This document shows positions 1-64,000 of a DNA stretch of 64,000 bases, one piece after another. Made by a program: the position numbers and the translations under genes. The DNA is from Meiothermus sp. (GTDB taxonomy: Bacteria; Deinococcota; Deinococci; Deinococcales; Thermaceae): assembly GCF_026004075.1 (NCBI RefSeq), contig NZ_BPIK01000001.1, forward strand, positions 2,086,041 through 2,150,040, written 5' to 3'. A model generated the notes under the pieces. It ran no database searches. It saw only the letters and a list, made by a program, of their open reading frames with translations, and was not told the origin of the DNA. Within the stretch, counting starts at the first letter, position 1, and each line of letters opens with the position of its first letter.

Positions 1-876
1 CTCCACCGCTGCCAGCACATCCTGCTGGTTCTCACCGCGCATCAAGATCATGAACTCCTCGCCCCCCCAGCGTCCGAGCACATCCTCCTTGCGCATGGAA
101 ACCCGCAGGCGACGGGGCACCTCCCTGAGCACCTCGTCGCCGGCTGCATGACCAAAGCGGTCGTTGACCTGCTTGAAGCGGTCGATATCCAGTAGCACCA
201 AATACAAACCATGCATATGCTGCGAGGCTTCCTCTAATAGCTCGCTCAGGGCCAGGCGGTTGGGCAGCCCGGTCAGGGGGTCGGTGCGGGCCAGGGCGTG
301 CATCTCTTCCACCTGCCGGTTGGCCAGGACAAGCTGGTCCTTGACGATAGCCAGGGCATACAGCAGACCTGCCATCGCAAAAAGCCGCATTTCCGAGCGC
401 ACAAAGGCCAGAAACTCGGTTCTGTACAGGCCCTGGGCCAACTCACCTCCCAGGCGCAGCAGGCCCAGGATCAGGGTCACCACGGCCAGGGCCAGGCTAT
501 ACACCAACCCCGTCCGGGCATCAAAGACGATGTAGAGCAAAACCATGACAAACGCCATGACCCAGTAGGTGCTCTCGATCTCGACCCAGTTCTGCTCGAG
601 GTCGCCCCAGAACAGGGAATAGGCCAGCTTGATGGTAAAAAAAAGCGTTACCGTGGCAATAGTCTCGCGCTCTATACGACCCAGATGGGCCCCTCGATAC
701 AACCGCCAGGCCCAGCTCACGCTCATCAGGATAAAAGCCGGGTACAACCAGCGGATAAAACCTTCCTCGGGCCGCATCAGCCAAATCAAAAAAAGCACCG
801 GTATGGCCAGGACAACTGTCCAAAAGTAAGCCGCCCGTCTTCCGGCTTTAGCGACGGTTAAAGGTTGCCCCTGCAC
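1..876 (-). CDS. Membrane-bound diguanylate cyclase (GGDEF), 3' end outside window
   Basis: Predicted to make cyclic di-GMP from two GTP at the membrane. The minus-strand frame is open from a stop at 886-888 through base 1. The N-terminal half has about five or six hydrophobic segments, followed by a GGDEF domain with DxD-type metal ligands (LLDIDRFKQVND) and the active-site motif GGEEF near bases 46-60. RKED lies exactly five residues before GGEEF and fits the RxxD inhibitory I-site, so product feedback is likely. The start is uncertain; GTG at 874-876 is the first start codon after the in-frame stop. The C-terminus of the cyclase domain is missing only because the window ends. Confidence 0.85.
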   Translation of the reverse strand, partial: MQGQPLTVAKAGRRAAYFWTVVLAIPVLFLIWLMRPEEGFIRWLYPAFILMSVSWAWRLYRGAHLGRIERETIATVTLFFTIKLAYSLFWGDLEQNWVEIESTYWVMAFVMVLLYIVFDARTGLVYSLALAVVTLILGLLRLGGELAQGLYRTEFLAFVRSEMRLFAMAGLLYALAIVKDQLVLANRQVEEMHALARTDPLTGLPNRLALSELLEEASQHMHGLYLVLLDIDRFKQVNDRFGHAAGDEVLREVPRRLRVSMRKEDVLGRWGGEEFMILMRGENQQDVLAAVE

Positions 877-933
877 CCCTCCAGTTTAGAGGAAGCTCGA
901 GGTTCCTCATACATAATTGGCACGTAAAGCCCG

Positions 934-1554
934 CTAAGACGTAACGGCGTCGTCCGAAACCTTGGCCTTCTCTCCTAGGCGGCGCTCGTTGCCTTCTTGC
1001 AGACGCTTGATATTCTCGCGGTGGGTCCAGAAAACCAGCGCCGCCAGCACCGCTACCGTCAGAATCTCCCACATGGGCCGGCCCAGGGCCACCGCCAAAA
1101 CGGTTGATGTAAGCGCGCCAATCATGCTACCCGCCGATACGAAGCGGGTAAGTCCCATGGTTGCCACGCCTACTGGAAAAGTGAGGAGGGCCAGTACGGG
1201 ATCCAGGAACAAAAGCGTGCCAAAGCTAGTCGCCACTCCTTTACCCCCGGTAAAACGCAGGAAAACCGAGTAGTTGTGGCCTAGCACCGCCGCCAGGGCC
1301 ACCCCGCCCAGCAAATAGCCTTCAATGCCCACCAGCCGGGCCAGCCACACCGCGATTCCACCTTTGAGCACATCGAAGGCTGCCACCACCAGCGCCGGGC
1401 CTGCCCCGAGGGTACGCAGGATGTTGGTGGCGCCGGTATTTCCGGAGCCCACTTTCTGAATGTCTATCCCGTAGAGGCGGGCCACCCATGCGCCTGCAGG
1501 GATCGCACCAAACAAGTAAGCCAGCAACAGGATGAGCCAGTTTGTCCAGTCCAC
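934..1554 (-). CDS. plsY: Acyl-phosphate:glycerol-3-phosphate acyltransferase PlsY
   Basis: Integral membrane enzyme that transfers an acyl group from acyl-phosphate to glycerol-3-phosphate, the first committed step of phospholipid synthesis. The 206-residue protein has the usual length and hydrophobic profile, the PlsY signature GSGNTGATN near residue 37, and a second loop [10 protein letters not shown]. The start is GTG at 1552-1554; a TATAAA box ends 8 nt upstream, so the message is probably leaderless or nearly so. It stands alone between the GGDEF gene and the sulfite-oxidase-like gene, all on the same strand. Confidence 0.93.
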
Positions 1555-1629
1555 TGGGGCATTTTATACCCAACTGGCCCTGACTTAAAGGTACTTCAAA
1601 TGCCCAGACCCCCAAAGACCAGGGGGCGC

Positions 1630-2223
1630 CTAGTCGCTAAAGCGTTCTTCTTTCCAGGGGTCGCCCCGGCGGTGGTAGCCGTTGACCTCCCAGAACCCCA
1701 GTTCCTCCCTGTCCAAAAACTCCAAACCCCGCACCCACTTGGCGCTCTTCCAGGCGTACAGGTGCGGCACCACCAGGCGCAAAGGGCCGCCGTGATCCCG
1801 CGGGAGGGGCTGGCCGAACAGGGTATGGGCCAGGATATTCTCTGCGCGCAAAAAGTCATCGAGGCTCAGGTTGGTGGTGTAGCCCCCGTAGCAGTGCACC
1901 AGCACCGCCCTGGCCTGCGGCTTGAGCTGAACCTGCTGCATTAAGTCGGGCACCCGGACGCCGCTCCACTGCACGTCCAGCTTGCTCCAGCGGGTCACGC
2001 AGTGGAAGTCGGCGGTCAGGTTGGACTGGGGCAGGGCCATCAGCTCGACCCAGCTCAGGGTTCTGGGCGCCTCAACCTGGCCTTTGATTTCAAACTTTAG
2101 CTCTTCTGAGCGCACGGTAGGGGTGGGGCCGTAGGTGAGAACCGGGAATTTTTCGGTGAGCACCTGGCCAGGGGGCACCCGATGTTGATCCACTGCCTTA
2201 GGCTTGAAAAAGTTACCGAACAT
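1630..2223 (-). CDS. Sulfite-oxidase-like molybdopterin oxidoreductase
   Basis: A 197-residue protein of the oxidoreductase molybdopterin-binding fold (sulfite oxidase/YuiH-like group). The conserved cysteine that would bind the molybdenum is seen in DFHCVTRWSKLDVQW, and a downstream HCYGGYTTNL segment matches the pterin-binding loop region of these proteins. There is no signal peptide and no haem domain, so it is a short cytoplasmic form whose substrate is unknown. The start is ATG at 2221-2223; TAGGCT lies 6 nt upstream, the leaderless arrangement seen repeatedly in this window. Confidence 0.8.
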   Translation of the reverse strand: MFGNFFKPKAVDQHRVPPGQVLTEKFPVLTYGPTPTVRSEELKFEIKGQVEAPRTLSWVELMALPQSNLTADFHCVTRWSKLDVQWSGVRVPDLMQQVQLKPQARAVLVHCYGGYTTNLSLDDFLRAENILAHTLFGQPLPRDHGGPLRLVVPHLYAWKSAKWVRGLEFLDREELGFWEVNGYHRRGDPWKEERFSD

Positions 2224-2276
2224 GGCTTTAGCCTAGCCTGGCTCGAGCCCCAGCCCCGTAAGCAAACGTACAATGC

Positions 2277-2609
2277 CTAGCGGGAGCGGTAGCGAATCAC
2301 CTCGACCTTTTCCATGGTGATTAGGCCTTCCTGCACCATCTGGTCGAGGGTAGGCAAAAAGCCCTGGATTTTCTCTTCGCTGTCTACAATTTCGATGCAG
2401 ATGGGCAGGTCTTCGGATAGCTGGAGGATTTTGGCGGTGTGGATGCGGGAGTGGGCTCCAAAGCCCATGAAGCCCCGGAACACGGTGGCACCGGCCAGGC
2501 CGGCTTTTTTGGCCTCGAGCACAATCGCTTCGTAGAGGGGCCGCCCCTGCCACTTGTCCGACTCGCCCAGAAAAATGCGTACCAGTTTGGCTTCGCCCTG
2601 TAGCTTCAT
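2277..2609 (-). CDS. DUF190 family protein, CrcB partner
   Basis: A 110-residue protein of the DUF190 family (GEAKLVRIFLGESDKWQGRP at the N-terminus, FRGFMGFG centrally). DUF190 proteins are PII-like small proteins often found next to fluoride channel genes. The ATG at 2607-2609 overlaps the crcB stop codon (ATGA), and GGGAGGTGGG lies just upstream, so the two are translationally coupled. The frame stays open 30 codons further upstream, but that stretch is the end of crcB read in another frame. A role in controlling or assisting fluoride export is inferred from context only. Confidence 0.8.
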   Translation of the reverse strand: MKLQGEAKLVRIFLGESDKWQGRPLYEAIVLEAKKAGLAGATVFRGFMGFGAHSRIHTAKILQLSEDLPICIEIVDSEEKIQGFLPTLDQMVQEGLITMEKVEVIRYRSR

Positions 2610-2980
2610 ACCCACCTCCCGGCCCAGCGGTAGGCCAGCCAGACCAAGACAAACCCCAGCACCACACTGCCGGCCACATATAAAAAGGCTTTGAGCCACT
2701 CCCCCTGCTGCACCAGGGTCAGGGTCTCCCAGCTAAAGGTGGAGAAGGTGGTGTAGCCGCCCAGCACCCCCACCGCCAGAAAAAGCCGCCACTCCGGGCT
2801 CAGGGCCCCCTCGAGGCTCAGGCGCAGCACCAGCCCAATCAGAAAGCTGCCGGTGATGTTGATCAAAAAAGTGCTCCAGGGAAACCCCGGCCCCAAGAGG
2901 CCCTGCACCCAGGCCCCCAGCCCATAGCGCAGCATGGCCCCGATAGCCCCGCCCAGCATGACCAGCAGGTAGCGTTCCAC
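2606..2980 (-). CDS. crcB: Fluoride ion channel CrcB/Fluc
   Basis: Small four-helix membrane protein that forms a dual-topology dimeric channel exporting fluoride. Seen: GGAIGAMLRYGLG at the start, STFLINITGSFLIG in helix 2, and GGYTTFSTFSWET in helix 3, whose Phe and Thr/Ser residues line the fluoride path in known Fluc channels. I chose the GTG at 2978-2980 (about 124 residues, the usual size) because the 34 extra residues of the longer frame do not resemble the family and run into the divergent promoter region. No fluoride riboswitch was recognised upstream. Confidence 0.88.
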   Translation of the reverse strand: MERYLLVMLGGAIGAMLRYGLGAWVQGLLGPGFPWSTFLINITGSFLIGLVLRLSLEGALSPEWRLFLAVGVLGGYTTFSTFSWETLTLVQQGEWLKAFLYVAGSVVLGFVLVWLAYRWAGRWV

Positions 2981-3060
2981 CCTGCCCAGTATCTTCCCTA
3001 AAGCCTGTCTTAATCCAGTCCTCTGAGATGTTCTCAGGAAGTAAAGGGTAGACTCTGGGG

Positions 3061-3570
3061 ATGAGATTTCTGGGACTTTCATTGGTCTTGCTACTGCTCG
3101 TGGGCTGTGCGCCCCAGATTGGAATAAGCGACAACCAGCGCCGGGAATGGGGCTTGCAGCCTATCATCGGCGAGTTTACCCCCGACCGGGGCGAGGGCGG
3201 CAAGTACAAACTGCGCGAGCGGGTGTTTTTTAGCTTTACCCTGAGCCAGCCGGGCTACGTGACCCTGGTGACCATGGACAGCGACGGAACGACGGTGGTG
3301 CTCGAGCGCAACGTGCAGTTGCCCGCAGGCCGCCACACCTTCCCCCTGGCCACCGACCGCAACGCCCAGGGCCAGGCCACCTACCTGGTGGTGCCGCCCC
3401 TGGGGCCTTCGCGCTTCCGGCTCTTGTATACCAATACGCCCGGCACCAACCGGGAGCTTTTTAGGGGCAAACTCAGCAACGAGGCCTTCAACCAGCACAC
3501 CCAGGCCTACCTGAGCGGTGCTACAGTGCGCGACGTGGCCGAGACCTGGATGGAGGCGGTACCCCAATGA
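3061..3570 (+). CDS. Lipoprotein with DUF4384-like domain
   Basis: A 169-residue predicted lipoprotein: the signal peptide ends in the lipobox LLVGC (Cys at residue 16). The mature part has the pattern of DUF4384 proteins (KLRERVFFSFTLSQPGYVTL, then LPAGRHTFPL), a beta-sandwich often found in secreted or surface proteins. TAGACT sits 6 nt before the ATG, so it is probably a leaderless mRNA. Its stop overlaps the ATG of the next lipoprotein gene (ATGA at 3567-3570), which suggests they were one operon before the IS insertion. Function unknown. Confidence 0.8.
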   Translation: MRFLGLSLVLLLLVGCAPQIGISDNQRREWGLQPIIGEFTPDRGEGGKYKLRERVFFSFTLSQPGYVTLVTMDSDGTTVVLERNVQLPAGRHTFPLATDRNAQGQATYLVVPPLGPSRFRLLYTNTPGTNRELFRGKLSNEAFNQHTQAYLSGATVRDVAETWMEAVPQ

Positions 3571-4194
3571 AAGCGCTCTTTTTGCTACCCCTGGCCGTGC
3601 CCCTGCTGGTGGCTTGCGGCCCTGCTGCACCCAAAAACAGCCTGGACTTGAATCCCAATGCGGTGGTGCTTTCGGATGATGAGGTGGATTCGGCGACCGC
3701 TACGGATATGAGTGTGCAAACAACCGATAAAGATCTGACCGCTGGTCAAATTGTTATCAGTGACGAGGGCGAGGGCTTGGTGCGCAAAATCACCGAGGTA
3801 ACGCAGACAGCCACAGGTCAGGTCAATGGTCAGGCGGTGCGAAAGTTCTACCTCAAAACCGAGGAAGCGAGCCTCGAGGATGCCATTGCTTCGGGCGATG
3901 TGACCCTCGAGACCGACCTCACCATCGGCGAGGCCAACATGGTGCAGGCCCTGGATGGCGTGAGCGTGCAGGACTTCACCGGACGCATCAAGCTGACCAA
4001 TGTCAAGTTCGATATTCCGGGCGTGCCCGGCGGGAGCATCACCCTCAACGGGTTTATCGAGCAGACCCTCAAACCCAGCTTCAACCTCAAGGTTAGCAGC
4101 GGCAGCATCGAGGTGTTCAAGGCCGGCCTGAGCGGCACGCTCAAGTCCTCCATTACCGCCACCATCCAGGCCAACGCCAGCTACAGCCCCTTTA
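3567..4194 (+). pseudogene. Lipoprotein gene, 5' part, split by an IS element
   Basis: Encodes a lipoprotein signal peptide (PLLVACG lipobox) followed by a secreted domain of unknown family. The frame runs into the IS at 4195 and ends after only a few foreign codons at 4205. Removing the IS and one TA copy joins base 4194 to base 5061 in frame, giving SYSPF-SLNKEL across the junction and a full product of about 389 residues. The host gene shows no other damage, so the insertion looks recent. The truncated product of about 209 residues could still be exported. Confidence 0.88.
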
Positions 4195-5058
4195 GAGCCT
4201 GCTAACTAGCTGTTCGTAAAAGCTCCACAGTTTTCGCTGTCATCAGAATCGAAAAAGCCAACCAGTGCCAACCTCGCAAGGTCTCAGCCAGCCGCTCATA
4301 GTCCTCGCGCCAGCCTGCGAAACCGGGATGTCCAGGCAAACGAACGTTCCACCACCCAACGCTTCGGCAGCAGCACGAATCCTCGTTTGGCCCCTTCCAC
4401 CTTGACCACACACAGGGCGATGCCTTCCGCCTCTGCCGCTTGTGCCGCTTCCTCCCAGTGTAACCCTGATCCACAAAGGCCACTTCCACCTGCTCCCCCG
4501 TCACTTCCTGCACCTGTTGACTGAGGGCTCCCACCTGGGCCCGTTCCTGTTCACTGGCCGCCGTTACTACCAGGGCCAGCAGATGCCCCAGGGTATCTAC
4601 CGCCAGGTGAACTTTGCTTCCCTTGCGTCGTTTGTACCCATCGTATCCGGCCCGCTCCCCACTTTGCGGGGTGGACTGTAGGGTGCGAGCATCGTAATGG
4701 CAGCGCTGGGATGGGCGGCTTTGCCCTGGAGCATTCGCAGGGTCATGCGCAGGTCGTGTACCAGGTCTTCGAAGACCCCCCGGTTCATCCAGCGGTAGGC
4801 TTGCGCCTGAACGATATGGGGGGGTGGGAAGTCGTGGGGCAGGTAGTCCCACTGAGCACCGGTTCGAACCATCCAGCGCAGGGCGTTGAACACTTCGCGC
4901 AGGTCGTACTTGCGCTGGGGTGCTTCCAGCGGGGCGAGGGTCAAATAGGGCAGCACCAGAGCCCATTCCTCATCACGGACGTCCGATGGGTAAGCACGGC
5001 GGTTCATGCTCTAAACATAACTGCAGTGCCTGATTTGGGTAAGGTGGTTTGTAGATTC
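4195..5058 (-). mobile_element. IS5-family insertion sequence, 864 bp, with TA target duplication
   Basis: The element lies between two TA dinucleotides (4193-4194 and 5059-5060). Its ends are imperfect inverted repeats: GAGCCTGCTAAC at the left and, read inward from the right, GAATCTACAAAC. The decayed copy at 35198-35880 has the same ends and also sits between TA dinucleotides, which supports the boundaries. It carries one transposase region on the minus strand. The 2-bp TA duplication and the DDE protein type fit the IS427-like part of the IS5 family. Confidence 0.9.
4202..5007 (-). pseudogene. IS5-family DDE transposase, frameshifted
   Basis: The N-terminal part is open from ATG at 5005-5007 ([17 protein letters not shown], then [14 protein letters not shown]). 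To follow the family pattern the reading frame must change three times: after AAIT (about 4695) into DARTLQST, after FVDQGYTG (about 4458) into [14 protein letters not shown], and after FRRLAR (about 4310) into [15 protein letters not shown]. The DDE residues are visible as DART, FVDQGY and VVERSFAW but lie in different frames. The shifts look like two 1-nt losses and one 1-nt gain, not a programmed slip, so this copy is probably inactive unless helped in trans. Confidence 0.85.
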
Positions 5059-5060
5059 TA

Positions 5061-5602
5061 GCCTGAACAAGGAGCTGGCCTCCTGGAACATCAAACGGGC
5101 CTTTCTGGTGGGCAGCGTGCCGGTGGTGGTGGTCTTGCAGCCCAAGCTAATCGCCGGGGTGAGCAGCAACGCCGGGGGCAAGGTGACGGTGACAGTGGGC
5201 ATTGCCCCAACCTTCACCACCAACCTGCAGCTCGACTACAACCGCAACCGCACCACCAACGGCGGATGGAACAACACCTTTACCGCCAGCTTTGCCCTCA
5301 ACCCCACCTTCAACTACTCGGTTCCGGTGCAGGGCACGGGCAATGCCTTCGCGGGGCTGGCCATGGACATCAAGTTCTATGGGGTGGCCGGGCCCAGCCT
5401 CGAGGCCAAGCCTTTCATCAACCTGACCCTGAACGGCAACGACGGCACCGCCGGGCTCAAAACCGGCATCAACGGCCAGAGCAAGGTCGAGGCCGGGTTC
5501 AAGGTGCTGGGGAAAGGGCTCGAGACCAGCTACAACGGGCCCAGCATCGAACAGGCCCGCATCTTTAGCTGCCAGGCCCCCAGCACCTGCACCGCCAACT
5601 GA
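5061..5602 (+). pseudogene. Lipoprotein gene, 3' part, split by an IS element
   Basis: Continuation of the gene that begins at 3567. From base 5061 the frame reads SLNKELASWNIKRAFLVG, then a beta-rich domain (LQPKLIAGVSSNAGGKVTV) with many short Thr/Asn/Gly strands, ending in two cysteines near the C-terminus (SCQAPSTC). It has no start of its own; an ATG/GTG at 5108 may be used but would lack a signal peptide. The family was not recognised. Confidence 0.85.
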
Positions 5603-5680
5603 AGATAAAACCCTCCCCCGCGGCCATGGGTGGGGATGGGTGTGCTTGCACTTTGCGCCTTCAGGCCCCAAAATACCCAG

Positions 5681-6835
5681 GTGTTCGAGTTCGCCATTAC
5701 CGCCCAGTCCGGCCGGGCCCGCACTGGGCTTTTTCACACCCCCCACGGCGTGGTGCAAACCCCCCTGTTCATGCCAGTTGGCACCCAGGGCAGCGTGAAG
5801 GGCATCAGCCCCCGCGAGCTTAAGGAGATCGGCTCACAGATTATTCTGGGCAACACCTACCACCTGCTGCTGCGGCCCGGCCCCGAGCGGGTGCGGGCCC
5901 TGGGTGGGCTGCATAAATTCGCCGCCTACGACGGCCCCTGGCTCACCGACTCGGGCGGTTTTCAGGTGATGAGCCTGGGCGACCTGCGCCAGATTAGCGA
6001 GCAGGGCGTCACCTTTCGCAGCCACCTCAACGGCGACCTGATCGAGCTAACCCCCGAGTACAGCATCCAGGTGCAGGAAGCCCTGGGGGCCGATATCATC
6101 ATGGCCTTCGACGAGTGCCCCCCCTACCCGGCCAGCCCGGAGTACCTCAAGGCCTCCATCGAACGCACCCTGCGCTGGCTCGAGCGCTGCCTCAGGGCCA
6201 AAACCCGGCCCGACCAGGCCCTGTTTGCCATTGCCCAGGGCGGGGTTGACCTGGCCCTGCGTAAAGCCAGCGCCGAGGCCACGGTAGCCTTCGATACCCC
6301 CGGTTTCGCCATTGGCGGACTGGCCGTGGGGGAGCCCAAGGAGGGGATGTACCCGGCGGTGGAGCTTTCCACCCGGCTATTGCCCGAGCACAAGCCCCGC
6401 TACCTGATGGGGGTGGGCCACCCCGAGGATCTGGTGGCCTCGGTGGCGCTGGGGGTGGATATGTTCGACTGCGTCTACCCCACCCGCACCGGGCGCTTTG
6501 GCTATGCCCTGGTGCCCGAGGGGCGGCTCAACCTCAAGCTCTCGCGCTACCTCGACGACCCCCACCCCATTGACCCCACGTGCGACTGCTACGCCTGCAC
6601 CCACTACAGCCGGGCCTACCTGGCCCATCTGGTGCGGGCCGAGGAGATGCTGGCCCCCCGCATGATCTCGCTGCACAACCTGCGCTACCTGCACCGCCTG
6701 ATGGAGAGCGCCCGCACGGCTATCCAGGCCGGTAACTACGGCGATTTCGCCCAGGACTTTGCCGGCCAGCGCTTTGGGCACCAGATTCCAGCGTGGTTTA
6801 TCCGAGCCCTCCAAGAAGGTGGGCACTGGAACTAA
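5681..6835 (+). CDS. tgt: Queuine tRNA-ribosyltransferase
   Basis: Exchanges guanine 34 for a 7-deazaguanine base in tRNAs with GUN anticodons, as part of queuosine synthesis. The protein has LTDSGGFQVMSL, the substrate-pocket segment DMFDCVYPTRTGR with the catalytic Asp, and the zinc site CDCYACTHYSRAYLAHL with a later His (SLHNL). GTG at 5681 gives VFEFAITAQSGRARTG, the normal N-terminus, and about 384 residues; the open frame to 5630 adds a segment not expected in the family. The upstream interrupted lipoprotein gene ends 78 nt before. Confidence 0.95.
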   Translation: MFEFAITAQSGRARTGLFHTPHGVVQTPLFMPVGTQGSVKGISPRELKEIGSQIILGNTYHLLLRPGPERVRALGGLHKFAAYDGPWLTDSGGFQVMSLGDLRQISEQGVTFRSHLNGDLIELTPEYSIQVQEALGADIIMAFDECPPYPASPEYLKASIERTLRWLERCLRAKTRPDQALFAIAQGGVDLALRKASAEATVAFDTPGFAIGGLAVGEPKEGMYPAVELSTRLLPEHKPRYLMGVGHPEDLVASVALGVDMFDCVYPTRTGRFGYALVPEGRLNLKLSRYLDDPHPIDPTCDCYACTHYSRAYLAHLVRAEEMLAPRMISLHNLRYLHRLMESARTAIQAGNYGDFAQDFAGQRFGHQIPAWFIRALQEGGHWN

Positions 6836-6873
6836 GCAACCTTGGCTTCCTTTGTAATTTTCGGCAATGGCTG

Positions 6874-7302
6874 TCACTCAAAGCGCTGCATCAGGTTGTA
6901 GGCAAACTCATGCATAAGCTCGGGACGCGCCTCGGCCAGTTGCCACAAGAAGCGCAGCAGTTCGTCGTCGGACAGCTCGAGCATCGGCTGCAGATTCACG
7001 GGTGTGCGCCGGCCCAGCTTTTTGCGGGTGAAGATCTCGGGGGCTTCTAAGGCGGCCAGGGCCACCGCCACCACGTGCTTGCACACCGGCCCCCAGGCAT
7101 AGGGGCAGGTACAGGCCCACCGGCCCTGGCCCAGGCTAATCTCGACCCGGTAAGGAAAAGGGGCGCTCCCCTGTACCCGCGCCTGCAGGCGGCCCCGGCT
7201 CCGGGCGGCCTCGAGCACCGCCCCCCGCAAAAAAAGCGCCTCGCCCCGCGCCCGCACCCCCTCATCGGCCAGCTCGAGCAGGCTTTCCAGTTCCAGACGC
7301 AC
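6874..7302 (-). CDS. SWIM zinc-finger domain protein
   Basis: A 142-residue protein with a SWIM motif, CTCPYAWGPVCKHVVAVALA (CxC...CxH), near residues 79-98. SWIM domains bind zinc and usually contact DNA or protein. The N-terminal half (LADEGVRARGEALFLRGAV) resembles the segment before SWIM in other small bacterial SWIM proteins. The start is GTG at 7300-7302. There is no helicase partner next to it and its function is unknown. It lies 42 nt downstream of ribX on the same strand and could be co-transcribed with it. Confidence 0.75.
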   Translation of the reverse strand: MRLELESLLELADEGVRARGEALFLRGAVLEAARSRGRLQARVQGSAPFPYRVEISLGQGRWACTCPYAWGPVCKHVVAVALAALEAPEIFTRKKLGRRTPVNLQPMLELSDDELLRFLWQLAEARPELMHEFAYNLMQRFE

Positions 7303-7344
7303 CCTACTATCTCAACCCAGACCCCGCCGGTTTGCAAGCCGAAC

Positions 7345-8841
7345 CTAGCGCCGCCGGTAGCGCAGCACGTAGCTTTCCAGCCAGGCCACCAGCCCGTACA
7401 GGGCAATGCCCAGCACCACCGTAACCCCCACCGCAGCAAAGGCGTTGGCGTAGCGGAAGTTGAGCCGCTCGCTGTTGGCCAGGTAGCCCAAGCCGGCCCC
7501 GCCAAACACGAACTCGGCCACCACCGCCCCAATCAAGGCCAGCGAGACCGTGAGGCGCAGCCCCCCCAGCACCACTGGCAAAGCCCCGGGGAACTCGAGC
7601 TTGCTAAACACCCCCCAGGCACTCGCCCCCATGGTCTGGAAGACCTCGCGGTAGACCCGATCCACCTCCCGCACCCCCACCATGGTGCTCACCAGAACGG
7701 GAAAAATCGAGATGAGGATCACGGTGATGGTCTTGGAGCTAAGTCCATAACCGAACCAGATCACCAGCAAGGGCGCGATGATGATGGTGGGCACCGCCTG
7801 CAAAGCCACAATGAAAGGCGAAAACAACCGCTCCAGGGCCCGGCTGCGCCCCATGGCATACCCCAGCGGCAGCCCCAGCAAAAGCGAGCCAGCGATGCCT
7901 AAGAAGGCCACCTCGAGCGTCGCCCAGGCGCTTTGCAGCAGCAAGGAGAAGTTGGCCGCCATGGCCTGCCCCACCTGCGCCGGGGAGGGGACAAACAGCG
8001 GTATTCGTGCGGCCAGAAGGCTCCAGATCAGGAAAAACAGGCTACCCAGGCCCAGCACCCCGAAGATCTCCCAGGGCGGGCGCAGGGGCTTGGGCGGCGG
8101 CTCGATAAAGGTGGAGTCCACCACCCCCAGCCGCTCGCGTAGCTCGGCCTCGAGGCCGTCGGTAAAAGCGGTAATGCGGCCCTGGTCTTTGGTCTCCAGG
8201 ATGGTGTCAATCCGGCCTCCGGTCAGCACCACCACCCGGTCGGCCAGGTATACCGCCTCGCGGATGCTGTGGGTCACAAACAAAATGGTTTTGCCGGTGC
8301 GCTCGTGCAGTTGCTTGAGCTCGAGGTTGAAGCGCTCCCGCACCAACGCATCCAGCGCCGCAAAGGGCTCGTCCATCAGGAGCACCTCGGCCTCCTGGGC
8401 CAGGGCACGGGCGATGGCGACCCGGGCCTTCATCCCACCGGAAAGCTGGTGGGGGTAAAGCTTCAGGTAGGGCTTCATGCCCAGATGGGTCTCGATTTTT
8501 CCGCGCCCGGTGAGCTCGATGGGAAGCCGGATGTTCTGCTCCACGGTGCGCCAGGGCAACAACCGATAATCCTGGAAGACCATGGCTGGCTGCCCCGCCA
8601 CCTCCACCCGGCCCTGGTGGGCTTTTTGCAAACCCGCAATCACCCGCAAAAGGGTGCTCTTGCCCCCACCGGAAGGCCCGATGATGGCGATAAACTCGCC
8701 CTTCCGCACCTCGAGGTCTACGCCCTTGAGCACCTCGCGCCCATCGAACTGAACCCCGAGACCAGAAAGCCGAATGACCGTGGGGGGGCTTTCCAGCTCG
8801 AGATGCTCTTCTGGGGTGGACGGTAGATGCCGGGCCTGCAT
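7345..8841 (-). CDS. ribX: Riboflavin ABC transporter, fused ATPase and permease (RibX-like)
   Basis: The N-terminal half is an ABC ATPase of the nitrate/taurine type: Walker [11 protein letters not shown]-loop [10 protein letters not shown], signature [15 protein letters not shown], Walker [13 protein letters not shown]-loop FVTHS. The C-terminal half (from about residue 230) is a BPD-type permease with about six helices and an EAA-like loop ([21 protein letters not shown]). Usually these are two proteins. The riboflavin assignment comes from the divergent ribY with its FMN riboswitch. Start ATG at 8839-8841, because TATGCT lies exactly 6 nt upstream (leaderless); the frame is open further up to 8886. 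Confidence 0.8.
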
Positions 8842-8909
8842 AGATTCAGCATACCGTGCCCCGAAGGGCAGACTGCAAGCGGGCACTCTAAAAATTGGCC
8901 TGACCCACT

Positions 8910-8937
8910 TTGCGAATGCCGGGTTTCCCGCTACACT
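8910..8937 (+). promoter_or_regulatory. Promoter of the ribY riboswitch transcript
   Basis: TTGCGA at 8910-8915 and TACACT at 8932-8937 with a 16-bp spacer. Transcription would start near 8944, about 20 nt before the FMN aptamer. The opposite strand carries the leaderless ribX promoter (TATGCT at 8848-8853), so the two genes are divergently transcribed. Confidence 0.6.
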
Positions 8938-8961
8938 TGGCCTGGGCCAGATGGCCCGATT

Positions 8962-9101
8962 CCTTCAGGGCGGGGTGCAAGTCCCCACCGGCGGTGATGG
9001 CAGGTCTGCCTCAGCCCGCGAAGCCTGGAAATCGAGCGGTACATCCAGGCCCGATTGCGTGAAAATCGCAAGCCGACGGTAACAGTCCGGATGGGAGAAG
9101 G
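8962..9101 (+). promoter_or_regulatory. FMN riboswitch (RFN element) aptamer
   Basis: All the conserved blocks of the RFN element are present in order: GGGCGGGGTGCAAGTCCCCA, CCGGCGGT, AGCCCGCGA, a variable arm, then CCGACGGT, AACAGTCCGGATGGGAGA. The closing helix P1 pairs CCTTC (8962-8966) with GAAGG (9097-9101). It senses FMN and normally turns down riboflavin synthesis or uptake genes. Here it precedes ribY only. Confidence 0.97.
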
Positions 9102-9107
9102 GGTGAA

Positions 9108-9244
9108 GCCCAGGTGCCCCTGTGCCTGGGCGCAGCAGGATGTGTAACACCACCTAAAATCCTCATCACAACGCCAGTTAGAAGGTTGGGTCGGACGCAG
9201 TTCGTGCCTGCTTCGGCTTTGTAGGTAGCACGGTGTGTTGAGGA
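9108..9244 (+). promoter_or_regulatory. Probable expression platform of the FMN riboswitch (RBS sequestration)
   Basis: After the aptamer there is a 7-bp hairpin (GCCCAGG 9108-9114 with CCTGGGC 9125-9131). TCCTCATCACA (9160-9170) can pair at 10 of 11 positions with TGTGTTGAGGA (9234-9244), which contains the ribY ribosome binding site. A competing hairpin, AGGAT (9137-9141) with ATCCT (9159-9163), would free the site. No U-tract terminator was seen, so control at translation is the more likely mode. This is pairing by eye, not a computed fold. Confidence 0.5.
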
Positions 9245-9251
9245 AGTGAAG

Positions 9252-10229
9252 ATGCGCAAACTTGTACTGTTGCTAATGGTCTTGTTGTCGCTCGGAATGG
9301 CCCAAACCCAAAAGGTGCGGGTGGGTCTGGGTTATATCCCGGATGTGCAGTTTGCCCCGTTTTACGCAGCGGTGGTGGAGGGCCTGTATGCCAGACAGGG
9401 CCTCGAGGTCGAGTTTCAGCACGGCTTCGTGAGCGAGCTGTATCCCCTGCTGGCCCAGGGTCGGCTCGACTTTGTGGTAGGGGACGCCGAGGATGTAATC
9501 GCACTGCGCACGCAGAACCCCCAGGTCACCCCCTTCAAGTACGTGATGGCCATGTACCAGTCGGTGCCCAATGCCCTGTTTTCCCTGGCCGAGAAAAACA
9601 TCCGCTCGGTGCGCGACCTTAAGGGCAAAACCATCGGCATGCCGGGTATGTTTGGGGTCTCGCTAACCTCGCTCCAGGCCATCCTGCGGGCTGCCGGCCT
9701 CAAGGAAAGCGACGTCAAAATTCTGCAAATCGGCTTTACCCAGGCCGAGGCGGTGGTCTCGGGCCGGGTGGATGTGGCCATGGGTTTTATCAACAACGAG
9801 CCGGTCTTCCTGCGTGAAAAAGGCGTAAAACTCAACGTGATACCCGCCGGCCCCTACAACCGCAGCCCCGGCAACGGCGTCATCACCACCGACCGGGTGC
9901 TGGAAAACCCCGACCGCGTGCGCCGCTTTCTGGCCGCCTCGCAGGAGGGCCTGGCCCTGACCCTGCGCGAACCCCAGCGGGCTTTCGAGGCCGCCCGGCG
10001 CTTCGTACCCAACCTGGGCCAGGAGCGCATGGCCGTTTTGCAAGCCTCCATCCGGCTCTACGAGTCGCCCTATACCCGCCAGAATGGGCTGGGTTTCAGC
10101 AACCCCCAGGCCTGGGTGAGCAGCCTCAACCTGCTGAAATCCACCGGCCGGATCAAGACCGATCTGCCGGCCAGCACCTTCTACACCAACGAGTTTTTGC
10201 AGCCCGGCGTGCAGGCCCGGATGCCCTGA
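9252..10229 (+). CDS. ribY: Riboflavin-binding protein of ABC transporter (RibY, NMT1/THI5-like)
   Basis: Secreted solute-binding protein: signal peptide of about 18 residues (KLVLLLMVLLSLGMAQ), then an NMT1/THI5-type periplasmic binding fold (VGLGYIPDVQFAPFYAAVVE, LDFVVGDAED, DLKGKTIGMPGMFGVSLTS). Members of this family bind thiamin precursors or riboflavin; the FMN riboswitch directly upstream makes riboflavin the likely ligand. ATG at 9252 is chosen because GAGGAAG at 9240-9246 is correctly spaced; a GTG at 9246 would overlap that site. A strong terminator follows. Confidence 0.88.
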   Translation: MRKLVLLLMVLLSLGMAQTQKVRVGLGYIPDVQFAPFYAAVVEGLYARQGLEVEFQHGFVSELYPLLAQGRLDFVVGDAEDVIALRTQNPQVTPFKYVMAMYQSVPNALFSLAEKNIRSVRDLKGKTIGMPGMFGVSLTSLQAILRAAGLKESDVKILQIGFTQAEAVVSGRVDVAMGFINNEPVFLREKGVKLNVIPAGPYNRSPGNGVITTDRVLENPDRVRRFLAASQEGLALTLREPQRAFEAARRFVPNLGQERMAVLQASIRLYESPYTRQNGLGFSNPQAWVSSLNLLKSTGRIKTDLPASTFYTNEFLQPGVQARMP

Positions 10230-10249
10230 TCAAACAAGTCCTGGATCTG

Positions 10250-10278
10250 GGGCCTCTCCCAAGCGGGGAGGCCCTTTT
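10250..10278 (+). terminator. Intrinsic terminator of ribY
   Basis: GGGCCT (10250-10255) pairs with AGGCCC (10269-10274), extended inward by CTCC/GGGG pairs including one G-U, then TTTT. It lies 20 nt after the ribY stop. Confidence 0.75.
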
Positions 10279-10370
10279 AACGCAGCGCCGTGGGGGCCCA
10301 GTATTCGGCCAGGTCACTCGATAGCCCTCGGTTTCTTCTGGGTTTCCTGGGGGTGTGCTAGCATAAGGTC

Positions 10371-10403
10371 ATGCAGGGCTGTGTTCAGCTAGTTCAGACC
10401 TAA
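10371..10403 (+). CDS. Putative 10-residue leader peptide upstream of leuS
   Basis: ATG CAG GGC TGT GTT CAG CTA GTT CAG ACC TAA, encoding MQGCVQLVQT. TAGCAT at 10359-10364 stands 6 nt before the ATG, the same leaderless layout as many genes here. The only leucine codon is CTA at 10389-10391, which is rare in this CTC/CTG-rich genome. The stop codon touches GGGAG (10404-10408), which can pair with the 5' arm of the terminator that follows. The peptide itself probably has no function beyond sensing. Evidence is positional only. Confidence 0.45.
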   Translation: MQGCVQLVQT

Positions 10404-10425
10404 GGGAGACCCCTGATTAAGGAGG

Positions 10426-10451
10426 CTCCCCTACGCGTAGGGGAGTTTTTT
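10426..10451 (+). terminator. Intrinsic terminator in the leuS leader (possible attenuator)
   Basis: Perfect 8-bp stem CTCCCCTA (10426-10433) / TAGGGGAG (10438-10445), loop CGCG, followed by TTTTTT (10446-10451). ribY already has its own terminator about 170 nt upstream, so this one acts on a transcript that starts between them, ahead of leuS. Confidence 0.85.
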
Positions 10452-10518
10452 AGTTTAGGACAGTTCCCCTTTTGTCCGGGTCACAATACAATGACCCGTT
10501 GGAGACCGGAGAGGCGTC

Positions 10519-13146
<2,628 letters not shown>

Positions 13147-13230
13147 AGGGGCTCCCACGGGAAGCGCAAAATTGCTGGGACAGGCCAGGGGGCGAAGCCT
13201 CCCATGAGGCAACTTAGCAAGATAGCCCCT
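13147..13230 (+). other. Possible structured RNA after leuS
   Basis: Directly after the leuS stop, AGGGGCT (13147-13153) is exactly complementary to AGCCCCT (13224-13230). Nested inside are TTGCT/AGCAA (13172-13176 and 13216-13220) and GCCTC-CCAT-GAGGC (13197-13210). The sequence then reads GATTTTTAG. It may be an elaborate terminator or a small structured RNA; no known family was recognised. Confidence 0.35.
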
Positions 13231-13297
13231 GATTTTTAGCTTGAGCCTTGGACGAATGCCACTGGAAACCAGCCCTGCCGCCCCGTACCATAAGGGC

Positions 13298-13621
13298 ATG
13301 ATTACGCTACATAAAATCAACAGTCTGGCCGAGCATCAGGTGCTCGAGTGCGTGGGGCAAGAATCGGGCGATACTTTTCGTATTATCGTCAAGCACACCT
13401 CCCCCAGCCACTACGAGGCCCTGGGCAAGGTGACGCTAAGCAACGCCGACACGCACTACCAGTCCTCGGGGCCCATGACCCCCGACCTGTTGTTGCAATG
13501 GCTCAATACCCTGTTTGAGCGCTGGCCGGGGGCCAAAACCATTCCCTGGGCTGTACACGACCTGGACGAAAAAACCCAGCAGTTCGTGCGTGAGGTGCGC
13601 AAGGCCACCGAGGCTGGGTAG
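13298..13621 (+). CDS. Conserved-looking hypothetical protein, 107 aa
   Basis: A small soluble protein with no signal peptide or membrane segment (starts MITLHKINSLAEHQVLEC; contains DTHYQSSGPMTPDLLLQWLN). ATG at 13298 is chosen because TACCAT lies 6 nt upstream, the leaderless pattern; the open frame to 13241 has no such support. It is convergent with the next gene, with only a 9-nt gap. I do not recognise the family. Confidence 0.65.
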   Translation: MITLHKINSLAEHQVLECVGQESGDTFRIIVKHTSPSHYEALGKVTLSNADTHYQSSGPMTPDLLLQWLNTLFERWPGAKTIPWAVHDLDEKTQQFVREVRKATEAG

Positions 13622-13630
13622 CAGCCGGTT

Positions 13631-14029
13631 TCAGGACTGCTCGTAGTCGTGGTAGTCGGCCTGCTGGGCTCGGCGCAGGCGGGCACGCAGCGCGGCGGGG
13701 GTGTAGGGCGTTTTGTTGTGTACGATGGCCCCAAACCCTGCCATCAGCAAAGCAGGAATCAGCAACAGCAAGCCCTGGAGCGGGTCGGGTACATAAGGCA
13801 TAGGAAACTGCACCACCGAGGCCCATAGCTGTACTAAGGGCAGAATTCCCCCCATCAAAAGCCCGCTCAGCCACCACTGCCAGGGCCACCACCACCCCAC
13901 CACAAACCCCATCAAGAGCAGCAGGGTTCCGGCAAAGAGCAAATCCACGTTGCCGAGATCGGCCAAAGCGATCAACAAACCAATCCCCACCGGCACCAGA
14001 TAGCGTAGGAGCGGTCGAATACCCTTCAT
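13631..14029 (-). CDS. Small integral membrane protein, 132 aa
   Basis: Four or so hydrophobic segments (LLRYLVPVGIGLLIALADLG; LLFAGTLLLLMGFVVGWWW; LLMGGILPLVQLW; LLLLIPALLMAGFGAIV) and a basic C-terminal tail (ALRARLRRAQQADYH). GAGAGG precedes the ATG. It is the last gene of a leftward group with the two-component system (22 nt after the response regulator stop), so it may be a membrane accessory of that system. Family not recognised. Confidence 0.65.
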   Translation of the reverse strand: MKGIRPLLRYLVPVGIGLLIALADLGNVDLLFAGTLLLLMGFVVGWWWPWQWWLSGLLMGGILPLVQLWASVVQFPMPYVPDPLQGLLLLIPALLMAGFGAIVHNKTPYTPAALRARLRRAQQADYHDYEQS

Positions 14030-14051
14030 ACCTCTCTACAATACCGGGTTT

Positions 14052-14696
14052 TTAGCCTTCAAGCCGGAGAATGCCCCTTTCCAGGGCTACCGTCACGGCA
14101 GCCGTACGGTCGTCCACGCCGAGTTTGTCGAAGGCGTGCAGCAGGTGGGTTTTGACGGTCGCTTCGCTAATTTTAAGTTTGCGGGCAATCTCCTTGTTAG
14201 AGAAACCCTTGGCCACCAGCGCCAGCACCTCGAGCTCCCGTACCGATAAGGTTTCCTCGGCAGAACCGCGCATCCGGCCCAGCAAGCGGGCCGCTACCGG
14301 CGGTGAGAGCACCGCTTCGCCCCTGGCGCACAGCCGCACAGCCCGGAAGAGCTCTTCACGCGGCACATCTTTGAGCAGGTAGCCGGTGGCCCCGGCCTCC
14401 ACCGCACGTACAATTTCGGAGTCGGTGTCGTAGGTGGTGAGCACCAGGATTTGCACCCTGGGGAACCGGGCCCGAATCTGCCGTATGGCCGTGACTCCGT
14501 CCATCTGGGGCATGCGCAGGTCCATCAGCACCACGTCGGCCCCGATCTGCTCGAGCAGGCTTAGGGCCTCGAGGCCGTTAGAGGCCTCGCCCACCACCCT
14601 AAAGTCGGGCTGGGAAGAGAGCAGCCCCGAAAGGCCCGCCCGCACCACGGGATGGTCGTCTACCAAAAGAATCCGAATAGAAGGTGCGTCAGTCAT
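14052..14696 (-). CDS. NarL/LuxR-type response regulator
   Basis: Receiver domain (residues 7-120) with acidic pair DD at 13-14, phospho-acceptor Asp59 in VVLMDLRMPQMDG, and conserved Thr/Lys positions (LTTYDT; LLKDV). The C-terminal LuxR-type helix-turn-helix (SVRELEVLALVAKGFSNKEI, ISEATVKTHL) covers about residues 148-210. Its ATG overlaps the stop of the histidine kinase gene by 4 nt, so the two are co-translated partners. Confidence 0.93.
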   Translation of the reverse strand: MTDAPSIRILLVDDHPVVRAGLSGLLSSQPDFRVVGEASNGLEALSLLEQIGADVVLMDLRMPQMDGVTAIRQIRARFPRVQILVLTTYDTDSEIVRAVEAGATGYLLKDVPREELFRAVRLCARGEAVLSPPVAARLLGRMRGSAEETLSVRELEVLALVAKGFSNKEIARKLKISEATVKTHLLHAFDKLGVDDRTAAVTVALERGILRLEG

Positions 14697-15985
14697 AGGG
14701 TCTCCGCCTTTGGCATGGAAGGCTGGGGGTACAGGGGCAGGCTCACGGCCAGGGTGGTTCCCAGGCCGGGTTCGCTCTCCACGGTCATCTGGCCCCCCAG
14801 CGCTTCTACCCGTTCACGCATCGAGCGCAGGCCAAAGCTTCCCGAGGTAGGCGGCAGCAGGCCTATCCCATCGTCCTGTACATCCATCAAGACCAGATCA
14901 TCGAGGTAGGAGAGGGTGAGGGTGGCGTGGCGGGCCTTGGCGTGTTTGCGGATGTTGGTCAGGGCTTCCTGGGCAACACGCAGCAGGCCCACCTCGAGCT
15001 CCGGGTGCAGCGGGCGGGGGTCGCCGGTCAGGGTGAACTGGGCGCTGATGCCGCTCTCTTGCTGCCAGCGCTGGAGCAGGCGTTGCAGGGCTTCGGGCAG
15101 GGAGGTGTTCTCGAGGATCTCCGGGCGCAGGGCCCAGACCATCCGGCGGGCTTCCGACAAACCCTCGCGCGCCGAGGTACGGGCCTGCTCGAGGTAGCGC
15201 GCGGCGGAAGTCTCGTTTTCCGAGGCCATCTCGGCGGCCTCGAGCTGCACCACAATGCTGGCAAACCCCTGGGCCAGGGTGTCATGTATCTCGCGGGCCA
15301 GACGCTGGCGCTCCTCCAAAACCCCGGCCTGGCGGGAGGTTTGCTCGAGCTCGCGGCGGGTGCGCTCGAGCTCCTCCCGCGCCCGGGTCTCCCGTACCAG
15401 GAGCTCGAGGGTAAACAGGGCATACCCCGAGTACAAAAACCCGATAAAGATGAAGAAAGCCAGGCTCAGGTTGGGGTACTCGGCGGGCGTCGGCAGTGCG
15501 CCCCAGGCCGTGTTGCCCTGGGGGCCCTGGCTCAGCACAATTTCAAAGGTGACTTGCAGCGGCTCGCGCTGGGCCCACCAGACCGACAAAGCGCCCAGGC
15601 CCAGCACGATCAAGAGCACTGCCCACAGGGGTACCCAGTAGCGGGCTACCACCGGAATCAGGCCCAGCGCCAGAAAAGGCAGGTAGTTCTGACTGAGCCA
15701 GGCTACCACTGCAATCCCGATCAGGATTAGAATCGCAAACTCCCAGGCCCGGCGCTGTCCGGGCCGTACCGCCCAGACTACCGCCGCCAGCAAGGCCAGG
15801 GCCGCCCCCAGGCGCCAGGCTGTCTGGGCCGGGTCTTGCCAGGGCAGGAGGGTGGGTACCTCGAGCGGCCTGGCCGGCACCAGCAGGGTAAAAGCCAGCA
15901 CCGCGAACAGGTTAAGCGCCGTGAGCACCACCACCACCTGCGCAACGGGGCGACCTGCAAAATAGCGCCGGAACCACCCGACCAT
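14693..15985 (-). CDS. NarX/DesK-type sensor histidine kinase
   Basis: About 430 residues: six predicted membrane helices in the first 230 residues, then a coiled coil (TRAREELERTRRELEQTSRQ), an HisKA_3 dimerisation domain with the phospho-acceptor His in RLAREIHDTLAQG, and a HATPase_c domain (VAQEALTNIRKHAKA; DVQDDGIGL; FGLRSMRERVEALGG). No extracellular sensor domain is evident, so the signal is probably sensed in the membrane. ATG at 15983-15985 is chosen over the longer frame because TACAAT stands exactly 6 nt upstream. Confidence 0.92.
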   Translation of the reverse strand: MVGWFRRYFAGRPVAQVVVVLTALNLFAVLAFTLLVPARPLEVPTLLPWQDPAQTAWRLGAALALLAAVVWAVRPGQRRAWEFAILILIGIAVVAWLSQNYLPFLALGLIPVVARYWVPLWAVLLIVLGLGALSVWWAQREPLQVTFEIVLSQGPQGNTAWGALPTPAEYPNLSLAFFIFIGFLYSGYALFTLELLVRETRAREELERTRRELEQTSRQAGVLEERQRLAREIHDTLAQGFASIVVQLEAAEMASENETSAARYLEQARTSAREGLSEARRMVWALRPEILENTSLPEALQRLLQRWQQESGISAQFTLTGDPRPLHPELEVGLLRVAQEALTNIRKHAKARHATLTLSYLDDLVLMDVQDDGIGLLPPTSGSFGLRSMRERVEALGGQMTVESEPGLGTTLAVSLPLYPQPSMPKAETL

Positions 15986-16129
15986 GGGGAAATTGTAGCC
16001 CAGCCATCCCCCAGGGTTTGCGCGGGAATGCCCATTTGTCCACCCTACGCAAACCCGTTTTCCCATGACAAAATGGGCCTGTCCTGATCACCTTGCTCTT
16101 CCCAAGGGCATTGATTATCTGGAGGTTGC

Positions 16130-16591
16130 ATGCAAAAAATCACCCTGCCCCACCGCTACTCGGCCAGCGGTTCGCGCTTCCGCGAAGCCACCATCGAGAC
16201 CGGCTGGCTGTGCTTCAAAAATAGCGCGGTCTCGATTCGCATTAACCTTCCGTCGCTGACGCGGCTCGAGCGCTCCTATCAGATGCGCGACTGGTTGCTG
16301 GCGGTGGCTTTTGTGGGCCTGTTTGTGGGGCTTGCAAGCCTGGGGCTGCGCTCATTGGGCTGGCTCAACATCCCACAGCTCCTAAAAACTAACCCTGCGC
16401 TCCTGGAGTACGGCACCCTGGCCCTGGCGGTAGTCGCCCTTTTGGGTTACCTGCTCTTCCCCATCCGGGTGCTGTACCTCTACGACGGCAACTCCGCCCC
16501 ACTTTTGGTGATGGGTAGCAAAAAAGCTGTCGAGGATATGGAAACCACCCTCTGGGCCTTCCTCGAGGTCCGCCACAAGCAGCAGTCCTGA
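16130..16591 (+). CDS. Membrane protein of unknown function, 153 aa
   Basis: Starts MQKITLPHRYSASGSRFRE after a clear GGAGG site. The N-terminal third is soluble; two hydrophobic segments follow (WLLAVAFVGLFVGLASLGL and TLALAVVALLGYLLF), then a short soluble tail (MGSKKAVEDMETTLWAFLEV). It is divergent from the histidine kinase. Family not recognised. Confidence 0.6.
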   Translation: MQKITLPHRYSASGSRFREATIETGWLCFKNSAVSIRINLPSLTRLERSYQMRDWLLAVAFVGLFVGLASLGLRSLGWLNIPQLLKTNPALLEYGTLALAVVALLGYLLFPIRVLYLYDGNSAPLLVMGSKKAVEDMETTLWAFLEVRHKQQS

Positions 16592-16632
16592 AGAGATCAC
16601 AGGTAATCCTATTCAGTGGGCTGCTTATTTTT

Positions 16633-16673
16633 AGTTTACAAGATTTGTAAACTTTGCTAATCTGACCTATACG
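16633..16673 (+). promoter_or_regulatory. Promoter and palindromic operator of the yeeE-type gene
   Basis: TTGTAA (16645-16650) and TATACG (16668-16673) are separated by 17 bp. The -35 box lies inside a perfect 9-bp inverted repeat, AGTTTACAA-GAT-TTGTAAACT (16633-16653), a typical operator for a dimeric repressor. A bound dimer would block RNA polymerase. No regulator gene is adjacent. Confidence 0.7.
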
Positions 16674-16720
16674 GGTTGATGGAAAGGCTCGAGGCCTACC
16701 CCAACCCATAGGGAGGATAG

Positions 16721-17962
16721 ATGTCGCTACTGCGTAAAGGTTCGCCATCCAGGCCTGCTGCTTCGGCTTCACCCCAACAGACCACCCGGCCCCAGTACGC
16801 ACTGATTGGGCTGGGGCTGCTGGGAGTCGGTTGGTTGTACGTACAGTTGCCTGCAGCCCAGGGGCTGTTGTTATTGCTGGGAATTGGGCTAGGCTTTAGC
16901 CTCTTTCACGCCCGCTTTGGCTTTAGCTCGGCCTTCCGTCAGCTCCTGAGCGTGGGGCAGGGACGGGCTTTGCAGGCCCATATGCTGCTGCTGGGCGTAA
17001 CCGCGACCCTGTTTGCCCTTCTGTTTGCCTTAGGGCAGGGATTGGGCGGCCAGCCCTTGAGCGGCTACCTGGCCCCCATCGGGCCTGGCCTGCTGCTGGG
17101 GGCCTTTTTGTTTGGGATGGGAATGCAACTAGCCGGGGGGTGCGCCTCGGGCACACTATACGCGACGGGGGGCGGCAGTCTGCTGGGTCTGGTGGCGCTG
17201 GTGAGCTTTATGGGGGGCTCGGTGCTGGGGGCCTGGAACCTCGAGTTCTGGACAACCGGGCCCGGGGCCGCAGGCACCCTGCCGCCCATCTCGCTGGCCG
17301 AGCGCCTGGGCCTGTGGGGGGCCCTGGCCGTCACGCTGGCCTTGGTGGGGGGGCTGGCCCTGCTGGCCGAGTGGATCATCCGCAAGCGGCAGCCCCCACC
17401 ACTTTTTCAGCCTCGAGGCCCCCAGGGCTGGGCCCGGGTGCTGCGCGGCGCCTGGCCGCTATGGGTCGCTGCTTTAGCGCTGGCTGTGCTCAACGCAGCG
17501 GTGCTCTACGTAAGCGGGCGACCCTGGGGCGTTACCTACGGACTGACCCTGTGGGGTTCGCAGGCCGTGGAGGCCCTGGGTCTGGCCCAGCCAGCGTTCT
17601 GGGGCTTCTGGAATGGCGAGTCGCCCCTGGGGCGCTCCCCCCTGAGCCACCCCACCGCCCTGACCAACCTGGGCATCCTGCTGGGCGCGCTGCTCAGCGC
17701 CGCCGCCGCCGGGGTATTCGGCAAAAACCCCCGCCTGGGCTGGAAAGTCCTGCTGGCAGCCGTGCTGGGCGGGCTCTTGATGGGCTACGGAGCACGGCTG
17801 GCCTACGGCTGCAACATCGGGGCCTACATTGGGGGGGTGGCCTCCTTCAGCCTGCATGGCTGGGTCTGGCTGGTCATGGCCTTGCTGGGCACCGGCGCCG
17901 GACTGAAGCTACGCCCCTGGTTTGGGCTCTCCAACCCCAAGCCCACCGACTCGGTCTGCTAG
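16721..17962 (+). CDS. YeeE/YedE family thiosulfate (sulfur) transporter
   Basis: A 413-residue membrane protein with about nine or more helices. The two halves each carry the conserved family cysteine segments: GGCASGTLYATGGGS near residue 144 and YGCNIGAYIGGVASFSLHGW near residue 367. In characterised YeeE these cysteines relay thiosulfate across the membrane. ATG follows GGGAGGATAG. A SirA/TusA-like partner is often encoded next to yeeE but is absent here. The palindromic operator upstream suggests it is repressed under some condition. Confidence 0.87.
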   Translation: MSLLRKGSPSRPAASASPQQTTRPQYALIGLGLLGVGWLYVQLPAAQGLLLLLGIGLGFSLFHARFGFSSAFRQLLSVGQGRALQAHMLLLGVTATLFALLFALGQGLGGQPLSGYLAPIGPGLLLGAFLFGMGMQLAGGCASGTLYATGGGSLLGLVALVSFMGGSVLGAWNLEFWTTGPGAAGTLPPISLAERLGLWGALAVTLALVGGLALLAEWIIRKRQPPPLFQPRGPQGWARVLRGAWPLWVAALALAVLNAAVLYVSGRPWGVTYGLTLWGSQAVEALGLAQPAFWGFWNGESPLGRSPLSHPTALTNLGILLGALLSAAAAGVFGKNPRLGWKVLLAAVLGGLLMGYGARLAYGCNIGAYIGGVASFSLHGWVWLVMALLGTGAGLKLRPWFGLSNPKPTDSVC

Positions 17963-17998
17963 GGGCCTTTACGGGCGTACCCAAAACGTCTTCATACG

Positions 17999-18119
17999 CA
18001 TTTCAGCAGTATCGTTCACTTTGGCAAGCCAAAACGATACTACCGAAATGCTGTTCTACTCCCTTTGGTCGGCTTGAAATCTTCACCTTTGACTACGCAT
18101 GGCGGTGAAGGATTCAAGC
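17999..18119. repeat. Two consecutive long palindromes between convergent genes
   Basis: First hairpin (17999-18050): CATTTC/GAAATG, then AGTATCGT/ACGATACT, then TTGGC-AA-GCCAA, with small internal loops. Second (18072-18119): GCTTGAA/TTCAAGC and TTCACC/GGTGAA around a 16-nt loop. They fill most of the 185-bp gap between the ends of the yeeE-type gene and the TPR protein gene. There is no U tract, so they are not ordinary terminators. They could be a bidirectional transcript-end structure or a REP/MITE-like element. Confidence 0.6.
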
Positions 18120-18147
18120 AGGAACGGTATCACTACTTCACCCCAAA

Positions 18148-20070
18148 CTACGGTTCGCTGCTGGCAAACCCCACGCTCCCACTACTCGCGTTCCACACAA
18201 AGCTCCAGTTGCGGTTTCCACTTGGAACCAGGAGGCCGGCATCCATGAGCGCCCCCTCCGCATCGAGGCGCACGAAACCGCCAGGAACAAAGACGGCCAG
18301 GCGGGCGTCGAGCTGCGAGGAGACCACCGGCGAGAGGCTATCGCGCAGGATTTGGTAACGGTCCATCCACGGTGGGTTGGCAAAATTGAAATCGGTGCGA
18401 TCGCAGGAAAGCGCCAGGCGCCAGCCCTTGGGGGGCGTCGCAGGTGCGGCGGCGGGCGTGCAGGGAGCGGGCAATTGCGGGGTGGCGAGGCTGCCGATAA
18501 CGTTCGCGCTTCCCCCGCCGCAGTCCTCGAGGCCTTGAACAAGCTCGAGGTTCGTCACATAACGTAAACCGTTCATGTAAACCTGCTCGGCAGCCTGGTA
18601 GTAGAGGATTCGCAGCCGCAACAGGGCAACAGTGCGGTAGGTCGGCTCGGAGAAGCGGGTGGCGAGGGTGGCGCTGGCGCGCCAGGCCTCGGCGTAGAGG
18701 GTGCGAAGGGCGCGGTCGGCAGCCTGAAAGGCAGGCAGGGCTGCCTCGCGCCAGGCAGAGGCGCTGGCACAGCCGAGGTTAGCACCAAAACGGGTACCGA
18801 GTTCGGACACAGTGCGGTCGAGGGTGGCCTGGGCAGCCTTGAGGGCCCGGCCCTGCGCAGGTGCGTAACTGTTTTGGTCGCTAAGGCTGGCTGCGGAGTT
18901 CAGGGCATTGTCCAGGAACGTTACGAACTTGGCCTTGATGGCCCCTACCCGCCGCTCCGAGGCGATCTCAACCCGGCGACGGCCCTGTGCCGCCAGGGCG
19001 GCCTGAAACTCTTCCAGCTTGGGCCGGCGGTTCACGATCTCTTGATACAGGGCTACAAGCGCCTCCCGCGCCCCCTTGGTCTGGCCGGGGGGAACAAAGT
19101 CCAGGCTGGGCAAAGCAGGTACGGTGGGGACGATGGAAAAAGCCTCTGCGAGAGGGCGGGTTTCGAGGTTTTCGACCCCAGGCAGGCTGTGCCGCCACCA
19201 GGCGCGACGTGCCCACACCTCGGACTCGGCGCATTTATTCTGCGCACCCAGGGTGTAGGCAAGGTTGACCCGGGCCTCCTGCAGGTTGGGGTCGGCCTGG
19301 GCCGCCGCACGCAGGGCGGCCTCGGCCTCGGGCAGCCGCCGCAGGCGCATTAAGGCGTGGCCTTTGTTATTGAGCAGCAGCGGACGCAGGGCAGCGGGCG
19401 GGTTCAGCCGCTCGGCTGCCGTGATTAGGGCCAGCGCTTCAGCGAAGAGGCCGTAGTAGTTGGCGAGGCCCGCCAGGTTCACCAGATGCGCGGGGTTGCG
19501 TGGCTCCAAGGCCTGCGCCCGCAGCAGCAACCCCAGGGCCAGTTGCGGTTTGCCCGTCACCGCCGCCAGCGCCGCGGTGCGGCTGGCGTTGCCTGCGTCG
19601 CGGTACTCGGGCTGGGTTTCCATCAGCCGCACACTGCCCGGCCCCGAGGCTGCGTTCAGGGCGCGTTTCAGATTGGCCAGGGCAGCAGCCTGGGTGGGCA
19701 CAGGCTGGGTTCCAGAGCTCGGCGGGGCCACCCGTTGTAGCTGCTGTCGCTGGGCCTGGAGCATCCGCAACTGCTGTTGCAGCATCGGGCGGCTGGGGTC
19801 GTCGGCCTCGAGGTCGCGCAGTTCCTCCTCCAACTCCCTGATACTCTCATCGAGCCCCGCCATTATGTTTTGTCCCAAAGCTGCCTGGCCGCCGCGGGTC
19901 TCTACATCGCGGTCGGGGTTGGTCAGGGCCGAGAAACTGGTGCCCAGTGAATCGGGCTTGGGGCACTTTTCACCAATGTTGATCTGCAAATCGCTCAACG
20001 CGGCCATGCGCGGGGCCTGGGCCTGGGCCAGGGCAGCCAGCAGACAGATAAACAGAACCGAAATTCTCAT
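18148..20070 (-). CDS. Secreted TPR-containing protein, 640 aa
   Basis: Signal peptide MRISVLFICLLAALAQAQ, a coiled-coil stretch (SIRELEEELRDLEADDPSRP), then at least two or three TPR-like helices (LGLLLRAQALEPRNPAHLVN; LLLNNKGHALMRLRRLPEAE; ALRAAAQADPNLQEARVNLA) around residues 180-290, and a long C-terminal region of unknown fold with a few cysteines. It is the last gene of the leftward surface-protein module; its ATG lies 22 nt after the stop of the upstream lipoprotein gene. TPR domains outside the membrane usually hold protein complexes together. Confidence 0.75.
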   Translation of the reverse strand: MRISVLFICLLAALAQAQAPRMAALSDLQINIGEKCPKPDSLGTSFSALTNPDRDVETRGGQAALGQNIMAGLDESIRELEEELRDLEADDPSRPMLQQQLRMLQAQRQQLQRVAPPSSGTQPVPTQAAALANLKRALNAASGPGSVRLMETQPEYRDAGNASRTAALAAVTGKPQLALGLLLRAQALEPRNPAHLVNLAGLANYYGLFAEALALITAAERLNPPAALRPLLLNNKGHALMRLRRLPEAEAALRAAAQADPNLQEARVNLAYTLGAQNKCAESEVWARRAWWRHSLPGVENLETRPLAEAFSIVPTVPALPSLDFVPPGQTKGAREALVALYQEIVNRRPKLEEFQAALAAQGRRRVEIASERRVGAIKAKFVTFLDNALNSAASLSDQNSYAPAQGRALKAAQATLDRTVSELGTRFGANLGCASASAWREAALPAFQAADRALRTLYAEAWRASATLATRFSEPTYRTVALLRLRILYYQAAEQVYMNGLRYVTNLELVQGLEDCGGGSANVIGSLATPQLPAPCTPAAAPATPPKGWRLALSCDRTDFNFANPPWMDRYQILRDSLSPVVSSQLDARLAVFVPGGFVRLDAEGALMDAGLLVPSGNRNWSFVWNASSGSVGFASSEP

Positions 20071-20091
20071 CTAGCCTCCTCTCGGTTTTGT

Positions 20092-21966
20092 CTAGGGGGT
20101 TAGGGTGATGGTGATCGGGTTGATAGCTTGTAAGCTGAAAATCTTCCCCTGCATCCCGATGCCGGTAATGTTGTCGGTGATGTCCAGATTACCACCATCA
20201 AAGGCGCCGCTAAAAGCGTTGAGCATGACTGTATAGGTGCCCGGCGTGAGCGGCGTGGGCGGGTCGGTCTGGGCGCGGGGCGCAAAGCTGAGTTCGGAGC
20301 CGAGGTAAAAGGCAGAGTCGGAAACCCCCGAACCGCCCTGGCGCTGGAAGATCACCTGATACAGCGCACTATAGCCAGGCTGGCTGGCGGCGCTGTCGTT
20401 CCAGGTGGCCGTCAGGCTGGCAGCGCTGTAGCTGCCTCCATTGGCCAGGTTGCCCCAGCTCACATTGCCCAGTGCAAAGGCCGAGCCGCTGCCGTCTATG
20501 CTGCCGTTGCCATCGGCATCAATGCTCAGGGTATAGCGCCTGCCAGCTACGATGTTGAAGTTGCTGGCAAAATAGTTGCCCGTGCCCGGTGCCAGCTCGC
20601 TAAGGGTTACGGTGTTGCCCAAATTGTCGCTGAGGGTGATCTGGGCACCGGAAGCTGGTTCGGCATCTTCCAGGTCGCCGTCGGCGTTGGGGATACCTTT
20701 CTCGAGCTGCATGAAGACAATCCCGCCCGGCTGTAACAAAGCTGTGGCCTCGAAAAAGCCCTCGGGGGCCGGGGCCACGCGGATGGGGAGCGGGTTGGTG
20801 GCTGCGGCCCTTACCGACTGGCTGGATGCAGCAGGGCAGGGCCCTGGCCTGCGGCTGTAGTTTTGGCCATCCAGGCCGATCAGGTCGTCCTCGTAGACCT
20901 TGCCAATGTCAATCACCTTTGCGCCCGGCTTGGGGATTAGATTTCCCCTCGAGTCCACAAAGGTATCGGTGTAGGTCTTGGTCGCCACGAAGTTGACCGG
21001 CACCCCCTTCTGTATGGTGATGCTGGCCTGTCCCAGCCGGTTGGTCACCGCCCGAAGCCCCGGACGCGCCGTGACTACCGCTCCTTCCAGCGGCTTATTC
21101 CCCGGCCCAAACACGGTTACGTCCACGCACTCCTGTTCCTGTACCGTGGGGGCCCCGCCGTACCAGGAAAAATGGCGGATGCTGGCCCGGAGCACCGGGG
21201 TGGTGCCGTCTACGCTCGAGCGCTCCACCGTACCCTCCACAAAGTCCTCCCAGCGCCCGGTCTGGGGGTTGTAGGCGTAGCAGTGGATCTTGTCACCAAT
21301 CTTGTACTGGCTGCGCAGCTCCGGGGGGATGGGCAACTCTACGATGGCGCTCGAGCCCGGCTTGAGGTTGATGCGGCGGTTTTGCGAGTCGAGGATGCTG
21401 AACTCGGCAAAGGTCACCGGAGCCAGCGGCGTGGGGCTGACCCCTCCGGCCACCAGATCGCCGGGCAGGGCTGCGTCTTCCTTGGTAGGGTCGAGCGGCG
21501 TGACCACCACCCGCAGGTTGGTATCGGTGGTCTCGAGGCTGTTGGGCTGGAAGATGACCGCATACGGCCCGGCCTCGGTGCGCTGGAAGAGGGTGCGGGC
21601 CTGGGTGGGGTTGTAGCTTTGCTCGGTTCCGTCTTTCTTCAGGGCCACCAGCACGGTCTGGGCGCTGTCGGCCGACTCCGCGATGCCGTGGCCGGGGGCG
21701 TAGCCAGTCTTCTCGAAGTCGAGCTTGACCAGGCCTGCTGGTAAACCGCGCAGCTCGAACTCGCCCCGCGCATCGGTGGTGGTGGTACGGCTGCTGCCCA
21801 CCACCCGCACCGTCACGCCCGAGAGCCGCGCCCCAGAGCCAATATCCGTTACCAGCCCCGCCACAGTGTTGGGGGCGCTGGGGGCCGTATTACCCCCACT
21901 GTTGTCGCCGCCGTTGCAGGCCCCAAGGAGCCCCATCAGAGCCACCAGCCATAGTCTGTTTCGCAT
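20092..21966 (-). CDS. Lipoprotein with carboxypeptidase-regulatory-like domain, 624 aa
   Basis: Lipobox MGLLGACNGG (Cys 17), a Gly/Ser/Asn-rich linker, then a CarboxypepD_reg-like beta-sandwich (VAGLVTDIGSGARLSGVTV; TDARGEFELRGLPAG) at about residues 35-110. The middle (YAVIFQPNSLETTDTNLRV, then VELPIPPELRSQYKIGDK) resembles ZU5-like surface domains, and the C-terminal part holds further beta-rich segments with Asp-rich loops (LSIDADGNGSIDGSGSAF) that may bind calcium. It lies in a run of four secreted proteins with gaps of about 8-21 nt. Function unknown; probably an adhesin or surface scaffold. Confidence 0.75.
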   Translation of the reverse strand: MRNRLWLVALMGLLGACNGGDNSGGNTAPSAPNTVAGLVTDIGSGARLSGVTVRVVGSSRTTTTDARGEFELRGLPAGLVKLDFEKTGYAPGHGIAESADSAQTVLVALKKDGTEQSYNPTQARTLFQRTEAGPYAVIFQPNSLETTDTNLRVVVTPLDPTKEDAALPGDLVAGGVSPTPLAPVTFAEFSILDSQNRRINLKPGSSAIVELPIPPELRSQYKIGDKIHCYAYNPQTGRWEDFVEGTVERSSVDGTTPVLRASIRHFSWYGGAPTVQEQECVDVTVFGPGNKPLEGAVVTARPGLRAVTNRLGQASITIQKGVPVNFVATKTYTDTFVDSRGNLIPKPGAKVIDIGKVYEDDLIGLDGQNYSRRPGPCPAASSQSVRAAATNPLPIRVAPAPEGFFEATALLQPGGIVFMQLEKGIPNADGDLEDAEPASGAQITLSDNLGNTVTLSELAPGTGNYFASNFNIVAGRRYTLSIDADGNGSIDGSGSAFALGNVSWGNLANGGSYSAASLTATWNDSAASQPGYSALYQVIFQRQGGSGVSDSAFYLGSELSFAPRAQTDPPTPLTPGTYTVMLNAFSGAFDGGNLDITDNITGIGMQGKIFSLQAINPITITLTP

Positions 21967-21974
21967 AATTCCTC

Positions 21975-23081
21975 CTATTGCCGACGAACCACCACCACAT
22001 CGAACGAGAGGCCATCTATCGGGATGGCCTGGGTTACTTGCTTGCGCTCCAGGTCGAAGACCACCAGGTGGCCCTCGGTACCGCTGCTCACGATGTACAC
22101 CCGCCTGCCGTCGGGCGAGAGGGCCGCGTGGGTGGGGTTGACAAAGACTTTATTGGCGAGCTCGAGCCGGAAGTTTTGCACCTGACCCGAGTCCAGATCC
22201 ACCAGCGAGACCGCGTTGGAGTAGTAGTTGAGCGATAGGATTTTCCCCTTGCCCACGGCCAGCATCCCCAGCGGCCCCGGCGTAACGGTGAAGCTTTTGG
22301 GGCTTGCGCCGGGCGCGTGCAGGCTGAGGGTGTTGGACTCGAAGTTGGAGACCAAAGCCCCCTCCCCCAGCGGCAACACAAAGGCCGGGTCGGAGCCGGT
22401 AGGGGCCTCGGCCAGGGTTTGCCAGGTGTCCTCATCGAGCCAGCGCACCGCGCTGGCCTCGGTGCTGGGCTGGCGGGGGCGCAGCGCCACCACCAGCCGG
22501 GCGTTCACCCGCGCCACATCGGCAGCCTCGTTCGCGCTGCCCGAGGGCGGTAGGTTGACGGCCCGCACCACCTGCCCGCTGTCCAGGTCAATCTCGCTCA
22601 GGCGGCCCTGGCGGATGTGGGAGACGAAGAGCCTGGCAAAGTCGCTCGAGAAGGCGATACCCACCGGTCGTTCACCCACGATGAAGGGCCTGGCCCCGCC
22701 GGGGTTATGACAGGCAAAGCAACTGGTCTGGGAGAAGGCATCCTGCTCGAGGTGGGCCTGGATCACCGTACCGTCGGGGCGGCGCTCGGGCACCGGGGCA
22801 GTCAGGAAGGTGCGGCGAACCGATAGCGTGCGCATATCCACCTCAGCTACCGCCTGCGAGCCCACCAGCACCACGTATACCTTGTCTCCCTCCGGGCTCA
22901 CGACCATCCGGTGTGGCAACCCCCCCACGGTGATGTGCTGGAGGGTTTTGCCCTGCACAGGATCTACCACGGCCACCGTACTCGAGCCGGCCTGGCTCAC
23001 CAGCACATAGTGGGGACTGACCGCCGGCGCCCCCGAACAGGCTGTCAGTAAAACCCAGCCAAGGAGCATTGCCTTTCGCAT
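21975..23081 (-). CDS. Beta-propeller (YVTN-like) lipoprotein with a CxxCH motif
   Basis: Lipobox WVLLTACSG followed by repeated YVTN-type blades (TVAVVDPVQGKTLQHITVGG; KVYVVLVGSQAVAEVD; SLVDLDSGQVQNF; VYIVSSGTEGHLVVFD). Between blades 2 and 3 sits SCFACHNPGGARPF, a single CxxCH that could bind a c-type haem. Similar propellers with CxxCH occur in di-haem peroxidase/MauG-like surface proteins. It precedes the 624-residue lipoprotein gene by 8 nt. Whether haem is really attached is unknown. Confidence 0.78.
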   Translation of the reverse strand: MRKAMLLGWVLLTACSGAPAVSPHYVLVSQAGSSTVAVVDPVQGKTLQHITVGGLPHRMVVSPEGDKVYVVLVGSQAVAEVDMRTLSVRRTFLTAPVPERRPDGTVIQAHLEQDAFSQTSCFACHNPGGARPFIVGERPVGIAFSSDFARLFVSHIRQGRLSEIDLDSGQVVRAVNLPPSGSANEAADVARVNARLVVALRPRQPSTEASAVRWLDEDTWQTLAEAPTGSDPAFVLPLGEGALVSNFESNTLSLHAPGASPKSFTVTPGPLGMLAVGKGKILSLNYYSNAVSLVDLDSGQVQNFRLELANKVFVNPTHAALSPDGRRVYIVSSGTEGHLVVFDLERKQVTQAIPIDGLSFDVVVVRRQ

Positions 23082-23094
23082 AACAGCCCCTTAT

Positions 23095-24186
23095 CTATTG
23101 CCGGCGCTCGAGGTTGTACCAGGGCCCCTGCCCGCTGGTGTAGCAAATGTAGGGGCTCCAGGCGTGGCCTGGGTAATGGCAGCCCAGCATGAAGTCCTCA
23201 CGACCCGCCGGCAGGGTATAGCTCCAGCGGTGGTAGCTGGTGAGGGGCTTGAGGGTGTACTCCTGCACCCCATCCTCCGAACCACACTCACGGATGCGCA
23301 CGATCAGCCTGGCCTGGGTGGCCTCGAGGCGCACATCCCCCTGGTAGGTGTAATCATCGCGCTGGTTGGTGATCTTGAACAGGGCGTTGCCCTTTTCGAA
23401 GTAGATGAGGTCTTTTTTGCAGACCCCCTCCAGGTTAACCCGGACATACGCCAGGGCCAGCTCGTAGCCACCCGGTAACCAGCGGATGAACCTGTGATGC
23501 CCGGTACCCTCAGGAAACTGGTAGGCCCCGGTCTGCGGGTTGTAGAACTGGGTATCCCGGTGTCCCCACACTCCCAGCATCTCTCTGTAGGGGCCATCGG
23601 TACCCAACTGGAACTCTTGGGGCTGGGGGGGCTGGGCAGGGTCTGCGGGTGGGCTGGGGTTGAGCAGCTTAAACTTGAGGGGATAGGGGCCACCAGAGAG
23701 AACCATCTGCACAGTGGTGTCCAGGAAGGTCTCGTAATTCGAGAGCGCTACATCAAAGATCACGGGATCGAGCGGCAGGTTGAGAGTGGCGGGGCTGGTA
23801 CAGTTTTGCACGTCCAACCGCCGCTGACGGGGCCGCAGAATTAAGCGGCTGCCGCTCAATTCGGCCTGCCCTACCATCTGGTCGAAGAAGCTGACCAGCG
23901 CGCAGTTTGATGACACACCCTGCGAGTAGTGGGCAAAGTAGTACTCGCCGTTGGGCATAACCTTGAGCTGCGCCGAGTAGCCCTGGGTCATGTTGAAAGT
24001 AATCCCGGTATAGAGGTTGGTGAACTCTCCACCGCTGGCCAGGGTGTCCTGCCAGATGCCGCTGAGTTCGGCTGGAAAGCTGCCAGTGGGGGGACTGCCC
24101 CCGCCAGGAGGATTGCTACCGCTGCTGCCACCACCGCAGGCCGCTAAAAAAAGGGGTATTGCCAGTAAAAAAATAGCCTTGTACAT
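23095..24186 (-). CDS. Lipoprotein with two similar beta-rich halves, 363 aa
   Basis: Signal peptide and lipobox (IPLFLAACGGG), a Gly/Pro/Ser linker, then two halves that appear related: FPAELSGIWQDT...NGEYYFAHYSQGVSSNC...GSRLILRPRQ and YREMLGVWGHRD...GGYELALAYVRVNLEGVC...QARLIVRIRECG. The G-x-W start and the strand pattern recall lipocalin-like barrels. ATG at 24184-24186 is chosen because the 13 extra residues of the longer frame would spoil the signal peptide. It lies 13 nt before the propeller lipoprotein gene. Family not recognised. Confidence 0.72.
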   Translation of the reverse strand: MYKAIFLLAIPLFLAACGGGSSGSNPPGGGSPPTGSFPAELSGIWQDTLASGGEFTNLYTGITFNMTQGYSAQLKVMPNGEYYFAHYSQGVSSNCALVSFFDQMVGQAELSGSRLILRPRQRRLDVQNCTSPATLNLPLDPVIFDVALSNYETFLDTTVQMVLSGGPYPLKFKLLNPSPPADPAQPPQPQEFQLGTDGPYREMLGVWGHRDTQFYNPQTGAYQFPEGTGHHRFIRWLPGGYELALAYVRVNLEGVCKKDLIYFEKGNALFKITNQRDDYTYQGDVRLEATQARLIVRIRECGSEDGVQEYTLKPLTSYHRWSYTLPAGREDFMLGCHYPGHAWSPYICYTSGQGPWYNLERRQ

Positions 24187-24229
24187 GTTTTCCTCCTTGT
24201 GCCAGGGGTAGCGAACCCCACACAACCCC

Positions 24230-24430
24230 CTACTCTGGAGCCTCCTCTTGCTCGGCTTCCATTTCCTGCTTCAAAAAATCGGTGAGGCTTCGGGAATCCG
24301 CAAAGTAGTGGCGCTCCTCACCGTGGCTCACCGAGGCCCGCCAGACCTCGCCCTCGAGGCTAGGTTCGTACCAGATGCGAACCACATAAATCTTGCTAGG
24401 CGGTGTATTCACAAGAGTTCCTTCGGTCAT
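24230..24430 (-). CDS. Small soluble protein, 66 aa
   Basis: MTEGTLVNTPPSKIYVVRIW, then WRASVSHGEERHYFADSRSL and an acidic tail (FLKQEMEAEQEEAPE). The pattern RIWYE...WRASV...HYFADxxxLxxFL recalls short proteins found in many bacteria, often beside large secreted proteins or ATPases, but I cannot name a family. ATG at 24428-24430 is chosen; upstream the frame is proline/cysteine-rich and unlike coding sequence. It lies between two exported proteins, yet has no signal peptide, so it may act in the cytoplasm on their expression. Confidence 0.6.
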   Translation of the reverse strand: MTEGTLVNTPPSKIYVVRIWYEPSLEGEVWRASVSHGEERHYFADSRSLTDFLKQEMEAEQEEAPE

Positions 24431-24494
24431 TCGGTTAGGGGTTTGGTAGGTTGGGTGTCGGCAGGAGGAGGCACTCCACCGACACCCCGAGGTT

Positions 24495-27080
24495 CTACTT
24501 CTGCACCGTAATGGTCGCACCGGTAATAGGTAGACCACTCACGGTGGGGCTCCCTTGAGCGCTCAGTGCGGTTAGGTTGATCTGGTAGGTCTTGTTAACT
24601 GGAACCGTGTTCTGACCTCCGCCCCCACAGGCTGCCAGTGTGAGGGCTAGGGCCAGCGCCAGGAAGCCCACCCGCAAAGAGCGCATACGCCATGCACCCA
24701 GCAGCATCAAGGGCAGCATGGTAAGCAGCAGTGGCGCAGGTAGAGCCGGGAGGCTTTGGGCTTTCAGCACCGCCGGACGAGCAGCCAACGTACTGGCGAT
24801 ATCGGCTACCACCAAGAACTGGCTGTTGCCCGGACTGAGGGCCAGTGGGCTGGACAGGCTGAAGGTGAGGGTGCCGTTGTCAGCACTGAAGTTACCGGTG
24901 GCGATGGGTGTCTCACCTGAGTCAATTTGACCGTTAGCGTTGGCATCGCGGATCAGCTTGACCGCCGTGAGGTCGAGGCCGTCGTGGCCAGTACCCGTGG
25001 CCTGCAGGGTGATGCTTTGGAGCTGGGTAGCTTGCGAGGGATTGAGGGTGAAGGCCAGCATCGAGACGTTACTCTGGCCCTTGTTGCGGGTGGCATCGGT
25101 GGGGGCGTTGGCGGGCTTGGCGGCGGTAATGGTCGGGCTTCCTGCCGGTGTGGTGTTAAAGGTAGCCGTGACCGTCTTGGCAGCATCCATCGTAACCGAG
25201 CAGGTACCTGTACCTGTACAGGCCCCACTCCAGCCAGCAAAAGTAGAACCGGTATCGGCCACCGCACTCAGGATCACGCTAGCCCCCGAGCTAAAGGCAG
25301 CGTTGCAGGTCGCACCGCAGTTGATGCCCGCCGGGCTGCTGCTCACCGTGCCGCTGCCGGTACCACCTTTATTCACTGTGAGCGCGAAGCTGGCTGCAGG
25401 AGCCTGGGTGTAGTTAACGCTGGCGGTAGCGCTACCGGTGGTCACGTTCACGGTCTGGCTGGCTGGGTTGGGGTTGTAGGTGACACCACCCACCACCACA
25501 CTGGGTGCGGTAACCGTGTATGTACCTGTTACCACATCGGAAAGCGACTGGCCGGTACCGGTCAGGATGGTGCGCTGCTGGTTGAAACCGTTCGGGCCGG
25601 TGATGGTGAGGGTCGCGCTGTTGCCGCTGGGCAGACCCGTCACTTGCAGGTTCAGGGTACCGAAGCTCTGAGCAGTATTGAAGGTAGCAGTCACGTTTTG
25701 CGCTGCGTTCATGGTTAGGGTACAGGTGCCCGTACCGCTGCAACCACCCCCACTCCAGCCAGCAAAGGTAGAGCCGCTGGCAGCAGCCGCGCTAAGGGTA
25801 ACGGCCGTACCTGCATTGAACGACGCAGAGCAGGTAGCTCCACAGTTGATGCCACTTGGGCTGCTGGTGATCGTGCCGCTACCGGTGCCGCTTTTGTTGA
25901 CGGTAAGGTTGAAGGTAGAGGTGGGCGCGGTGTTGAAGGTTGCGGTGACGCTCTGAGCCGCACTCATCGTGACCGTGCATGTACCTGTACCACCACAACC
26001 ACCTCCACTCCACCCTGCGAAAACCGAACCCGACGCTGGTGCCGCGGTTAGCGTTACCGTGGTTCCCTGGGCGAAGCTGGCGGTACAGGTGGCCCCACAA
26101 TTGATACCCGCTGGGCTGCTGGTTACGGTTCCTGAACCTGTGCCGTTCTTATTGACCGTGAGGGCAAAGGTGGGAGCAGCCGAGGTGGTGAAGGTCTGGG
26201 TAGGGCTGTTGAAAGTTCCCGCGTCGGTAACGAAGCGGTAGCGCCAGAAATAGGTGGTGTTGGGGGTAAGGCCGGTTAGGCTGGTGCTGACGCTGGGAAA
26301 ATTGAGGGCGGTGTTGGGCACGGTAGCTGGAGGCACCGAGTTGCCGAAGGAATTGGTGGTTCCATAATCCACATACAGCAGACCACCCTTGAAATAGCTA
26401 AAAAGATTCACCCCAAGGGTCGCAGTGGTAGCGCCAATCCCGCTGCTTTGCAGGTTCTGGAAGCTGGCCTGATAAAAGACCGTCACCGGCTGCACCGGTG
26501 CAGCGTTGCCATAAACAGTCACTGCGACGGCGGTAAGGCGGTGGGTGTTGGGGCCTGCGAGCCCCAGCAACTGCTGGTTGAAGCGCACCGGTACTCTTAT
26601 CTGCAGTTGCCAACCACTGGGTATAGGGGCAAACCCAAACGAGACTCCGCCCGCGTTGCCAGGTTGTGCCGCCTGTGCGCAATATCCTTGAAACCCTGAT
26701 GGGTTACCAGAAAAATCAACCACCGTGCCATCGGAAAGTCTAATTAGGTAACAATAGACTGGATTCTGGGCGCTTACTTCAAAGCTGGCCCCAGTGGGTA
26801 AGAAAAAGTCAAAACCAACCGTATCATTTGTACAAGGGCTGACGTTGGTGGAACTCGCCCGAATATAAGCCAGGTCGCCGGTTTTTGGGTATGGCTCGTT
26901 AGGGTCGGCAAAGTACCCAACGGAGTTTTGTGTCGCTGTTACGGTGTTACCTGTGACCGGGCATACTGTTTTGACGGACACAGGTTGACTATCCAAATAG
27001 GCCCGCGCGGCGTGGGATAGGCTATTCAGAGCCAAGAAAAGCAGTAGGAGCAAAACCCTCGAGAGCTGGTTTTCTTTCAT
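24495..27080 (-). CDS. Large secreted protein with fibronectin-like and InlB-B-type repeats, ending in a lipoprotein-like segment
   Basis: Signal peptide (LSRVLLLLLFLALNSLSHA), a cysteine-containing N-domain, a fibronectin-like stretch (SLTGLTPNTTYFWRYRFVTD), then three copies of a roughly 80-residue repeat (LTVNK.GTGSG..TSSP.GINCGATC ... FAGWSGGC ... VTATFNT) at about 26170-25935, 25915-25672 and 25390-25155, typical of divergent InlB B-repeats. Between repeats 2 and 3 lies a domain with TGPNGFNQQ and GTYTVTA. Near the C-terminus there is an IPTL/PEP-CTERM-like helix (LLLTMLPLMLLGAWRMR), directly followed in frame by MRSLRVGFLALALALTLAAC, a complete lipoprotein signal. ATG at 27078-27080 follows GGGAGG closely; GTG at 27089 is possible. 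Confidence 0.75.
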   Translation of the reverse strand: MKENQLSRVLLLLLFLALNSLSHAARAYLDSQPVSVKTVCPVTGNTVTATQNSVGYFADPNEPYPKTGDLAYIRASSTNVSPCTNDTVGFDFFLPTGASFEVSAQNPVYCYLIRLSDGTVVDFSGNPSGFQGYCAQAAQPGNAGGVSFGFAPIPSGWQLQIRVPVRFNQQLLGLAGPNTHRLTAVAVTVYGNAAPVQPVTVFYQASFQNLQSSGIGATTATLGVNLFSYFKGGLLYVDYGTTNSFGNSVPPATVPNTALNFPSVSTSLTGLTPNTTYFWRYRFVTDAGTFNSPTQTFTTSAAPTFALTVNKNGTGSGTVTSSPAGINCGATCTASFAQGTTVTLTAAPASGSVFAGWSGGGCGGTGTCTVTMSAAQSVTATFNTAPTSTFNLTVNKSGTGSGTITSSPSGINCGATCSASFNAGTAVTLSAAAASGSTFAGWSGGGCSGTGTCTLTMNAAQNVTATFNTAQSFGTLNLQVTGLPSGNSATLTITGPNGFNQQRTILTGTGQSLSDVVTGTYTVTAPSVVVGGVTYNPNPASQTVNVTTGSATASVNYTQAPAASFALTVNKGGTGSGTVSSSPAGINCGATCNAAFSSGASVILSAVADTGSTFAGWSGACTGTGTCSVTMDAAKTVTATFNTTPAGSPTITAAKPANAPTDATRNKGQSNVSMLAFTLNPSQATQLQSITLQATGTGHDGLDLTAVKLIRDANANGQIDSGETPIATGNFSADNGTLTFSLSSPLALSPGNSQFLVVADIASTLAARPAVLKAQSLPALPAPLLLTMLPLMLLGAWRMRSLRVGFLALALALTLAACGGGGQNTVPVNKTYQINLTALSAQGSPTVSGLPITGATITVQK

Positions 27081-27126
27081 GCCTCCCACGGTAGCCTGGG
27101 CAGCATGACTGGAGGATGACTGTAGC

Positions 27127-30100
27127 CTAGAGGCTCGAGAGGCCGGCCGATCGAGCCGCCTGAAGAATCGCCTGGCTCAGAGGGTTCTGGCTTAAGAAAC
27201 TGGGTCGGTGCTGGGAAGGCACTTCGTTTTCAGCGATTCTCATCAAGTAGCCCAGCACCTGCTCTATCAAGGATAGATCAGCAGGCAAGCTGGCCGCCTG
27301 GGCAGAGCAATGCACCCAGAGCACCTCGAGTTTTGTGCAACCCGTCGGCCAGTAGCCTTCCAGCAGCTTTATAGCTGCCTGTGCGTGCGCTTGAGCTTCC
27401 TTCAAACCACCTCGGGACGAACCAGACCGACACAATAAGGTCTCGGCCAGCAGGGTATGGGCGGATATTTGCAGGGCGGGAAAGTCTCTTTCCTGGGCCA
27501 GCGCCAGGGCTTCTTTAAGGTACACAGGTGCTTCATCGGGCAGTATGCGGGCTTTGGCCAACAAAAAGCGCCCATAGGCCTGGCTTTGCTGGCCATCAAA
27601 AAGTTCACTCAGCTTTTCCAACCACGAGCCGACTTCTTCTCCCCGACGGTGCGCCAGCAAAAGGCCCAGGATGCGGTAAGTGGCCTCGTCGCGCCGGGGC
27701 AGGTCGGGTGCGCCCAGGGCCCGGTTCAGCCAGTCCGAGGCGGCATCCCACGCCCCCCACACCCAGTGGAGCCGGGCCATCTGGTACTCGCTAAAAGCCC
27801 GTGTCCAGCCCCACTCCTCCGGAACAATCTCCAGTGCGCGTTCCAGGGCTTGCTGGGCCTCTGCGTAGCGCTCGAGGTCGTGGTAGCGCAGGGCCAGGTT
27901 GTTGAGGTGGTGCACCTCGCGGCCTGTAACGCCTTGCGTACCCTCGAGCAAGCGCCCGGCCTGGAGCTGCGCCTCCAGGGCTGCTTCGGCCAGACCCAGC
28001 GCAGCCAGCGAGACGGCACGGTTGAGGTGCAAACCCACCCGCATGATGCGGTTTTCGGAGCGCTCCAGAACCGGTTCGGCCTCCTGGTAGTAGGCCAGGG
28101 CCTCGCGGTGGCGCTCGAGCTGATCGTAGGCGATGCCCAGGCGCGAGGTGCAGATGGCGGCCTGAAGCACATCGCCCCGTTCCCGATGAAGCTGCCGGAG
28201 TTGCTCCAGGGCCTCGACCAGGGCAGGGGTTTTGCGCTGCACATACAGCGACTGGGCCAGCGAGTCCAGCAGGCGGATGCGGAGCTCGGGCAGCCCGGCT
28301 TGCTCGGCAGCCTGCAAGCCCTGCCGGGCCGCCGCTTCGGCCTCAGACCCATAGCCATGCTCGGCCTGCCGGATGGCCTCGCACAGCCAGGCTCTGGCCT
28401 GCTTCTCGGGGGTATCGGCCATCGTCTGCATACGCTCAATCAACCTGGCGTGGCGCTGGCCGGTATCGAAGCGAACCATCACCCGGCTTAAAACCTCCAG
28501 CAAGTCGAAGGCCTGGGCCTCTCCTGTGTGCTCGAGGGCCTGCTCGTAGAACTGGGCGGCCTCAGTCAGTCGGTAGGCCTCCTCGGCCCTGCGGGCGGCC
28601 TGTACCAGAAAAGGAACCGCCCGCGCAGGCTCAGCCCCCAGCCAGTGGCCTGCAATGCGGGCTGGATCGGCCCCTACTCCTTCCAAATACGCCGCGATTT
28701 GCCGATGTAGATAGGCTTTGATGCTGGCCGGTATGCTCCCCAGGGTAGCCTCGTAGAGCAGGTCGTGGGTAAAGGCGTTGCCCCGCAACATCTGGGCCGC
28801 CTCGAGCTCGGCCCAGGGTTCCAAGAGCTCCCAGGGGGTGGCCTCCAGCACCGAAGCGGCCAGTTCGGGCGAGAAGTCGGGCCCGGCCACAGCAGCCGTG
28901 CGAATCAGCCGTTGGGCTGGCGGAGAAAGACCCTCGAGGCGGGCCTGAATGAGGGTACGCACCCGGCCCGAAGCCGGGAGCTTTTGTGGAACCCCTTTCT
29001 GCAAGGCCCCCGACTCCACCAAGCTACGGGCCGTCTCAAGTACAAAAAATGGGTTACCCCCGGTGTAGCGCACCAGTGTTTGCGAGAGCGACGCCAGACC
29101 CGGCACCTCGAGGCTTTGTACCAAGGCTTCGACCTCGGCGGGCTGCAATGGCTCCACGTCCAGCAGCACCGCCAACCCTGCCTCCACCAGGGGCAGAAAA
29201 ATGCCCTGCTCGACCTCGGGCGCAATCTCGCCCCGACGATAAATCTCGATGGTGAAGGGGGGCTGTCCTTGGCCCCCCACCCCGCCATATTTGTTGAGCT
29301 GATAAAGCATGGCCTCGAGGCTGGCCCGGTCGAGGTACTGCGCGTCGTCGCTAACCTGAATGCTGGGTCTGTCCGCAAGATGTGAATACAGCGTGAGTTC
29401 GGCCAGGGCATCGTAAAAGCGCAGTTTTTCGGCTTCGGATAGCAGGGGTGGGGGCGCATCCTGCGCCAGCTCGGGCAGGATACGGGCCACCTCGCGCCGT
29501 ACCCAGGCCGGTAGGTTGTGCAGCAGTTCGGGCCGCTCGGCAAAAGATTCGCGCAGGCTGCGGGCATAACTCGAGTAAGGCACCCCGGCATCGCCAGGAC
29601 GAGCCGCCAACAGCACCACCCGCCCCTTCGATGCTGCGAAATCGAGCGCAAGTCGAGTTTTTCCCACCCCTGGCTCGCCGCGCAACAACACCACCTGGCC
29701 TTTCTGGTAGGCCTCCTCCATCTGGGCCCAAAGCTTTTCCCGGCCCACCATCACCGGCGGGCGCAACAAACTGAGGGGGATGGCGCTTTTTTGCGGGGGG
29801 GCGCTTTGCTCGAGCCCCGCACCCTGGGTAATCTGTGCCGCCAGCGCCTGGGTTTCGGCCAGCGGGGCCACCCCCAGCTCGCGCTTTAGGACAGTCTGAC
29901 AACGCTCGTAAGCCTTGAGCGCAGCGGGCCGATCCCCGCTCAGGTACAAGAGCCGCATCACCCGGCGGTGGGCCACCTCCGAGAGCAGGTCCTGCTCGAG
30001 CAGCCGTTCGGCGTAGGCCAGGGCCTCGCGGTACTGCCCGGCCTGCTCGAGCCCATCGGACAGCGCCGCCAGCGACATCCGTCGCAGCTCGGCCAGCTTC

Positions 30101-30561
30101 TCCCGCTGCACCAAGAGCCAGTCGTCGAAATCGGGGCAGTCGTCGTAATCGCAGCCCTCCAGCAACACCCCACGGGCTTCAGCCAGCTCTAGATGCCGTC
30201 CCGCAAAGTGGGCTACCTGCAACAGGGCCACATCCACCGCCAGGCCCAGCAGCTCGAGCACATCGCCTCCCCGCACCACCTCGGCCCCGGCGGCCTGCTT
30301 GAGCCGCCTCAGGGCCTGGGCCAGGTTGTTGCGGGCGGTGGGCTCGGTGGATGCGGGCCACAACAGGCCCGCCAGTTTAGAGCGGCTGGTGGAGCCTTCA
30401 AGGCTCAGGTAAGCCAGCAGACCCGCCGTCTTACGCTCGAGCGGGCGCAACTGGCGGTTCTGGATGTGCAAAGTCGGAACGCCCAGCAGCTCGAGGCGGC
30501 CCCGAGGCGGGGCGGTCTCGAGGGGTTCCGAAGCCCTTGCCAGGCGCTTGCGATCTGGCAT
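27127..30561 (-). CDS. BTAD/SARP-type transcriptional regulator with AAA ATPase and TPR domains, 1144 aa
   Basis: Order: winged helix of the OmpR/SARP type (RKTAGLLAYLSLEGSTSRSK, then LLWPASTEPTARNNLAQALR) at about residues 25-100, BTAD alpha-helical domain (DFDDWLLVQREKLAELRRMS; AHRRVMRLLYLSGDRPAALK) at 145-250, STAND-type ATPase with Walker A LLRGEPGVGKTRLAL near 290, and a long run of TPR-like helices to the C-terminus. Such proteins sense a ligand through ATPase/TPR parts and activate nearby genes. TACAAT lies 6 nt before the ATG (leaderless). It heads the leftward module; the next gene starts 46 nt after its stop. Confidence 0.88.
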   Translation of the reverse strand: MPDRKRLARASEPLETAPPRGRLELLGVPTLHIQNRQLRPLERKTAGLLAYLSLEGSTSRSKLAGLLWPASTEPTARNNLAQALRRLKQAAGAEVVRGGDVLELLGLAVDVALLQVAHFAGRHLELAEARGVLLEGCDYDDCPDFDDWLLVQREKLAELRRMSLAALSDGLEQAGQYREALAYAERLLEQDLLSEVAHRRVMRLLYLSGDRPAALKAYERCQTVLKRELGVAPLAETQALAAQITQGAGLEQSAPPQKSAIPLSLLRPPVMVGREKLWAQMEEAYQKGQVVLLRGEPGVGKTRLALDFAASKGRVVLLAARPGDAGVPYSSYARSLRESFAERPELLHNLPAWVRREVARILPELAQDAPPPLLSEAEKLRFYDALAELTLYSHLADRPSIQVSDDAQYLDRASLEAMLYQLNKYGGVGGQGQPPFTIEIYRRGEIAPEVEQGIFLPLVEAGLAVLLDVEPLQPAEVEALVQSLEVPGLASLSQTLVRYTGGNPFFVLETARSLVESGALQKGVPQKLPASGRVRTLIQARLEGLSPPAQRLIRTAAVAGPDFSPELAASVLEATPWELLEPWAELEAAQMLRGNAFTHDLLYEATLGSIPASIKAYLHRQIAAYLEGVGADPARIAGHWLGAEPARAVPFLVQAARRAEEAYRLTEAAQFYEQALEHTGEAQAFDLLEVLSRVMVRFDTGQRHARLIERMQTMADTPEKQARAWLCEAIRQAEHGYGSEAEAAARQGLQAAEQAGLPELRIRLLDSLAQSLYVQRKTPALVEALEQLRQLHRERGDVLQAAICTSRLGIAYDQLERHREALAYYQEAEPVLERSENRIMRVGLHLNRAVSLAALGLAEAALEAQLQAGRLLEGTQGVTGREVHHLNNLALRYHDLERYAEAQQALERALEIVPEEWGWTRAFSEYQMARLHWVWGAWDAASDWLNRALGAPDLPRRDEATYRILGLLLAHRRGEEVGSWLEKLSELFDGQQSQAYGRFLLAKARILPDEAPVYLKEALALAQERDFPALQISAHTLLAETLLCRSGSSRGGLKEAQAHAQAAIKLLEGYWPTGCTKLEVLWVHCSAQAASLPADLSLIEQVLGYLMRIAENEVPSQHRPSFLSQNPLSQAILQAARSAGLSSL

Positions 30562-30640
30562 TTATATATTGTAAAAAAACCAGGGCAGATTCGGTGTTTT
30601 TTTCGCACAAAGCCATCGAGCAGCTTCTTGGTTTTGCTCC

Positions 30641-31276
30641 CTACAGCCCAAACCAGGTGAAAGGATAGTAGCTCACCAGCTCATCGCGAAAAGGCTCCAC
30701 CAGCCGCACGTTGGCCGCCGGGGCTTCGGGTTTGGCGAGTTCCACCCTGGGATTAAAGTCCCTGGCCCCAATCTGGCGCAGAAGCTCCTGGGGGTTGAGA
30801 TTGGGTACTCCGTAGCCCAGGGCGGCATAGGTCTGAGTACGCACCCAGGCATACTCCTCGAGCGAAAAGTTCTGCCGGTTGAGCGCCTGTACCTGTATTC
30901 TTTTGGCGTCCAGCATCAGCGAACCCCCTTCGCGGAATAAATCCAGCGCAGTGCGATAATCCAGTACGAGCTGCCCTACCTGTTGGTTGGCCAGCTGATT
31001 GAGCCGGGCTTCCACGCGCCGGTAACGCTCTCCCAGTTGTTGCTTGACGCTTTGTTGCACCTTCACAAAGCGCTGCACCTGCTCGGGGCTGAGCTGCCCG
31101 TTTTCAGGGGGTGTATAAGCGGTCTGTCGCACCACACCCTGATCCAGGGTGATGATCTGTCGAAAGTCGTTGACCAGCGTCTGGGCTGGACGAATCAGGA
31201 GTGCGTAGGCGGCCCAGCCTGCCAGGGCTAAAAGCAGCAAAAAACCAGAAAGGGCTAGCATCAACCATCTTGCCAC
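30641..31276 (-). CDS. Membrane-anchored coiled-coil protein, 211 aa
   Basis: One N-terminal membrane helix (LMLALSGFLLLLALAGWAAY), then a mostly helical, glutamine-rich region (VQRFVKVQQSVKQQLGERYR; RLNQLANQQVGQLVL), and a C-terminal YYPFTWFGL end. The start is GTG at 31274-31276, or ATG at 31261 inside the helix-coding part. It lies upstream of the BTAD regulator gene on the same strand, but the regulator has its own leaderless promoter. Family not recognised. Confidence 0.6.
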   Translation of the reverse strand: MARWLMLALSGFLLLLALAGWAAYALLIRPAQTLVNDFRQIITLDQGVVRQTAYTPPENGQLSPEQVQRFVKVQQSVKQQLGERYRRVEARLNQLANQQVGQLVLDYRTALDLFREGGSLMLDAKRIQVQALNRQNFSLEEYAWVRTQTYAALGYGVPNLNPQELLRQIGARDFNPRVELAKPEAPAANVRLVEPFRDELVSYYPFTWFGL

Positions 31277-31362
31277 AAAGGCAGAATGCCATACGACGAA
31301 CCGTCCAACTGCGGTTTCCGGTGCAATTTGGCACGTCGGCCCTGCCTAAGATCCCTGCACAA

Positions 31363-31391
31363 TTGTGAGAAGTCCGATAAACCCGTAGTAT
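31363..31391 (+). promoter_or_regulatory. Promoter of the TPR-GGDEF gene
   Basis: TTGTGA (31363-31368) and TAGTAT (31386-31391) with exactly 17 bp between them, 22 nt before the ATG. The palindrome CACAATTGTG (31358-31367) overlaps the -35 box and could be an operator half; this is weak evidence. Confidence 0.6.
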
Positions 31392-31413
31392 TTGGGTATA
31401 AGGCCAGCAAGCT

Positions 31414-33243
31414 ATGAATCAGACCCTCCAAGCCCTCGAGGCCCAGCTCAACCAAACCCAGGCCCTATCGGAGAAACTGCGTCTACTCGACGAGCTGTAC
31501 CAGTTCCTGCGGCATAGCGATCTGCGCCGGGCCGGACAGGTTGTCGAGGAGATGCTTATCCTCTCGAAAGAGATAGCCTATCCAGCAGGGCGGGGCTTAG
31601 CGCTTAAAAACCTGGGCGATTTCCACTTTCGTCAGGGCAATCTGCCCGCCGCTCAGGGCTGTTTGGAAGAAGCTCTTTCGGTTCTGCGCAGATTGGGTGA
31701 GTTTAGGGGCGAGGCCAGCGCTCTCAACGCACTGGGCCACTTCCATTATTTTCAGGGTAATTTTCCCAAGGCCCTCGAGTACTACCTAGAAGCCCTCGAG
31801 GTAAGCCGAAAGTATGAACACAAAGTGCTCGAGGCCGAGGCCCTGAATGGCGTTGGTCTGGTGCAATACACCCTGGGCAACCACCAGGAGGCCGCCAAAT
31901 ACTTCCTGCGCAGCCTGGCCCTCAAGCGCGAGTTGGGCGATCATCTCAGCCAAGCCGAAACCCTAACCAACCTGGGCATGGTGTACCTCGAGCTTGGCGA
32001 CCTTGCGGGTGCAGCCCAGCTCTACCGTGAAAGCCTGTCTATTCAGCAAGCACTGGGCGACCGTCAGGGCGAAGCCAGCGCGCTACGCAATCTGGGCGTG
32101 GTATTTCAGCGGCTGGGGCGCGTCCAGGAGGCCCTGGACTACCACCAGCAAGCCCTGCAGATTGCCAGCCAGCTAGGCAGTCCCCAGATTCGGGCCACCT
32201 GTTTGGAGAACCAGGGCCTCGCCCACGTGGCCCTGGGCAATTTGGACACGGCGCTGGAATTGCTTCAGGCCGCCAAGGCTCTCTACCAGGAACTAAGCCA
32301 TCGGCTGGGCGAGCTGAGCACGCTGCTGCAAATCGGCTTACTGCTGGGCCGTAAGGGGCAGCCGGACATCGCAATTCAGGCTCTGCAACAGGGCCTCGAG
32401 CTGGCTGAAGAGCTGGGTACGCAAAAGCTGCTGCTCGAGTTTCACCAGGCCATAGCCAGCGTTTTCGAGGCAGGGCAGAAACCCGCATTGGCCCTGTACC
32501 ACCTGCGGCAGGCCCTCGAGATTGAGCGCAAGCTACACAAAGAGCAGCAGGCCCAAAGAACCGCCGCCCTGCTGGCTGGGTTTCAGGTAGAAAAAGCCCG
32601 TCAGGAAGCGGAAATTGAACGGTTGCGCAGCACCGAGCTGGCCCGTGCCAACCGCGAACTGGCCCTGGCTATAGAAAGTCTGAGGGAGGCCAACGCCGAG
32701 AAGTCGCGCCTGCTGGATAAGCTACGCCAGCAGTCGGCTGAGCTGGAGCGCCTGGCCCGCCAGGACCCCCTAACCCGACTGCATAACCGCCGCTACCTGG
32801 AGGAAAACCTCGAGCGTGAGTTTGCTGCCTCCAAGCGCTACAAATTCCCCCTCAGCGTAGCGCTTGTAGATATCGACCATTTCAAGCAAATCAACGATAC
32901 CTTTTCTCATCAGGTTGGCGACGACGTGTTACGGATTGTTGGACAAATTCTCGAGTCCGGCTGCCGGGGGGTAGATTTTGCCGCCCGCTATGGGGGTGAG
33001 GAATTTGCCCTGGTCTTCTCTCAAACCGACCTGGCAGGAGCCCTGATTGCCTGCGAACGGGTACGGCAACGCATCGAACAGCATCACTGGGCCGCTCTGC
33101 ACCCCGATCTGAAGGTAACGGTAAGCATCGGGGTAAGCTGTGACCCCACCCTCCCCAACCACGAAAAACTCCTGGCCGCCGCCGACGAGCAACTCTACAG
33201 GGCCAAGCGGGCTGGGCGGAACCGGGTATTCCCGCAAAGCTAG
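31414..33243 (+). CDS. TPR-repeat diguanylate cyclase
   Basis: A 609-residue soluble protein. Residues about 1-390 are TPR repeats of the 40-residue (Rapsyn/TPR_12) type (LGNHQEAAKYFLRSLALKRE; LGDLAGAAQLYRESLSIQQA; LGRVQEALDYHQQALQIASQ), followed by a coiled coil (EIERLRSTELARANRELALA) and a GGDEF domain with GGEEF near residue 528. RGVD lies five residues before GGEEF and fits the inhibitory I-site. It should make cyclic di-GMP under control of a protein partner bound by the TPRs. There is no membrane segment, unlike the other GGDEF protein in this window. Confidence 0.92.
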   Translation: MNQTLQALEAQLNQTQALSEKLRLLDELYQFLRHSDLRRAGQVVEEMLILSKEIAYPAGRGLALKNLGDFHFRQGNLPAAQGCLEEALSVLRRLGEFRGEASALNALGHFHYFQGNFPKALEYYLEALEVSRKYEHKVLEAEALNGVGLVQYTLGNHQEAAKYFLRSLALKRELGDHLSQAETLTNLGMVYLELGDLAGAAQLYRESLSIQQALGDRQGEASALRNLGVVFQRLGRVQEALDYHQQALQIASQLGSPQIRATCLENQGLAHVALGNLDTALELLQAAKALYQELSHRLGELSTLLQIGLLLGRKGQPDIAIQALQQGLELAEELGTQKLLLEFHQAIASVFEAGQKPALALYHLRQALEIERKLHKEQQAQRTAALLAGFQVEKARQEAEIERLRSTELARANRELALAIESLREANAEKSRLLDKLRQQSAELERLARQDPLTRLHNRRYLEENLEREFAASKRYKFPLSVALVDIDHFKQINDTFSHQVGDDVLRIVGQILESGCRGVDFAARYGGEEFALVFSQTDLAGALIACERVRQRIEQHHWAALHPDLKVTVSIGVSCDPTLPNHEKLLAAADEQLYRAKRAGRNRVFPQS

Positions 33244-33312
33244 CTTCGGGCTCAGGCGCATGCGGGGGTCTCCCCCGTTGCCTTTTGAGTCCGCTGCAAG
33301 CAGAATCGGTTT

Positions 33313-34197
33313 ATGCGTCTGCACTCCGAAGTAACACAGGCTCTGCAAAACCGCCAGGCAGTGGTGGCCCTCGAGTCCACCGTTATCACCCACGGCCTGC
33401 CCCGCCCCCTGAACCTGGAGCTTGCCCGCAAACTCGAGGATACCGTGCGCCAGGCAGGGGCCGTCCCCGCCACCATTGCCATCCTGAGGGGCGAAGTGGT
33501 GGTGGGGCTGACCCCAGACGAGCTCGAGGCCATTGCCACCGACGACACCGCCGACAAAGCCAGCCTGTGGAACCTGGGGGCCCTGCTGGCCCAGGGCAGG
33601 AGCGCAGGCACCACCGTGGCCTCCACCACCTTTCTGGCCCACAAGGCCGGCATTCAGGTTTTCGCCACCGGCGGCATTGGCGGCGTGCACCCCCACCCCT
33701 ACGACGAATCGGCAGACTTGCTCGAGCTCTCCCGTACCCCCATTGTGGTGGTTTCGGCAGGCCCTAAAAGCATCCTCGACCTCGCGGCCACCCTGGAGCG
33801 CCTGGAATCGCTGGGGGTAGCCCTGTTAGGCTATAAAACCAACCACCTGCCCGCCTTTCACAGCCCCTCCAGCCCCTATCTCCTACCGGCTCGGGTGGAG
33901 TCGGCCCAGGAGGCTGCCCGGGCTTACAAAGCCGCCCGAACCTTGGGGCTACCGGGGGCCAGCCTGGTGCTTAACCCCATTTCCAAAGGGCTGGACTTTA
34001 CCCAGGTGCAGCGCTGGGTGGAACAGGCCACCCAGGAAGCCGCCCGGCTTGGGGTAGGCGGAAAAGCCCTCACACCGTTCTTACTCCGGCGCATCTCTGA
34101 GTTGAGTGGGGGCCAGACCGACGAGGTCAATCTGCGGCTACTGGAAGAAAACGCCCGCCTAGCAGCCCAAATTGCCCTGGCTCTAACCCAGGAATAG
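33313..34197 (+). CDS. psuG: Pseudouridine-5'-phosphate glycosidase
   Basis: Cleaves pseudouridine 5'-phosphate to uracil and ribose 5-phosphate. The 294-residue length is normal. Family segments seen: VALESTVITHGLPRPLNLEL, GLTPDEL, TTVASTTFLAHKAGIQVFAT, GGIGGVH, SAGPKSILDLAATLERLES and PFLLRRISELSGG. Upstream TTGCCT and CAGAAT with a 17-bp spacer form a promoter 6 nt before the ATG, so it may be leaderless. No psuK kinase or transporter gene is adjacent, which is unusual for this pathway. Confidence 0.95.
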   Translation: MRLHSEVTQALQNRQAVVALESTVITHGLPRPLNLELARKLEDTVRQAGAVPATIAILRGEVVVGLTPDELEAIATDDTADKASLWNLGALLAQGRSAGTTVASTTFLAHKAGIQVFATGGIGGVHPHPYDESADLLELSRTPIVVVSAGPKSILDLAATLERLESLGVALLGYKTNHLPAFHSPSSPYLLPARVESAQEAARAYKAARTLGLPGASLVLNPISKGLDFTQVQRWVEQATQEAARLGVGGKALTPFLLRRISELSGGQTDEVNLRLLEENARLAAQIALALTQE

Positions 34198-34251
34198 GCC
34201 CTTTTGCGTTACTTATACGCATCCAAACTTTGTGGCTTAGAATAAAGCGAA

Positions 34252-35184
34252 ATGTGTGAGTTGGGGAAGCGGCTAAAGGAAGCCCGCGAGGCCAGGGGGC
34301 TGGAGCTAGCCCAGGCCGCAGAGGTGCTTAAGGTGCGGCGGGCCATTCTGGAAGCCCTAGAAGACTGTCGATTCGATGAACTACCCGAACCGCCCCTGGC
34401 TCGAGGCTATCTCAAGCGCTATGCCCAACTGCTGGGCCTCGACCCCGCACCCCTGCTGGCCCTTTATCCCAGCAGTGCCCCGCAAATCTCAGAGCCCGTA
34501 TCTCCTCCCAGCGACAAACCCTCCGCTACCTCGAGGCCTGGCTGGCTCTGGGCCGTTCCCTTAGCGGTGCTGCTGGTACTCCTGGGCTGGTGGGGGTACC
34601 GCACCCTCAACCGCCCTAGCACGTCCACACCCACCCCCCCGCCCTCTGCCCCCGTCACGCCCCCACCCCCCAAACAGGTTAGCTTGCGCATCGCCACCCA
34701 GCCCCCCGGCGCCCGGGTCTACCTGGATGGTTTCTTGTTGGGCCAGGCCCCACTGGAGGCCAGGGTCGAAGCCGGAGAACGTACCCTCCGCGTCGAGGCA
34801 GCCGGCTATCAAAAATACGAGCAGGTGCTCACCCTGCAAACAGACCGCAATCTAAGCTTTGCCCTGACGCCCGTTCCTCCCGCATCCAGCGCCCCTGAAC
34901 CCCCCGCTCCAGGAACTGTGCCTCCCACCAATCCCACCTCTCCCACACCCACTACAGGTCTTGTGCTGAGGCTCGAGGGCACTAGCTGGGTTCGTGTCAC
35001 CGATGGCCGCACGGGCCGGCTGCTGTATGAAGGCACCGTAGCCAGCGGAACCCAGCTCAGCTACCCCCTGCCGGTGGTGGTGCGGGTTGGCAATGCCGGG
35101 GTGGTGCGGGCCATCGTCAACGGTCAGGATCGGGGCCGCATGGGCAATGTGGGACAGGTGGTCACACAGCGTTTTGGGGAATAG
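34252..35184 (+). CDS. RodZ-like membrane protein with an extra PEGA domain
   Basis: N-terminal Xre-type helix-turn-helix of the RodZ kind (GKRLKEAREARGLELAQAAE; LARGYLKRYAQLLGLDP), one membrane helix (PGWLWAVPLAVLLVLLGWWG, about residues 97-117), a Pro/Thr-rich linker, a PEGA domain (RIATQPPGARVYLDGFLLGQ, about 145-205), another Pro-rich linker, and a C-terminal DUF4115 domain (GTSWVRVTDGRTGRLLYEGT). RodZ links MreB to the wall-elongation machinery. The PEGA insertion is not part of standard RodZ. TAGAAT lies 8 nt before the ATG. Confidence 0.85.
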   Translation: MCELGKRLKEAREARGLELAQAAEVLKVRRAILEALEDCRFDELPEPPLARGYLKRYAQLLGLDPAPLLALYPSSAPQISEPVSPPSDKPSATSRPGWLWAVPLAVLLVLLGWWGYRTLNRPSTSTPTPPPSAPVTPPPPKQVSLRIATQPPGARVYLDGFLLGQAPLEARVEAGERTLRVEAAGYQKYEQVLTLQTDRNLSFALTPVPPASSAPEPPAPGTVPPTNPTSPTPTTGLVLRLEGTSWVRVTDGRTGRLLYEGTVASGTQLSYPLPVVVRVGNAGVVRAIVNGQDRGRMGNVGQVVTQRFGE

Positions 35185-35197
35185 CCCAGGCCCCCTA

Positions 35198-35880
35198 GAG
35201 GCTCCTAGGAACCTATCCCAAACGCGGTAGGCAGATTATGTTCAGGACATGGAGCCGACAACACGCAAGCCCTACCCATCCGACGTGAGCGATGAGGAGT
35301 GGGCCTTTGTGATGCCCTACCTGACCCTGTTGCCCCTGGATGCACAGCAGCGCAAATACCACTTGCGGGAAGTGTTCAACGCCCTGCGGTGGCTCGTAAG
35401 AACCGGCGCTGGATGAACAGGGGCGTATCTGAGGATTTGGTGCATGACCTGCGGGAAACGCTGCGCCTGTTGCAGGGGCGAGCGGGCTAGGATGGGGCCA
35501 AAAAGCGCAAAGGCAGCAGGGTGCACATGGCCGTGGATACGCTGGGGCATCTGCTGGCGATGGTGGTCACCCCGGCCGATGAGCAGGAGCGTGCCCAGGT
35601 AGCGGAACTCTCAAAAGCGGTGCAAGCTGTTACCAACCAGCAAGTCGAGGTGGCCTTTGTGGATCAAGGCTGAGCAAGCCGCTGCCCAAGAGGGGATAGC
35701 GGCAAAGCCGCTACCCGAGGGTGGTCGAATGCAGCTTTGCCTGGATGGCTCGTTTTCGCCGTCTGGCCCGTGGCTACGAGCGTCTTACTGAGACCCTCGA
35801 GGGTTTTCACTGGCTGGCTTTCTCCATTCTGCTTTTGTCGAAAGCTCTGGATGGTTTACGTTTGGCTTCCTAGCAGGCTC
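35198..35880 (+). mobile_element. Decayed copy of the same IS5-family element, 683 bp
   Basis: Ends GAGGCTCCTAGGAACC (35198) and, read inward from the right, GAGCCTGCTAGGAAGC (to 35880), flanked by TA on both sides (35196-35197 and 35881-35882). Internal pieces match the element at 4195-5058: [64 protein letters not shown], then stop codons. It is about 180 bp shorter, with deletions before and after the central part. No functional transposase remains. Confidence 0.85.
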
Positions 35881-36464
35881 TAGCGCTTGAGGAAATTACC
35901 CAGCATCCGTACCACATCGTCCATCACGTTGCCGTCGCGGTTCTGATCAAGCAGCATATTAACCAGGTTGAAGGCCTGAGGTTGTTGCTGTTGCATCTGG
36001 CCAGTGGCTTGCCCCAATAAATCCATCAAGCTGCCAACGTCCGCGCCCTGCTGGCGGGTGGTCTTGCCCAACGCCCCCATTACCACCGGGGCCAGCATCT
36101 CCAGTAGGCCCCCAATCTGGCTGGGGTTGATGCCGGTAGCTTGCCCAATCCCCTGCTGCACAACCTCGCGCCTATCTCCTAGCACATGGCGCAGAATACC
36201 GGCCCCCGGCCCCTGCTGGGCGTTGCTCAAAAAGCCCATCAGGTCATCCAGTATTCCGCCATCGTGATCACGCTGCAAAGCATTGGTCAGCGACTCAGCC
36301 CCTTGCGGGTCGGCGGCATTGCGCTGTAACCCTTGCAAAAGGGCTGGTAAAGCCATCCCAATTGCGCTTTGCACCTGTTTATCCTCAGCGCCGAGCTGCT
36401 TTGCCATCTGTTGAATGACGTCTTCTGAAAGAGCTGCGCCCAACAAATCTGTAAGTCCTGCCAT
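35880..36464 (-). CDS. DUF937 family protein (YidB-like), 194 aa
   Basis: Starts MAGLTDLLGAALSEDVIQQM after GGAGGATCGT; contains LGAEDKQVQSAIGMALPALL, DPQGAESLTNAL, DDLMGFLSNAQQG and a C-terminal LLDQNRDGNVMDDVVRMLGN. This is the DUF937 pattern; the role of the family is unclear. The insertion site of the adjacent IS relic is the TA of its TAG stop codon, and because the IS begins with G the stop is kept. Confidence 0.85.
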   Translation of the reverse strand: MAGLTDLLGAALSEDVIQQMAKQLGAEDKQVQSAIGMALPALLQGLQRNAADPQGAESLTNALQRDHDGGILDDLMGFLSNAQQGPGAGILRHVLGDRREVVQQGIGQATGINPSQIGGLLEMLAPVVMGALGKTTRQQGADVGSLMDLLGQATGQMQQQQPQAFNLVNMLLDQNRDGNVMDDVVRMLGNFLKR

Positions 36465-36633
36465 ACGATCCTCCGGTTTCTAGTAACCACACAAGCAGTT
36501 CTCAGGAAACCTTGTCCATCGTAGCGTCGCCATGTGCAGAAGATTTGTAGCCCCCTCGAGCCCGCACAGCCAACCAGCGGCAAACCTGCTATACTCGGTG
36601 CTGTTGTCGTGCCGTTGGCGCGCAGGAGATTAG

Positions 36634-38010
36634 ATGGCAGGCAAGGTCGGGTTTGTAAGTCTGGGCTGTCCAAAAGCCCTGGTAGATTCGGAGCAGATAC
36701 TCTCGCGCCTGCGGGCCCAGGGATACGAAACCTCGCCCACCTATCAGGGGGCCGATGTGGTGGTGGTCAACACCTGCGGCTTCATCACCCCGGCGGTGGA
36801 GGAGTCGCTCACGGCCATCGGCGAAGCCCTGTCGGAGAACGGCAGGGTGATTGTGACCGGCTGCCTGGGGGCCCGGCCCGAGGTCATCCAGCAGGCCCAC
36901 CCGCAGGTGCTCGAGGTCACCGGCCCCGGCGAGGTAGACCGGGTCTTGGCCGCCGTACAGCGCGTGGTTCCTCCGGAGGAAAATCCTTTCACCGCCCTGG
37001 TTCCTCCGCAGGTCAAGCTCACCCCCCGCCACTACGCCTATCTGAAGATTGCCGAAGGGTGCAACCACAAGTGCAGCTTCTGCATCATCCCCAAGCTGCG
37101 GGGTCTGCAACAAAGCCGCGACGCCGCCGAGATTCTCTTCGAGGCCACCCGGCTGGTAGGCACCGGCACCAAGGAGCTGCTGGTGATCGCCCAGGACACC
37201 TCGGCCTACGGGGTGGACATCCGCCACCGCGACTCAGACTACGCGGGCAAGAAGGTACGGGCCCATCTGGTGGATCTGGTCAACGAGCTGGCCGGCCTGG
37301 GGGCCTGGCTGCGGCTGCATTACGTCTACCCCTACCCCCACGTGCGCGACCTCATCCCGCTGATGGCCGAGGGCAAGCTGCTGCCCTACCTGGACGTGCC
37401 GCTCCAGCACGCCAGCCCCAGGGTTCTGCGGGCCATGCGCCGCCCCGGGGGTGCTGAAAGCCACCTGAAGACCATCCAGGAATGGCGGGCCATCGCCCCC
37501 GACCTGGCGATTCGCTCGAGCTTTATCGTGGGCTTCCCCGGCGAAACCGAGGAAGACTTCGAGCTGCTACTGGAGTTTATCGCCGAGGCCCGGCTCGACC
37601 GGGTGGGCTGCTTTACCTACTCCGAGGTGGAAGGGGCCGACGCCAACAGCCTGCCGGGGGCCGTTCCCCAGGAGGTCAAAGAGGAGCGCCGGGCCCGCCT
37701 GATGGCCCTGCAGCAGCAGATTAGCCTGGAAAAGAACCAGGCCCGGCTGGGACAGACCCTCGAGGTCATCGTGGACGACTACGACGAGCTACCCGGCCTG
37801 GTGGTGGGCCGCTCCAAGTACGACGCACCGGGCATCGACGGGCTGGTCTACGCCGAGACCGACGGCACGGTCAAAATTGGCGACATCATCCAGGTGCGGG
37901 TTACCCAGGCCGAGGCCTACGACCTGCACGGGGAGATGGTGGGCCGGGTGGCCTGGAAACCCAGTGTTCCGGTGATGAACAACGTAGCCACGGAAACAAT
38001 TCGGGTGTAA
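36634..38010 (+). CDS. rimO: Ribosomal protein S12 methylthiotransferase RimO
   Basis: Radical-SAM enzyme that adds a methylthio group to an aspartate of ribosomal protein S12. Order: N-terminal UPF0004 domain with three cluster cysteines ([26 protein letters not shown]), radical-SAM CxxxCxxC in [16 protein letters not shown] near residue 145, and a C-terminal TRAM domain ([18 protein letters not shown]). The 458-residue length is normal. TATACT near 36589 is a plausible -10 box. RimO is preferred over MiaB because of the [11 protein letters not shown] start and FCIIPKLRG. Confidence 0.95.
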
Positions 38011-38187
38011 GCTAGGCCAAGTTTGGGTTATGGAACCTTCTCGAGTCGGTCTGAGCCTGAACATATCGAAAAATCGGGAGTATGGGTTTATCCTCCCTGT
38101 CAAAGTCTGTGCGGGGAGTGCACATCTTATGTATCTTCAGCATGAGGGTGTCCTCGAGGTTCGTCGCATACTCCAGCGGAGCCAGCT

Positions 38188-39525
38188 ATGTACATCGTAA
38201 TTGCCGGTGGCGGCGAGATCGGCTCACAGATTGCCAAAGCCCTGCACACCCAGCACGACCTGGTGGTGGTGGACACCAACCCCGAGGCCAAGGAGCGCCT
38301 GGGCGGGTTGGACGTGCAGGTGATTATAGGAAGCGTCACCGACCCCGAAGTTCTGCGCGAGGCCAAGGTGGATCTCTGCAACACCTTTATCGCCACCACC
38401 AACTGGGACGAGGTCAACCTGATTGCCTGCATGCTGGCCAAGGGCCTGGGGGCCAGGGAAACCCTGTGTTTCGTGGGGAAGCAGTCGTATGTGGACATCC
38501 TCACCGACCCGCGCACGGTGGAAATTCTGGGCACCCGCATCGACCAGGTCTTCTGGCCTCAGCGCTCGCTGGCTAAAGAAATTGTGGAAGTAATCCGGAT
38601 TCCCGGCGCGGTGGACACCGAGGTGCTGGCCGGTGGCCGGCTGCGCTTTGTGGAGTACCAGGTGCGGGAAGGCGGCCCCTACATCGGCAAGCAGCTCGCC
38701 CTGCTGGACTGGCCTCCGGGCAGCCTGCTGGCCGGTATCCTGCGCGAGGGCCGTTTTATTGCGGCCACCGACCCCGAGTTTGCTTCGCTCGCCCTCGAGG
38801 CCGAGGATCGCATTTTCTTCATGACCACCCCCCAGGGCTTCGACGCCATCCAGGCCTGCTTCGCCCCGCGCGAACGGGTGCGCCGGGTGATGGTGGTGGG
38901 GGGCGGCAATGTGGGGTACATGGTCACCAAAGAGCTGCTCAAGCACCGCCTCGAGGTCACCATCATTGACCACAACCCCGACCGCTGCGCCTGGCTGGCC
39001 GAACACCTGCCGGGGGCGCTGGTGCTCGAGGGCGACGGCACCGACCTGGAGCTGCTGGAGTCGGAGGGCCTCGATCACGTGGACGTGATGGTAGCCGTGA
39101 CCGAAAACGACGAGAAGAACCTGCTGGTCTCGCTCCTGGCCAAGCAGGTGGGCGTGGCCAAGGTGATCACACGGGTCAACCGCGGCGAGAACCGCCGCCT
39201 CTTCGAGCACGTGGGCATTGACATCCCCCTCACCCCCCGCGCCGCGGCGGTGCGCGAGGTGGTGGACTGGATCGCTCCCGATAACGTAGACCATCTGGCG
39301 CTGATCGAAGACCAGGTGGAGCTGCTGGAATTCGAACTGCCAGCCGACTTCCGCGAGACACCCTTCGATAAGCTGCAGCTCCCCCAGGGGGCCATTGCGG
39401 TGGCCCTCGAGCGCGGTACCCGGGTCTACCTGCGCTCCCCCATGCTGGCCGTTACCGGTGGCGATAAACTCCTGGTTCTTACCGACCGGCAGGTAGCCGA
39501 TGAAGTCCTGGCCCAGGTTCGCTAA
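38188..39525 (+). CDS. trkA: Trk potassium uptake regulator TrkA
   Basis: Peripheral membrane subunit that gates TrkH in response to nucleotides. The 445 residues form two RCK repeats: the first Rossmann fold starts IVIAGGGEIGSQIAKAL, the second VMVVGGGNVGYMVTKELL near residue 232, each followed by a TrkA_C domain. The acidic residue at the end of strand 2 (DTNPEA; DHNPDR) fits NAD(H) binding. It overlaps the first trkH by 26 nt, so the genes are co-translated. No cyclic di-AMP riboswitch was recognised upstream. Confidence 0.95.
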   Translation: MYIVIAGGGEIGSQIAKALHTQHDLVVVDTNPEAKERLGGLDVQVIIGSVTDPEVLREAKVDLCNTFIATTNWDEVNLIACMLAKGLGARETLCFVGKQSYVDILTDPRTVEILGTRIDQVFWPQRSLAKEIVEVIRIPGAVDTEVLAGGRLRFVEYQVREGGPYIGKQLALLDWPPGSLLAGILREGRFIAATDPEFASLALEAEDRIFFMTTPQGFDAIQACFAPRERVRRVMVVGGGNVGYMVTKELLKHRLEVTIIDHNPDRCAWLAEHLPGALVLEGDGTDLELLESEGLDHVDVMVAVTENDEKNLLVSLLAKQVGVAKVITRVNRGENRRLFEHVGIDIPLTPRAAAVREVVDWIAPDNVDHLALIEDQVELLEFELPADFRETPFDKLQLPQGAIAVALERGTRVYLRSPMLAVTGGDKLLVLTDRQVADEVLAQVR

Positions 39526-40984
39526 GGCGCGCGCAACCAACCCCATCCCGGTCGCCACCTACATGACCGGAACCGTATACGTCGCCCTTGGGGGCGTGAT
39601 GGGGATTCTGGGGCTGGCCGATACCCTGCTGGGCGAGGATGCCCTGGGGTTTTTCGTAGGTGCGGCCATTGGGCTGTTGCTGGGGGCCCTTCTCCGGCGG
39701 CTGGGTAGCCCCCAGGCCGAGCCGCGCCGGGCCGAGGCCCTGCTGACGGTGGCCGGGCTCTGGATAATGGTGCCCCTACTGGGGGCCTTCCCCTTCTGGA
39801 TCTCGGGGGGCCTTAGCTACCTGGACGCCCTGTTCGAGGCCACCTCGGGCTTCAGCACCACCGGCGCCACCATTCTGGCCGACTTCGAACAGTTCAGCTA
39901 CGGCCTTTTTTTCTGGCGGAGCCTGAGCCAGTGGTTTGGCGGCATGGGCATTCTCCTGCTGTTCATCGTGGTGCTGCCCCACCTGGCCCTGGCCGGACGG
40001 CAGATGTTTTTTGCCGAGACCACCGGCGTACAAAAGCAACAGCTCACCCCCAAGCTGCGCCAGACCGCCAATTACATCCTGCGGGTTTACCTGTTGCTCA
40101 CCCTGTTTACCCTGACCGCGTACCTTCTAACCGGTGTACCCCTATTCGAGGCAATCACCAACACCTTCTCGAGCGTCTCTGCGGGCGGCTTCAGCCCCAA
40201 CCCCCAGAGTTTTGCCAACTACGCCCCCCTCACCCAGTGGATTGCCGCCGGGGTGATGTTCCTCACCGGGGTGAACCTGCTCTTGCAGTACCGCGCGATT
40301 TTTGGCCGCGAGTACGCCGCCCCCCTGCGCGACCCCGAGTTCCGGGCCTACGCCCTGATTGTGTTGGTAGTAGGGCTGGCTATGGCTGGCATCCTGTTCG
40401 TGCGCCACGACTACACCCTCGAGCCAGCCCTGCGCCACGCCTTCTTCCAGACCACCTCCATTATCACGGGCACCGGTTTCGCCTCCGCCGACTTTGCTCA
40501 GTGGGTCATCCCGGCCCAGACCCTGCTGGTCATGCTGATGTTCATCGGGGGTAGCGCCGGCAGCGTGGGGGGCAGCATCAAGGTCATCCGCTGGCTGATT
40601 ATCGGGGCCCTGGTGCGGCGGGAGCTGCAGCGGGCCCTCCACCCCCAGGCGGTACTGCCCTTGCGGGTAGGCAACAAGAACATCGGCGAGGACGTAATGC
40701 GCTCGGTGGCGGCTTTCATCACCCTGTACGTGAGCCTGTTTGCCCTGGGGGTGCTGGTGATGGGAATACTGGAGGAAGATTTCGTGGTGGCTTTTTCGGC
40801 TTCGGCAGCGGCCATTGGGAATGTGGGGCCGGGGCTGGGCATGGTGGGGCCCATGGCCCACTACGGCGACCTGCACCCCATCTCCAAAGCCGTGATGATC
40901 TTCCAGATGTGGGCCGGGCGCATCGAGTTAATTGCGGTATTTTCACTGTTTACGCCTGAGCTTTGGCGCAGGCTCAGGGCCTGA
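39500..40984 (+). CDS. trkH: Trk potassium channel subunit TrkH (first copy)
   Basis: Membrane subunit of the Trk K+ uptake system, 494 residues. The four pore loops are visible: TSGFSTTGATIL, SSVSAGGFSPNP, ITGTGFASAD and AAAIGNVGPGLG, whose central glycines form the K+ filter. It also has the conserved SAGSVGGSIKVIR segment. ATG at 39500 overlaps trkA; it gives an N-terminus equal in length to the second copy, so I prefer it to the Met at 39563. Confidence 0.94.
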   Translation: MKSWPRFAKARATNPIPVATYMTGTVYVALGGVMGILGLADTLLGEDALGFFVGAAIGLLLGALLRRLGSPQAEPRRAEALLTVAGLWIMVPLLGAFPFWISGGLSYLDALFEATSGFSTTGATILADFEQFSYGLFFWRSLSQWFGGMGILLLFIVVLPHLALAGRQMFFAETTGVQKQQLTPKLRQTANYILRVYLLLTLFTLTAYLLTGVPLFEAITNTFSSVSAGGFSPNPQSFANYAPLTQWIAAGVMFLTGVNLLLQYRAIFGREYAAPLRDPEFRAYALIVLVVGLAMAGILFVRHDYTLEPALRHAFFQTTSIITGTGFASADFAQWVIPAQTLLVMLMFIGGSAGSVGGSIKVIRWLIIGALVRRELQRALHPQAVLPLRVGNKNIGEDVMRSVAAFITLYVSLFALGVLVMGILEEDFVVAFSASAAAIGNVGPGLGMVGPMAHYGDLHPISKAVMIFQMWAGRIELIAVFSLFTPELWRRLRA

Positions 40985-40996
40985 GGAACCAGCCCC

Positions 40997-42484
40997 ATGA
41001 AAAGAAAAACAAAACCCTGGCTGATAACCAACCTGCGCTTTGCCTACTATTTTCTGGGCGTGGTCTACCTGGCCCTGGGCGCGGTCATGCTGGGGCTCGA
41101 GGTGCTCTCGCTGGCGCTGGGCGAGTCGCCCTGGGGGTTTCTTTTGGGCGCCGGGGTGGGGCTTTCGCTGGGCTGGTGGTTCCGTAGCCTGGGCGACCCT
41201 AGGCACGAGCCGGGGCGGGCTGAAGCCCTGCTTTCTATTGCGCTGATTTGGCTGCTGGTGCCCCTGCTGGGTGCGATTCCCTTCTGGGTGGCGGGCGGCA
41301 TGAACTACCTCGATGCGGTGTTCGAGGCCATGTCCGGCTTCACCACCACCGGCGCAACGGTGCTAGCCGACTTTGAGCAGTTCGGCTACAGCCTGTTTTT
41401 CTGGCGCAGCCTGATGCAGTGGTTCGGGGGCGTGGGGATTCTGGTGCTGGTGGTGGCTTTGCTGGCCCATCTGGCCGTGGCGGGCCGTCAGCTTTTCATC
41501 ACCGAGAGCACCGGCATCCAGAAAGAACCCTTTACCCCCCGTTTGCGCACCGCCGCGCTGAGCATTCTCAAGGTGTACGCCACCCTTACCCTGGCGGCTG
41601 CTCTGTGCTACTGGATCGCCGGGGTGCCGGCCTTTGAAGCCATCTGCAACGCCCTCACCACCCTGCCCGCCGCTGGGTTCAGCCCCAACCCGCGCAGCTT
41701 CGAGACCTACAGCCCGCTGGCCCAGTGGTTCGGAACGCTGTTTATGTTCCTGGGGGGTGCGGGGTTCGTGTTGCAGTACCGGCTTTTCTTCACCCGCGAC
41801 CCCCGTCCGCTCCTGAGGGATGTGGAGTTGCGGGTCTATACCCTTATTGTTCTGGTGTTTAGCACAGCACTGGCCGCCTTCCTGATGACCCACCACGCCC
41901 AGGACATGAACTATACCTGGAGCGACGCCATCCGCCACGCCTTCTTCAACGTCACCTCCATCATCACCACCACCGGCTACGCCAGCGCCGACTTTGCCCT
42001 GTGGGTTCCGGCGGCCCAGGCCATTCTGGTGGCGGCCATGTTCGTGGGGGGCTGTGCAGGCTCGGGGGCGGGCGGCATCAAGGTGATTCGCTTGCTGGTG
42101 GTGGGGGCGATCGTGCGGCGGGAGCTGATCCGCTCGCTGCACCCCCAGGCAGTCATGACCCTGCGGCTGGGCAACAAAAGCCTGGGGGAAGACGTGATGC
42201 GCTCGGTGGCGGCTTTCATCACCCTCTATGCGGCCCTGGTGGCGGTGGGCGCGGTGCTCATCTCCTTGCTCGAGAACAACTTTGTGGTGGGTTTTACCGC
42301 CAGCGCTCAGGCGGTGGGCAACATCGGGCCGGGGCTGGGCGAGGTGGGGCCCATGGGCAGCTACGCCGGCCTCGAGCCCCTCTCCAAGCTGATCCTGATT
42401 GTTCAGATGTGGGCGGGGCGCATCGAGCTAATTCCGGTGTTTGCGCTGCTCACCCCTGAGCTTTGGAAGAAGCTGCGCGGCTAG
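40997..42484 (+). CDS. trkH: Trk potassium channel subunit TrkH (second copy)
   Basis: A 495-residue paralogue of the preceding gene, 12 nt downstream. Pore loops are MSGFTTTGATVL, TLPAAGFSPNP, ITTTGYASAD and AQAVGNIGPGLG, with SGAGGIKVIR. The two copies are clearly related along their whole length but far from identical, so the duplication is old and both filters are intact. They could form homodimers or a TrkH heterodimer with one TrkA, with different affinity or ion preference. Confidence 0.93.
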   Translation: MKRKTKPWLITNLRFAYYFLGVVYLALGAVMLGLEVLSLALGESPWGFLLGAGVGLSLGWWFRSLGDPRHEPGRAEALLSIALIWLLVPLLGAIPFWVAGGMNYLDAVFEAMSGFTTTGATVLADFEQFGYSLFFWRSLMQWFGGVGILVLVVALLAHLAVAGRQLFITESTGIQKEPFTPRLRTAALSILKVYATLTLAAALCYWIAGVPAFEAICNALTTLPAAGFSPNPRSFETYSPLAQWFGTLFMFLGGAGFVLQYRLFFTRDPRPLLRDVELRVYTLIVLVFSTALAAFLMTHHAQDMNYTWSDAIRHAFFNVTSIITTTGYASADFALWVPAAQAILVAAMFVGGCAGSGAGGIKVIRLLVVGAIVRRELIRSLHPQAVMTLRLGNKSLGEDVMRSVAAFITLYAALVAVGAVLISLLENNFVVGFTASAQAVGNIGPGLGEVGPMGSYAGLEPLSKLILIVQMWAGRIELIPVFALLTPELWKKLRG

Positions 42485-42505
42485 GCGGCGCGGTAAACTA
42501 AGGCC

Positions 42506-43009
42506 ATGTCCAGACCCCTGGTTTTTCCCGAGTCCTTTCGCCTCGACCACAAAAAAGTTCGGGCTCCCTACGTGCGTTTGGCGGGGGTGAAGGCAACCCC
42601 CAAGGGCGACCTGATCGAGAAGTACGACCTGCGCTTCGCCCAGCCCAACCAGGAGGCCCTTAGCACCGGGGCCATCCACACCCTCGAGCACCTCTTGGCC
42701 ACCTATATCCGCAGCCACCTGGACGGGGTGGTGGACATCTCACCCATGGGCTGCCGCACCGGCTTTTACCTGGTGGTGCTGGGCGAGCCGGGGCCCCAGA
42801 AGGTGCTGGAGGCTTTTCGGGCTACGTTACAGGACGTAGTCCATCACGCCGAGCCGGTGCCGGGGGTGAGTGAGCTCGAGTGCGGCAACTACCGCGACCA
42901 CGACCTTCAGGGTGCAAAAGCCTGGGCTGGGCGGGTGCTGCACAGCAACCTCCATGTACAGGAAACCATCGAGATCGCCCAGGAGGCCTACGGAGCCAAC
43001 ACGCCCTGA
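42506..43009 (+). CDS. luxS: S-ribosylhomocysteine lyase LuxS
   Basis: Splits S-ribosylhomocysteine into homocysteine and the AI-2 precursor DPD. The 167 residues include the zinc-binding HTLEH, the conserved PMGCRTGFYL with the catalytic cysteine, and the third ligand in ELECGNYRDHDL. TAAACT lies 6 nt before the ATG (leaderless). The 3' end overlaps the convergent pilin gene by 22 nt. Its substrate is made by MtnN, encoded on the other side of the pilin cluster. Confidence 0.96.
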   Translation: MSRPLVFPESFRLDHKKVRAPYVRLAGVKATPKGDLIEKYDLRFAQPNQEALSTGAIHTLEHLLATYIRSHLDGVVDISPMGCRTGFYLVVLGEPGPQKVLEAFRATLQDVVHHAEPVPGVSELECGNYRDHDLQGAKAWAGRVLHSNLHVQETIEIAQEAYGANTP

Positions 43010-43770
43010 TTGCGGGGCTGCACGGTTGCGCTCAGCGAGGTACCTGAACCCCCCACGCTAAAGGTGCGCCCTTGCACCACCCGGCTAAATTGCAGGCTAA
43101 CGCTCACCTGGCGGATGGCCGGAGGCCCTGCAGCAACCTCTGTAATGTTGAAGAAAGAACGCCTGGGGGCGAGGTAATCGGCCACCAGGGCCACGCTGAT
43201 GCCGCCCAGTGCGCCCACAGCCCCACCGGTAGGGGCTGCGCTGCCTGAAACCACCGTGGAGGGCTCTAGAAAGCCGGTGTACTGCATCAAAACCCAGGCA
43301 TCCGGATTGGCTGCATCGGGTGGCAGGCGGTCGAAGATGCTGCTCGAGTTGGCCACATAGACCGCCCGGCTAAGTGGGTAGTAGGCGAAAAAGCGGTAAC
43401 AGCCCTCGGTCTGGCCAGGGGTGGCGGGGCTACAGGCAGCCCCTACCCGCAACGGTGGCAAAACCACCGCCACAAACTGGTCGCCCACCGTCCAGGCATT
43501 GCTTCCCGAAACGGGGTTAATGGTTTGCCAGGCAGCCGGCCCGTTCAGGACGATGTTCTGGCCAGCGGGGTATACAAACCAGGCCTCTTGCAGCCTCGAG
43601 ACCAGTAGTTGGTGGGCAATCTGGCCGTCCAGCAACAGCTCATTACGGCGATCAAAATCACTGGTCGCGCGCAGGGTAGAGACAAAAAACCCCGTAAATG
43701 CTGCAACCAAAACACCCAGGATAGCTAAAGCCACCAGCAGCTCGACGAGGGTAACCCCATATTTGCGCAT
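42988..43770 (-). CDS. Type IV pilin-like protein (PilW type)
   Basis: A 260-residue protein with a class III signal: short basic leader MRKYG cleaved before VTLVELLVALAILGVLVAAF, with Glu5 of the mature N-terminus present. The rest fits minor pilins of the PilW kind (RNELLLDGQIAHQLLVSRLQ). It is the last of four leftward genes for minor pilins, 9 nt after the preceding one. In Thermus, comparable genes are needed for DNA uptake and pilus assembly. Confidence 0.85.
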   Translation of the reverse strand: MRKYGVTLVELLVALAILGVLVAAFTGFFVSTLRATSDFDRRNELLLDGQIAHQLLVSRLQEAWFVYPAGQNIVLNGPAAWQTINPVSGSNAWTVGDQFVAVVLPPLRVGAACSPATPGQTEGCYRFFAYYPLSRAVYVANSSSIFDRLPPDAANPDAWVLMQYTGFLEPSTVVSGSAAPTGGAVGALGGISVALVADYLAPRRSFFNITEVAAGPPAIRQVSVSLQFSRVVQGRTFSVGGSGTSLSATVQPRNQGVLAP

Positions 43771-43779
43771 AAACCTCTC

Positions 43780-44217
43780 CTAGGGTCGGGGCAGATCCAG
43801 GGTGAGACGGCTTTGTTCGCGACCGTTGCGTACAACCGTAACCTGCACCCTCTTAAGCGGCTGGCTATAGCTGCCACCCGGACAGCTACCCGCCGGGGGC
43901 ACCACGTTAAGAGGTTGGGGTGTATAGGCATCGGTGGCTGGATTAACGGCGCCTACGGTAATGCTAGCCCCTTCTGGCAATGCGATTTTAATGCAGTTGG
44001 CATCGTAGGCTGCCCGGGCCGCCGGCCCGCTGACCCACTGCACCCGCACGGTCTCCATAACCTCACGCGCTTGTGCATTGGCGTCTATCCCCGCTTGCGC
44101 GCTGCGCGTGGCCCCAAAGATGGTTGTCACCGCTCCGGCCACCGCAGCCAACAAAGCCCCCAATAGCACAATGGACACCAGCAGTTCAACCAGGGTTACC
44201 CCCGCTGAGGCGCGCAT
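43780..44217 (-). CDS. Type IV pilin-like protein (PilV/GspI type)
   Basis: MRASAG leader, then VTLVELLVSIVLLGALLAAV with the conserved Glu5; about 145 residues in all. The beta-rich C-terminal half carries two cysteines (DANCIKIAL and GSCPGG) that could form a disulfide. ATG at 44215-44217 is chosen because prepilin leaders are short; the open frame to 44424 adds nothing like a leader. It lies between the FimT-like and PilW-like genes. Confidence 0.85.
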   Translation of the reverse strand: MRASAGVTLVELLVSIVLLGALLAAVAGAVTTIFGATRSAQAGIDANAQAREVMETVRVQWVSGPAARAAYDANCIKIALPEGASITVGAVNPATDAYTPQPLNVVPPAGSCPGGSYSQPLKRVQVTVVRNGREQSRLTLDLPRP

Positions 44218-44281
44218 ACTGCCTTTGTTTGAGCCGACATCCCACTGCCTTGCGCACCGGCGGCCCTCCTCAAACGCTGTG

Positions 44282-44782
44282 CTAATTGAACACCACCACC
44301 TTTCCAACCAAACCCACCACACCCACCACACTTCGGGGTGCAGCGGTTGGCGAAGTATCACAAGGCACATCCTGACTGACCAGCCTGAAGCAAAAGGCGG
44401 CGCCCCCACCGTCCAGCACCCCAAACGGAGCGCGGTAGGTCAGTGTTGTGGCCCCTCCCGCAGGCACCTGGGCCACCGTCCCGGCCGGCAACCGAACCGT
44501 GCGGCTGACCAGCGATCCGTTGCGCACCTGACGGATGGTGAAGGCCGTACCCCCCCCTTCTAGCACAACCACAACGTTGCTGTTGTAGCGCTGGGCCTCA
44601 CTACGAGCCTGCAACAGCGCTGTGGCCACCGAAGCCGCCGCTTCACGCACCAGTGCCCGTTGGCGCGCGCCGTTGAGATTAACCGAAGCAATAGCCAGCA
44701 GAATACCCAGAATGGCCATCACCACCAGTATCTCGACCAATGTAAGGCCCGATTTTTTTAAGAGGACGGGCTCGAGGCGCAT
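44282..44782 (-). CDS. Type II/IV pseudopilin (GspH/FimT type)
   Basis: Leader MRLEPVLLKKSG, then LTLVEILVVMAILGILLAIA with Glu5, and a GspH-like domain (NLNGARQRALVREAAASVAT; ARSEAQRYNSNVVVVLEGGG; FRLVSQDVPC). 166 residues. FimT-like minor pilins bind DNA in some competence systems. It lies 9 nt downstream of the large ComZ-like gene and 64 nt upstream of the PilV-like gene. Confidence 0.87.
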   Translation of the reverse strand: MRLEPVLLKKSGLTLVEILVVMAILGILLAIASVNLNGARQRALVREAAASVATALLQARSEAQRYNSNVVVVLEGGGTAFTIRQVRNGSLVSRTVRLPAGTVAQVPAGGATTLTYRAPFGVLDGGGAAFCFRLVSQDVPCDTSPTAAPRSVVGVVGLVGKVVVFN

Positions 44783-44791
44783 AAATACCCC

Positions 44792-47542
44792 CTACTGACC
44801 AATCAACCGCCAGAAACCCTGGCCAACTGAGCCTCCACTTCCCTGCAAAAGGGTGTTGACGATGGTGTTGAGGGTAGTATTGCTGGCGTCTGGGAAGCTC
44901 GGGGGACGGTAGGCTGCATTGAGCAGGCGTTTATCGTAGGTATGGTTCGAACGATACCCTCGGAAGGTGCCGCTCACCGTGCCACAGTTGACCGCTCCCA
45001 GGCGGTTTTGGATCACACCTCCAAACACCCGAAAACTACCGCCATCCCGCAAACTGGTGGCATTGGCGCAGGTGTTAAAGGCGGAACTATGCCCACGTAC
45101 CTCGCCATTCTGGGCCATAACCACCCCGTCAATCAGCAGGTTGCGGTTGCTGTTGCTGGTGATGGATAGATAGCCTTGAGGATCAAGTCGCACATCCTTG
45201 CCGGCATACAAACCTAGCAGGTTACGCGGCCACTGGTTCGGGTCGGCAGGGAGTGGATCAGGAATGGGGGTCTGATAGCGCAGGTTGGATTGAACCAGTA
45301 CGTTGTTTCTAGCCGAAATGGAAAGCTGCTGATAGCTGGCTACCGCCCGGCTGTTGCTAGCCTCGTCACCACTATTGACATTACTGACACTGCGCACCGC
45401 CAGATCACCACTACTGTAGATCACACCATTAAAGCGCTCCCCGGGGGGTGGCCCCTGGATAGGAGGGATGGCCGGCCTAGGCACCACGCTATTGCTCAAA
45501 ATCAGACCGCCACTGGCAAGAGTCTGGATTCCCGTGCTGTTGTCGGCAATCTTGCTAACCTGACCGTCTTCGTTGATTTCATAGACCACCGTAACGGTCT
45601 GGCGCAGGCTAGGTCTGGGGTTCTGGATGATGTTGGGGTCGGTCGGGTTGTTGGTCCAGTAGGTGCGGTAGCGCGGCGTTCCTCCGGAGCAGGTGATGGT
45701 GAAACTCTGGGCCTGGGCATGGGCTATGGAACCCAAATTGAACAGATAATCTGCTAGCTTCTGCAATTCCGGTAGCCACACCCCACCGCCGCCACCACCG
45801 CCACCACCGCCGCCACCGCCGCCACCGCCACCACCACCGCCGCCACCGCCGCCGCCACCGCCGCCGTCACCTGGGGAAGGTGGCGTGTAGCAATCCTGCT
45901 GGACTGCCAGGGCATAACCTGTAACATGGGTGGCAGTAATGCTAATCCGCTGACGGCCATTCTCCACATACACGCGAATGGTTGGCGTTCCCACATAGCG
46001 GCCGGTGTTGTTTTGCAGCACGTCGGCACTCGGCCGGGGAACCGTCGCCGGGTCGATCACCACTGTACCACCTGAAACATTCTTCCAATCGCTAGAAGCC
46101 TGGTTGCTGGTCGAGGCCGTAAACAGGCTGCTGTCGACAAAGAAGCCTGCGGTATCAGTAGGACTGCTTACCACAATCCGCCCGTTGGTATCGCGAAGCA
46201 GGTTGCCGTTATCGTCTCTGCTGGTGGTAGGGGTGCCACCGGCCGCGTTACGCTCGAAACGGGTGATAGCATCGCTACCGGGCATGGGTATCGGGTTGCG
46301 CTGCCAGTTCACGTCGTACAACCAGGTGCTGGCCGGTGCATCGTCGGCACAAACCACCTGGCCCCCGTTTTCATCCCGACACAAAAAGTTTCCTGCTGGG
46401 TTACGCAAACGGGCAAAGCTGGGATTAATCCCTGCAAGCCCGGTGGCCGAGTCGTTTTCCGGAACGGTTGTAAAAGTGCTGGTGGTGTTACCATCCCCCA
46501 GGTAATAGCCCCTACCAGCCAGCCGCTGCGCCTCGGTGCAGGTCTCAGCGCCCTGCTCGCAGCCCGCACTGCCGAACTGGTCATTGAAGTTAAAGGTGGC
46601 GGCCGGTATACGCTGCTCAAAAGCCCAACGACCATTGGTAAAGGCAGGGCCGTTGACCGTGAAGCCATCACGTAGCACCACCCGACTGCCGTTGGCGCGC
46701 ACAGTGTTGTTTACAAAAAAGGCGAAATACGAGAAGCTGGGGGTTTGGATAGCCACGCTGGTTACGCCCAGGCCGCTGCTTGCTGGTACCCCTCGAGCCA
46801 CCCGGCGTTCAGCCAGCACCGTATTTCCCCGCACGACACGGCCCGTAGCGATAATGGCATTATTCGGATCGCCAAACACCAGCACCGGTGCGCCATTTTG
46901 GATGACAATGCGGCGCGGCGTAAAATCGACCTGCACCACGTAACGGTCTTCCAAACCATCCGACGAACCCAACACCCCCTCCGAACCCCCCAAGCCCAGG
47001 GCCAAGCGTCCCCAGTACTCCGCTGGGTTGCTCACCTGGCCGTTGTATACAGTGTTATCGAATAACAGGGGGTCGATGAGGATGGTCAAGCGTTCGTTTG
47101 CCACCTCGGCCGGCGAACGGGTCGGATCTATGGGTAAAGCCTCACACAAAGTACCGGCCTGCATGGTGCTCAAAGTGCTCTCGAAAGTACTCAGGGAAGG
47201 CCCGGCTGTGCTGTTGCCGTAGCAGAAGTGGTACAGTGCCTGCACATAGGCTGTGCGTACAATCGCTGCGTTGGATCCAGACAAATCCACCCTGATCCCC
47301 TTGAGGTAGTTGAGGGCAGTTTGATAGCCCTGCAGCCCTCTAAGTAAGCCAGACTCCGCGGCAAACTGTGCGCGGTTGGCCAAACCCTGGTTGGTTGCCA
47401 CCTGGCGGTTGCTCACGGTCAGGCTGGTGGTAATGGAGAGCAGCGAAATAACCATAATCAGGGCCACCAAGACCGTGATGACAAGTGCGTTTCCATCGGG
47501 TCTCAACCCCATTGGCATTGGTTTAATACGACCTCTTTTCAT
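44792..47542 (-). CDS. Large pilus-associated protein (PilX/ComZ-like), 916 aa
   Basis: N-terminal basic leader and one membrane helix (GNALVITVLVALIMVISLLS) with a PilX-like continuation (NRQVATNQGLANRAQFAAES). A long beta-rich body follows, with many cysteines and Asn/Thr-rich strands, interrupted by 28 consecutive glycines, and a C-terminal part with LLIDGVVMAQNGEVRGH. By size and position beside three minor pilins it resembles ComZ of Thermus, a large minor pilin of the DNA-uptake machine; that is inference. ATG at 47540-47542 follows GGGGAGGCT; the open frame to 47587 is less likely. Confidence 0.75.
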   Translation of the reverse strand: MKRGRIKPMPMGLRPDGNALVITVLVALIMVISLLSITTSLTVSNRQVATNQGLANRAQFAAESGLLRGLQGYQTALNYLKGIRVDLSGSNAAIVRTAYVQALYHFCYGNSTAGPSLSTFESTLSTMQAGTLCEALPIDPTRSPAEVANERLTILIDPLLFDNTVYNGQVSNPAEYWGRLALGLGGSEGVLGSSDGLEDRYVVQVDFTPRRIVIQNGAPVLVFGDPNNAIIATGRVVRGNTVLAERRVARGVPASSGLGVTSVAIQTPSFSYFAFFVNNTVRANGSRVVLRDGFTVNGPAFTNGRWAFEQRIPAATFNFNDQFGSAGCEQGAETCTEAQRLAGRGYYLGDGNTTSTFTTVPENDSATGLAGINPSFARLRNPAGNFLCRDENGGQVVCADDAPASTWLYDVNWQRNPIPMPGSDAITRFERNAAGGTPTTSRDDNGNLLRDTNGRIVVSSPTDTAGFFVDSSLFTASTSNQASSDWKNVSGGTVVIDPATVPRPSADVLQNNTGRYVGTPTIRVYVENGRQRISITATHVTGYALAVQQDCYTPPSPGDGGGGGGGGGGGGGGGGGGGGGGGGGGGGVWLPELQKLADYLFNLGSIAHAQAQSFTITCSGGTPRYRTYWTNNPTDPNIIQNPRPSLRQTVTVVYEINEDGQVSKIADNSTGIQTLASGGLILSNSVVPRPAIPPIQGPPPGERFNGVIYSSGDLAVRSVSNVNSGDEASNSRAVASYQQLSISARNNVLVQSNLRYQTPIPDPLPADPNQWPRNLLGLYAGKDVRLDPQGYLSITSNSNRNLLIDGVVMAQNGEVRGHSSAFNTCANATSLRDGGSFRVFGGVIQNRLGAVNCGTVSGTFRGYRSNHTYDKRLLNAAYRPPSFPDASNTTLNTIVNTLLQGSGGSVGQGFWRLIGQ
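45782..45865 (-). repeat. Poly-glycine (GGN) trinucleotide tract, 28 codons
   Basis: 84 nt of uninterrupted glycine codons (GGC, GGT, GGG mixed) inside the ComZ-like gene, between a proline-rich stretch ending PPSPGD and VWLPELQKLADYLF. Length changes in steps of three would keep the frame. Confidence 0.97.
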
Positions 47543-47737
47543 AGCCTCCCCAGTTATGCGTCCTAGGTACAGATTGGCATAAACCACCCTGATTAATCAT
47601 CCCCCCGGATAGGGGGCGTTGCGTTATCTGAATAACCGCGTTGGTTGCAATTTTGGTGCAAAAATCACAAAAGCTTTTGTACCCAGACCAACAAAATGCT
47701 GGCATCCGTTATCAGTGGGTGCTAGTCTAACCCTGGT

Positions 47738-48421
47738 ATGTCCATGGTTGCTCTGTTCGCCGCCGAAGGCCTCGAGGCCCAGGCTTTGCGCCGCTTGCTA
47801 AGCCTAAAAGAGGTCTTGGATGGCCCCTGGATCATCCACCAGGGGACGCTGGGACGCTACCCTGTGGTGCTGGTCGAAACCGGGGTGGGCAAGGTGGCCG
47901 CCTCGGCCGCGGTGGCCTACGCCAAGGTTCGATTTAACCCTGCGCAGGCTTTCTGGGTGGGGGTGGCTGGGGCTTTGAACCCCGAGCTCAAAACAATGGA
48001 CCTCATACTGGCCCAGGACGCCGTACAGTACGACGTGGATATCACGGCTTTCGGACGCGCCCCAGGCGAGCTGGCCACCGGCGAACGCTTTATCCCCGCC
48101 GATGCCGGCCTCACCTCCAAAGTCTTGCGCACGGCTCAGTCCCTGGGCCTGCCCATCCGCCTGGGGCGCATTGCCAGCGCCGACCGCTTTCTAGCCCACC
48201 GCAACGAGGCTGAGGAGGTGCGACGGGTATTCGCCGCCGACGCGGTCGAGATGGAGGGGGCCGCGGCTTTGTGGACGGCCAAACGCCTGGGCCTGCCCAT
48301 GGCCCTGCTGCGGGCCATTACCGACCAGGCAGGCAGCGAGGCTCCCATCGCTTTTGAAACCTTTTTAGAAGGCGCCTCCGAACGTCTGGCACAGTTAATC
48401 GGCCAGGTCTTGAGCAGTTAG
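47738..48421 (+). CDS. mtnN: 5'-methylthioadenosine/S-adenosylhomocysteine nucleosidase
   Basis: Removes adenine from methylthioadenosine and S-adenosylhomocysteine; some relatives act on futalosine instead. 227 residues with ETGVGKVAASAAVAYA, AQDAVQYDVDITAFG, a SADRF segment and the nucleoside-binding DAVEMEGAAALW, ending with the catalytic Asp in RAITDQAG. TAGTCT lies 9 nt before the ATG. Its product S-ribosylhomocysteine is the substrate of LuxS, encoded 4.7 kb away. A second ATG at 47744 would give the usual start MVALFAAEG. Confidence 0.9.
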   Translation: MSMVALFAAEGLEAQALRRLLSLKEVLDGPWIIHQGTLGRYPVVLVETGVGKVAASAAVAYAKVRFNPAQAFWVGVAGALNPELKTMDLILAQDAVQYDVDITAFGRAPGELATGERFIPADAGLTSKVLRTAQSLGLPIRLGRIASADRFLAHRNEAEEVRRVFAADAVEMEGAAALWTAKRLGLPMALLRAITDQAGSEAPIAFETFLEGASERLAQLIGQVLSS

Positions 48422-48574
48422 AAAAACTGCCGCTTGCAGGCCATAAAAAGCACCCAGGGCCCCTTTTAATTAAGGGCTGCCAGGGTTTGTGGGCAGGGGG
48501 CTCAGGGTATACTGAAAGCACCAGATTATTAGGAAGACAGGGTCGGCTGTGCAGGTACTCGAGGAGGAGACAGC

Positions 48575-49555
48575 ATGGGGGGCACATCCGTAACAGAGCA
48601 AGCAGAGCAAAGACAGCACGCCAGTGGGGGGCGGGTCAAGCTGTTTTGCGGCAACGCCAACCGTCCCCTGGCCGAAGCGGTAGCCAAGGCCCTGGGCATC
48701 CAGCTAGGCCAAGCCACGGTCGAGCGCTTCCCCGACGGGGAGGTACGGGTGCGGCTTTTGGAGAGCATTCGCGGCGACGATGTGTATCTGCTGCAGTCCA
48801 CCGCCCCCCCGGTCAACGACCACCTGATGGAACTCCTGGTGCTGGCCGACGCCGTACGCCGCAGCAGTGCAGGGCGCATCAACGCGGTGATTCCCTATTT
48901 TGGCTATGCCCGTCAGGACAAACAGACCCAGGGGCGCGAGCCCATCACCGCGCGCCTGGTGGCGGGGCTTTTGGAGCATGTGGGCATCCACCGGGTGATT
49001 ACCGTAGACCTGCACGCCCCACAGATTCAGGGCTTCTTTTATCAGCCGGTGGACGAGCTCTCGGCGGTGCGGCTTTTTGCCGAGTATTTAGAGCGTCAAA
49101 ACCTCACCGAAAACGCGGTGGTGGTCTCTCCCGACTCGGGGCGGGCCGAGCAGGCCCGGCGGCTCTCCGAGCGCCTGAACCTACCGCTGGCTATTCTCGC
49201 CAAACGCCGCACCGGCCCCCGCGAGACCCAGGTGAGCTATGTGATTGGGGACGTGGCGGGCAAGCGCCCCCTGATTATTGACGACATCATCTCCACCGGC
49301 GGCACCATCCGGCGCGGGGTGGAGGCCCTGCTTGCCGCGGGAGCGGCCCCGGAGGTGATTGTGATGGCTTCGCACGCCGTGCTGGTAGGCAACGCCCGCG
49401 AAAACCTGGCCCACCCCGCCATCCGCGAGGTGGTTTTTACCGACACCATCGCACTTAATCCGGCCCTGGGCTATACCATCCTGCCCACCGCACCCCTGCT
49501 GGCCCAGGCCATCCGGCGGGTGCATACCAATCAGTCGGTGAGCGTGCTCATCTAG
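48575..49555 (+). CDS. prs: Ribose-phosphate pyrophosphokinase
   Basis: Makes PRPP from ribose 5-phosphate and ATP for nucleotide, His and Trp synthesis. 326 residues: VKLFCGNANRPLAEAVAKAL at the start, the ATP loop YFGYARQDKQ, the metal site VDLHAPQIQGFF, and the PRPP loop IIDDIISTGGTI. ATG follows GAGGAGACAG; TATACT near 48508 is a likely -10 box. About 18 residues precede the conserved core, slightly longer than usual. The stop overlaps the convergent protease gene by 4 nt. Confidence 0.97.
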   Translation: MGGTSVTEQAEQRQHASGGRVKLFCGNANRPLAEAVAKALGIQLGQATVERFPDGEVRVRLLESIRGDDVYLLQSTAPPVNDHLMELLVLADAVRRSSAGRINAVIPYFGYARQDKQTQGREPITARLVAGLLEHVGIHRVITVDLHAPQIQGFFYQPVDELSAVRLFAEYLERQNLTENAVVVSPDSGRAEQARRLSERLNLPLAILAKRRTGPRETQVSYVIGDVAGKRPLIIDDIISTGGTIRRGVEALLAAGAAPEVIVMASHAVLVGNARENLAHPAIREVVFTDTIALNPALGYTILPTAPLLAQAIRRVHTNQSVSVLI

Positions 49556-51177
49556 GGGCCGCGGGTCATGTCCAGCAGGCCCCGGCCCTGGGCCTCTTCG
49601 GGTGCGCCAGGGGTGGCTGGGTCGGTGTAGTTGGCAAGAAAAGCAAGCTCGAGCGCCTCCGGGGTAAGGGGCACCAGGCCCGTGGCCTGCCGAATAACCG
49701 CCACCGCCCCGCTCACCACGGGGGCCGCGAACGAGGTGCCGGTATACTCCTCCAGGCTGCCGGCAGGACTCAGGCTCAAGACCCGCTCGCCGGGGGCCAC
49801 CAGGTCTACAAAATCGCCCTGGCCGCTAAACCCGCTCACCCGCAAGGTGCCAGAGTAGTCCCCCACCGCTCCCACGCTGAACAGCCCCTTGAGCACGGTC
49901 ATGGAGCGCCCGGGCTCGCGCCGCAGGGAAAGCCCCCGATTGCCGCCAAAGGAGGCCGGGAAGTGGTGCAGCACCCCGTGCTTGCTGCTGCGGATGGCCC
50001 AGTCGTTGCCGGCTGCGGCCACAACCGAAATCCCGTTCACGCCGCGCTTCATCAGGGCATCCTTGAGGATGATGTAGACGATCTCGCTGGGGGTGTCGCT
50101 GCCCAGGCTCAGGTTGAGCACCAGCCGCTCCTGGGGGTTCTTCTCCGCATAGGCCACCGCGTGGCAGATGCCGCGGATGACCGCCTCGAGCCGGCACTTC
50201 CCGTCTTGGTCGCAGCTCTTGATGGGCAGGATACCGGCCCCGGGAGCGATACCGTAGGTTGCGTGTGCGGCCAGCACCGCCGCCGCAGTGCCGTGCCCCA
50301 CCACCACCCCGCCCTGGGTGTATTCGTCTAGTAGGGGGTCGGGCGCGTCTGGATTAACAAAGTCGGCCCCGCCGCTTTGCAGGGTGAGGCCGCTCAGGTT
50401 CTTAACCCCGGTGTCCACAACGGCGATGGTGATGCCCGCCCCGGTAAAGTTGCTGCCCGGCTTGACCTTGACCACGCTGCGGGCGTTGATGGGCTTGGTG
50501 TCGGGGCTGGGGCTGGCCAGCAGGCCAGGGTCGGCGTCGTAGCCGGTGATGGGGTCAATGCCCAGGGTTCCGTCCACGTCCACCACCCGCTCACCCCCTG
50601 CCTCCTCGAGGCGCTCGAGCAAAGCCCCTACCGCAAGGGGTGTGGTCAGCCGGGCCGGGTCACGGGCCACCCGCGCCAGCCGGCCCGCGCAAGGCCCACT
50701 GGCCCCGCCCAGCGGAACCGAGGTTACCCCCGGCGCGATGGGCACCATCCGCAGGCCACCCACCGCAAGCTTCTGACCAAAGTCGCTATCGGATACCTCG
50801 GGTCGGATCAGGGCCAGGGCTTCCGGCTCGGGCTGCTCGAAGACCGTCTGGCCCAGCACGGTGAGGCTGCCGGTAGCCCGGTTGGCCCCCTCGAGGAGCT
50901 CCAGGGTCTGCGGCCCGCCCCAGAAGTTGTCGGGTACCTTGAAGACCACCCCACTACCCCCGGCAGGGTCGGGCTCGGTGCGCAGCACCTCGAGCGGCCC
51001 CCCGGCCAGCCTAGCGCTCAGGCCCGGGCCAGCCCGCCAGGGCAGGGTCACCCGGACTTCCTCGCCCCAGGTCGCCCTGCGGGGGGAGGGGTAGGCAGTA
51101 CCAGAAACCGGTGGCCCAACCGTCGGGCCACAACCCAGCAAGCTCACCAACAGCAACAGGAACATCCCCCCTCGCAT
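49552..51177 (-). CDS. Subtilisin-like serine protease, lipoprotein
   Basis: About 541 residues. Lipobox VSLLGCGP (Cys 14 or so), an N-terminal beta-rich region, then an S8 catalytic domain with Asp in IAVVDTGVKN (about residue 254), His in VVGHGTAAAVLA (about 292) and Ser in GTSFAAPVVSGA (about 479). The oxyanion Asn lies in AAAGNDWAI. It also has a CDQDGKC loop that may form a disulfide. ATG at 51175-51177 follows GGAGGTGGAAG. It lies 70 nt after the second BTAD-type regulator gene and is probably its target or partner. Confidence 0.88.
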   Translation of the reverse strand: MRGGMFLLLLVSLLGCGPTVGPPVSGTAYPSPRRATWGEEVRVTLPWRAGPGLSARLAGGPLEVLRTEPDPAGGSGVVFKVPDNFWGGPQTLELLEGANRATGSLTVLGQTVFEQPEPEALALIRPEVSDSDFGQKLAVGGLRMVPIAPGVTSVPLGGASGPCAGRLARVARDPARLTTPLAVGALLERLEEAGGERVVDVDGTLGIDPITGYDADPGLLASPSPDTKPINARSVVKVKPGSNFTGAGITIAVVDTGVKNLSGLTLQSGGADFVNPDAPDPLLDEYTQGGVVVGHGTAAAVLAAHATYGIAPGAGILPIKSCDQDGKCRLEAVIRGICHAVAYAEKNPQERLVLNLSLGSDTPSEIVYIILKDALMKRGVNGISVVAAAGNDWAIRSSKHGVLHHFPASFGGNRGLSLRREPGRSMTVLKGLFSVGAVGDYSGTLRVSGFSGQGDFVDLVAPGERVLSLSPAGSLEEYTGTSFAAPVVSGAVAVIRQATGLVPLTPEALELAFLANYTDPATPGAPEEAQGRGLLDMTRGP

Positions 51178-51247
51178 CTTCCACCTCCAGCCAAAGCATG
51201 TCCTCGAGTAAATATGCACTCTTCGGCATACCGGTAGCATGCCCCAT

Positions 51248-53626
51248 CTAGCCTGAACGCTCCATGAACGCCCGCAAAAGCGTGCGCTGCTGCTGGGCCA
51301 GGTCGAGGTAGCCGGCGTTCTCGGCCACCGCGATGGCCTCCTGCCAGGCCTCGAGGTCGCCCTCGAGCTCAGCCAGGTTGCCCAGGGCCATGGCCAGAAT
51401 CTGCAACTCACCCCCCTGCTGGGCGGCCTGGATGGCCCGATGGTAGTAGGTTCGGGCCGGGCCAGGCTGGTTTTGCAGGTGGAAGATGGCTCCCAGGTTG
51501 TTCTGGGCCAGGGCCACCTGGCGCAGGCTGCCCACCTCCAGGGCCAGCGCCTCGGCCTGCCGGTAGCTCTCCAGCGCTGCTGTCAGCCGCCCGCTGCGCT
51601 CGTACTCCTTGCCCAGGTTGATGAGCAACTGGGCTTGCAGGCGGGGGTTGTCCTGACAGAGGGCCAGCACCTCCTTGAAAACCTGCTCGGCGTCCTCCTG
51701 CATGCGGGCCCGGGCGATGGCCACATTGCTCAGGGCGGCAATGCGCCGGGGCTCGTCCCCCAAACCCAGCCACAGCGCCGCGGCCCGGCGGAAGGCCGAC
51801 GCCGCCTCGGCAAAGCGGCCCTGGGCCAGGTGGATGAGGCCCAGGGTGTTCTGGGCCTCGGCCCGGGCCTCCATGCCGCCGGCCAGGGCCCGCTCGGCGC
51901 AGGCCTGGGCCGCCTCGGCCCGGCCCAGCCGGTGGTGGAGGGTGGCCTCGAGGGCCAGCCGCTCGGGGGTCTCGGGCAGGGTCTGGATGGCCTCGAGGGC
52001 CTCCTTGTACATCCCGGCCCGCTCAAAAGCCCTGGCCCGCAGCAGCACAATTTCGGGGTGGTTGGGGGCCTCGCTTAATTCCTCGGCGGCACGTTTAGGA
52101 AAACCCCGCCGCATGAGCTCGGCGGCCCAGGTCAGGTAGGCCCGCCGCACCTGGGGGAGGTCGGCCTCCTCGATCAGGGCCCGCGCCCGGCGGTAGAGCG
52201 GGAGGGCCTGTTGGGGCTTGAGCAGCCGGGCCAGCCCCAGGCTGAGCTGGGCCTCCTGGGCCTTGCGCTCGGCTAAGTAGCCCTGGGCGACCTCGCGCCC
52301 AAAGACGGCCCCATTCAAATCAATCAGGCCAGCCGAGAGCAGCGCATCCACCGCCTGGGCCATCTCGGAGGCCCCCAGCCCCAAAGCCTGGCGCACCAGC
52401 AGCAGGTCGGGGGTCTCCAGTAGCGCCAGGCACATATACACCTGGCGGGCCGACTCGCTCAGATCCCGCAAGCGGGCCTCGAGCGCCATCTGGATGGGCT
52501 CGCCGCGCAGCCAGGCCCCCACCAGGGCCGGCACCCCTCCGGTGGCCTCGTAGGCCCCTGGAAAGCCGGCCAGCTCCTCGGGGGACAAAGGCTCGAGTTC
52601 CAGCAGTCTGTCCACGCCCAAAGGCGGCTCGCCCCGGCCCGCCAGCACCACCCGGATGGGCGGGCGCAGCCCCCGCAGCCGTACCAAGAGCTGCCGGCTC
52701 TCCTCGTCCATCTCCTCCCAGCCGTCCAGGAGCAGGTGCTCGTGCAGGGCCAGAGCCCGCCGCAGCAAAGCCTCCTCGCCGCCCTGAAGGTTTTCCAGCA
52801 GGGGCTCGAGCGTGGCATAGGGCAGCCCAGACCGGGCCGGCAGGTAAAGCCAGCCGGTACGCACCTCGAGCTCGCGCAGCAGGGCGGTCTTGCCCAGCCC
52901 GGCTCCGCCCCGCACCCAGGCCCAGGCCCCCTCCTCCAGGGCCAGCAACGCCGCCAGCTCGCGCTCGCGCCCCACCAACCCCTGGCGCAGGCGGCCCCGC
53001 GCGGCCTGGCTCGAGCCCCCCAGGGTAATCCCCAGCTCTCTGGCCTCGCGCTCGAGGCCCTCGGCCAGGGGGTGCTCGCCCGCCAGCAGCAGCCGGTAGA
53101 CCCTGGGCAGTTCCTCGGGTTCCAAAGGCGGCGCCCCGGCCACCCGGTAGGCCTGCTCGGCATAGGCCGCGGCCTCGGCAAAGCTGGCCTGGGCAGCGGC
53201 TTTCTCGGCCAGCACCAGGTAGGCCTGGCGCACCTCGCGGGCCAGGCGCTCCCGCACCTCGTAGACCCACTCCTCGAGCTCAGCCCCCGCCTCCTCGGCC
53301 CGGAAGCCCTCGGCAAACGGCCCGGTATAGAGCCCCACCCCCTCTTCCCAGCGCCCCGCCCGCAGCGCGTCCTGCAGGGCCAGGGCATCGCACTCGAGGT
53401 CTACCCAGGCCCGGCTCTCGTCGTTGTAGGCCACCCCCAGCTTGCGCAGCTTGGCCAGCGCCACCGCCAGCGAGTTCATTGGGTCGGCGGCCTCGGGCCA
53501 GAACAACTCGGCCAGAAACCGCCGGGGCTTGGGGCCCTCCAGGGCCAGGTAGGCCAGCAGCAGCAGGGGTTTTTCCCTGCTAAAGTTGCTTTCGGCCAGC
53601 CGCAGCCCCCCCAGCGTGTACAGCAT
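51248..53626 (-). CDS. BTAD/SARP-like regulator with ATPase and TPR domains, 792 aa
   Basis: Starts with a short winged-helix-like part (REKPLLLLAYLALEGPKPRR; ELFWPEAADPMNSLAVALAK), a BTAD-type helical region (AGAELEEWVYEVRERLAREV), an ATPase with Walker A VRGGAGLGKTALL (about residue 240) and then TPR-like helices to the end. It is smaller than the 1144-residue regulator and related in design, not closely in sequence. TACACT stands exactly 6 nt before the ATG (leaderless). It is followed by the protease gene. Confidence 0.85.
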   Translation of the reverse strand: MLYTLGGLRLAESNFSREKPLLLLAYLALEGPKPRRFLAELFWPEAADPMNSLAVALAKLRKLGVAYNDESRAWVDLECDALALQDALRAGRWEEGVGLYTGPFAEGFRAEEAGAELEEWVYEVRERLAREVRQAYLVLAEKAAAQASFAEAAAYAEQAYRVAGAPPLEPEELPRVYRLLLAGEHPLAEGLEREARELGITLGGSSQAARGRLRQGLVGRERELAALLALEEGAWAWVRGGAGLGKTALLRELEVRTGWLYLPARSGLPYATLEPLLENLQGGEEALLRRALALHEHLLLDGWEEMDEESRQLLVRLRGLRPPIRVVLAGRGEPPLGVDRLLELEPLSPEELAGFPGAYEATGGVPALVGAWLRGEPIQMALEARLRDLSESARQVYMCLALLETPDLLLVRQALGLGASEMAQAVDALLSAGLIDLNGAVFGREVAQGYLAERKAQEAQLSLGLARLLKPQQALPLYRRARALIEEADLPQVRRAYLTWAAELMRRGFPKRAAEELSEAPNHPEIVLLRARAFERAGMYKEALEAIQTLPETPERLALEATLHHRLGRAEAAQACAERALAGGMEARAEAQNTLGLIHLAQGRFAEAASAFRRAAALWLGLGDEPRRIAALSNVAIARARMQEDAEQVFKEVLALCQDNPRLQAQLLINLGKEYERSGRLTAALESYRQAEALALEVGSLRQVALAQNNLGAIFHLQNQPGPARTYYHRAIQAAQQGGELQILAMALGNLAELEGDLEAWQEAIAVAENAGYLDLAQQQRTLLRAFMERSG

Positions 53627-53738
53627 GACTACAGTGTATGGGGCAAAGGCGCAACAGGTTTCGTTAATTTCACCAAGTTAATATCGTTGCAAGCGGATGG
53701 TTTTACGATTCTCGAGCGCAACCAGCCTCAGAAACCCG

Positions 53739-56051
53739 TCACTTGATGCAGACCGGAAGCTCGAATCGTTGAGACATGATCACCGGCCGCGGCCAGGTGC
53801 TGGAAGTAACCCCGTCCGAGACCTCGAGGTAGGCCACGAACTGCTGCTTGTACCCAGGGCAGGTGCTAATCGAGGGGAAGAGCACGGCCAGGCTGGGGAT
53901 GGTAACACCGGGCAGGGTCGCGTTGAGGCGCTGCCCAAAACTGTCGGTGGTGATGTTCACGCTGCCCGAACCCCCAGGCACTGCTTTCTTGGGGCCGGGA
54001 TACCCCCCCACCACCTCGGCAAGGTACCAGGCGTAGTTCAGGGTATCGGTATCGGCATCGAAAACCCTGCCCTCCAGCACGATATTGGTGCTGCCAAGCG
54101 TGGGGTTGGTAACTTTATCCTTGGCAAAAGTCGCTACCGGACGGGTAATTTTGGCCAGCGGCGGCTGGTTGGTGCGGGGTGGGTCGGGCTCCGCCACATT
54201 CACCAACACAAACTTTTCCACCGCCACGCCCTGGGGGTTGGTGTATTTGAAGGTGATGCGCCGCCAGCCGGGCTGGTTGCTCAGGCGCATGCGCGTGGCG
54301 CAGCCGAGGCTGGGCACTTCGTCGCCCATATCGGCGTTGGTGTCGCGGTTGCGGCTTCGCCACTCGCCGCGGGTACAGTCGGGCACGCTCAGCGATTTAT
54401 CTTCCCAGACGGCCTGCAAGAACAGGTAGCGGCCCGCGGGTATGGCCTTGGCCTGCGGCAGCGTAGGGTTGAGGCTGGGCAGCGGCTGGATGATCTGGGC
54501 CAGCGGGGGGATGTCCTGCACGGTCAGGGTGGTGGTGGCGGTGGTGCTCAGGTTCAGGGAGTTGGTGGCCCTGGCCGTGAGGGTGCGGGGGCCCAGGGTA
54601 GAGAAGGTGTAGGACACGCACTTACTGCTAGTGGGGGCGGTGCCCAGGGAGCCATCCGAACTCGAGCTTATCTGTACCGGCAGCGGGCCATCCTGCGGAT
54701 CGAAAGCCGTGGCGCAGATGTAATAGGGCCGGTTGATAAAGGGGCCGCCCTCGAAATTAACCAAACTCCCACCCCCAAAAACCACCGAGGGCGGGCCCGG
54801 CTGGGCCTGGGCGATGGTGCCCAGTTTTTCGTTGAAGATCTCGAGGTCGGTATCCAGGCGGAAGAGCCAGAGGTCGGCGTGAATGCCGATGCTGCCCTTG
54901 ACCCCGGCGTCCAGCTTCCAGACCGGGTTGCCGGGCACAGTGGCGCTCAGCTCGAGGTACGCCCCCAGTTTGGCATAGGGCCCCACCAGGCCGTACAGCA
55001 ACACATCCACCTTGCCGTTCATGGAGCCCGTGACCTTCAGGGTGCTGTTGGCCTGGGCGATGCCGGCCTCGAACTTTTTACCCAGACTCGAGCAGTTCTT
55101 GAAGCCCCCCTTGTACTCAAAGCAGGCCTGCGCGTTGAGTTCCTCGCTGGCCCCCAGCACCAGGTTGGCCGAGACCGTACCCTCGGCGCTGATGGTGATG
55201 TAGAGGTTGGGAACGAACACCACCGGCACCGGCCCCACCATCACAGTGATGGGCTTGAAGGTGTACTTGGCAAGCTCGTACTCCTTCTTGATGGTTTTGC
55301 CCAGGGTGGAGAAGATCTTTACGCTGGCGTTGTGCTTGATGCCAAAAGCCGCCTTGAAGTAGACCCCGTTTGGATAAACTGGAACGCCCAGCACCCTTTT
55401 CCAGGTAACACTGGCCGAAAAACCGCTCTGTAGGTCAAAAAATACCTTGCCCTCGGCCCGCACCTGATCCAGGGTGGTGGAAAGGTTGCCGTCTTCGTCG
55501 TAGATGATTTCGTTGAAGGCAAAATCGAGGACATTCATGGGTTGCACACCCGGCCGGGCCTGGTAGCGGGTCTGGCCGTTGGCAAACCGAACCCCCGGAG
55601 AAAGGCCCTCGGCCTGCACCAGGTCGCTGGCCCCCAGGTTCTTCTGGAAGCTGGCCTCGCCCTCGGTGATGGCCTCGGCCAGACCGGCCTCCTCGGCCTC
55701 CACCACCACCTGCTCGCTGCCTGCGGTGATTTGCATTACTTTGAACAAAAAGCCATATGGCGCGTGGGGGCCCGGCTCGCTGGCCAGAATCTGGCCGACC
55801 TCGAGCTCCCCCAACTGCGGGCTACCCGCCTTAAAGGTTAGGGTTGCCTGGCACAGCGGGCGGCTTGGGTTGGTGTACTCGAGGCACTCGTTCAGGTTGT
55901 TGATAACCAGGCCCTCGAGGCTCTCGCGGGTCTCGAGGCTCAGCACCCGGGTCTGCGGGGAAATTTTGGGCTCGATGAATGCTGGCTCCTGAGGCCCCCT
56001 CCCGCAAGCTGCAAGAATTCCTGCCAGAAACAAAGCGATTAACGTTCGCAT
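53739..56051 (-). CDS. Large lipoprotein with PKD/Ig-like domains, 770 aa
   Basis: Signal peptide and lipobox (LIALFLAGILAACGRG). The N-terminal half is beta-rich with no recognised family; the C-terminal half has PKD-like domains (PPLAQIIQPLP; TLGPRTLTARATNSLNLSTT; PPLAKITRPVATF) similar in style to those in the protease at 58062. ATG at 56049-56051 follows GGGGAGGGGGT; the 10 extra residues upstream do not fit a signal peptide. It is convergent-free and shares a 425-bp divergent region with the propeller lipoprotein gene. Confidence 0.75.
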   Translation of the reverse strand: MRTLIALFLAGILAACGRGPQEPAFIEPKISPQTRVLSLETRESLEGLVINNLNECLEYTNPSRPLCQATLTFKAGSPQLGELEVGQILASEPGPHAPYGFLFKVMQITAGSEQVVVEAEEAGLAEAITEGEASFQKNLGASDLVQAEGLSPGVRFANGQTRYQARPGVQPMNVLDFAFNEIIYDEDGNLSTTLDQVRAEGKVFFDLQSGFSASVTWKRVLGVPVYPNGVYFKAAFGIKHNASVKIFSTLGKTIKKEYELAKYTFKPITVMVGPVPVVFVPNLYITISAEGTVSANLVLGASEELNAQACFEYKGGFKNCSSLGKKFEAGIAQANSTLKVTGSMNGKVDVLLYGLVGPYAKLGAYLELSATVPGNPVWKLDAGVKGSIGIHADLWLFRLDTDLEIFNEKLGTIAQAQPGPPSVVFGGGSLVNFEGGPFINRPYYICATAFDPQDGPLPVQISSSSDGSLGTAPTSSKCVSYTFSTLGPRTLTARATNSLNLSTTATTTLTVQDIPPLAQIIQPLPSLNPTLPQAKAIPAGRYLFLQAVWEDKSLSVPDCTRGEWRSRNRDTNADMGDEVPSLGCATRMRLSNQPGWRRITFKYTNPQGVAVEKFVLVNVAEPDPPRTNQPPLAKITRPVATFAKDKVTNPTLGSTNIVLEGRVFDADTDTLNYAWYLAEVVGGYPGPKKAVPGGSGSVNITTDSFGQRLNATLPGVTIPSLAVLFPSISTCPGYKQQFVAYLEVSDGVTSSTWPRPVIMSQRFELPVCIK

Positions 56052-56476
56052 ACCCCCTCCCCTCTTGTGTGATGGAGGCAAGGACGGAAAGTATGCAGAA
56101 CCCCATCACGTACCGCAAAAAACCCCGCACCAGGCTGTGGTACGACCACAATAAACTCGCATTACACCTTTCCCTGTTGCACCTGACCCAGGCGACGCAT
56201 AACGCATACCCGGTTCAAAAAACTTACCCGCGCTGACAAGAGCAGGGTGCAACCCCGAACTTTAGGCACTGGGGGTTTGTGGTTTCGGCCCATAAAGACG
56301 CACCTTCCTCGGGCCTGCCAGTTCGTGTTGTGCTACCTAGAAAGCGCAAAGGCAACCTTTCTGGCTGTGGTGCTCAGACCGTTCATGGAGCGTTAAGGGG
56401 TGTTTCGTTAATCTCCGGGGGTGCTCGAGTATGGCACACTAACTGAAAAAAGGAGGGGAAAAAGAGAAGAACCTGG
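56052..56476. other. Divergent intergenic region, 425 bp
   Basis: Separates two lipoprotein genes. It holds the ribosome binding sites of both genes, a small inverted repeat AGAAAG/CTTTCT (about 56339-56362), and the heptamer direct repeats at 56380-56412. No ORF, tRNA or terminator was seen. The spacing and repeats suggest it carries promoters for both directions. Confidence 0.5.
56380..56412 (+). promoter_or_regulatory. Heptamer direct repeats, possible SARP-type operator
   Basis: CGTTCAT (56380-56386) and CGTTAAG (56391-56397) are spaced 11 bp, followed by TGTTTCG (56401-56407) and an overlapping CGTTAAT (56406-56412). A possible -10 box TATGGC lies at 56430. The first 11 bp unit is repeated upstream of the gene at 58062. 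SARP/OmpR-type activators bind such 11-bp-spaced heptamers. Confidence 0.45.
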
Positions 56477-57796
56477 ATGGGATTGTTGGGCGCGGCGGCT
56501 TTGCTCATGAGTGCGTGCGGGCCGGGCGGCGGGGCCGGCTGCGACCCCAACGGCACGGGCAACTTGGTGGTCAACGTAAGCGAATTGCCGGGCGGGGTGA
56601 GTGCCAAGGTGAGCGTAACCGGCCCCTCGGGCTTCAATCAGAACCTCACCGGCAGCCAGACCTTCACCGCCATCGCTGCTGGCACCTATACCGTCACAGC
56701 CGATAAGGTAGCCAATACCGACCCCCTGATCCGCACCGCCTACAGCGCCAGCGTGACCGGCAGCCCGGCCTGTGTGCGCAACGGACAGGCTACTACCGTG
56801 AACGTGAGCTATGCCCAGATTCCCAGCAGCAACAAGCTCTGGATGGTCAACGGCAACCCGCCCAGCGGAAGCTCGCCCTTGCTGGGCTTCGTGGCCTCGC
56901 TCCTGAGCAGCACCGCCACCCAAAGCCCCAGCGTGAGCGCCGGCACCGTCAACCTGCGCGACCTCACCTTTGACCCCGACGGCAACCTCTGGGGCATCGG
57001 GGGCACCACCGCAGACCCCAACCTGGTGCGCTACCCGGCCAGCAGCCTGGGCAGTTCGGACAGCAAGACCCGCGACCGCAGCATCAATATCGGTGGCTTT
57101 AGTTGCTTACCTGGGCCCACCCGGCTGGCTTTCGACGCCAGCGGCAACCTGTGGGTGAGCATCCCCTGCGCCAACAAGGTGGTGCGGGTCGCGGCCAGTC
57201 AGCTAAATGCCTCGGGTACGGTTACGGTTACGCCGGGGGTAGAGATCACCGGCCTGGACGCGCCGGAGGGTCTGGCCTTCGACGCCAGCAGCAACCTGTG
57301 GATTGCCAATGCAGGCGCTGCGCGGGTGGTCAAGTTCAACGCCAGCCGGCTGAGTGCCTCCACCAGCGGCCCCGACCTGACCATCGAGTCTAAAACGCCC
57401 TCACCCGTCATCAACACCCTGGACGCCAACCTGCCGGCCTTCGACGCCAGCGGCAACCTGTGGGTGATGGCTTTTGGGGCCAACGTCTTATACCGGCTCA
57501 CGCCCACCGACCAAAGCGGCAGCGGCAGCAAGACCCTTACCCCAGCCATCCAGGTGAGCGTTCCGGTTTCAGCTGTACTGGAGGGCATGGCCTTTGACGA
57601 GGGCGGCGGGCTGTGGATCACCTACTCGGCAGGTAAGTTTGCCCGGCTCTCCCCTGCCCAGCTTGGCACCAGCAGCACCTTGGGCAGCCCCACCACCTCC
57701 GAGCGCATCATCACCAGCAGCAGCATCGGCAGCGCCGGAGGCTTGGCCCTCTATCCGGCCCCGGCTGGCCTGCCGCTCTTCCACAAGCTGCCATAG
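56477..57796 (+). CDS. Beta-propeller (NHL-like) lipoprotein
   Basis: Short hydrophobic leader with lipobox LLMSACGPG, then a domain of about 90 residues (VNVSELPGGVSAKVSVTGPS, GFNQ, GTYTVTADKV) that is also found in the large secreted protein at 24495-27080, and a C-terminal propeller with five or more blades of the form AFDxxGNLWV (LTFDPDGNLWGIGG, LAFDASGNLWVSIP, LAFDASSNLWIANA). The ATG at 56477 gives no positive n-region and is far from AGGAGGGG (56451-56458); KRRTW is encoded just before it but without a start codon. The start is therefore uncertain. Confidence 0.75.
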   Translation: MGLLGAAALLMSACGPGGGAGCDPNGTGNLVVNVSELPGGVSAKVSVTGPSGFNQNLTGSQTFTAIAAGTYTVTADKVANTDPLIRTAYSASVTGSPACVRNGQATTVNVSYAQIPSSNKLWMVNGNPPSGSSPLLGFVASLLSSTATQSPSVSAGTVNLRDLTFDPDGNLWGIGGTTADPNLVRYPASSLGSSDSKTRDRSINIGGFSCLPGPTRLAFDASGNLWVSIPCANKVVRVAASQLNASGTVTVTPGVEITGLDAPEGLAFDASSNLWIANAGAARVVKFNASRLSASTSGPDLTIESKTPSPVINTLDANLPAFDASGNLWVMAFGANVLYRLTPTDQSGSGSKTLTPAIQVSVPVSAVLEGMAFDEGGGLWITYSAGKFARLSPAQLGTSSTLGSPTTSERIITSSSIGSAGGLALYPAPAGLPLFHKLP

Positions 57797-57890
57797 GAGC
57801 GGTCACAAGGGAGTCTCGCCATTCACTTTAGGATTCAAAAGCTGCTTTTCTTAAGCGCAAATTGGATAGTCTGGTCATGCCCAGAGTAAG

Positions 57891-57927
57891 CCAGCAAAAA
57901 GGCCCCCGCTTTGTCGGGGGTTGCTGG
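57891..57927. terminator. Hairpin, likely terminator
   Basis: CCCCCG (57903-57908) / CGGGGG (57915-57920), extended by an outer CCAGCA/TGCTGG pair. On the minus strand it is followed by CCTTTTT. It lies after the propeller lipoprotein gene and may end that transcript, though the T tract is on the other strand. Confidence 0.5.
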
Positions 57928-57982
57928 TTATTTAGCAACACTCGCATGGCATTGTTTTGCTACAGCCGAGCTAGGCAACAAC

Positions 57983-58017
57983 CGTTCATGGGGTGTTCAA
58001 CCTGGCTCTTCTACACT
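57983..58017 (+). promoter_or_regulatory. Heptamer direct repeats and -10 box upstream of the protease gene
   Basis: CGTTCAT (57983-57989) and TGTTCAA (57994-58000) are spaced exactly 11 bp, followed after 11 bp by TACACT (58012-58017). No good -35 box is seen, as is common for promoters that depend on an activator. CCGTTCATGG matches the upstream region of the gene at 56477. Confidence 0.5.
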
Positions 58018-58061
58018 TCGGGCAACTTCGGGAAGCCCGAAGCCCCCTGAGGAGGAAGACC

Positions 58062-60593
58062 ATGAAACATCTTTGGAAGTTGGCTCTGGTAAGCGTGCTT
58101 GTGCTGATAGCAGCCTGCAACGGGCAAAGGCCAAACGGAACCGCTCAGATTGTCGTAGACAATACCCTTACACCTACCCAGGCTACGATACCCGGCCCGG
58201 ACGGCCCACGCCCGGTGGCCCGCATGGTGGGTGAGAGTGGTATCGCAATGGATTTTGTTCTTGGAGAGCTGATAATCAGCACCGACGACCCTGCCAAGCT
58301 CAACGCCTTCCTTAGCCGCTGGGGTGGGCAGGTGCTGAGCGAGACCGAAAAGGTGGGTGACGCACCCAAAACATATCAAGTGCGCCTCAACCCTTCCGGT
58401 GCCCAGGTGGAGGCCATACTCCAGCGGCTCAACCAGTCGCTACCAGATTTGAAGGGAAGGTTTAGCACCTCGAGCCCGGAAGCAGCCCAGCTTTTGGCAG
58501 TAGCCCTGAGCGAAGCCAACCAGGAGAAGATGACCGTCACGCCTAACTTTGTGGTGCAACCTGCTGCCATTGCAGACGGCATCACCACCGAGGCCCCCAC
58601 CCGCTCGAGCCTTTCCCCTGATGTCCCCTACACCCCCAACGCCTTCAACTGGACTTATATGAACCGGGGCAGCGCCCAGGACATCGGGGTGGGCGAGGCC
58701 TGGCGGCTGCTCGAGCGGGCCGGACGCTTGAGCAACAGGGTTCGCATCATGATTTTGGATGGTGGCTTCGCACTCAACAACGACTTCCCCGCAACCCGTC
58801 AGGTGGTGGGGAGCTGGAACGAGCCCAACCTACTCCAGTGCTCCGGGGGCAACTCCTGCCCTTGGCACGGTACCCACGTCACCACCGCAGCCATGGGTCG
58901 TCCAGACAATGGCTTCGGGGTTGCTGGCCCAGCAGGCCCGGTTGGAGAGCTTTTGGCAGTTCCTTTTCAAGGAGACTTTATTGGTATCATCTCCACCCTC
59001 GAGCGCATCATTACCGCTACCCTGTTCGGGAACCCCAAGATCATCAATATGAGCTTTGGTTTTGAGCTTGACCTGGGCTGGGACATCGCAGTTAAGGTGG
59101 CTTGCTTAGGGTTATGCCCCTCTCCCAGCGAGGTGATGGATGGCTTTGCGGTAGCAGTTTCAGCAACCGGCAAACTCCTTTTTGCTGCTGCTGGCAACGA
59201 GGGTAAGGATGTAGACAACGGTGGTGGCATCGAGGGTTCAACCCATATCCCTTGTGAACTACGCTCGGTAATCTGTGTAGGCGGGATGGCCCACGACAGC
59301 ACCGCCCGCGACCCTGGCTCCAACTTCGGAACCAAGCGAGATGACAACAGCGTAGACATCTATGGGCCTTACTGGATATGGGCCGGCCCAGATCGTGACA
59401 GCCCTGCCAATGAGGCCCGGCTCCGAGCAGGTACCAGCTACTCCTCTCCCTTCGTGGCCGGCGTAGCCGCGCTGGTCTGGGCTGCCAACCCCTCCCTGAG
59501 CGCCAGCCAGGTCTGGGCCATCCTGCGCGACACCGCCCATGTGGGGGGGGTGGGGGTCAGGGGCTTTGAACGCCGGGTAAACGCTTTTGCAGCGATCTCC
59601 AGGGCGCTGGAAGTGGGCAGCAGCGGCCCCAGCGTGGCCCTGAGCGGTGCCAGCACTGCCAACCTCAACCGCGAGTGGAGTATCACCGCCAACGTTACCG
59701 ACTTTGCCGGGAACAACTGCCCCCCTGTCTTCTGCCCGCTAACCTTTGACCCAGCCCCAACCCGAACCGTTGGCAACACCGCCTATTATCGCTTCAATAC
59801 TGCCGCGAGCCGCACCATACGGGTGACCACCCGCGATCTGCTGGGCCGCGAGGGCAGCGCCACGCGCGAGGTCACCGTCATCAACTCGCCGCCGGTGGTT
59901 CGCATTGACGCACCCTCCAACGGCGCCTCGTTCTACCAGGGCCAGACCGTCAACCTGGTCGGCACCGCCACCGACCTCAACGAAGGCCCCGACCCCGGCC
60001 CTGGCCCCATTGCGTGCCGCTGGGAGGGCAGCGCCGCCGACGGTTTCCCCCGCACCGGCTGCAACCTCTCGGTTACCTTTAGCACGACCGGCTCGCGCAC
60101 CCTTACACTTCGGGCCACCGACCCCCAGGGCCTGAGCAGCACTGCCAGTGTAACCATCAACATTACGCCCCCGCCGGCCAACCTGCCCCCCAACATTAAC
60201 ACCTTCGGCCCCCTGTCCCCTTCAACACCCAACTACTCTGGCGGATTCTCCTGGAACACCACCTTTACCGCCCCCGCCAGTGCCACCGACCCCGAAGGCA
60301 ACAACCCCATCACCTACATTTGGCGGGCCACCTCCTACCGCCCCGATAACGATAGCGTGGTCTGGCGCAGCAACGTGGTGCTGAGCACCTCCACCACCAG
60401 CGGCAACCTGAGCTGGACGCCGAGCACCAACAACCCCAGCGACCTCCTGGTTGATTTCTCAAGCACGCCACCTGGTAACGCCTGCTATAACGGCCAGCTG
60501 GTGCGTCTCGAGCTGGTCGCCCGCGATTTCCTGGGCAACGAGAGTACCCGGAGTTTCGCCGCCATTCGGATATACCGCTGCATCGTAATCTAG
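58062..60593 (+). CDS. Subtilisin-like serine protease, large lipoprotein with PKD-like domains
   Basis: 843 residues: lipobox VLIAACNG, a propeptide-like N-domain (MDFVLGELIISTDDPAKLNA; RWGGQVLSETEKVGD), an S8 domain with Asp in IMILDGGF (about residue 232), His in WHGTHVTTAAMG (about 268), Asn in AAAGNEGKD and Ser in GTSYSSPFVAGVAAL (about 457), then two PKD/Ig-like domains (PPVVRIDAPSNGASFYQGQT; PPNINTFGPLSP). The GGNSCPWHGTH cysteines may form a disulfide. ATG at 58062 follows GAGGAGGAAGACC. Likely digests extracellular protein at the cell surface. Confidence 0.9.
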   Translation: MKHLWKLALVSVLVLIAACNGQRPNGTAQIVVDNTLTPTQATIPGPDGPRPVARMVGESGIAMDFVLGELIISTDDPAKLNAFLSRWGGQVLSETEKVGDAPKTYQVRLNPSGAQVEAILQRLNQSLPDLKGRFSTSSPEAAQLLAVALSEANQEKMTVTPNFVVQPAAIADGITTEAPTRSSLSPDVPYTPNAFNWTYMNRGSAQDIGVGEAWRLLERAGRLSNRVRIMILDGGFALNNDFPATRQVVGSWNEPNLLQCSGGNSCPWHGTHVTTAAMGRPDNGFGVAGPAGPVGELLAVPFQGDFIGIISTLERIITATLFGNPKIINMSFGFELDLGWDIAVKVACLGLCPSPSEVMDGFAVAVSATGKLLFAAAGNEGKDVDNGGGIEGSTHIPCELRSVICVGGMAHDSTARDPGSNFGTKRDDNSVDIYGPYWIWAGPDRDSPANEARLRAGTSYSSPFVAGVAALVWAANPSLSASQVWAILRDTAHVGGVGVRGFERRVNAFAAISRALEVGSSGPSVALSGASTANLNREWSITANVTDFAGNNCPPVFCPLTFDPAPTRTVGNTAYYRFNTAASRTIRVTTRDLLGREGSATREVTVINSPPVVRIDAPSNGASFYQGQTVNLVGTATDLNEGPDPGPGPIACRWEGSAADGFPRTGCNLSVTFSTTGSRTLTLRATDPQGLSSTASVTINITPPPANLPPNINTFGPLSPSTPNYSGGFSWNTTFTAPASATDPEGNNPITYIWRATSYRPDNDSVVWRSNVVLSTSTTSGNLSWTPSTNNPSDLLVDFSSTPPGNACYNGQLVRLELVARDFLGNESTRSFAAIRIYRCIVI

Positions 60594-60608
60594 GAGCTCC
60601 CGCATGCT

Positions 60609-60634
60609 TTGGAGGGCCTTTCAGGGCCCTCCAA
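60609..60634 (+). terminator. Hairpin after the protease gene
   Basis: Perfect 10-bp stem TTGGAGGGCC (60609-60618) / GGCCCTCCAA (60625-60634) with loop TTTCAG. No U tract follows, so it may stabilise the 3' end more than terminate. Confidence 0.5.
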
Positions 60635-60681
60635 GCTCACCCGCCCGCCTGGGCCGTACAATGGCCCATCAAGGAGGCAGT

Positions 60682-61317
60682 ATGAACAAACTACTGGTTG
60701 GCATGGGAATCTTCCTTTCGGCCCTGGTGCTGGCTCAGGCCGCCCAGCGAACCTACCGGCTCATCGTCAACGGGCAGGCCCAGACCACTCCGGCCATTGT
60801 GGTGAACGGCAAAACCTACGTACCCCTCGAGGCCCTGCAAAAAGCCGGGGCCCAGGCCAGCCTGCAAGGGGGCGAGCTGCGGGTGCAGTTTATCCCGGTA
60901 GGGGGGCAACAGCAGGCCCTGCTGCTCGAGGGCAAAAAAGGCGAGTGGCTCTCCAACGGCACCTGGCGGCTGCGGGTGCTGGATGTAGCCCCCGGCACCA
61001 ACCCCTTCTTCGGCTCGGGGCCGGGGTATGTGGTGCGGGTGGAGGTGCGCAACCTGACCAGCGGCAAAACCTCGCTGCTCAAGACCGGCTTCGATAGCTT
61101 CCAGCTTCTGGACAGCCAGGGCAACCAGCTGGTCGCGGCCAGCTTTGGCGAACAGTACACCGACATCCCCCAGGCCGACGGGGTAGTCATCGCCCTGCGC
61201 TTTGGGCCCAACCCCAGGCTCGAGGCGATTGGGGCGCCCGACAAGCTGCTGGTCAACTTCCGCCCCAGCGGCGGCAAACCCGCCCTGAAGGGTTTCCGGG
61301 TATTCCTGGCAGAGTAA
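60682..61317 (+). CDS. Secreted protein with copper-amine-oxidase-N-like domain, 211 aa
   Basis: Signal peptide MNKLLVGMGIFLSALVLAQA, then a short domain of the copper amine oxidase N-terminal kind (YRLIVNGQAQTTPAIVVNGK, TYVPLEALQKAGAQ), found in many secreted proteins and not itself an enzyme. The C-terminal half is DUF4352-like in style (VRVEVRNLTSGKTSLLKTGF; LLDSQGNQL). ATG follows AAGGAGGCAGT; TACAAT at about 60657 is a likely -10 box. It is the last gene of the second surface module. Confidence 0.75.
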   Translation: MNKLLVGMGIFLSALVLAQAAQRTYRLIVNGQAQTTPAIVVNGKTYVPLEALQKAGAQASLQGGELRVQFIPVGGQQQALLLEGKKGEWLSNGTWRLRVLDVAPGTNPFFGSGPGYVVRVEVRNLTSGKTSLLKTGFDSFQLLDSQGNQLVAASFGEQYTDIPQADGVVIALRFGPNPRLEAIGAPDKLLVNFRPSGGKPALKGFRVFLAE

Positions 61318-61341
61318 CCAGGTAGGCAACCACAGCACAAA

Positions 61342-61364
61342 CCGGGGAGGTCGTCCCTCCCCGG
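61342..61364. terminator. Bidirectional terminator between convergent genes
   Basis: Perfect 9-bp stem CCGGGGAGG (61342-61350) / CCTCCCCGG (61356-61364), loop TCGTC, then CTTTA. It lies between the secreted protein gene and rplS, which converge. Confidence 0.65.
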
Positions 61365-61383
61365 CTTTACGCATTCCGGCCGA

Positions 61384-61827
61384 TTATTCTTTGTTTTCCT
61401 CGGCCGCAGCGGCTGCTTTGGCTTCGGCGGCCTCTCTGGCAGCAGCAGCCCGGGCCTCGACATCTTCGTTGAGGCGCTTACGGTCGCCCTTGATGCGGGC
61501 AGCCTTGCCGCGCAGCTCGCGCAGGTAGTACAGCTTGGCCCGGCGCACCTTACCGCGGCTCATCACCTGCACGCTCTCAATCAGGGGCGAGTTGAAGGGA
61601 AAAATGCGCTCTACGCCCTCGTTAAAGGAGATTTTACGCACCGTGAAAGCGCTGTTGAAGCCGTTGCGCTTGATCTTGATCACCACGCCTTCGTAGGCCT
61701 GCACACGGGTACGGTTGCCTTCGACCACCTTGTAGTTGACCCGTACGGTATCGCCCGGCTTGAACTGGGGGATGTCGGTACGGGTGTACTTCTTCTCGAC
61801 TACCTTCAGCAATGCGCCACGGTTCAT
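61384..61827 (-). CDS. rplS: Ribosomal protein L19
   Basis: Large-subunit ribosomal protein, 147 residues: [53 protein letters not shown]. The C-terminus has an Ala/Glu-rich extension ([20 protein letters not shown]) as in Thermus L19. ATG at 61825-61827 follows AAGGAG; the frame upstream to 61875 is not L19-like. A separate consensus promoter lies 131 nt upstream of the start, inside the end of trmD. Confidence 0.97.
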
Positions 61828-61957
61828 GGTCTGACTCCTTGCTCCAGCGGAACCTACTTGTGCGCCCTTTGCCATTGCGGCCAGACTGCGGGTTCATGGA
61901 TGGTTGCCCTCAAACGTATCCGCCCTGCAGATACTCGGGACAGGTCAGCAAGTTGTG

Positions 61958-61986
61958 ATTCTAGCAGCCAGGACACTCGTTGTCAA
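61958..61986 (-). promoter_or_regulatory. Consensus promoter for rplS inside the end of trmD
   Basis: On the minus strand TTGACA (61981-61986) and TAGAAT (61958-61963) with a 17-bp spacer. The -10 box overlaps the trmD stop codon. It predicts a 5' untranslated leader of about 120 nt before rplS. Confidence 0.75.
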
Positions 61987-62695
61987 AGTCGCTTTCCTCG
62001 AGCCAGACCAGATCCTTGGGGGTCAGTTCGGCCCGCTCGAGCAGGTCGGGGCGGCGGGCTTTGGTTCTTTTAAGGGCCTGTTTGCGCCGCCACTCGGCAA
62101 TTTTGGCGTGGTGGCCTGAGGTCAGGATTTCCGGCACCGCCAGGCCCCGGAACACCGGCGGGCGGGTGTAGTGGGGGTAGTCCAGCAAACCCGTAGAGAA
62201 GGAGTCTTGCCGATGGCTCTCGGCCTCCTTGATGACCCCCGGAAGCAGGCGGGCCGTGGCCTCCAGAATCACCAGGGCGCCCAGCTCACCCCCCATCAAG
62301 ACATAGTCACCGATTGAGATCTCGCGGGTCACAAAGTGCTCTACGCGCGCATCGATACCCTCGTAGCGGCCACAAACCAGCACCAGGTGCGACTTGCCGG
62401 CCAGTTCTTCCACCAGAGGCTGGGTAAGCGGCCGGCCGGCCGGGGTCAGCAAAATCACCTCGTCGGCGGGGCCGGCGGCCTCGATGGCCCGCACCACCAC
62501 ATCCACCCGCATCACCATCCCCGCCCCGCCGCCGTAGGGGGTATCGTCCACGGTTTTGTGCTTGTCCTCAGTGTGGGTGCGAATATCGCGGATGTCTACT
62601 TCAATCAGACCCTTCTGGATGGCTTTCTGGATAATAGATTCCTCTGTCCAGGGACGCACCAGATCGGGGAACAGGGTCAGGATGGTGTATTTCAT
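61961..62695 (-). CDS. trmD: tRNA (guanine-37-N1) methyltransferase
   Basis: Methylates G37 next to the anticodon of tRNAs with GG at 36-37, preventing frameshifts. The 244-residue protein has the N-terminal [20 protein letters not shown], the trefoil-knot SAM site ([39 protein letters not shown]) and the C-terminal [20 protein letters not shown]. It follows rimM by 9 nt in the ffh-rpsP-khpA-rimM-trmD-rplS operon. Confidence 0.97.
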
Positions 62696-62704
62696 AACGC
62701 GCGG

Positions 62705-63193
62705 CTAATCGAACAGGCCGGGTATGGCCTCGATGTAGATACCGTCGAACTCCACCTTGACGTACGGGGCCTGAAAGGGCACCATATAGGTTTTGTGCTG
62801 GGCCCGCAAAGAAGTACCCCTGGCTTTGATAATAAGCCGCTCCTGCGCGCCATCCTCGACGTCCACCACTTCGCCAAAGGGCTGTCCGTCTACAAAAACC
62901 GGCCGGCCAATCAGCTCGAAGTAGTAGTACTCGCCCGCTTCCAGCGGGGGTAGGTCGGCCTGATCGGCATATACCCGCAAACCCACCAGTTGCTCGGCTT
63001 CCTGGCGGCCCTCCACACCCGTTAGAAACAGCACTATTTCCCCACTGTGCTCTTCAATTTCTTCGATGGCGCGGTAGCCCAGGCCCTCGAGGTAGATGCG
63101 CTCGAGGTCAAAAATCACCGGCTCTCCCCGAAACTTGAGGCCCCCCGCCATGCCATAGGCTTTTCCGATGCGTCCAATTTCAATGCGCCGCAT
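62705..63193 (-). CDS. rimM: Ribosome maturation factor RimM
   Basis: Assists 30S head assembly by binding protein S19. 162 residues: an N-terminal RimM domain (IEIGRIGKAYGMAGGLKFRG; VEGRQEAEQLVGLRVYADQA) and a C-terminal PRC-barrel domain (GEYYYFELIGRPVFVDGQPF; ARGTSLRAQHKTYMVPFQAP). The spacing to khpA is 15 nt and to trmD 9 nt. The usual order of this operon supports the call. Confidence 0.95.
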   Translation of the reverse strand: MRRIEIGRIGKAYGMAGGLKFRGEPVIFDLERIYLEGLGYRAIEEIEEHSGEIVLFLTGVEGRQEAEQLVGLRVYADQADLPPLEAGEYYYFELIGRPVFVDGQPFGEVVDVEDGAQERLIIKARGTSLRAQHKTYMVPFQAPYVKVEFDGIYIEAIPGLFD

Positions 63194-63208
63194 ACTGTAC
63201 GGAAGTGC

Positions 63209-63433
63209 TTAACGAACTTCCACCGAAACCCGGCCCTTGGCAAACGAGCGCACCACCGTGCGGATGCTCTCGATAACGCGGCCCTGCCGGCCGATAATCC
63301 GGCCTTTGTCTTCGGGGTGGGTCTCGATGTAGTACACCAACCCTTCGCGCCCCCGGCGCTCATCCACACGAATCGAGGCCGGGTGGTCGACCACTGCTTT
63401 TGCCAGGTACTCCACGAGGTCTTTCATAAACAT
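63209..63433 (-). CDS. khpA: KH-domain RNA-binding protein (KhpA/YlqC)
   Basis: A 74-residue single KH domain protein: FMKDLVEYLAKAVVDHPASI, the GxxG-type loop IIGRQGRVIESIR, and a C-terminal VRSFAKGRVSVEVR. It binds RNA and often pairs with KhpB in bacteria. No strong ribosome binding site is visible before ATG 63431-63433; ATG at 63425-63427 is an alternative. A stable hairpin separates it from rpsP. Confidence 0.93.
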   Translation of the reverse strand: MFMKDLVEYLAKAVVDHPASIRVDERRGREGLVYYIETHPEDKGRIIGRQGRVIESIRTVVRSFAKGRVSVEVR

Positions 63434-63453
63434 TAGCCTAAAGCCTTAAGTCG

Positions 63454-63489
63454 AAAGCCGAAAGCCCGGGGTTTTGGGCCTTCGGCTTT
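63454..63489 (-). terminator. Long hairpin between rpsP and khpA (partial terminator or processing site)
   Basis: AAAGCCGAA (63454-63462) pairs with TTCGGCTTT (63481-63489) and GCCC (64-67) with GGGC (76-79) around an 8-nt loop, with one mismatch. It lies inside an operon, so full termination is unlikely; it may lower downstream expression or mark a processing site. Confidence 0.5.
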
Positions 63490-63502
63490 TGCTGGGTTGC
63501 TA

Positions 63503-63748
63503 TTAGGCCCCAGGGTTGGCCTGTTTGATGAGCTTTTTTACGGTATCGGTGGGCTGGGCACCCACCCCCAACCAGTACTGCAAGCGCTCCTGGTCGATCT
63601 TCAGCCAGTCTTTGGTGGTCTTGCGGGGGTCGTAGTAACCGATGCGCTCGATGTAGCCACCATCGCGCTTGGTACGGCTGTCCATCACCACAATGCGGTA
63701 ATGAGGGTTGCCTTTGGAACCGAAACGGGACAAACGAATCTTGGTCAT
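63503..63748 (-). CDS. rpsP: Ribosomal protein S16
   Basis: Small-subunit ribosomal protein, 81 residues: [40 protein letters not shown] and a C-terminal [23 protein letters not shown] follows AAAGGAG. It lies 84 nt after ffh, in the normal place of this operon. Confidence 0.98.
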
Positions 63749-63832
63749 GTTTTACTCCTTTGTGTTGTCTGAAGCGCCCTCTGGACGCACTGTCAGCCAC
63801 AGGCTTTGGTATTTCTGCCTGCAACCCAAGAC

Positions 63833-64000
63833 CTATCTCCTGAACAAACCCCGCCCCCCTCGAGCCTGCTGCTTGGCCAGGGTTTTCAGCATCTGCTTGG
63901 TGTCCTCGAAGGTTTTGATGAGGCGGTTAACCTCCTGCACCGTGGTGCCAGAGCCCGCCGCAATGCGCTTGCGGCGCGAGGCATTCAGAATGCGGGGGTC
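63833..64000 (-). CDS. ffh: Signal recognition particle protein Ffh, C-terminal end (partial)
   Basis: The last 55 codons are seen, beginning DPRILNASRRKRIAAGSGTT and ending RGLFRR. This is the end of the Ffh M domain (SRRKRIAxGSGT, VQEVNRLIKTFEDTKQM), which binds signal peptides and 4.5S RNA. The rest lies outside the window. It is the first known gene of the leftward ribosomal operon here. Confidence 0.95.
   Translation of the reverse strand, partial: DPRILNASRRKRIAAGSGTTVQEVNRLIKTFEDTKQMLKTLAKQQARGGRGLFRR

Follow-up and report, generated by a model that had tools for sequence, protein, structure and literature searches.

What is the role of a ten-codon open reading frame (ORF) and a perfect terminator hairpin immediately upstream of leuS, the gene for leucyl-tRNA synthetase? 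Both lie in the window, the 64,000-nucleotide stretch of Meiothermus DNA analysed here. A first-pass annotation had proposed that a ribosome waiting at the only leucine codon of this ORF, a rare CTA, leaves free an RNA segment that breaks the terminator, while a ribosome at the stop codon covers that segment. Our analysis indicates that leuS is very probably controlled by a ribosome-mediated transcription attenuator that senses charged Leu-tRNA via this CTA codon.

Elements of the leuS leader

The elements of the leader are listed in Table 1. The ORF (ATG CAG GGC TGT GTT CAG CTA GTT CAG ACC TAA) begins and ends exactly, to the base, where the first-pass annotation had placed a leaderless reading frame behind TAGCAT and 6 nt. 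The single Leu codon CTA, the GGGAG at the stop and the CTCCC within a palindromic terminator were likewise present in the sequence. The palindrome (CTCCCCTACGCGTAGGGGAG) occupies 10426-10445 and is followed by T6 at 10446-10451. The downstream gene product is 79-98% identical to LeuS from other genomes of the genus.

Table 1. Positions of the leader elements and of leuS in the window.
Feature	Position	Strand	Basis
Extended -10 promoter TGC-TAGCAT of the putatively attenuated transcript (TAGCAT at 10359-10364, TG one base 5')	10356-10364	+	Sequence
Spacer AAGGTC (6 nt)	Between -10 box and ATG (10371-10373)	+	Sequence
Predicted leaderless leader-peptide ORF, 10 codons, MQGCVQLVQT, TAA stop at 10401-10403	10371-10403	+	Sequence; comparable short ORFs before leuS in 75 of 88 genomes
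Putative control codon CTA, rare Leu codon, codon 7 of 10, sole Leu codon of the ORF	10389-10391	+	Found in all leaders
Antiterminator 5' arm GGGAGACCCCT, starting with GGGAG (10404-10408), touching the stop	10404-10414	+	Predicted fold with 10420-10430
Antiterminator 3' arm AGGAGGCTCCC; its CTCCC (10426-10430) doubles as terminator 5' arm	10420-10430	+	Sequence; fold
Intrinsic terminator CTCCCCTA-CGCG-TAGGGGAG, then T6	10426-10451	+	Sequence; fold
Candidate second promoter, -10 box TACAAT, 3' of the terminator	10487-10492	+	Conserved in most Meiothermus
leuS, leucyl-tRNA synthetase, 875 aa, presumed controlled gene	10519-13146	+	ORF; named records; LeuS identity

A generic promoter and terminator scan of the window missed both the leader promoter and the terminator and was therefore not relied on. 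Among the 72 leaders parsed as described below, the gap between the -10 box and the start codon was 6 nt in 61. The -10 box was TGN-extended in most Meiothermus and Calidithermus leaders, and nearly all leaders of families f2, f3 and f5 had a TTGACA-like -35 element 16-18 nt from the -10 box. Based on the 6-nt gap and this -35/-10 geometry, transcription is expected to start at the leader ATG or immediately beside it.

Several features lie upstream of the leader. A terminator-like hairpin on the + strand (GGGCCTCTCCC-AAGC-GGGGAGGCCC-TTTT, 10250-10278) is located just 3' of the upstream gene. An FMN riboswitch (RF00050, 8957-9106, + strand, 101.8 bits) is positioned shortly 5' of a substrate-binding-protein-like ORF (9246-10229), and an ABC-transporter-like ORF (7345-8886) lies on the strand opposite to the riboswitch.

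Conservation of the leader and its CTA codon

To determine how widely this arrangement occurs, we analyzed the regions upstream of leuS in 88 genomes of five families (89 regions, one genome being represented twice); Deinococcus proper was not recognised among these genomes. Named leuS records covered Meiothermus taiwanensis, M. hypogaeus, M. granaticius, Calidithermus and several Thermus, and several of their contigs belong to sampled genomes. A strict parser, requiring a promoter, a short ORF with CTA and a terminator, was positive for 72 regions from 71 genomes. Since this parser demanded CTA, the scan was repeated without that requirement. It returned four further leaders, every one with CTA, and no plausible leader in the 88 genomes with a different Leu codon in its place. 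Note that the terminator after each parsed leader is built into the parser.

In total, 75 of the 88 genomes had a leader: 47 of 49 in the Thermaceae, 17 of 26 in f3, 6 of 8 in f4, 3 of 3 in f5 and 2 of 2 in f2. These include all 27 Thermus genomes and 15 of the 17 genomes of the Meiothermus genus. The first-pass annotation had made its proposal depend on conservation of the ORF and its CTA, and every leader found, in each of the five families, indeed contains CTA in frame. The leader is dispensable, since the parser scans found none in two genomes of the Meiothermus genus (L009 and L015) or in 11 of the 34 f3 and f4 genomes. In L006, L009 and L010 a tRNA gene, by eye a tRNA-Leu with a TAA anticodon, lies directly 5' of the leuS leader region; L009 itself has no leader.

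That 75 of 88 genomes repeat this layout, down to the codon, argues against chance. This recurrence also bears on the reading that the terminator merely ends the upstream transcript and that the short ORF and its CTA are accidental. Intergenic terminators are common, and leuS has a candidate promoter of its own 3' of the terminator. However, a terminator-like hairpin at 10250-10278 already follows the upstream gene, which therefore does not need the one in the leader, and the promoter-ORF-CTA-terminator unit is kept in the 75 genomes despite differing sequence farther upstream. We therefore regard an accidental origin as highly improbable.

The association with leuS appears to be specific. A leader sequence model gave a single strong match per genome in 13 genomes of the Meiothermus genus, always 5' of leuS. 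Elsewhere than before leuS, the model gave three weak matches in Thermus, with E values of 2.6e-4 to 3.6e-4, which were taken to be chance GC-rich terminators. In the genome of the window, no comparable unit was found before four leuA-type genes or 11 further genes of the synthetase family. A degenerate DNA pattern searched for throughout the phylum lacked the stringency to be informative. Separately, a strong terminator hairpin (CGGCCCGC...GCGGGCGG-T8) was seen 69 nt before the matched domain of an HMGL-like gene (L185, G000:C2:515268); it could be another attenuator or the end of the upstream gene.

We next consider what is conserved within the ORF. The 57 distinct leader ORFs range from 7 to 27 codons, and both their length and their codons other than CTA vary freely. 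CTA makes up only 0-2% of the Leu codons within leuS genes. Its in-frame occurrences in the 57 ORFs number 80, against 4 in either of the other frames; 23 of the 80 are beyond the one demanded by the parser. Across the Thermaceae (35 distinct ORFs), a single codon occupied the CTA position, and 8-17 different codons the adjoining positions. A conserved DNA motif CTAG is ruled out as an explanation because all four bases occur immediately 3' of CTA.

The peptides are otherwise unrelated, this Leu being their only common residue. Arg immediately precedes it in 32 of the 57 distinct peptides (in Thermaceae and f3), compared to ~6% for Leu residues in LeuS. A leader peptide might thus act through its amino-acid sequence, by nascent-chain arrest as in erm and hflX leaders, rather than through tRNA charging, and Arg-Leu-Arg motifs are known from drug-sensing leaders (PMC8632094). 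Against such a mode of action, Arg is missing before Leu in f4, f5 and several Meiothermus, and what is under selection is CTA itself rather than leucine. The AGG codon of Thermus leaders belongs to a stem, although this stem accounts only partly for the Arg bias. Variation of the peptides apart from Leu favours codon sensing, and we consider nascent-chain arrest very unlikely.

Equally, the terminator might be governed by a riboswitch or by a tRNA-binding T-box, an element that serves synthetase genes in other phyla. No T-box or riboswitch was matched in Rfam at the gathering score or in a relaxed scan of the leader, the search for a T-box sequence or specifier stem extending to E values of 5. 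No Rfam family of any kind exceeded its curated score in 10230-10530; the best, NsiR1, reached 25 bits over the terminator, with 39 required. Moreover, the leader is too short for either element, and what is conserved in it is a reading frame. The likelihood of such control is negligible.

Predicted competing folds and degree of control

Codon sensing requires that the position of the ribosome decides between two structures. In the window, the first-pass annotation had paired GGGAG with CTCCC. This pairing was found, but the antiterminator is larger than claimed, extending over 10404-10430 (GGGAG-A-CCCCT...AGG-A-GG-CTCCC). Its folding energy is -15.5 kcal/mol (z -3.4; 0 of 200 shuffles were as stable), on par with the -15.0 kcal/mol of the core terminator. 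The two hairpins are predicted to be mutually exclusive, as they share the CTCCC arm. The entire leader of the window was also more stable than its shuffles (z -3.1).

A ribosome with a codon in its A site covers ~9 nt beyond that codon, an established toeprint distance. By this reckoning, a ribosome at CTA in the window would free the RNA from 10401 on, and one at the stop would cover it up to 10412. In most Thermaceae and f4 leaders, the antiterminator arm starts 9-12 nt past CTA, at or just past the stop. When a ribosome was placed at CTA in the 72 leaders, each taken as far as the terminator loop, the RNA 5' of the terminator 3' arm folded mostly with -14 to -22 kcal/mol in nearly all of them. 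With the ribosome at the stop, the same RNA folded weakly in nearly all, mostly with 0 to -7 kcal/mol. Both the presence of CTA in all leaders and the generality of this spacing support the attenuation logic originally proposed for the window alone.

Only 29 of the 72 leaders had an antiterminator pairing better than that of base-shuffled controls (p<=0.05), as expected for arms that are very GC-rich. The arms differ by family (GGGAG/CTCCC, GAGGGAGC/GCTCCCTC, GGGAAGGG/CCCTTCCC, GGGGAAGCC/GGCTTCCCC and CCGGGGAGATCGC/GCGATCTCCCCGG), with corresponding changes in the shared terminator arms. Within Meiothermus, covariation in a MAFFT alignment was uninformative: the stem arms hardly vary and thus provide no evidence.

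These folds suggest the following mechanism. RNA polymerase would initiate at the leader ATG or right beside it, with a ribosome loading straight onto the leaderless 5' end. When the CUA-reading Leu-tRNA is charged, the ribosome would pass CTA, reach the stop and cover GGGAGACCC; the terminator could then form, and transcription would end before leuS. When leucine is scarce or LeuS activity low, so that this tRNA is uncharged, the ribosome would wait with CTA in its A site and its front edge ~9 nt past this codon. GGGAG would be free to pair with CTCCC as the latter is transcribed, the terminator would be blocked and leuS would be made. In f2, f3, f5 and Calidithermus, where the ORF runs through the arm, the moving ribosome would melt the arm instead. 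The leader thus has an ORF with a cognate codon, a terminator before the gene and an antiterminator predicted to be reachable only with the ribosome at CTA, the features of a ribosome-mediated attenuator. With control by a single codon, the response should be modest.

The predicted behaviour of an untranslated leader depends on a further helix. In Thermus, GGCCAGG, formed by the codons before CTA, pairs with CCTGGCC between the antiterminator arms; this protector helix was better than shuffles (p<=0.05) in 16 of 27 leaders. The same held for 2 of 2 Calidithermus leaders, and in the sister genus g3 the helix is changed on both sides (GCCCGG/CCGGGC). Thermus is thus modelled as a classical four-segment attenuator with a 7-8-codon peptide, which should terminate in the absence of a ribosome, being off by default. 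No protector helix better than shuffles was found in Meiothermus, including the window (0 of 15). For the window and the other Meiothermus leaders, which lack a conserved protector helix, the model is a three-segment switch, and here an untranslated leader should read through.

The degree of control may also differ. The first-pass annotation had noted a TACAAT box near 10486, after the terminator, as a possible main start of leuS. The box exists, at a slightly different position (10487-10492), and TACAAT, TAGAAT or TAAAAT is found ~33 nt before the leuS ATG in most Meiothermus, including the leader-free L015. A conserved TTCCYTTTT stretch often lies 5' of it (10464-10492 in the window). No downstream -10 box was found upstream of leuS in Calidithermus and Thermus. 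In Meiothermus, leuS mRNA free of this regulation may come from the second box, which would bypass the attenuator. The attenuated promoter of Meiothermus may thus supplement a steady supply; in Thermus it may be the only visible promoter. It is conceivable, though the less likely case, that the downstream promoter makes most of the leuS mRNA in this Meiothermus and that the attenuator, while real, has a small physiological effect. Conservation of the box, even without a leader, is consistent with this. However, the attenuator is still retained in 15 of 17 genomes of the Meiothermus genus, and Thermus, without a second box, keeps it in 27 of 27. The second box therefore qualifies the degree of control, not the existence of the attenuator.

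Relation to known attenuation systems

Taken together, a leaderless leader of 7-10 codons with one obligatory CTA is likely to be a phylum-wide, ancestral sensor of tRNA charging for leuS in Thermus, Meiothermus and their relatives. If so, it would represent a minimal attenuator, needing no more than one codon, a single footprint length (~9 nt) and a pair of competing hairpins, and working at high temperature. With 7 codons and one control codon, as in the Thermus parvatiensis type of genome, it would apparently be about as small as such a sensor can be. Attenuation would be coupled with leaderless initiation, and in Thermus rare-codon sensing could be put to a sharp test. Thermus is genetically tractable, and its ribosome is structurally well known.

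Ribosome-mediated attenuation is a known kind of control, and each ingredient has a precedent; the combination, the minimal size and the phylum-wide conservation were not found described. A survey from 2010 knew leader-peptide systems only in Proteobacteria and Actinobacteria (PMC2965389). Our search of the literature on attenuation or leuS leaders in Thermus and Deinococcus found no prior description, although an earlier mention may exist. Leader-peptide attenuation of a synthetase gene would thus extend to a deep bacterial branch for which we found none described.

The leuL leader of Salmonella and E. coli has an ordinary ribosome-binding site and a longer peptide. Like the leuS leader, it uses CUA for control, a codon chosen for leucine sensitivity. 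Exchange of CUA for CUG lowers the sensitivity of leuL to leucine (Carter et al. 1986, as cited in PMC1183508), setting a precedent for the use of CUA as the Leu control codon of greatest sensitivity. The leuL leader differs in controlling biosynthesis rather than a synthetase and in having several Leu codons, three CUA being replaced in that experiment.

The closest systems by gene are the leuS attenuators predicted in two Streptomyces species (PMC1262725). They share the gene, a leader ORF with Leu codons and the antiterminator and terminator hairpins; they belong to another phylum, and the passages describing them mention neither a leaderless start nor exclusive use of CTA. Leaderless leader ORFs in which translation speed senses an amino acid are found in mycobacteria, as polycysteine short ORFs (Canestrari et al. 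2020, as cited in PMC9031893), and in C. diphtheriae, before ilvB (PMC5784534). Unlike the leuS leader of the window, these carry runs of control codons, for Cys or for Ile/Val/Leu, and the mycobacterial ORFs are described as regulating translation of downstream genes. Finally, uORFC-8-2 precedes the synthetase gene cysS in Rhodobacterales, where attenuation has been proposed (PMC8632094). It is similarly a leader ORF with cognate codons, but it belongs to another phylum and has Cys codons in tandem at positions 14 and 15.
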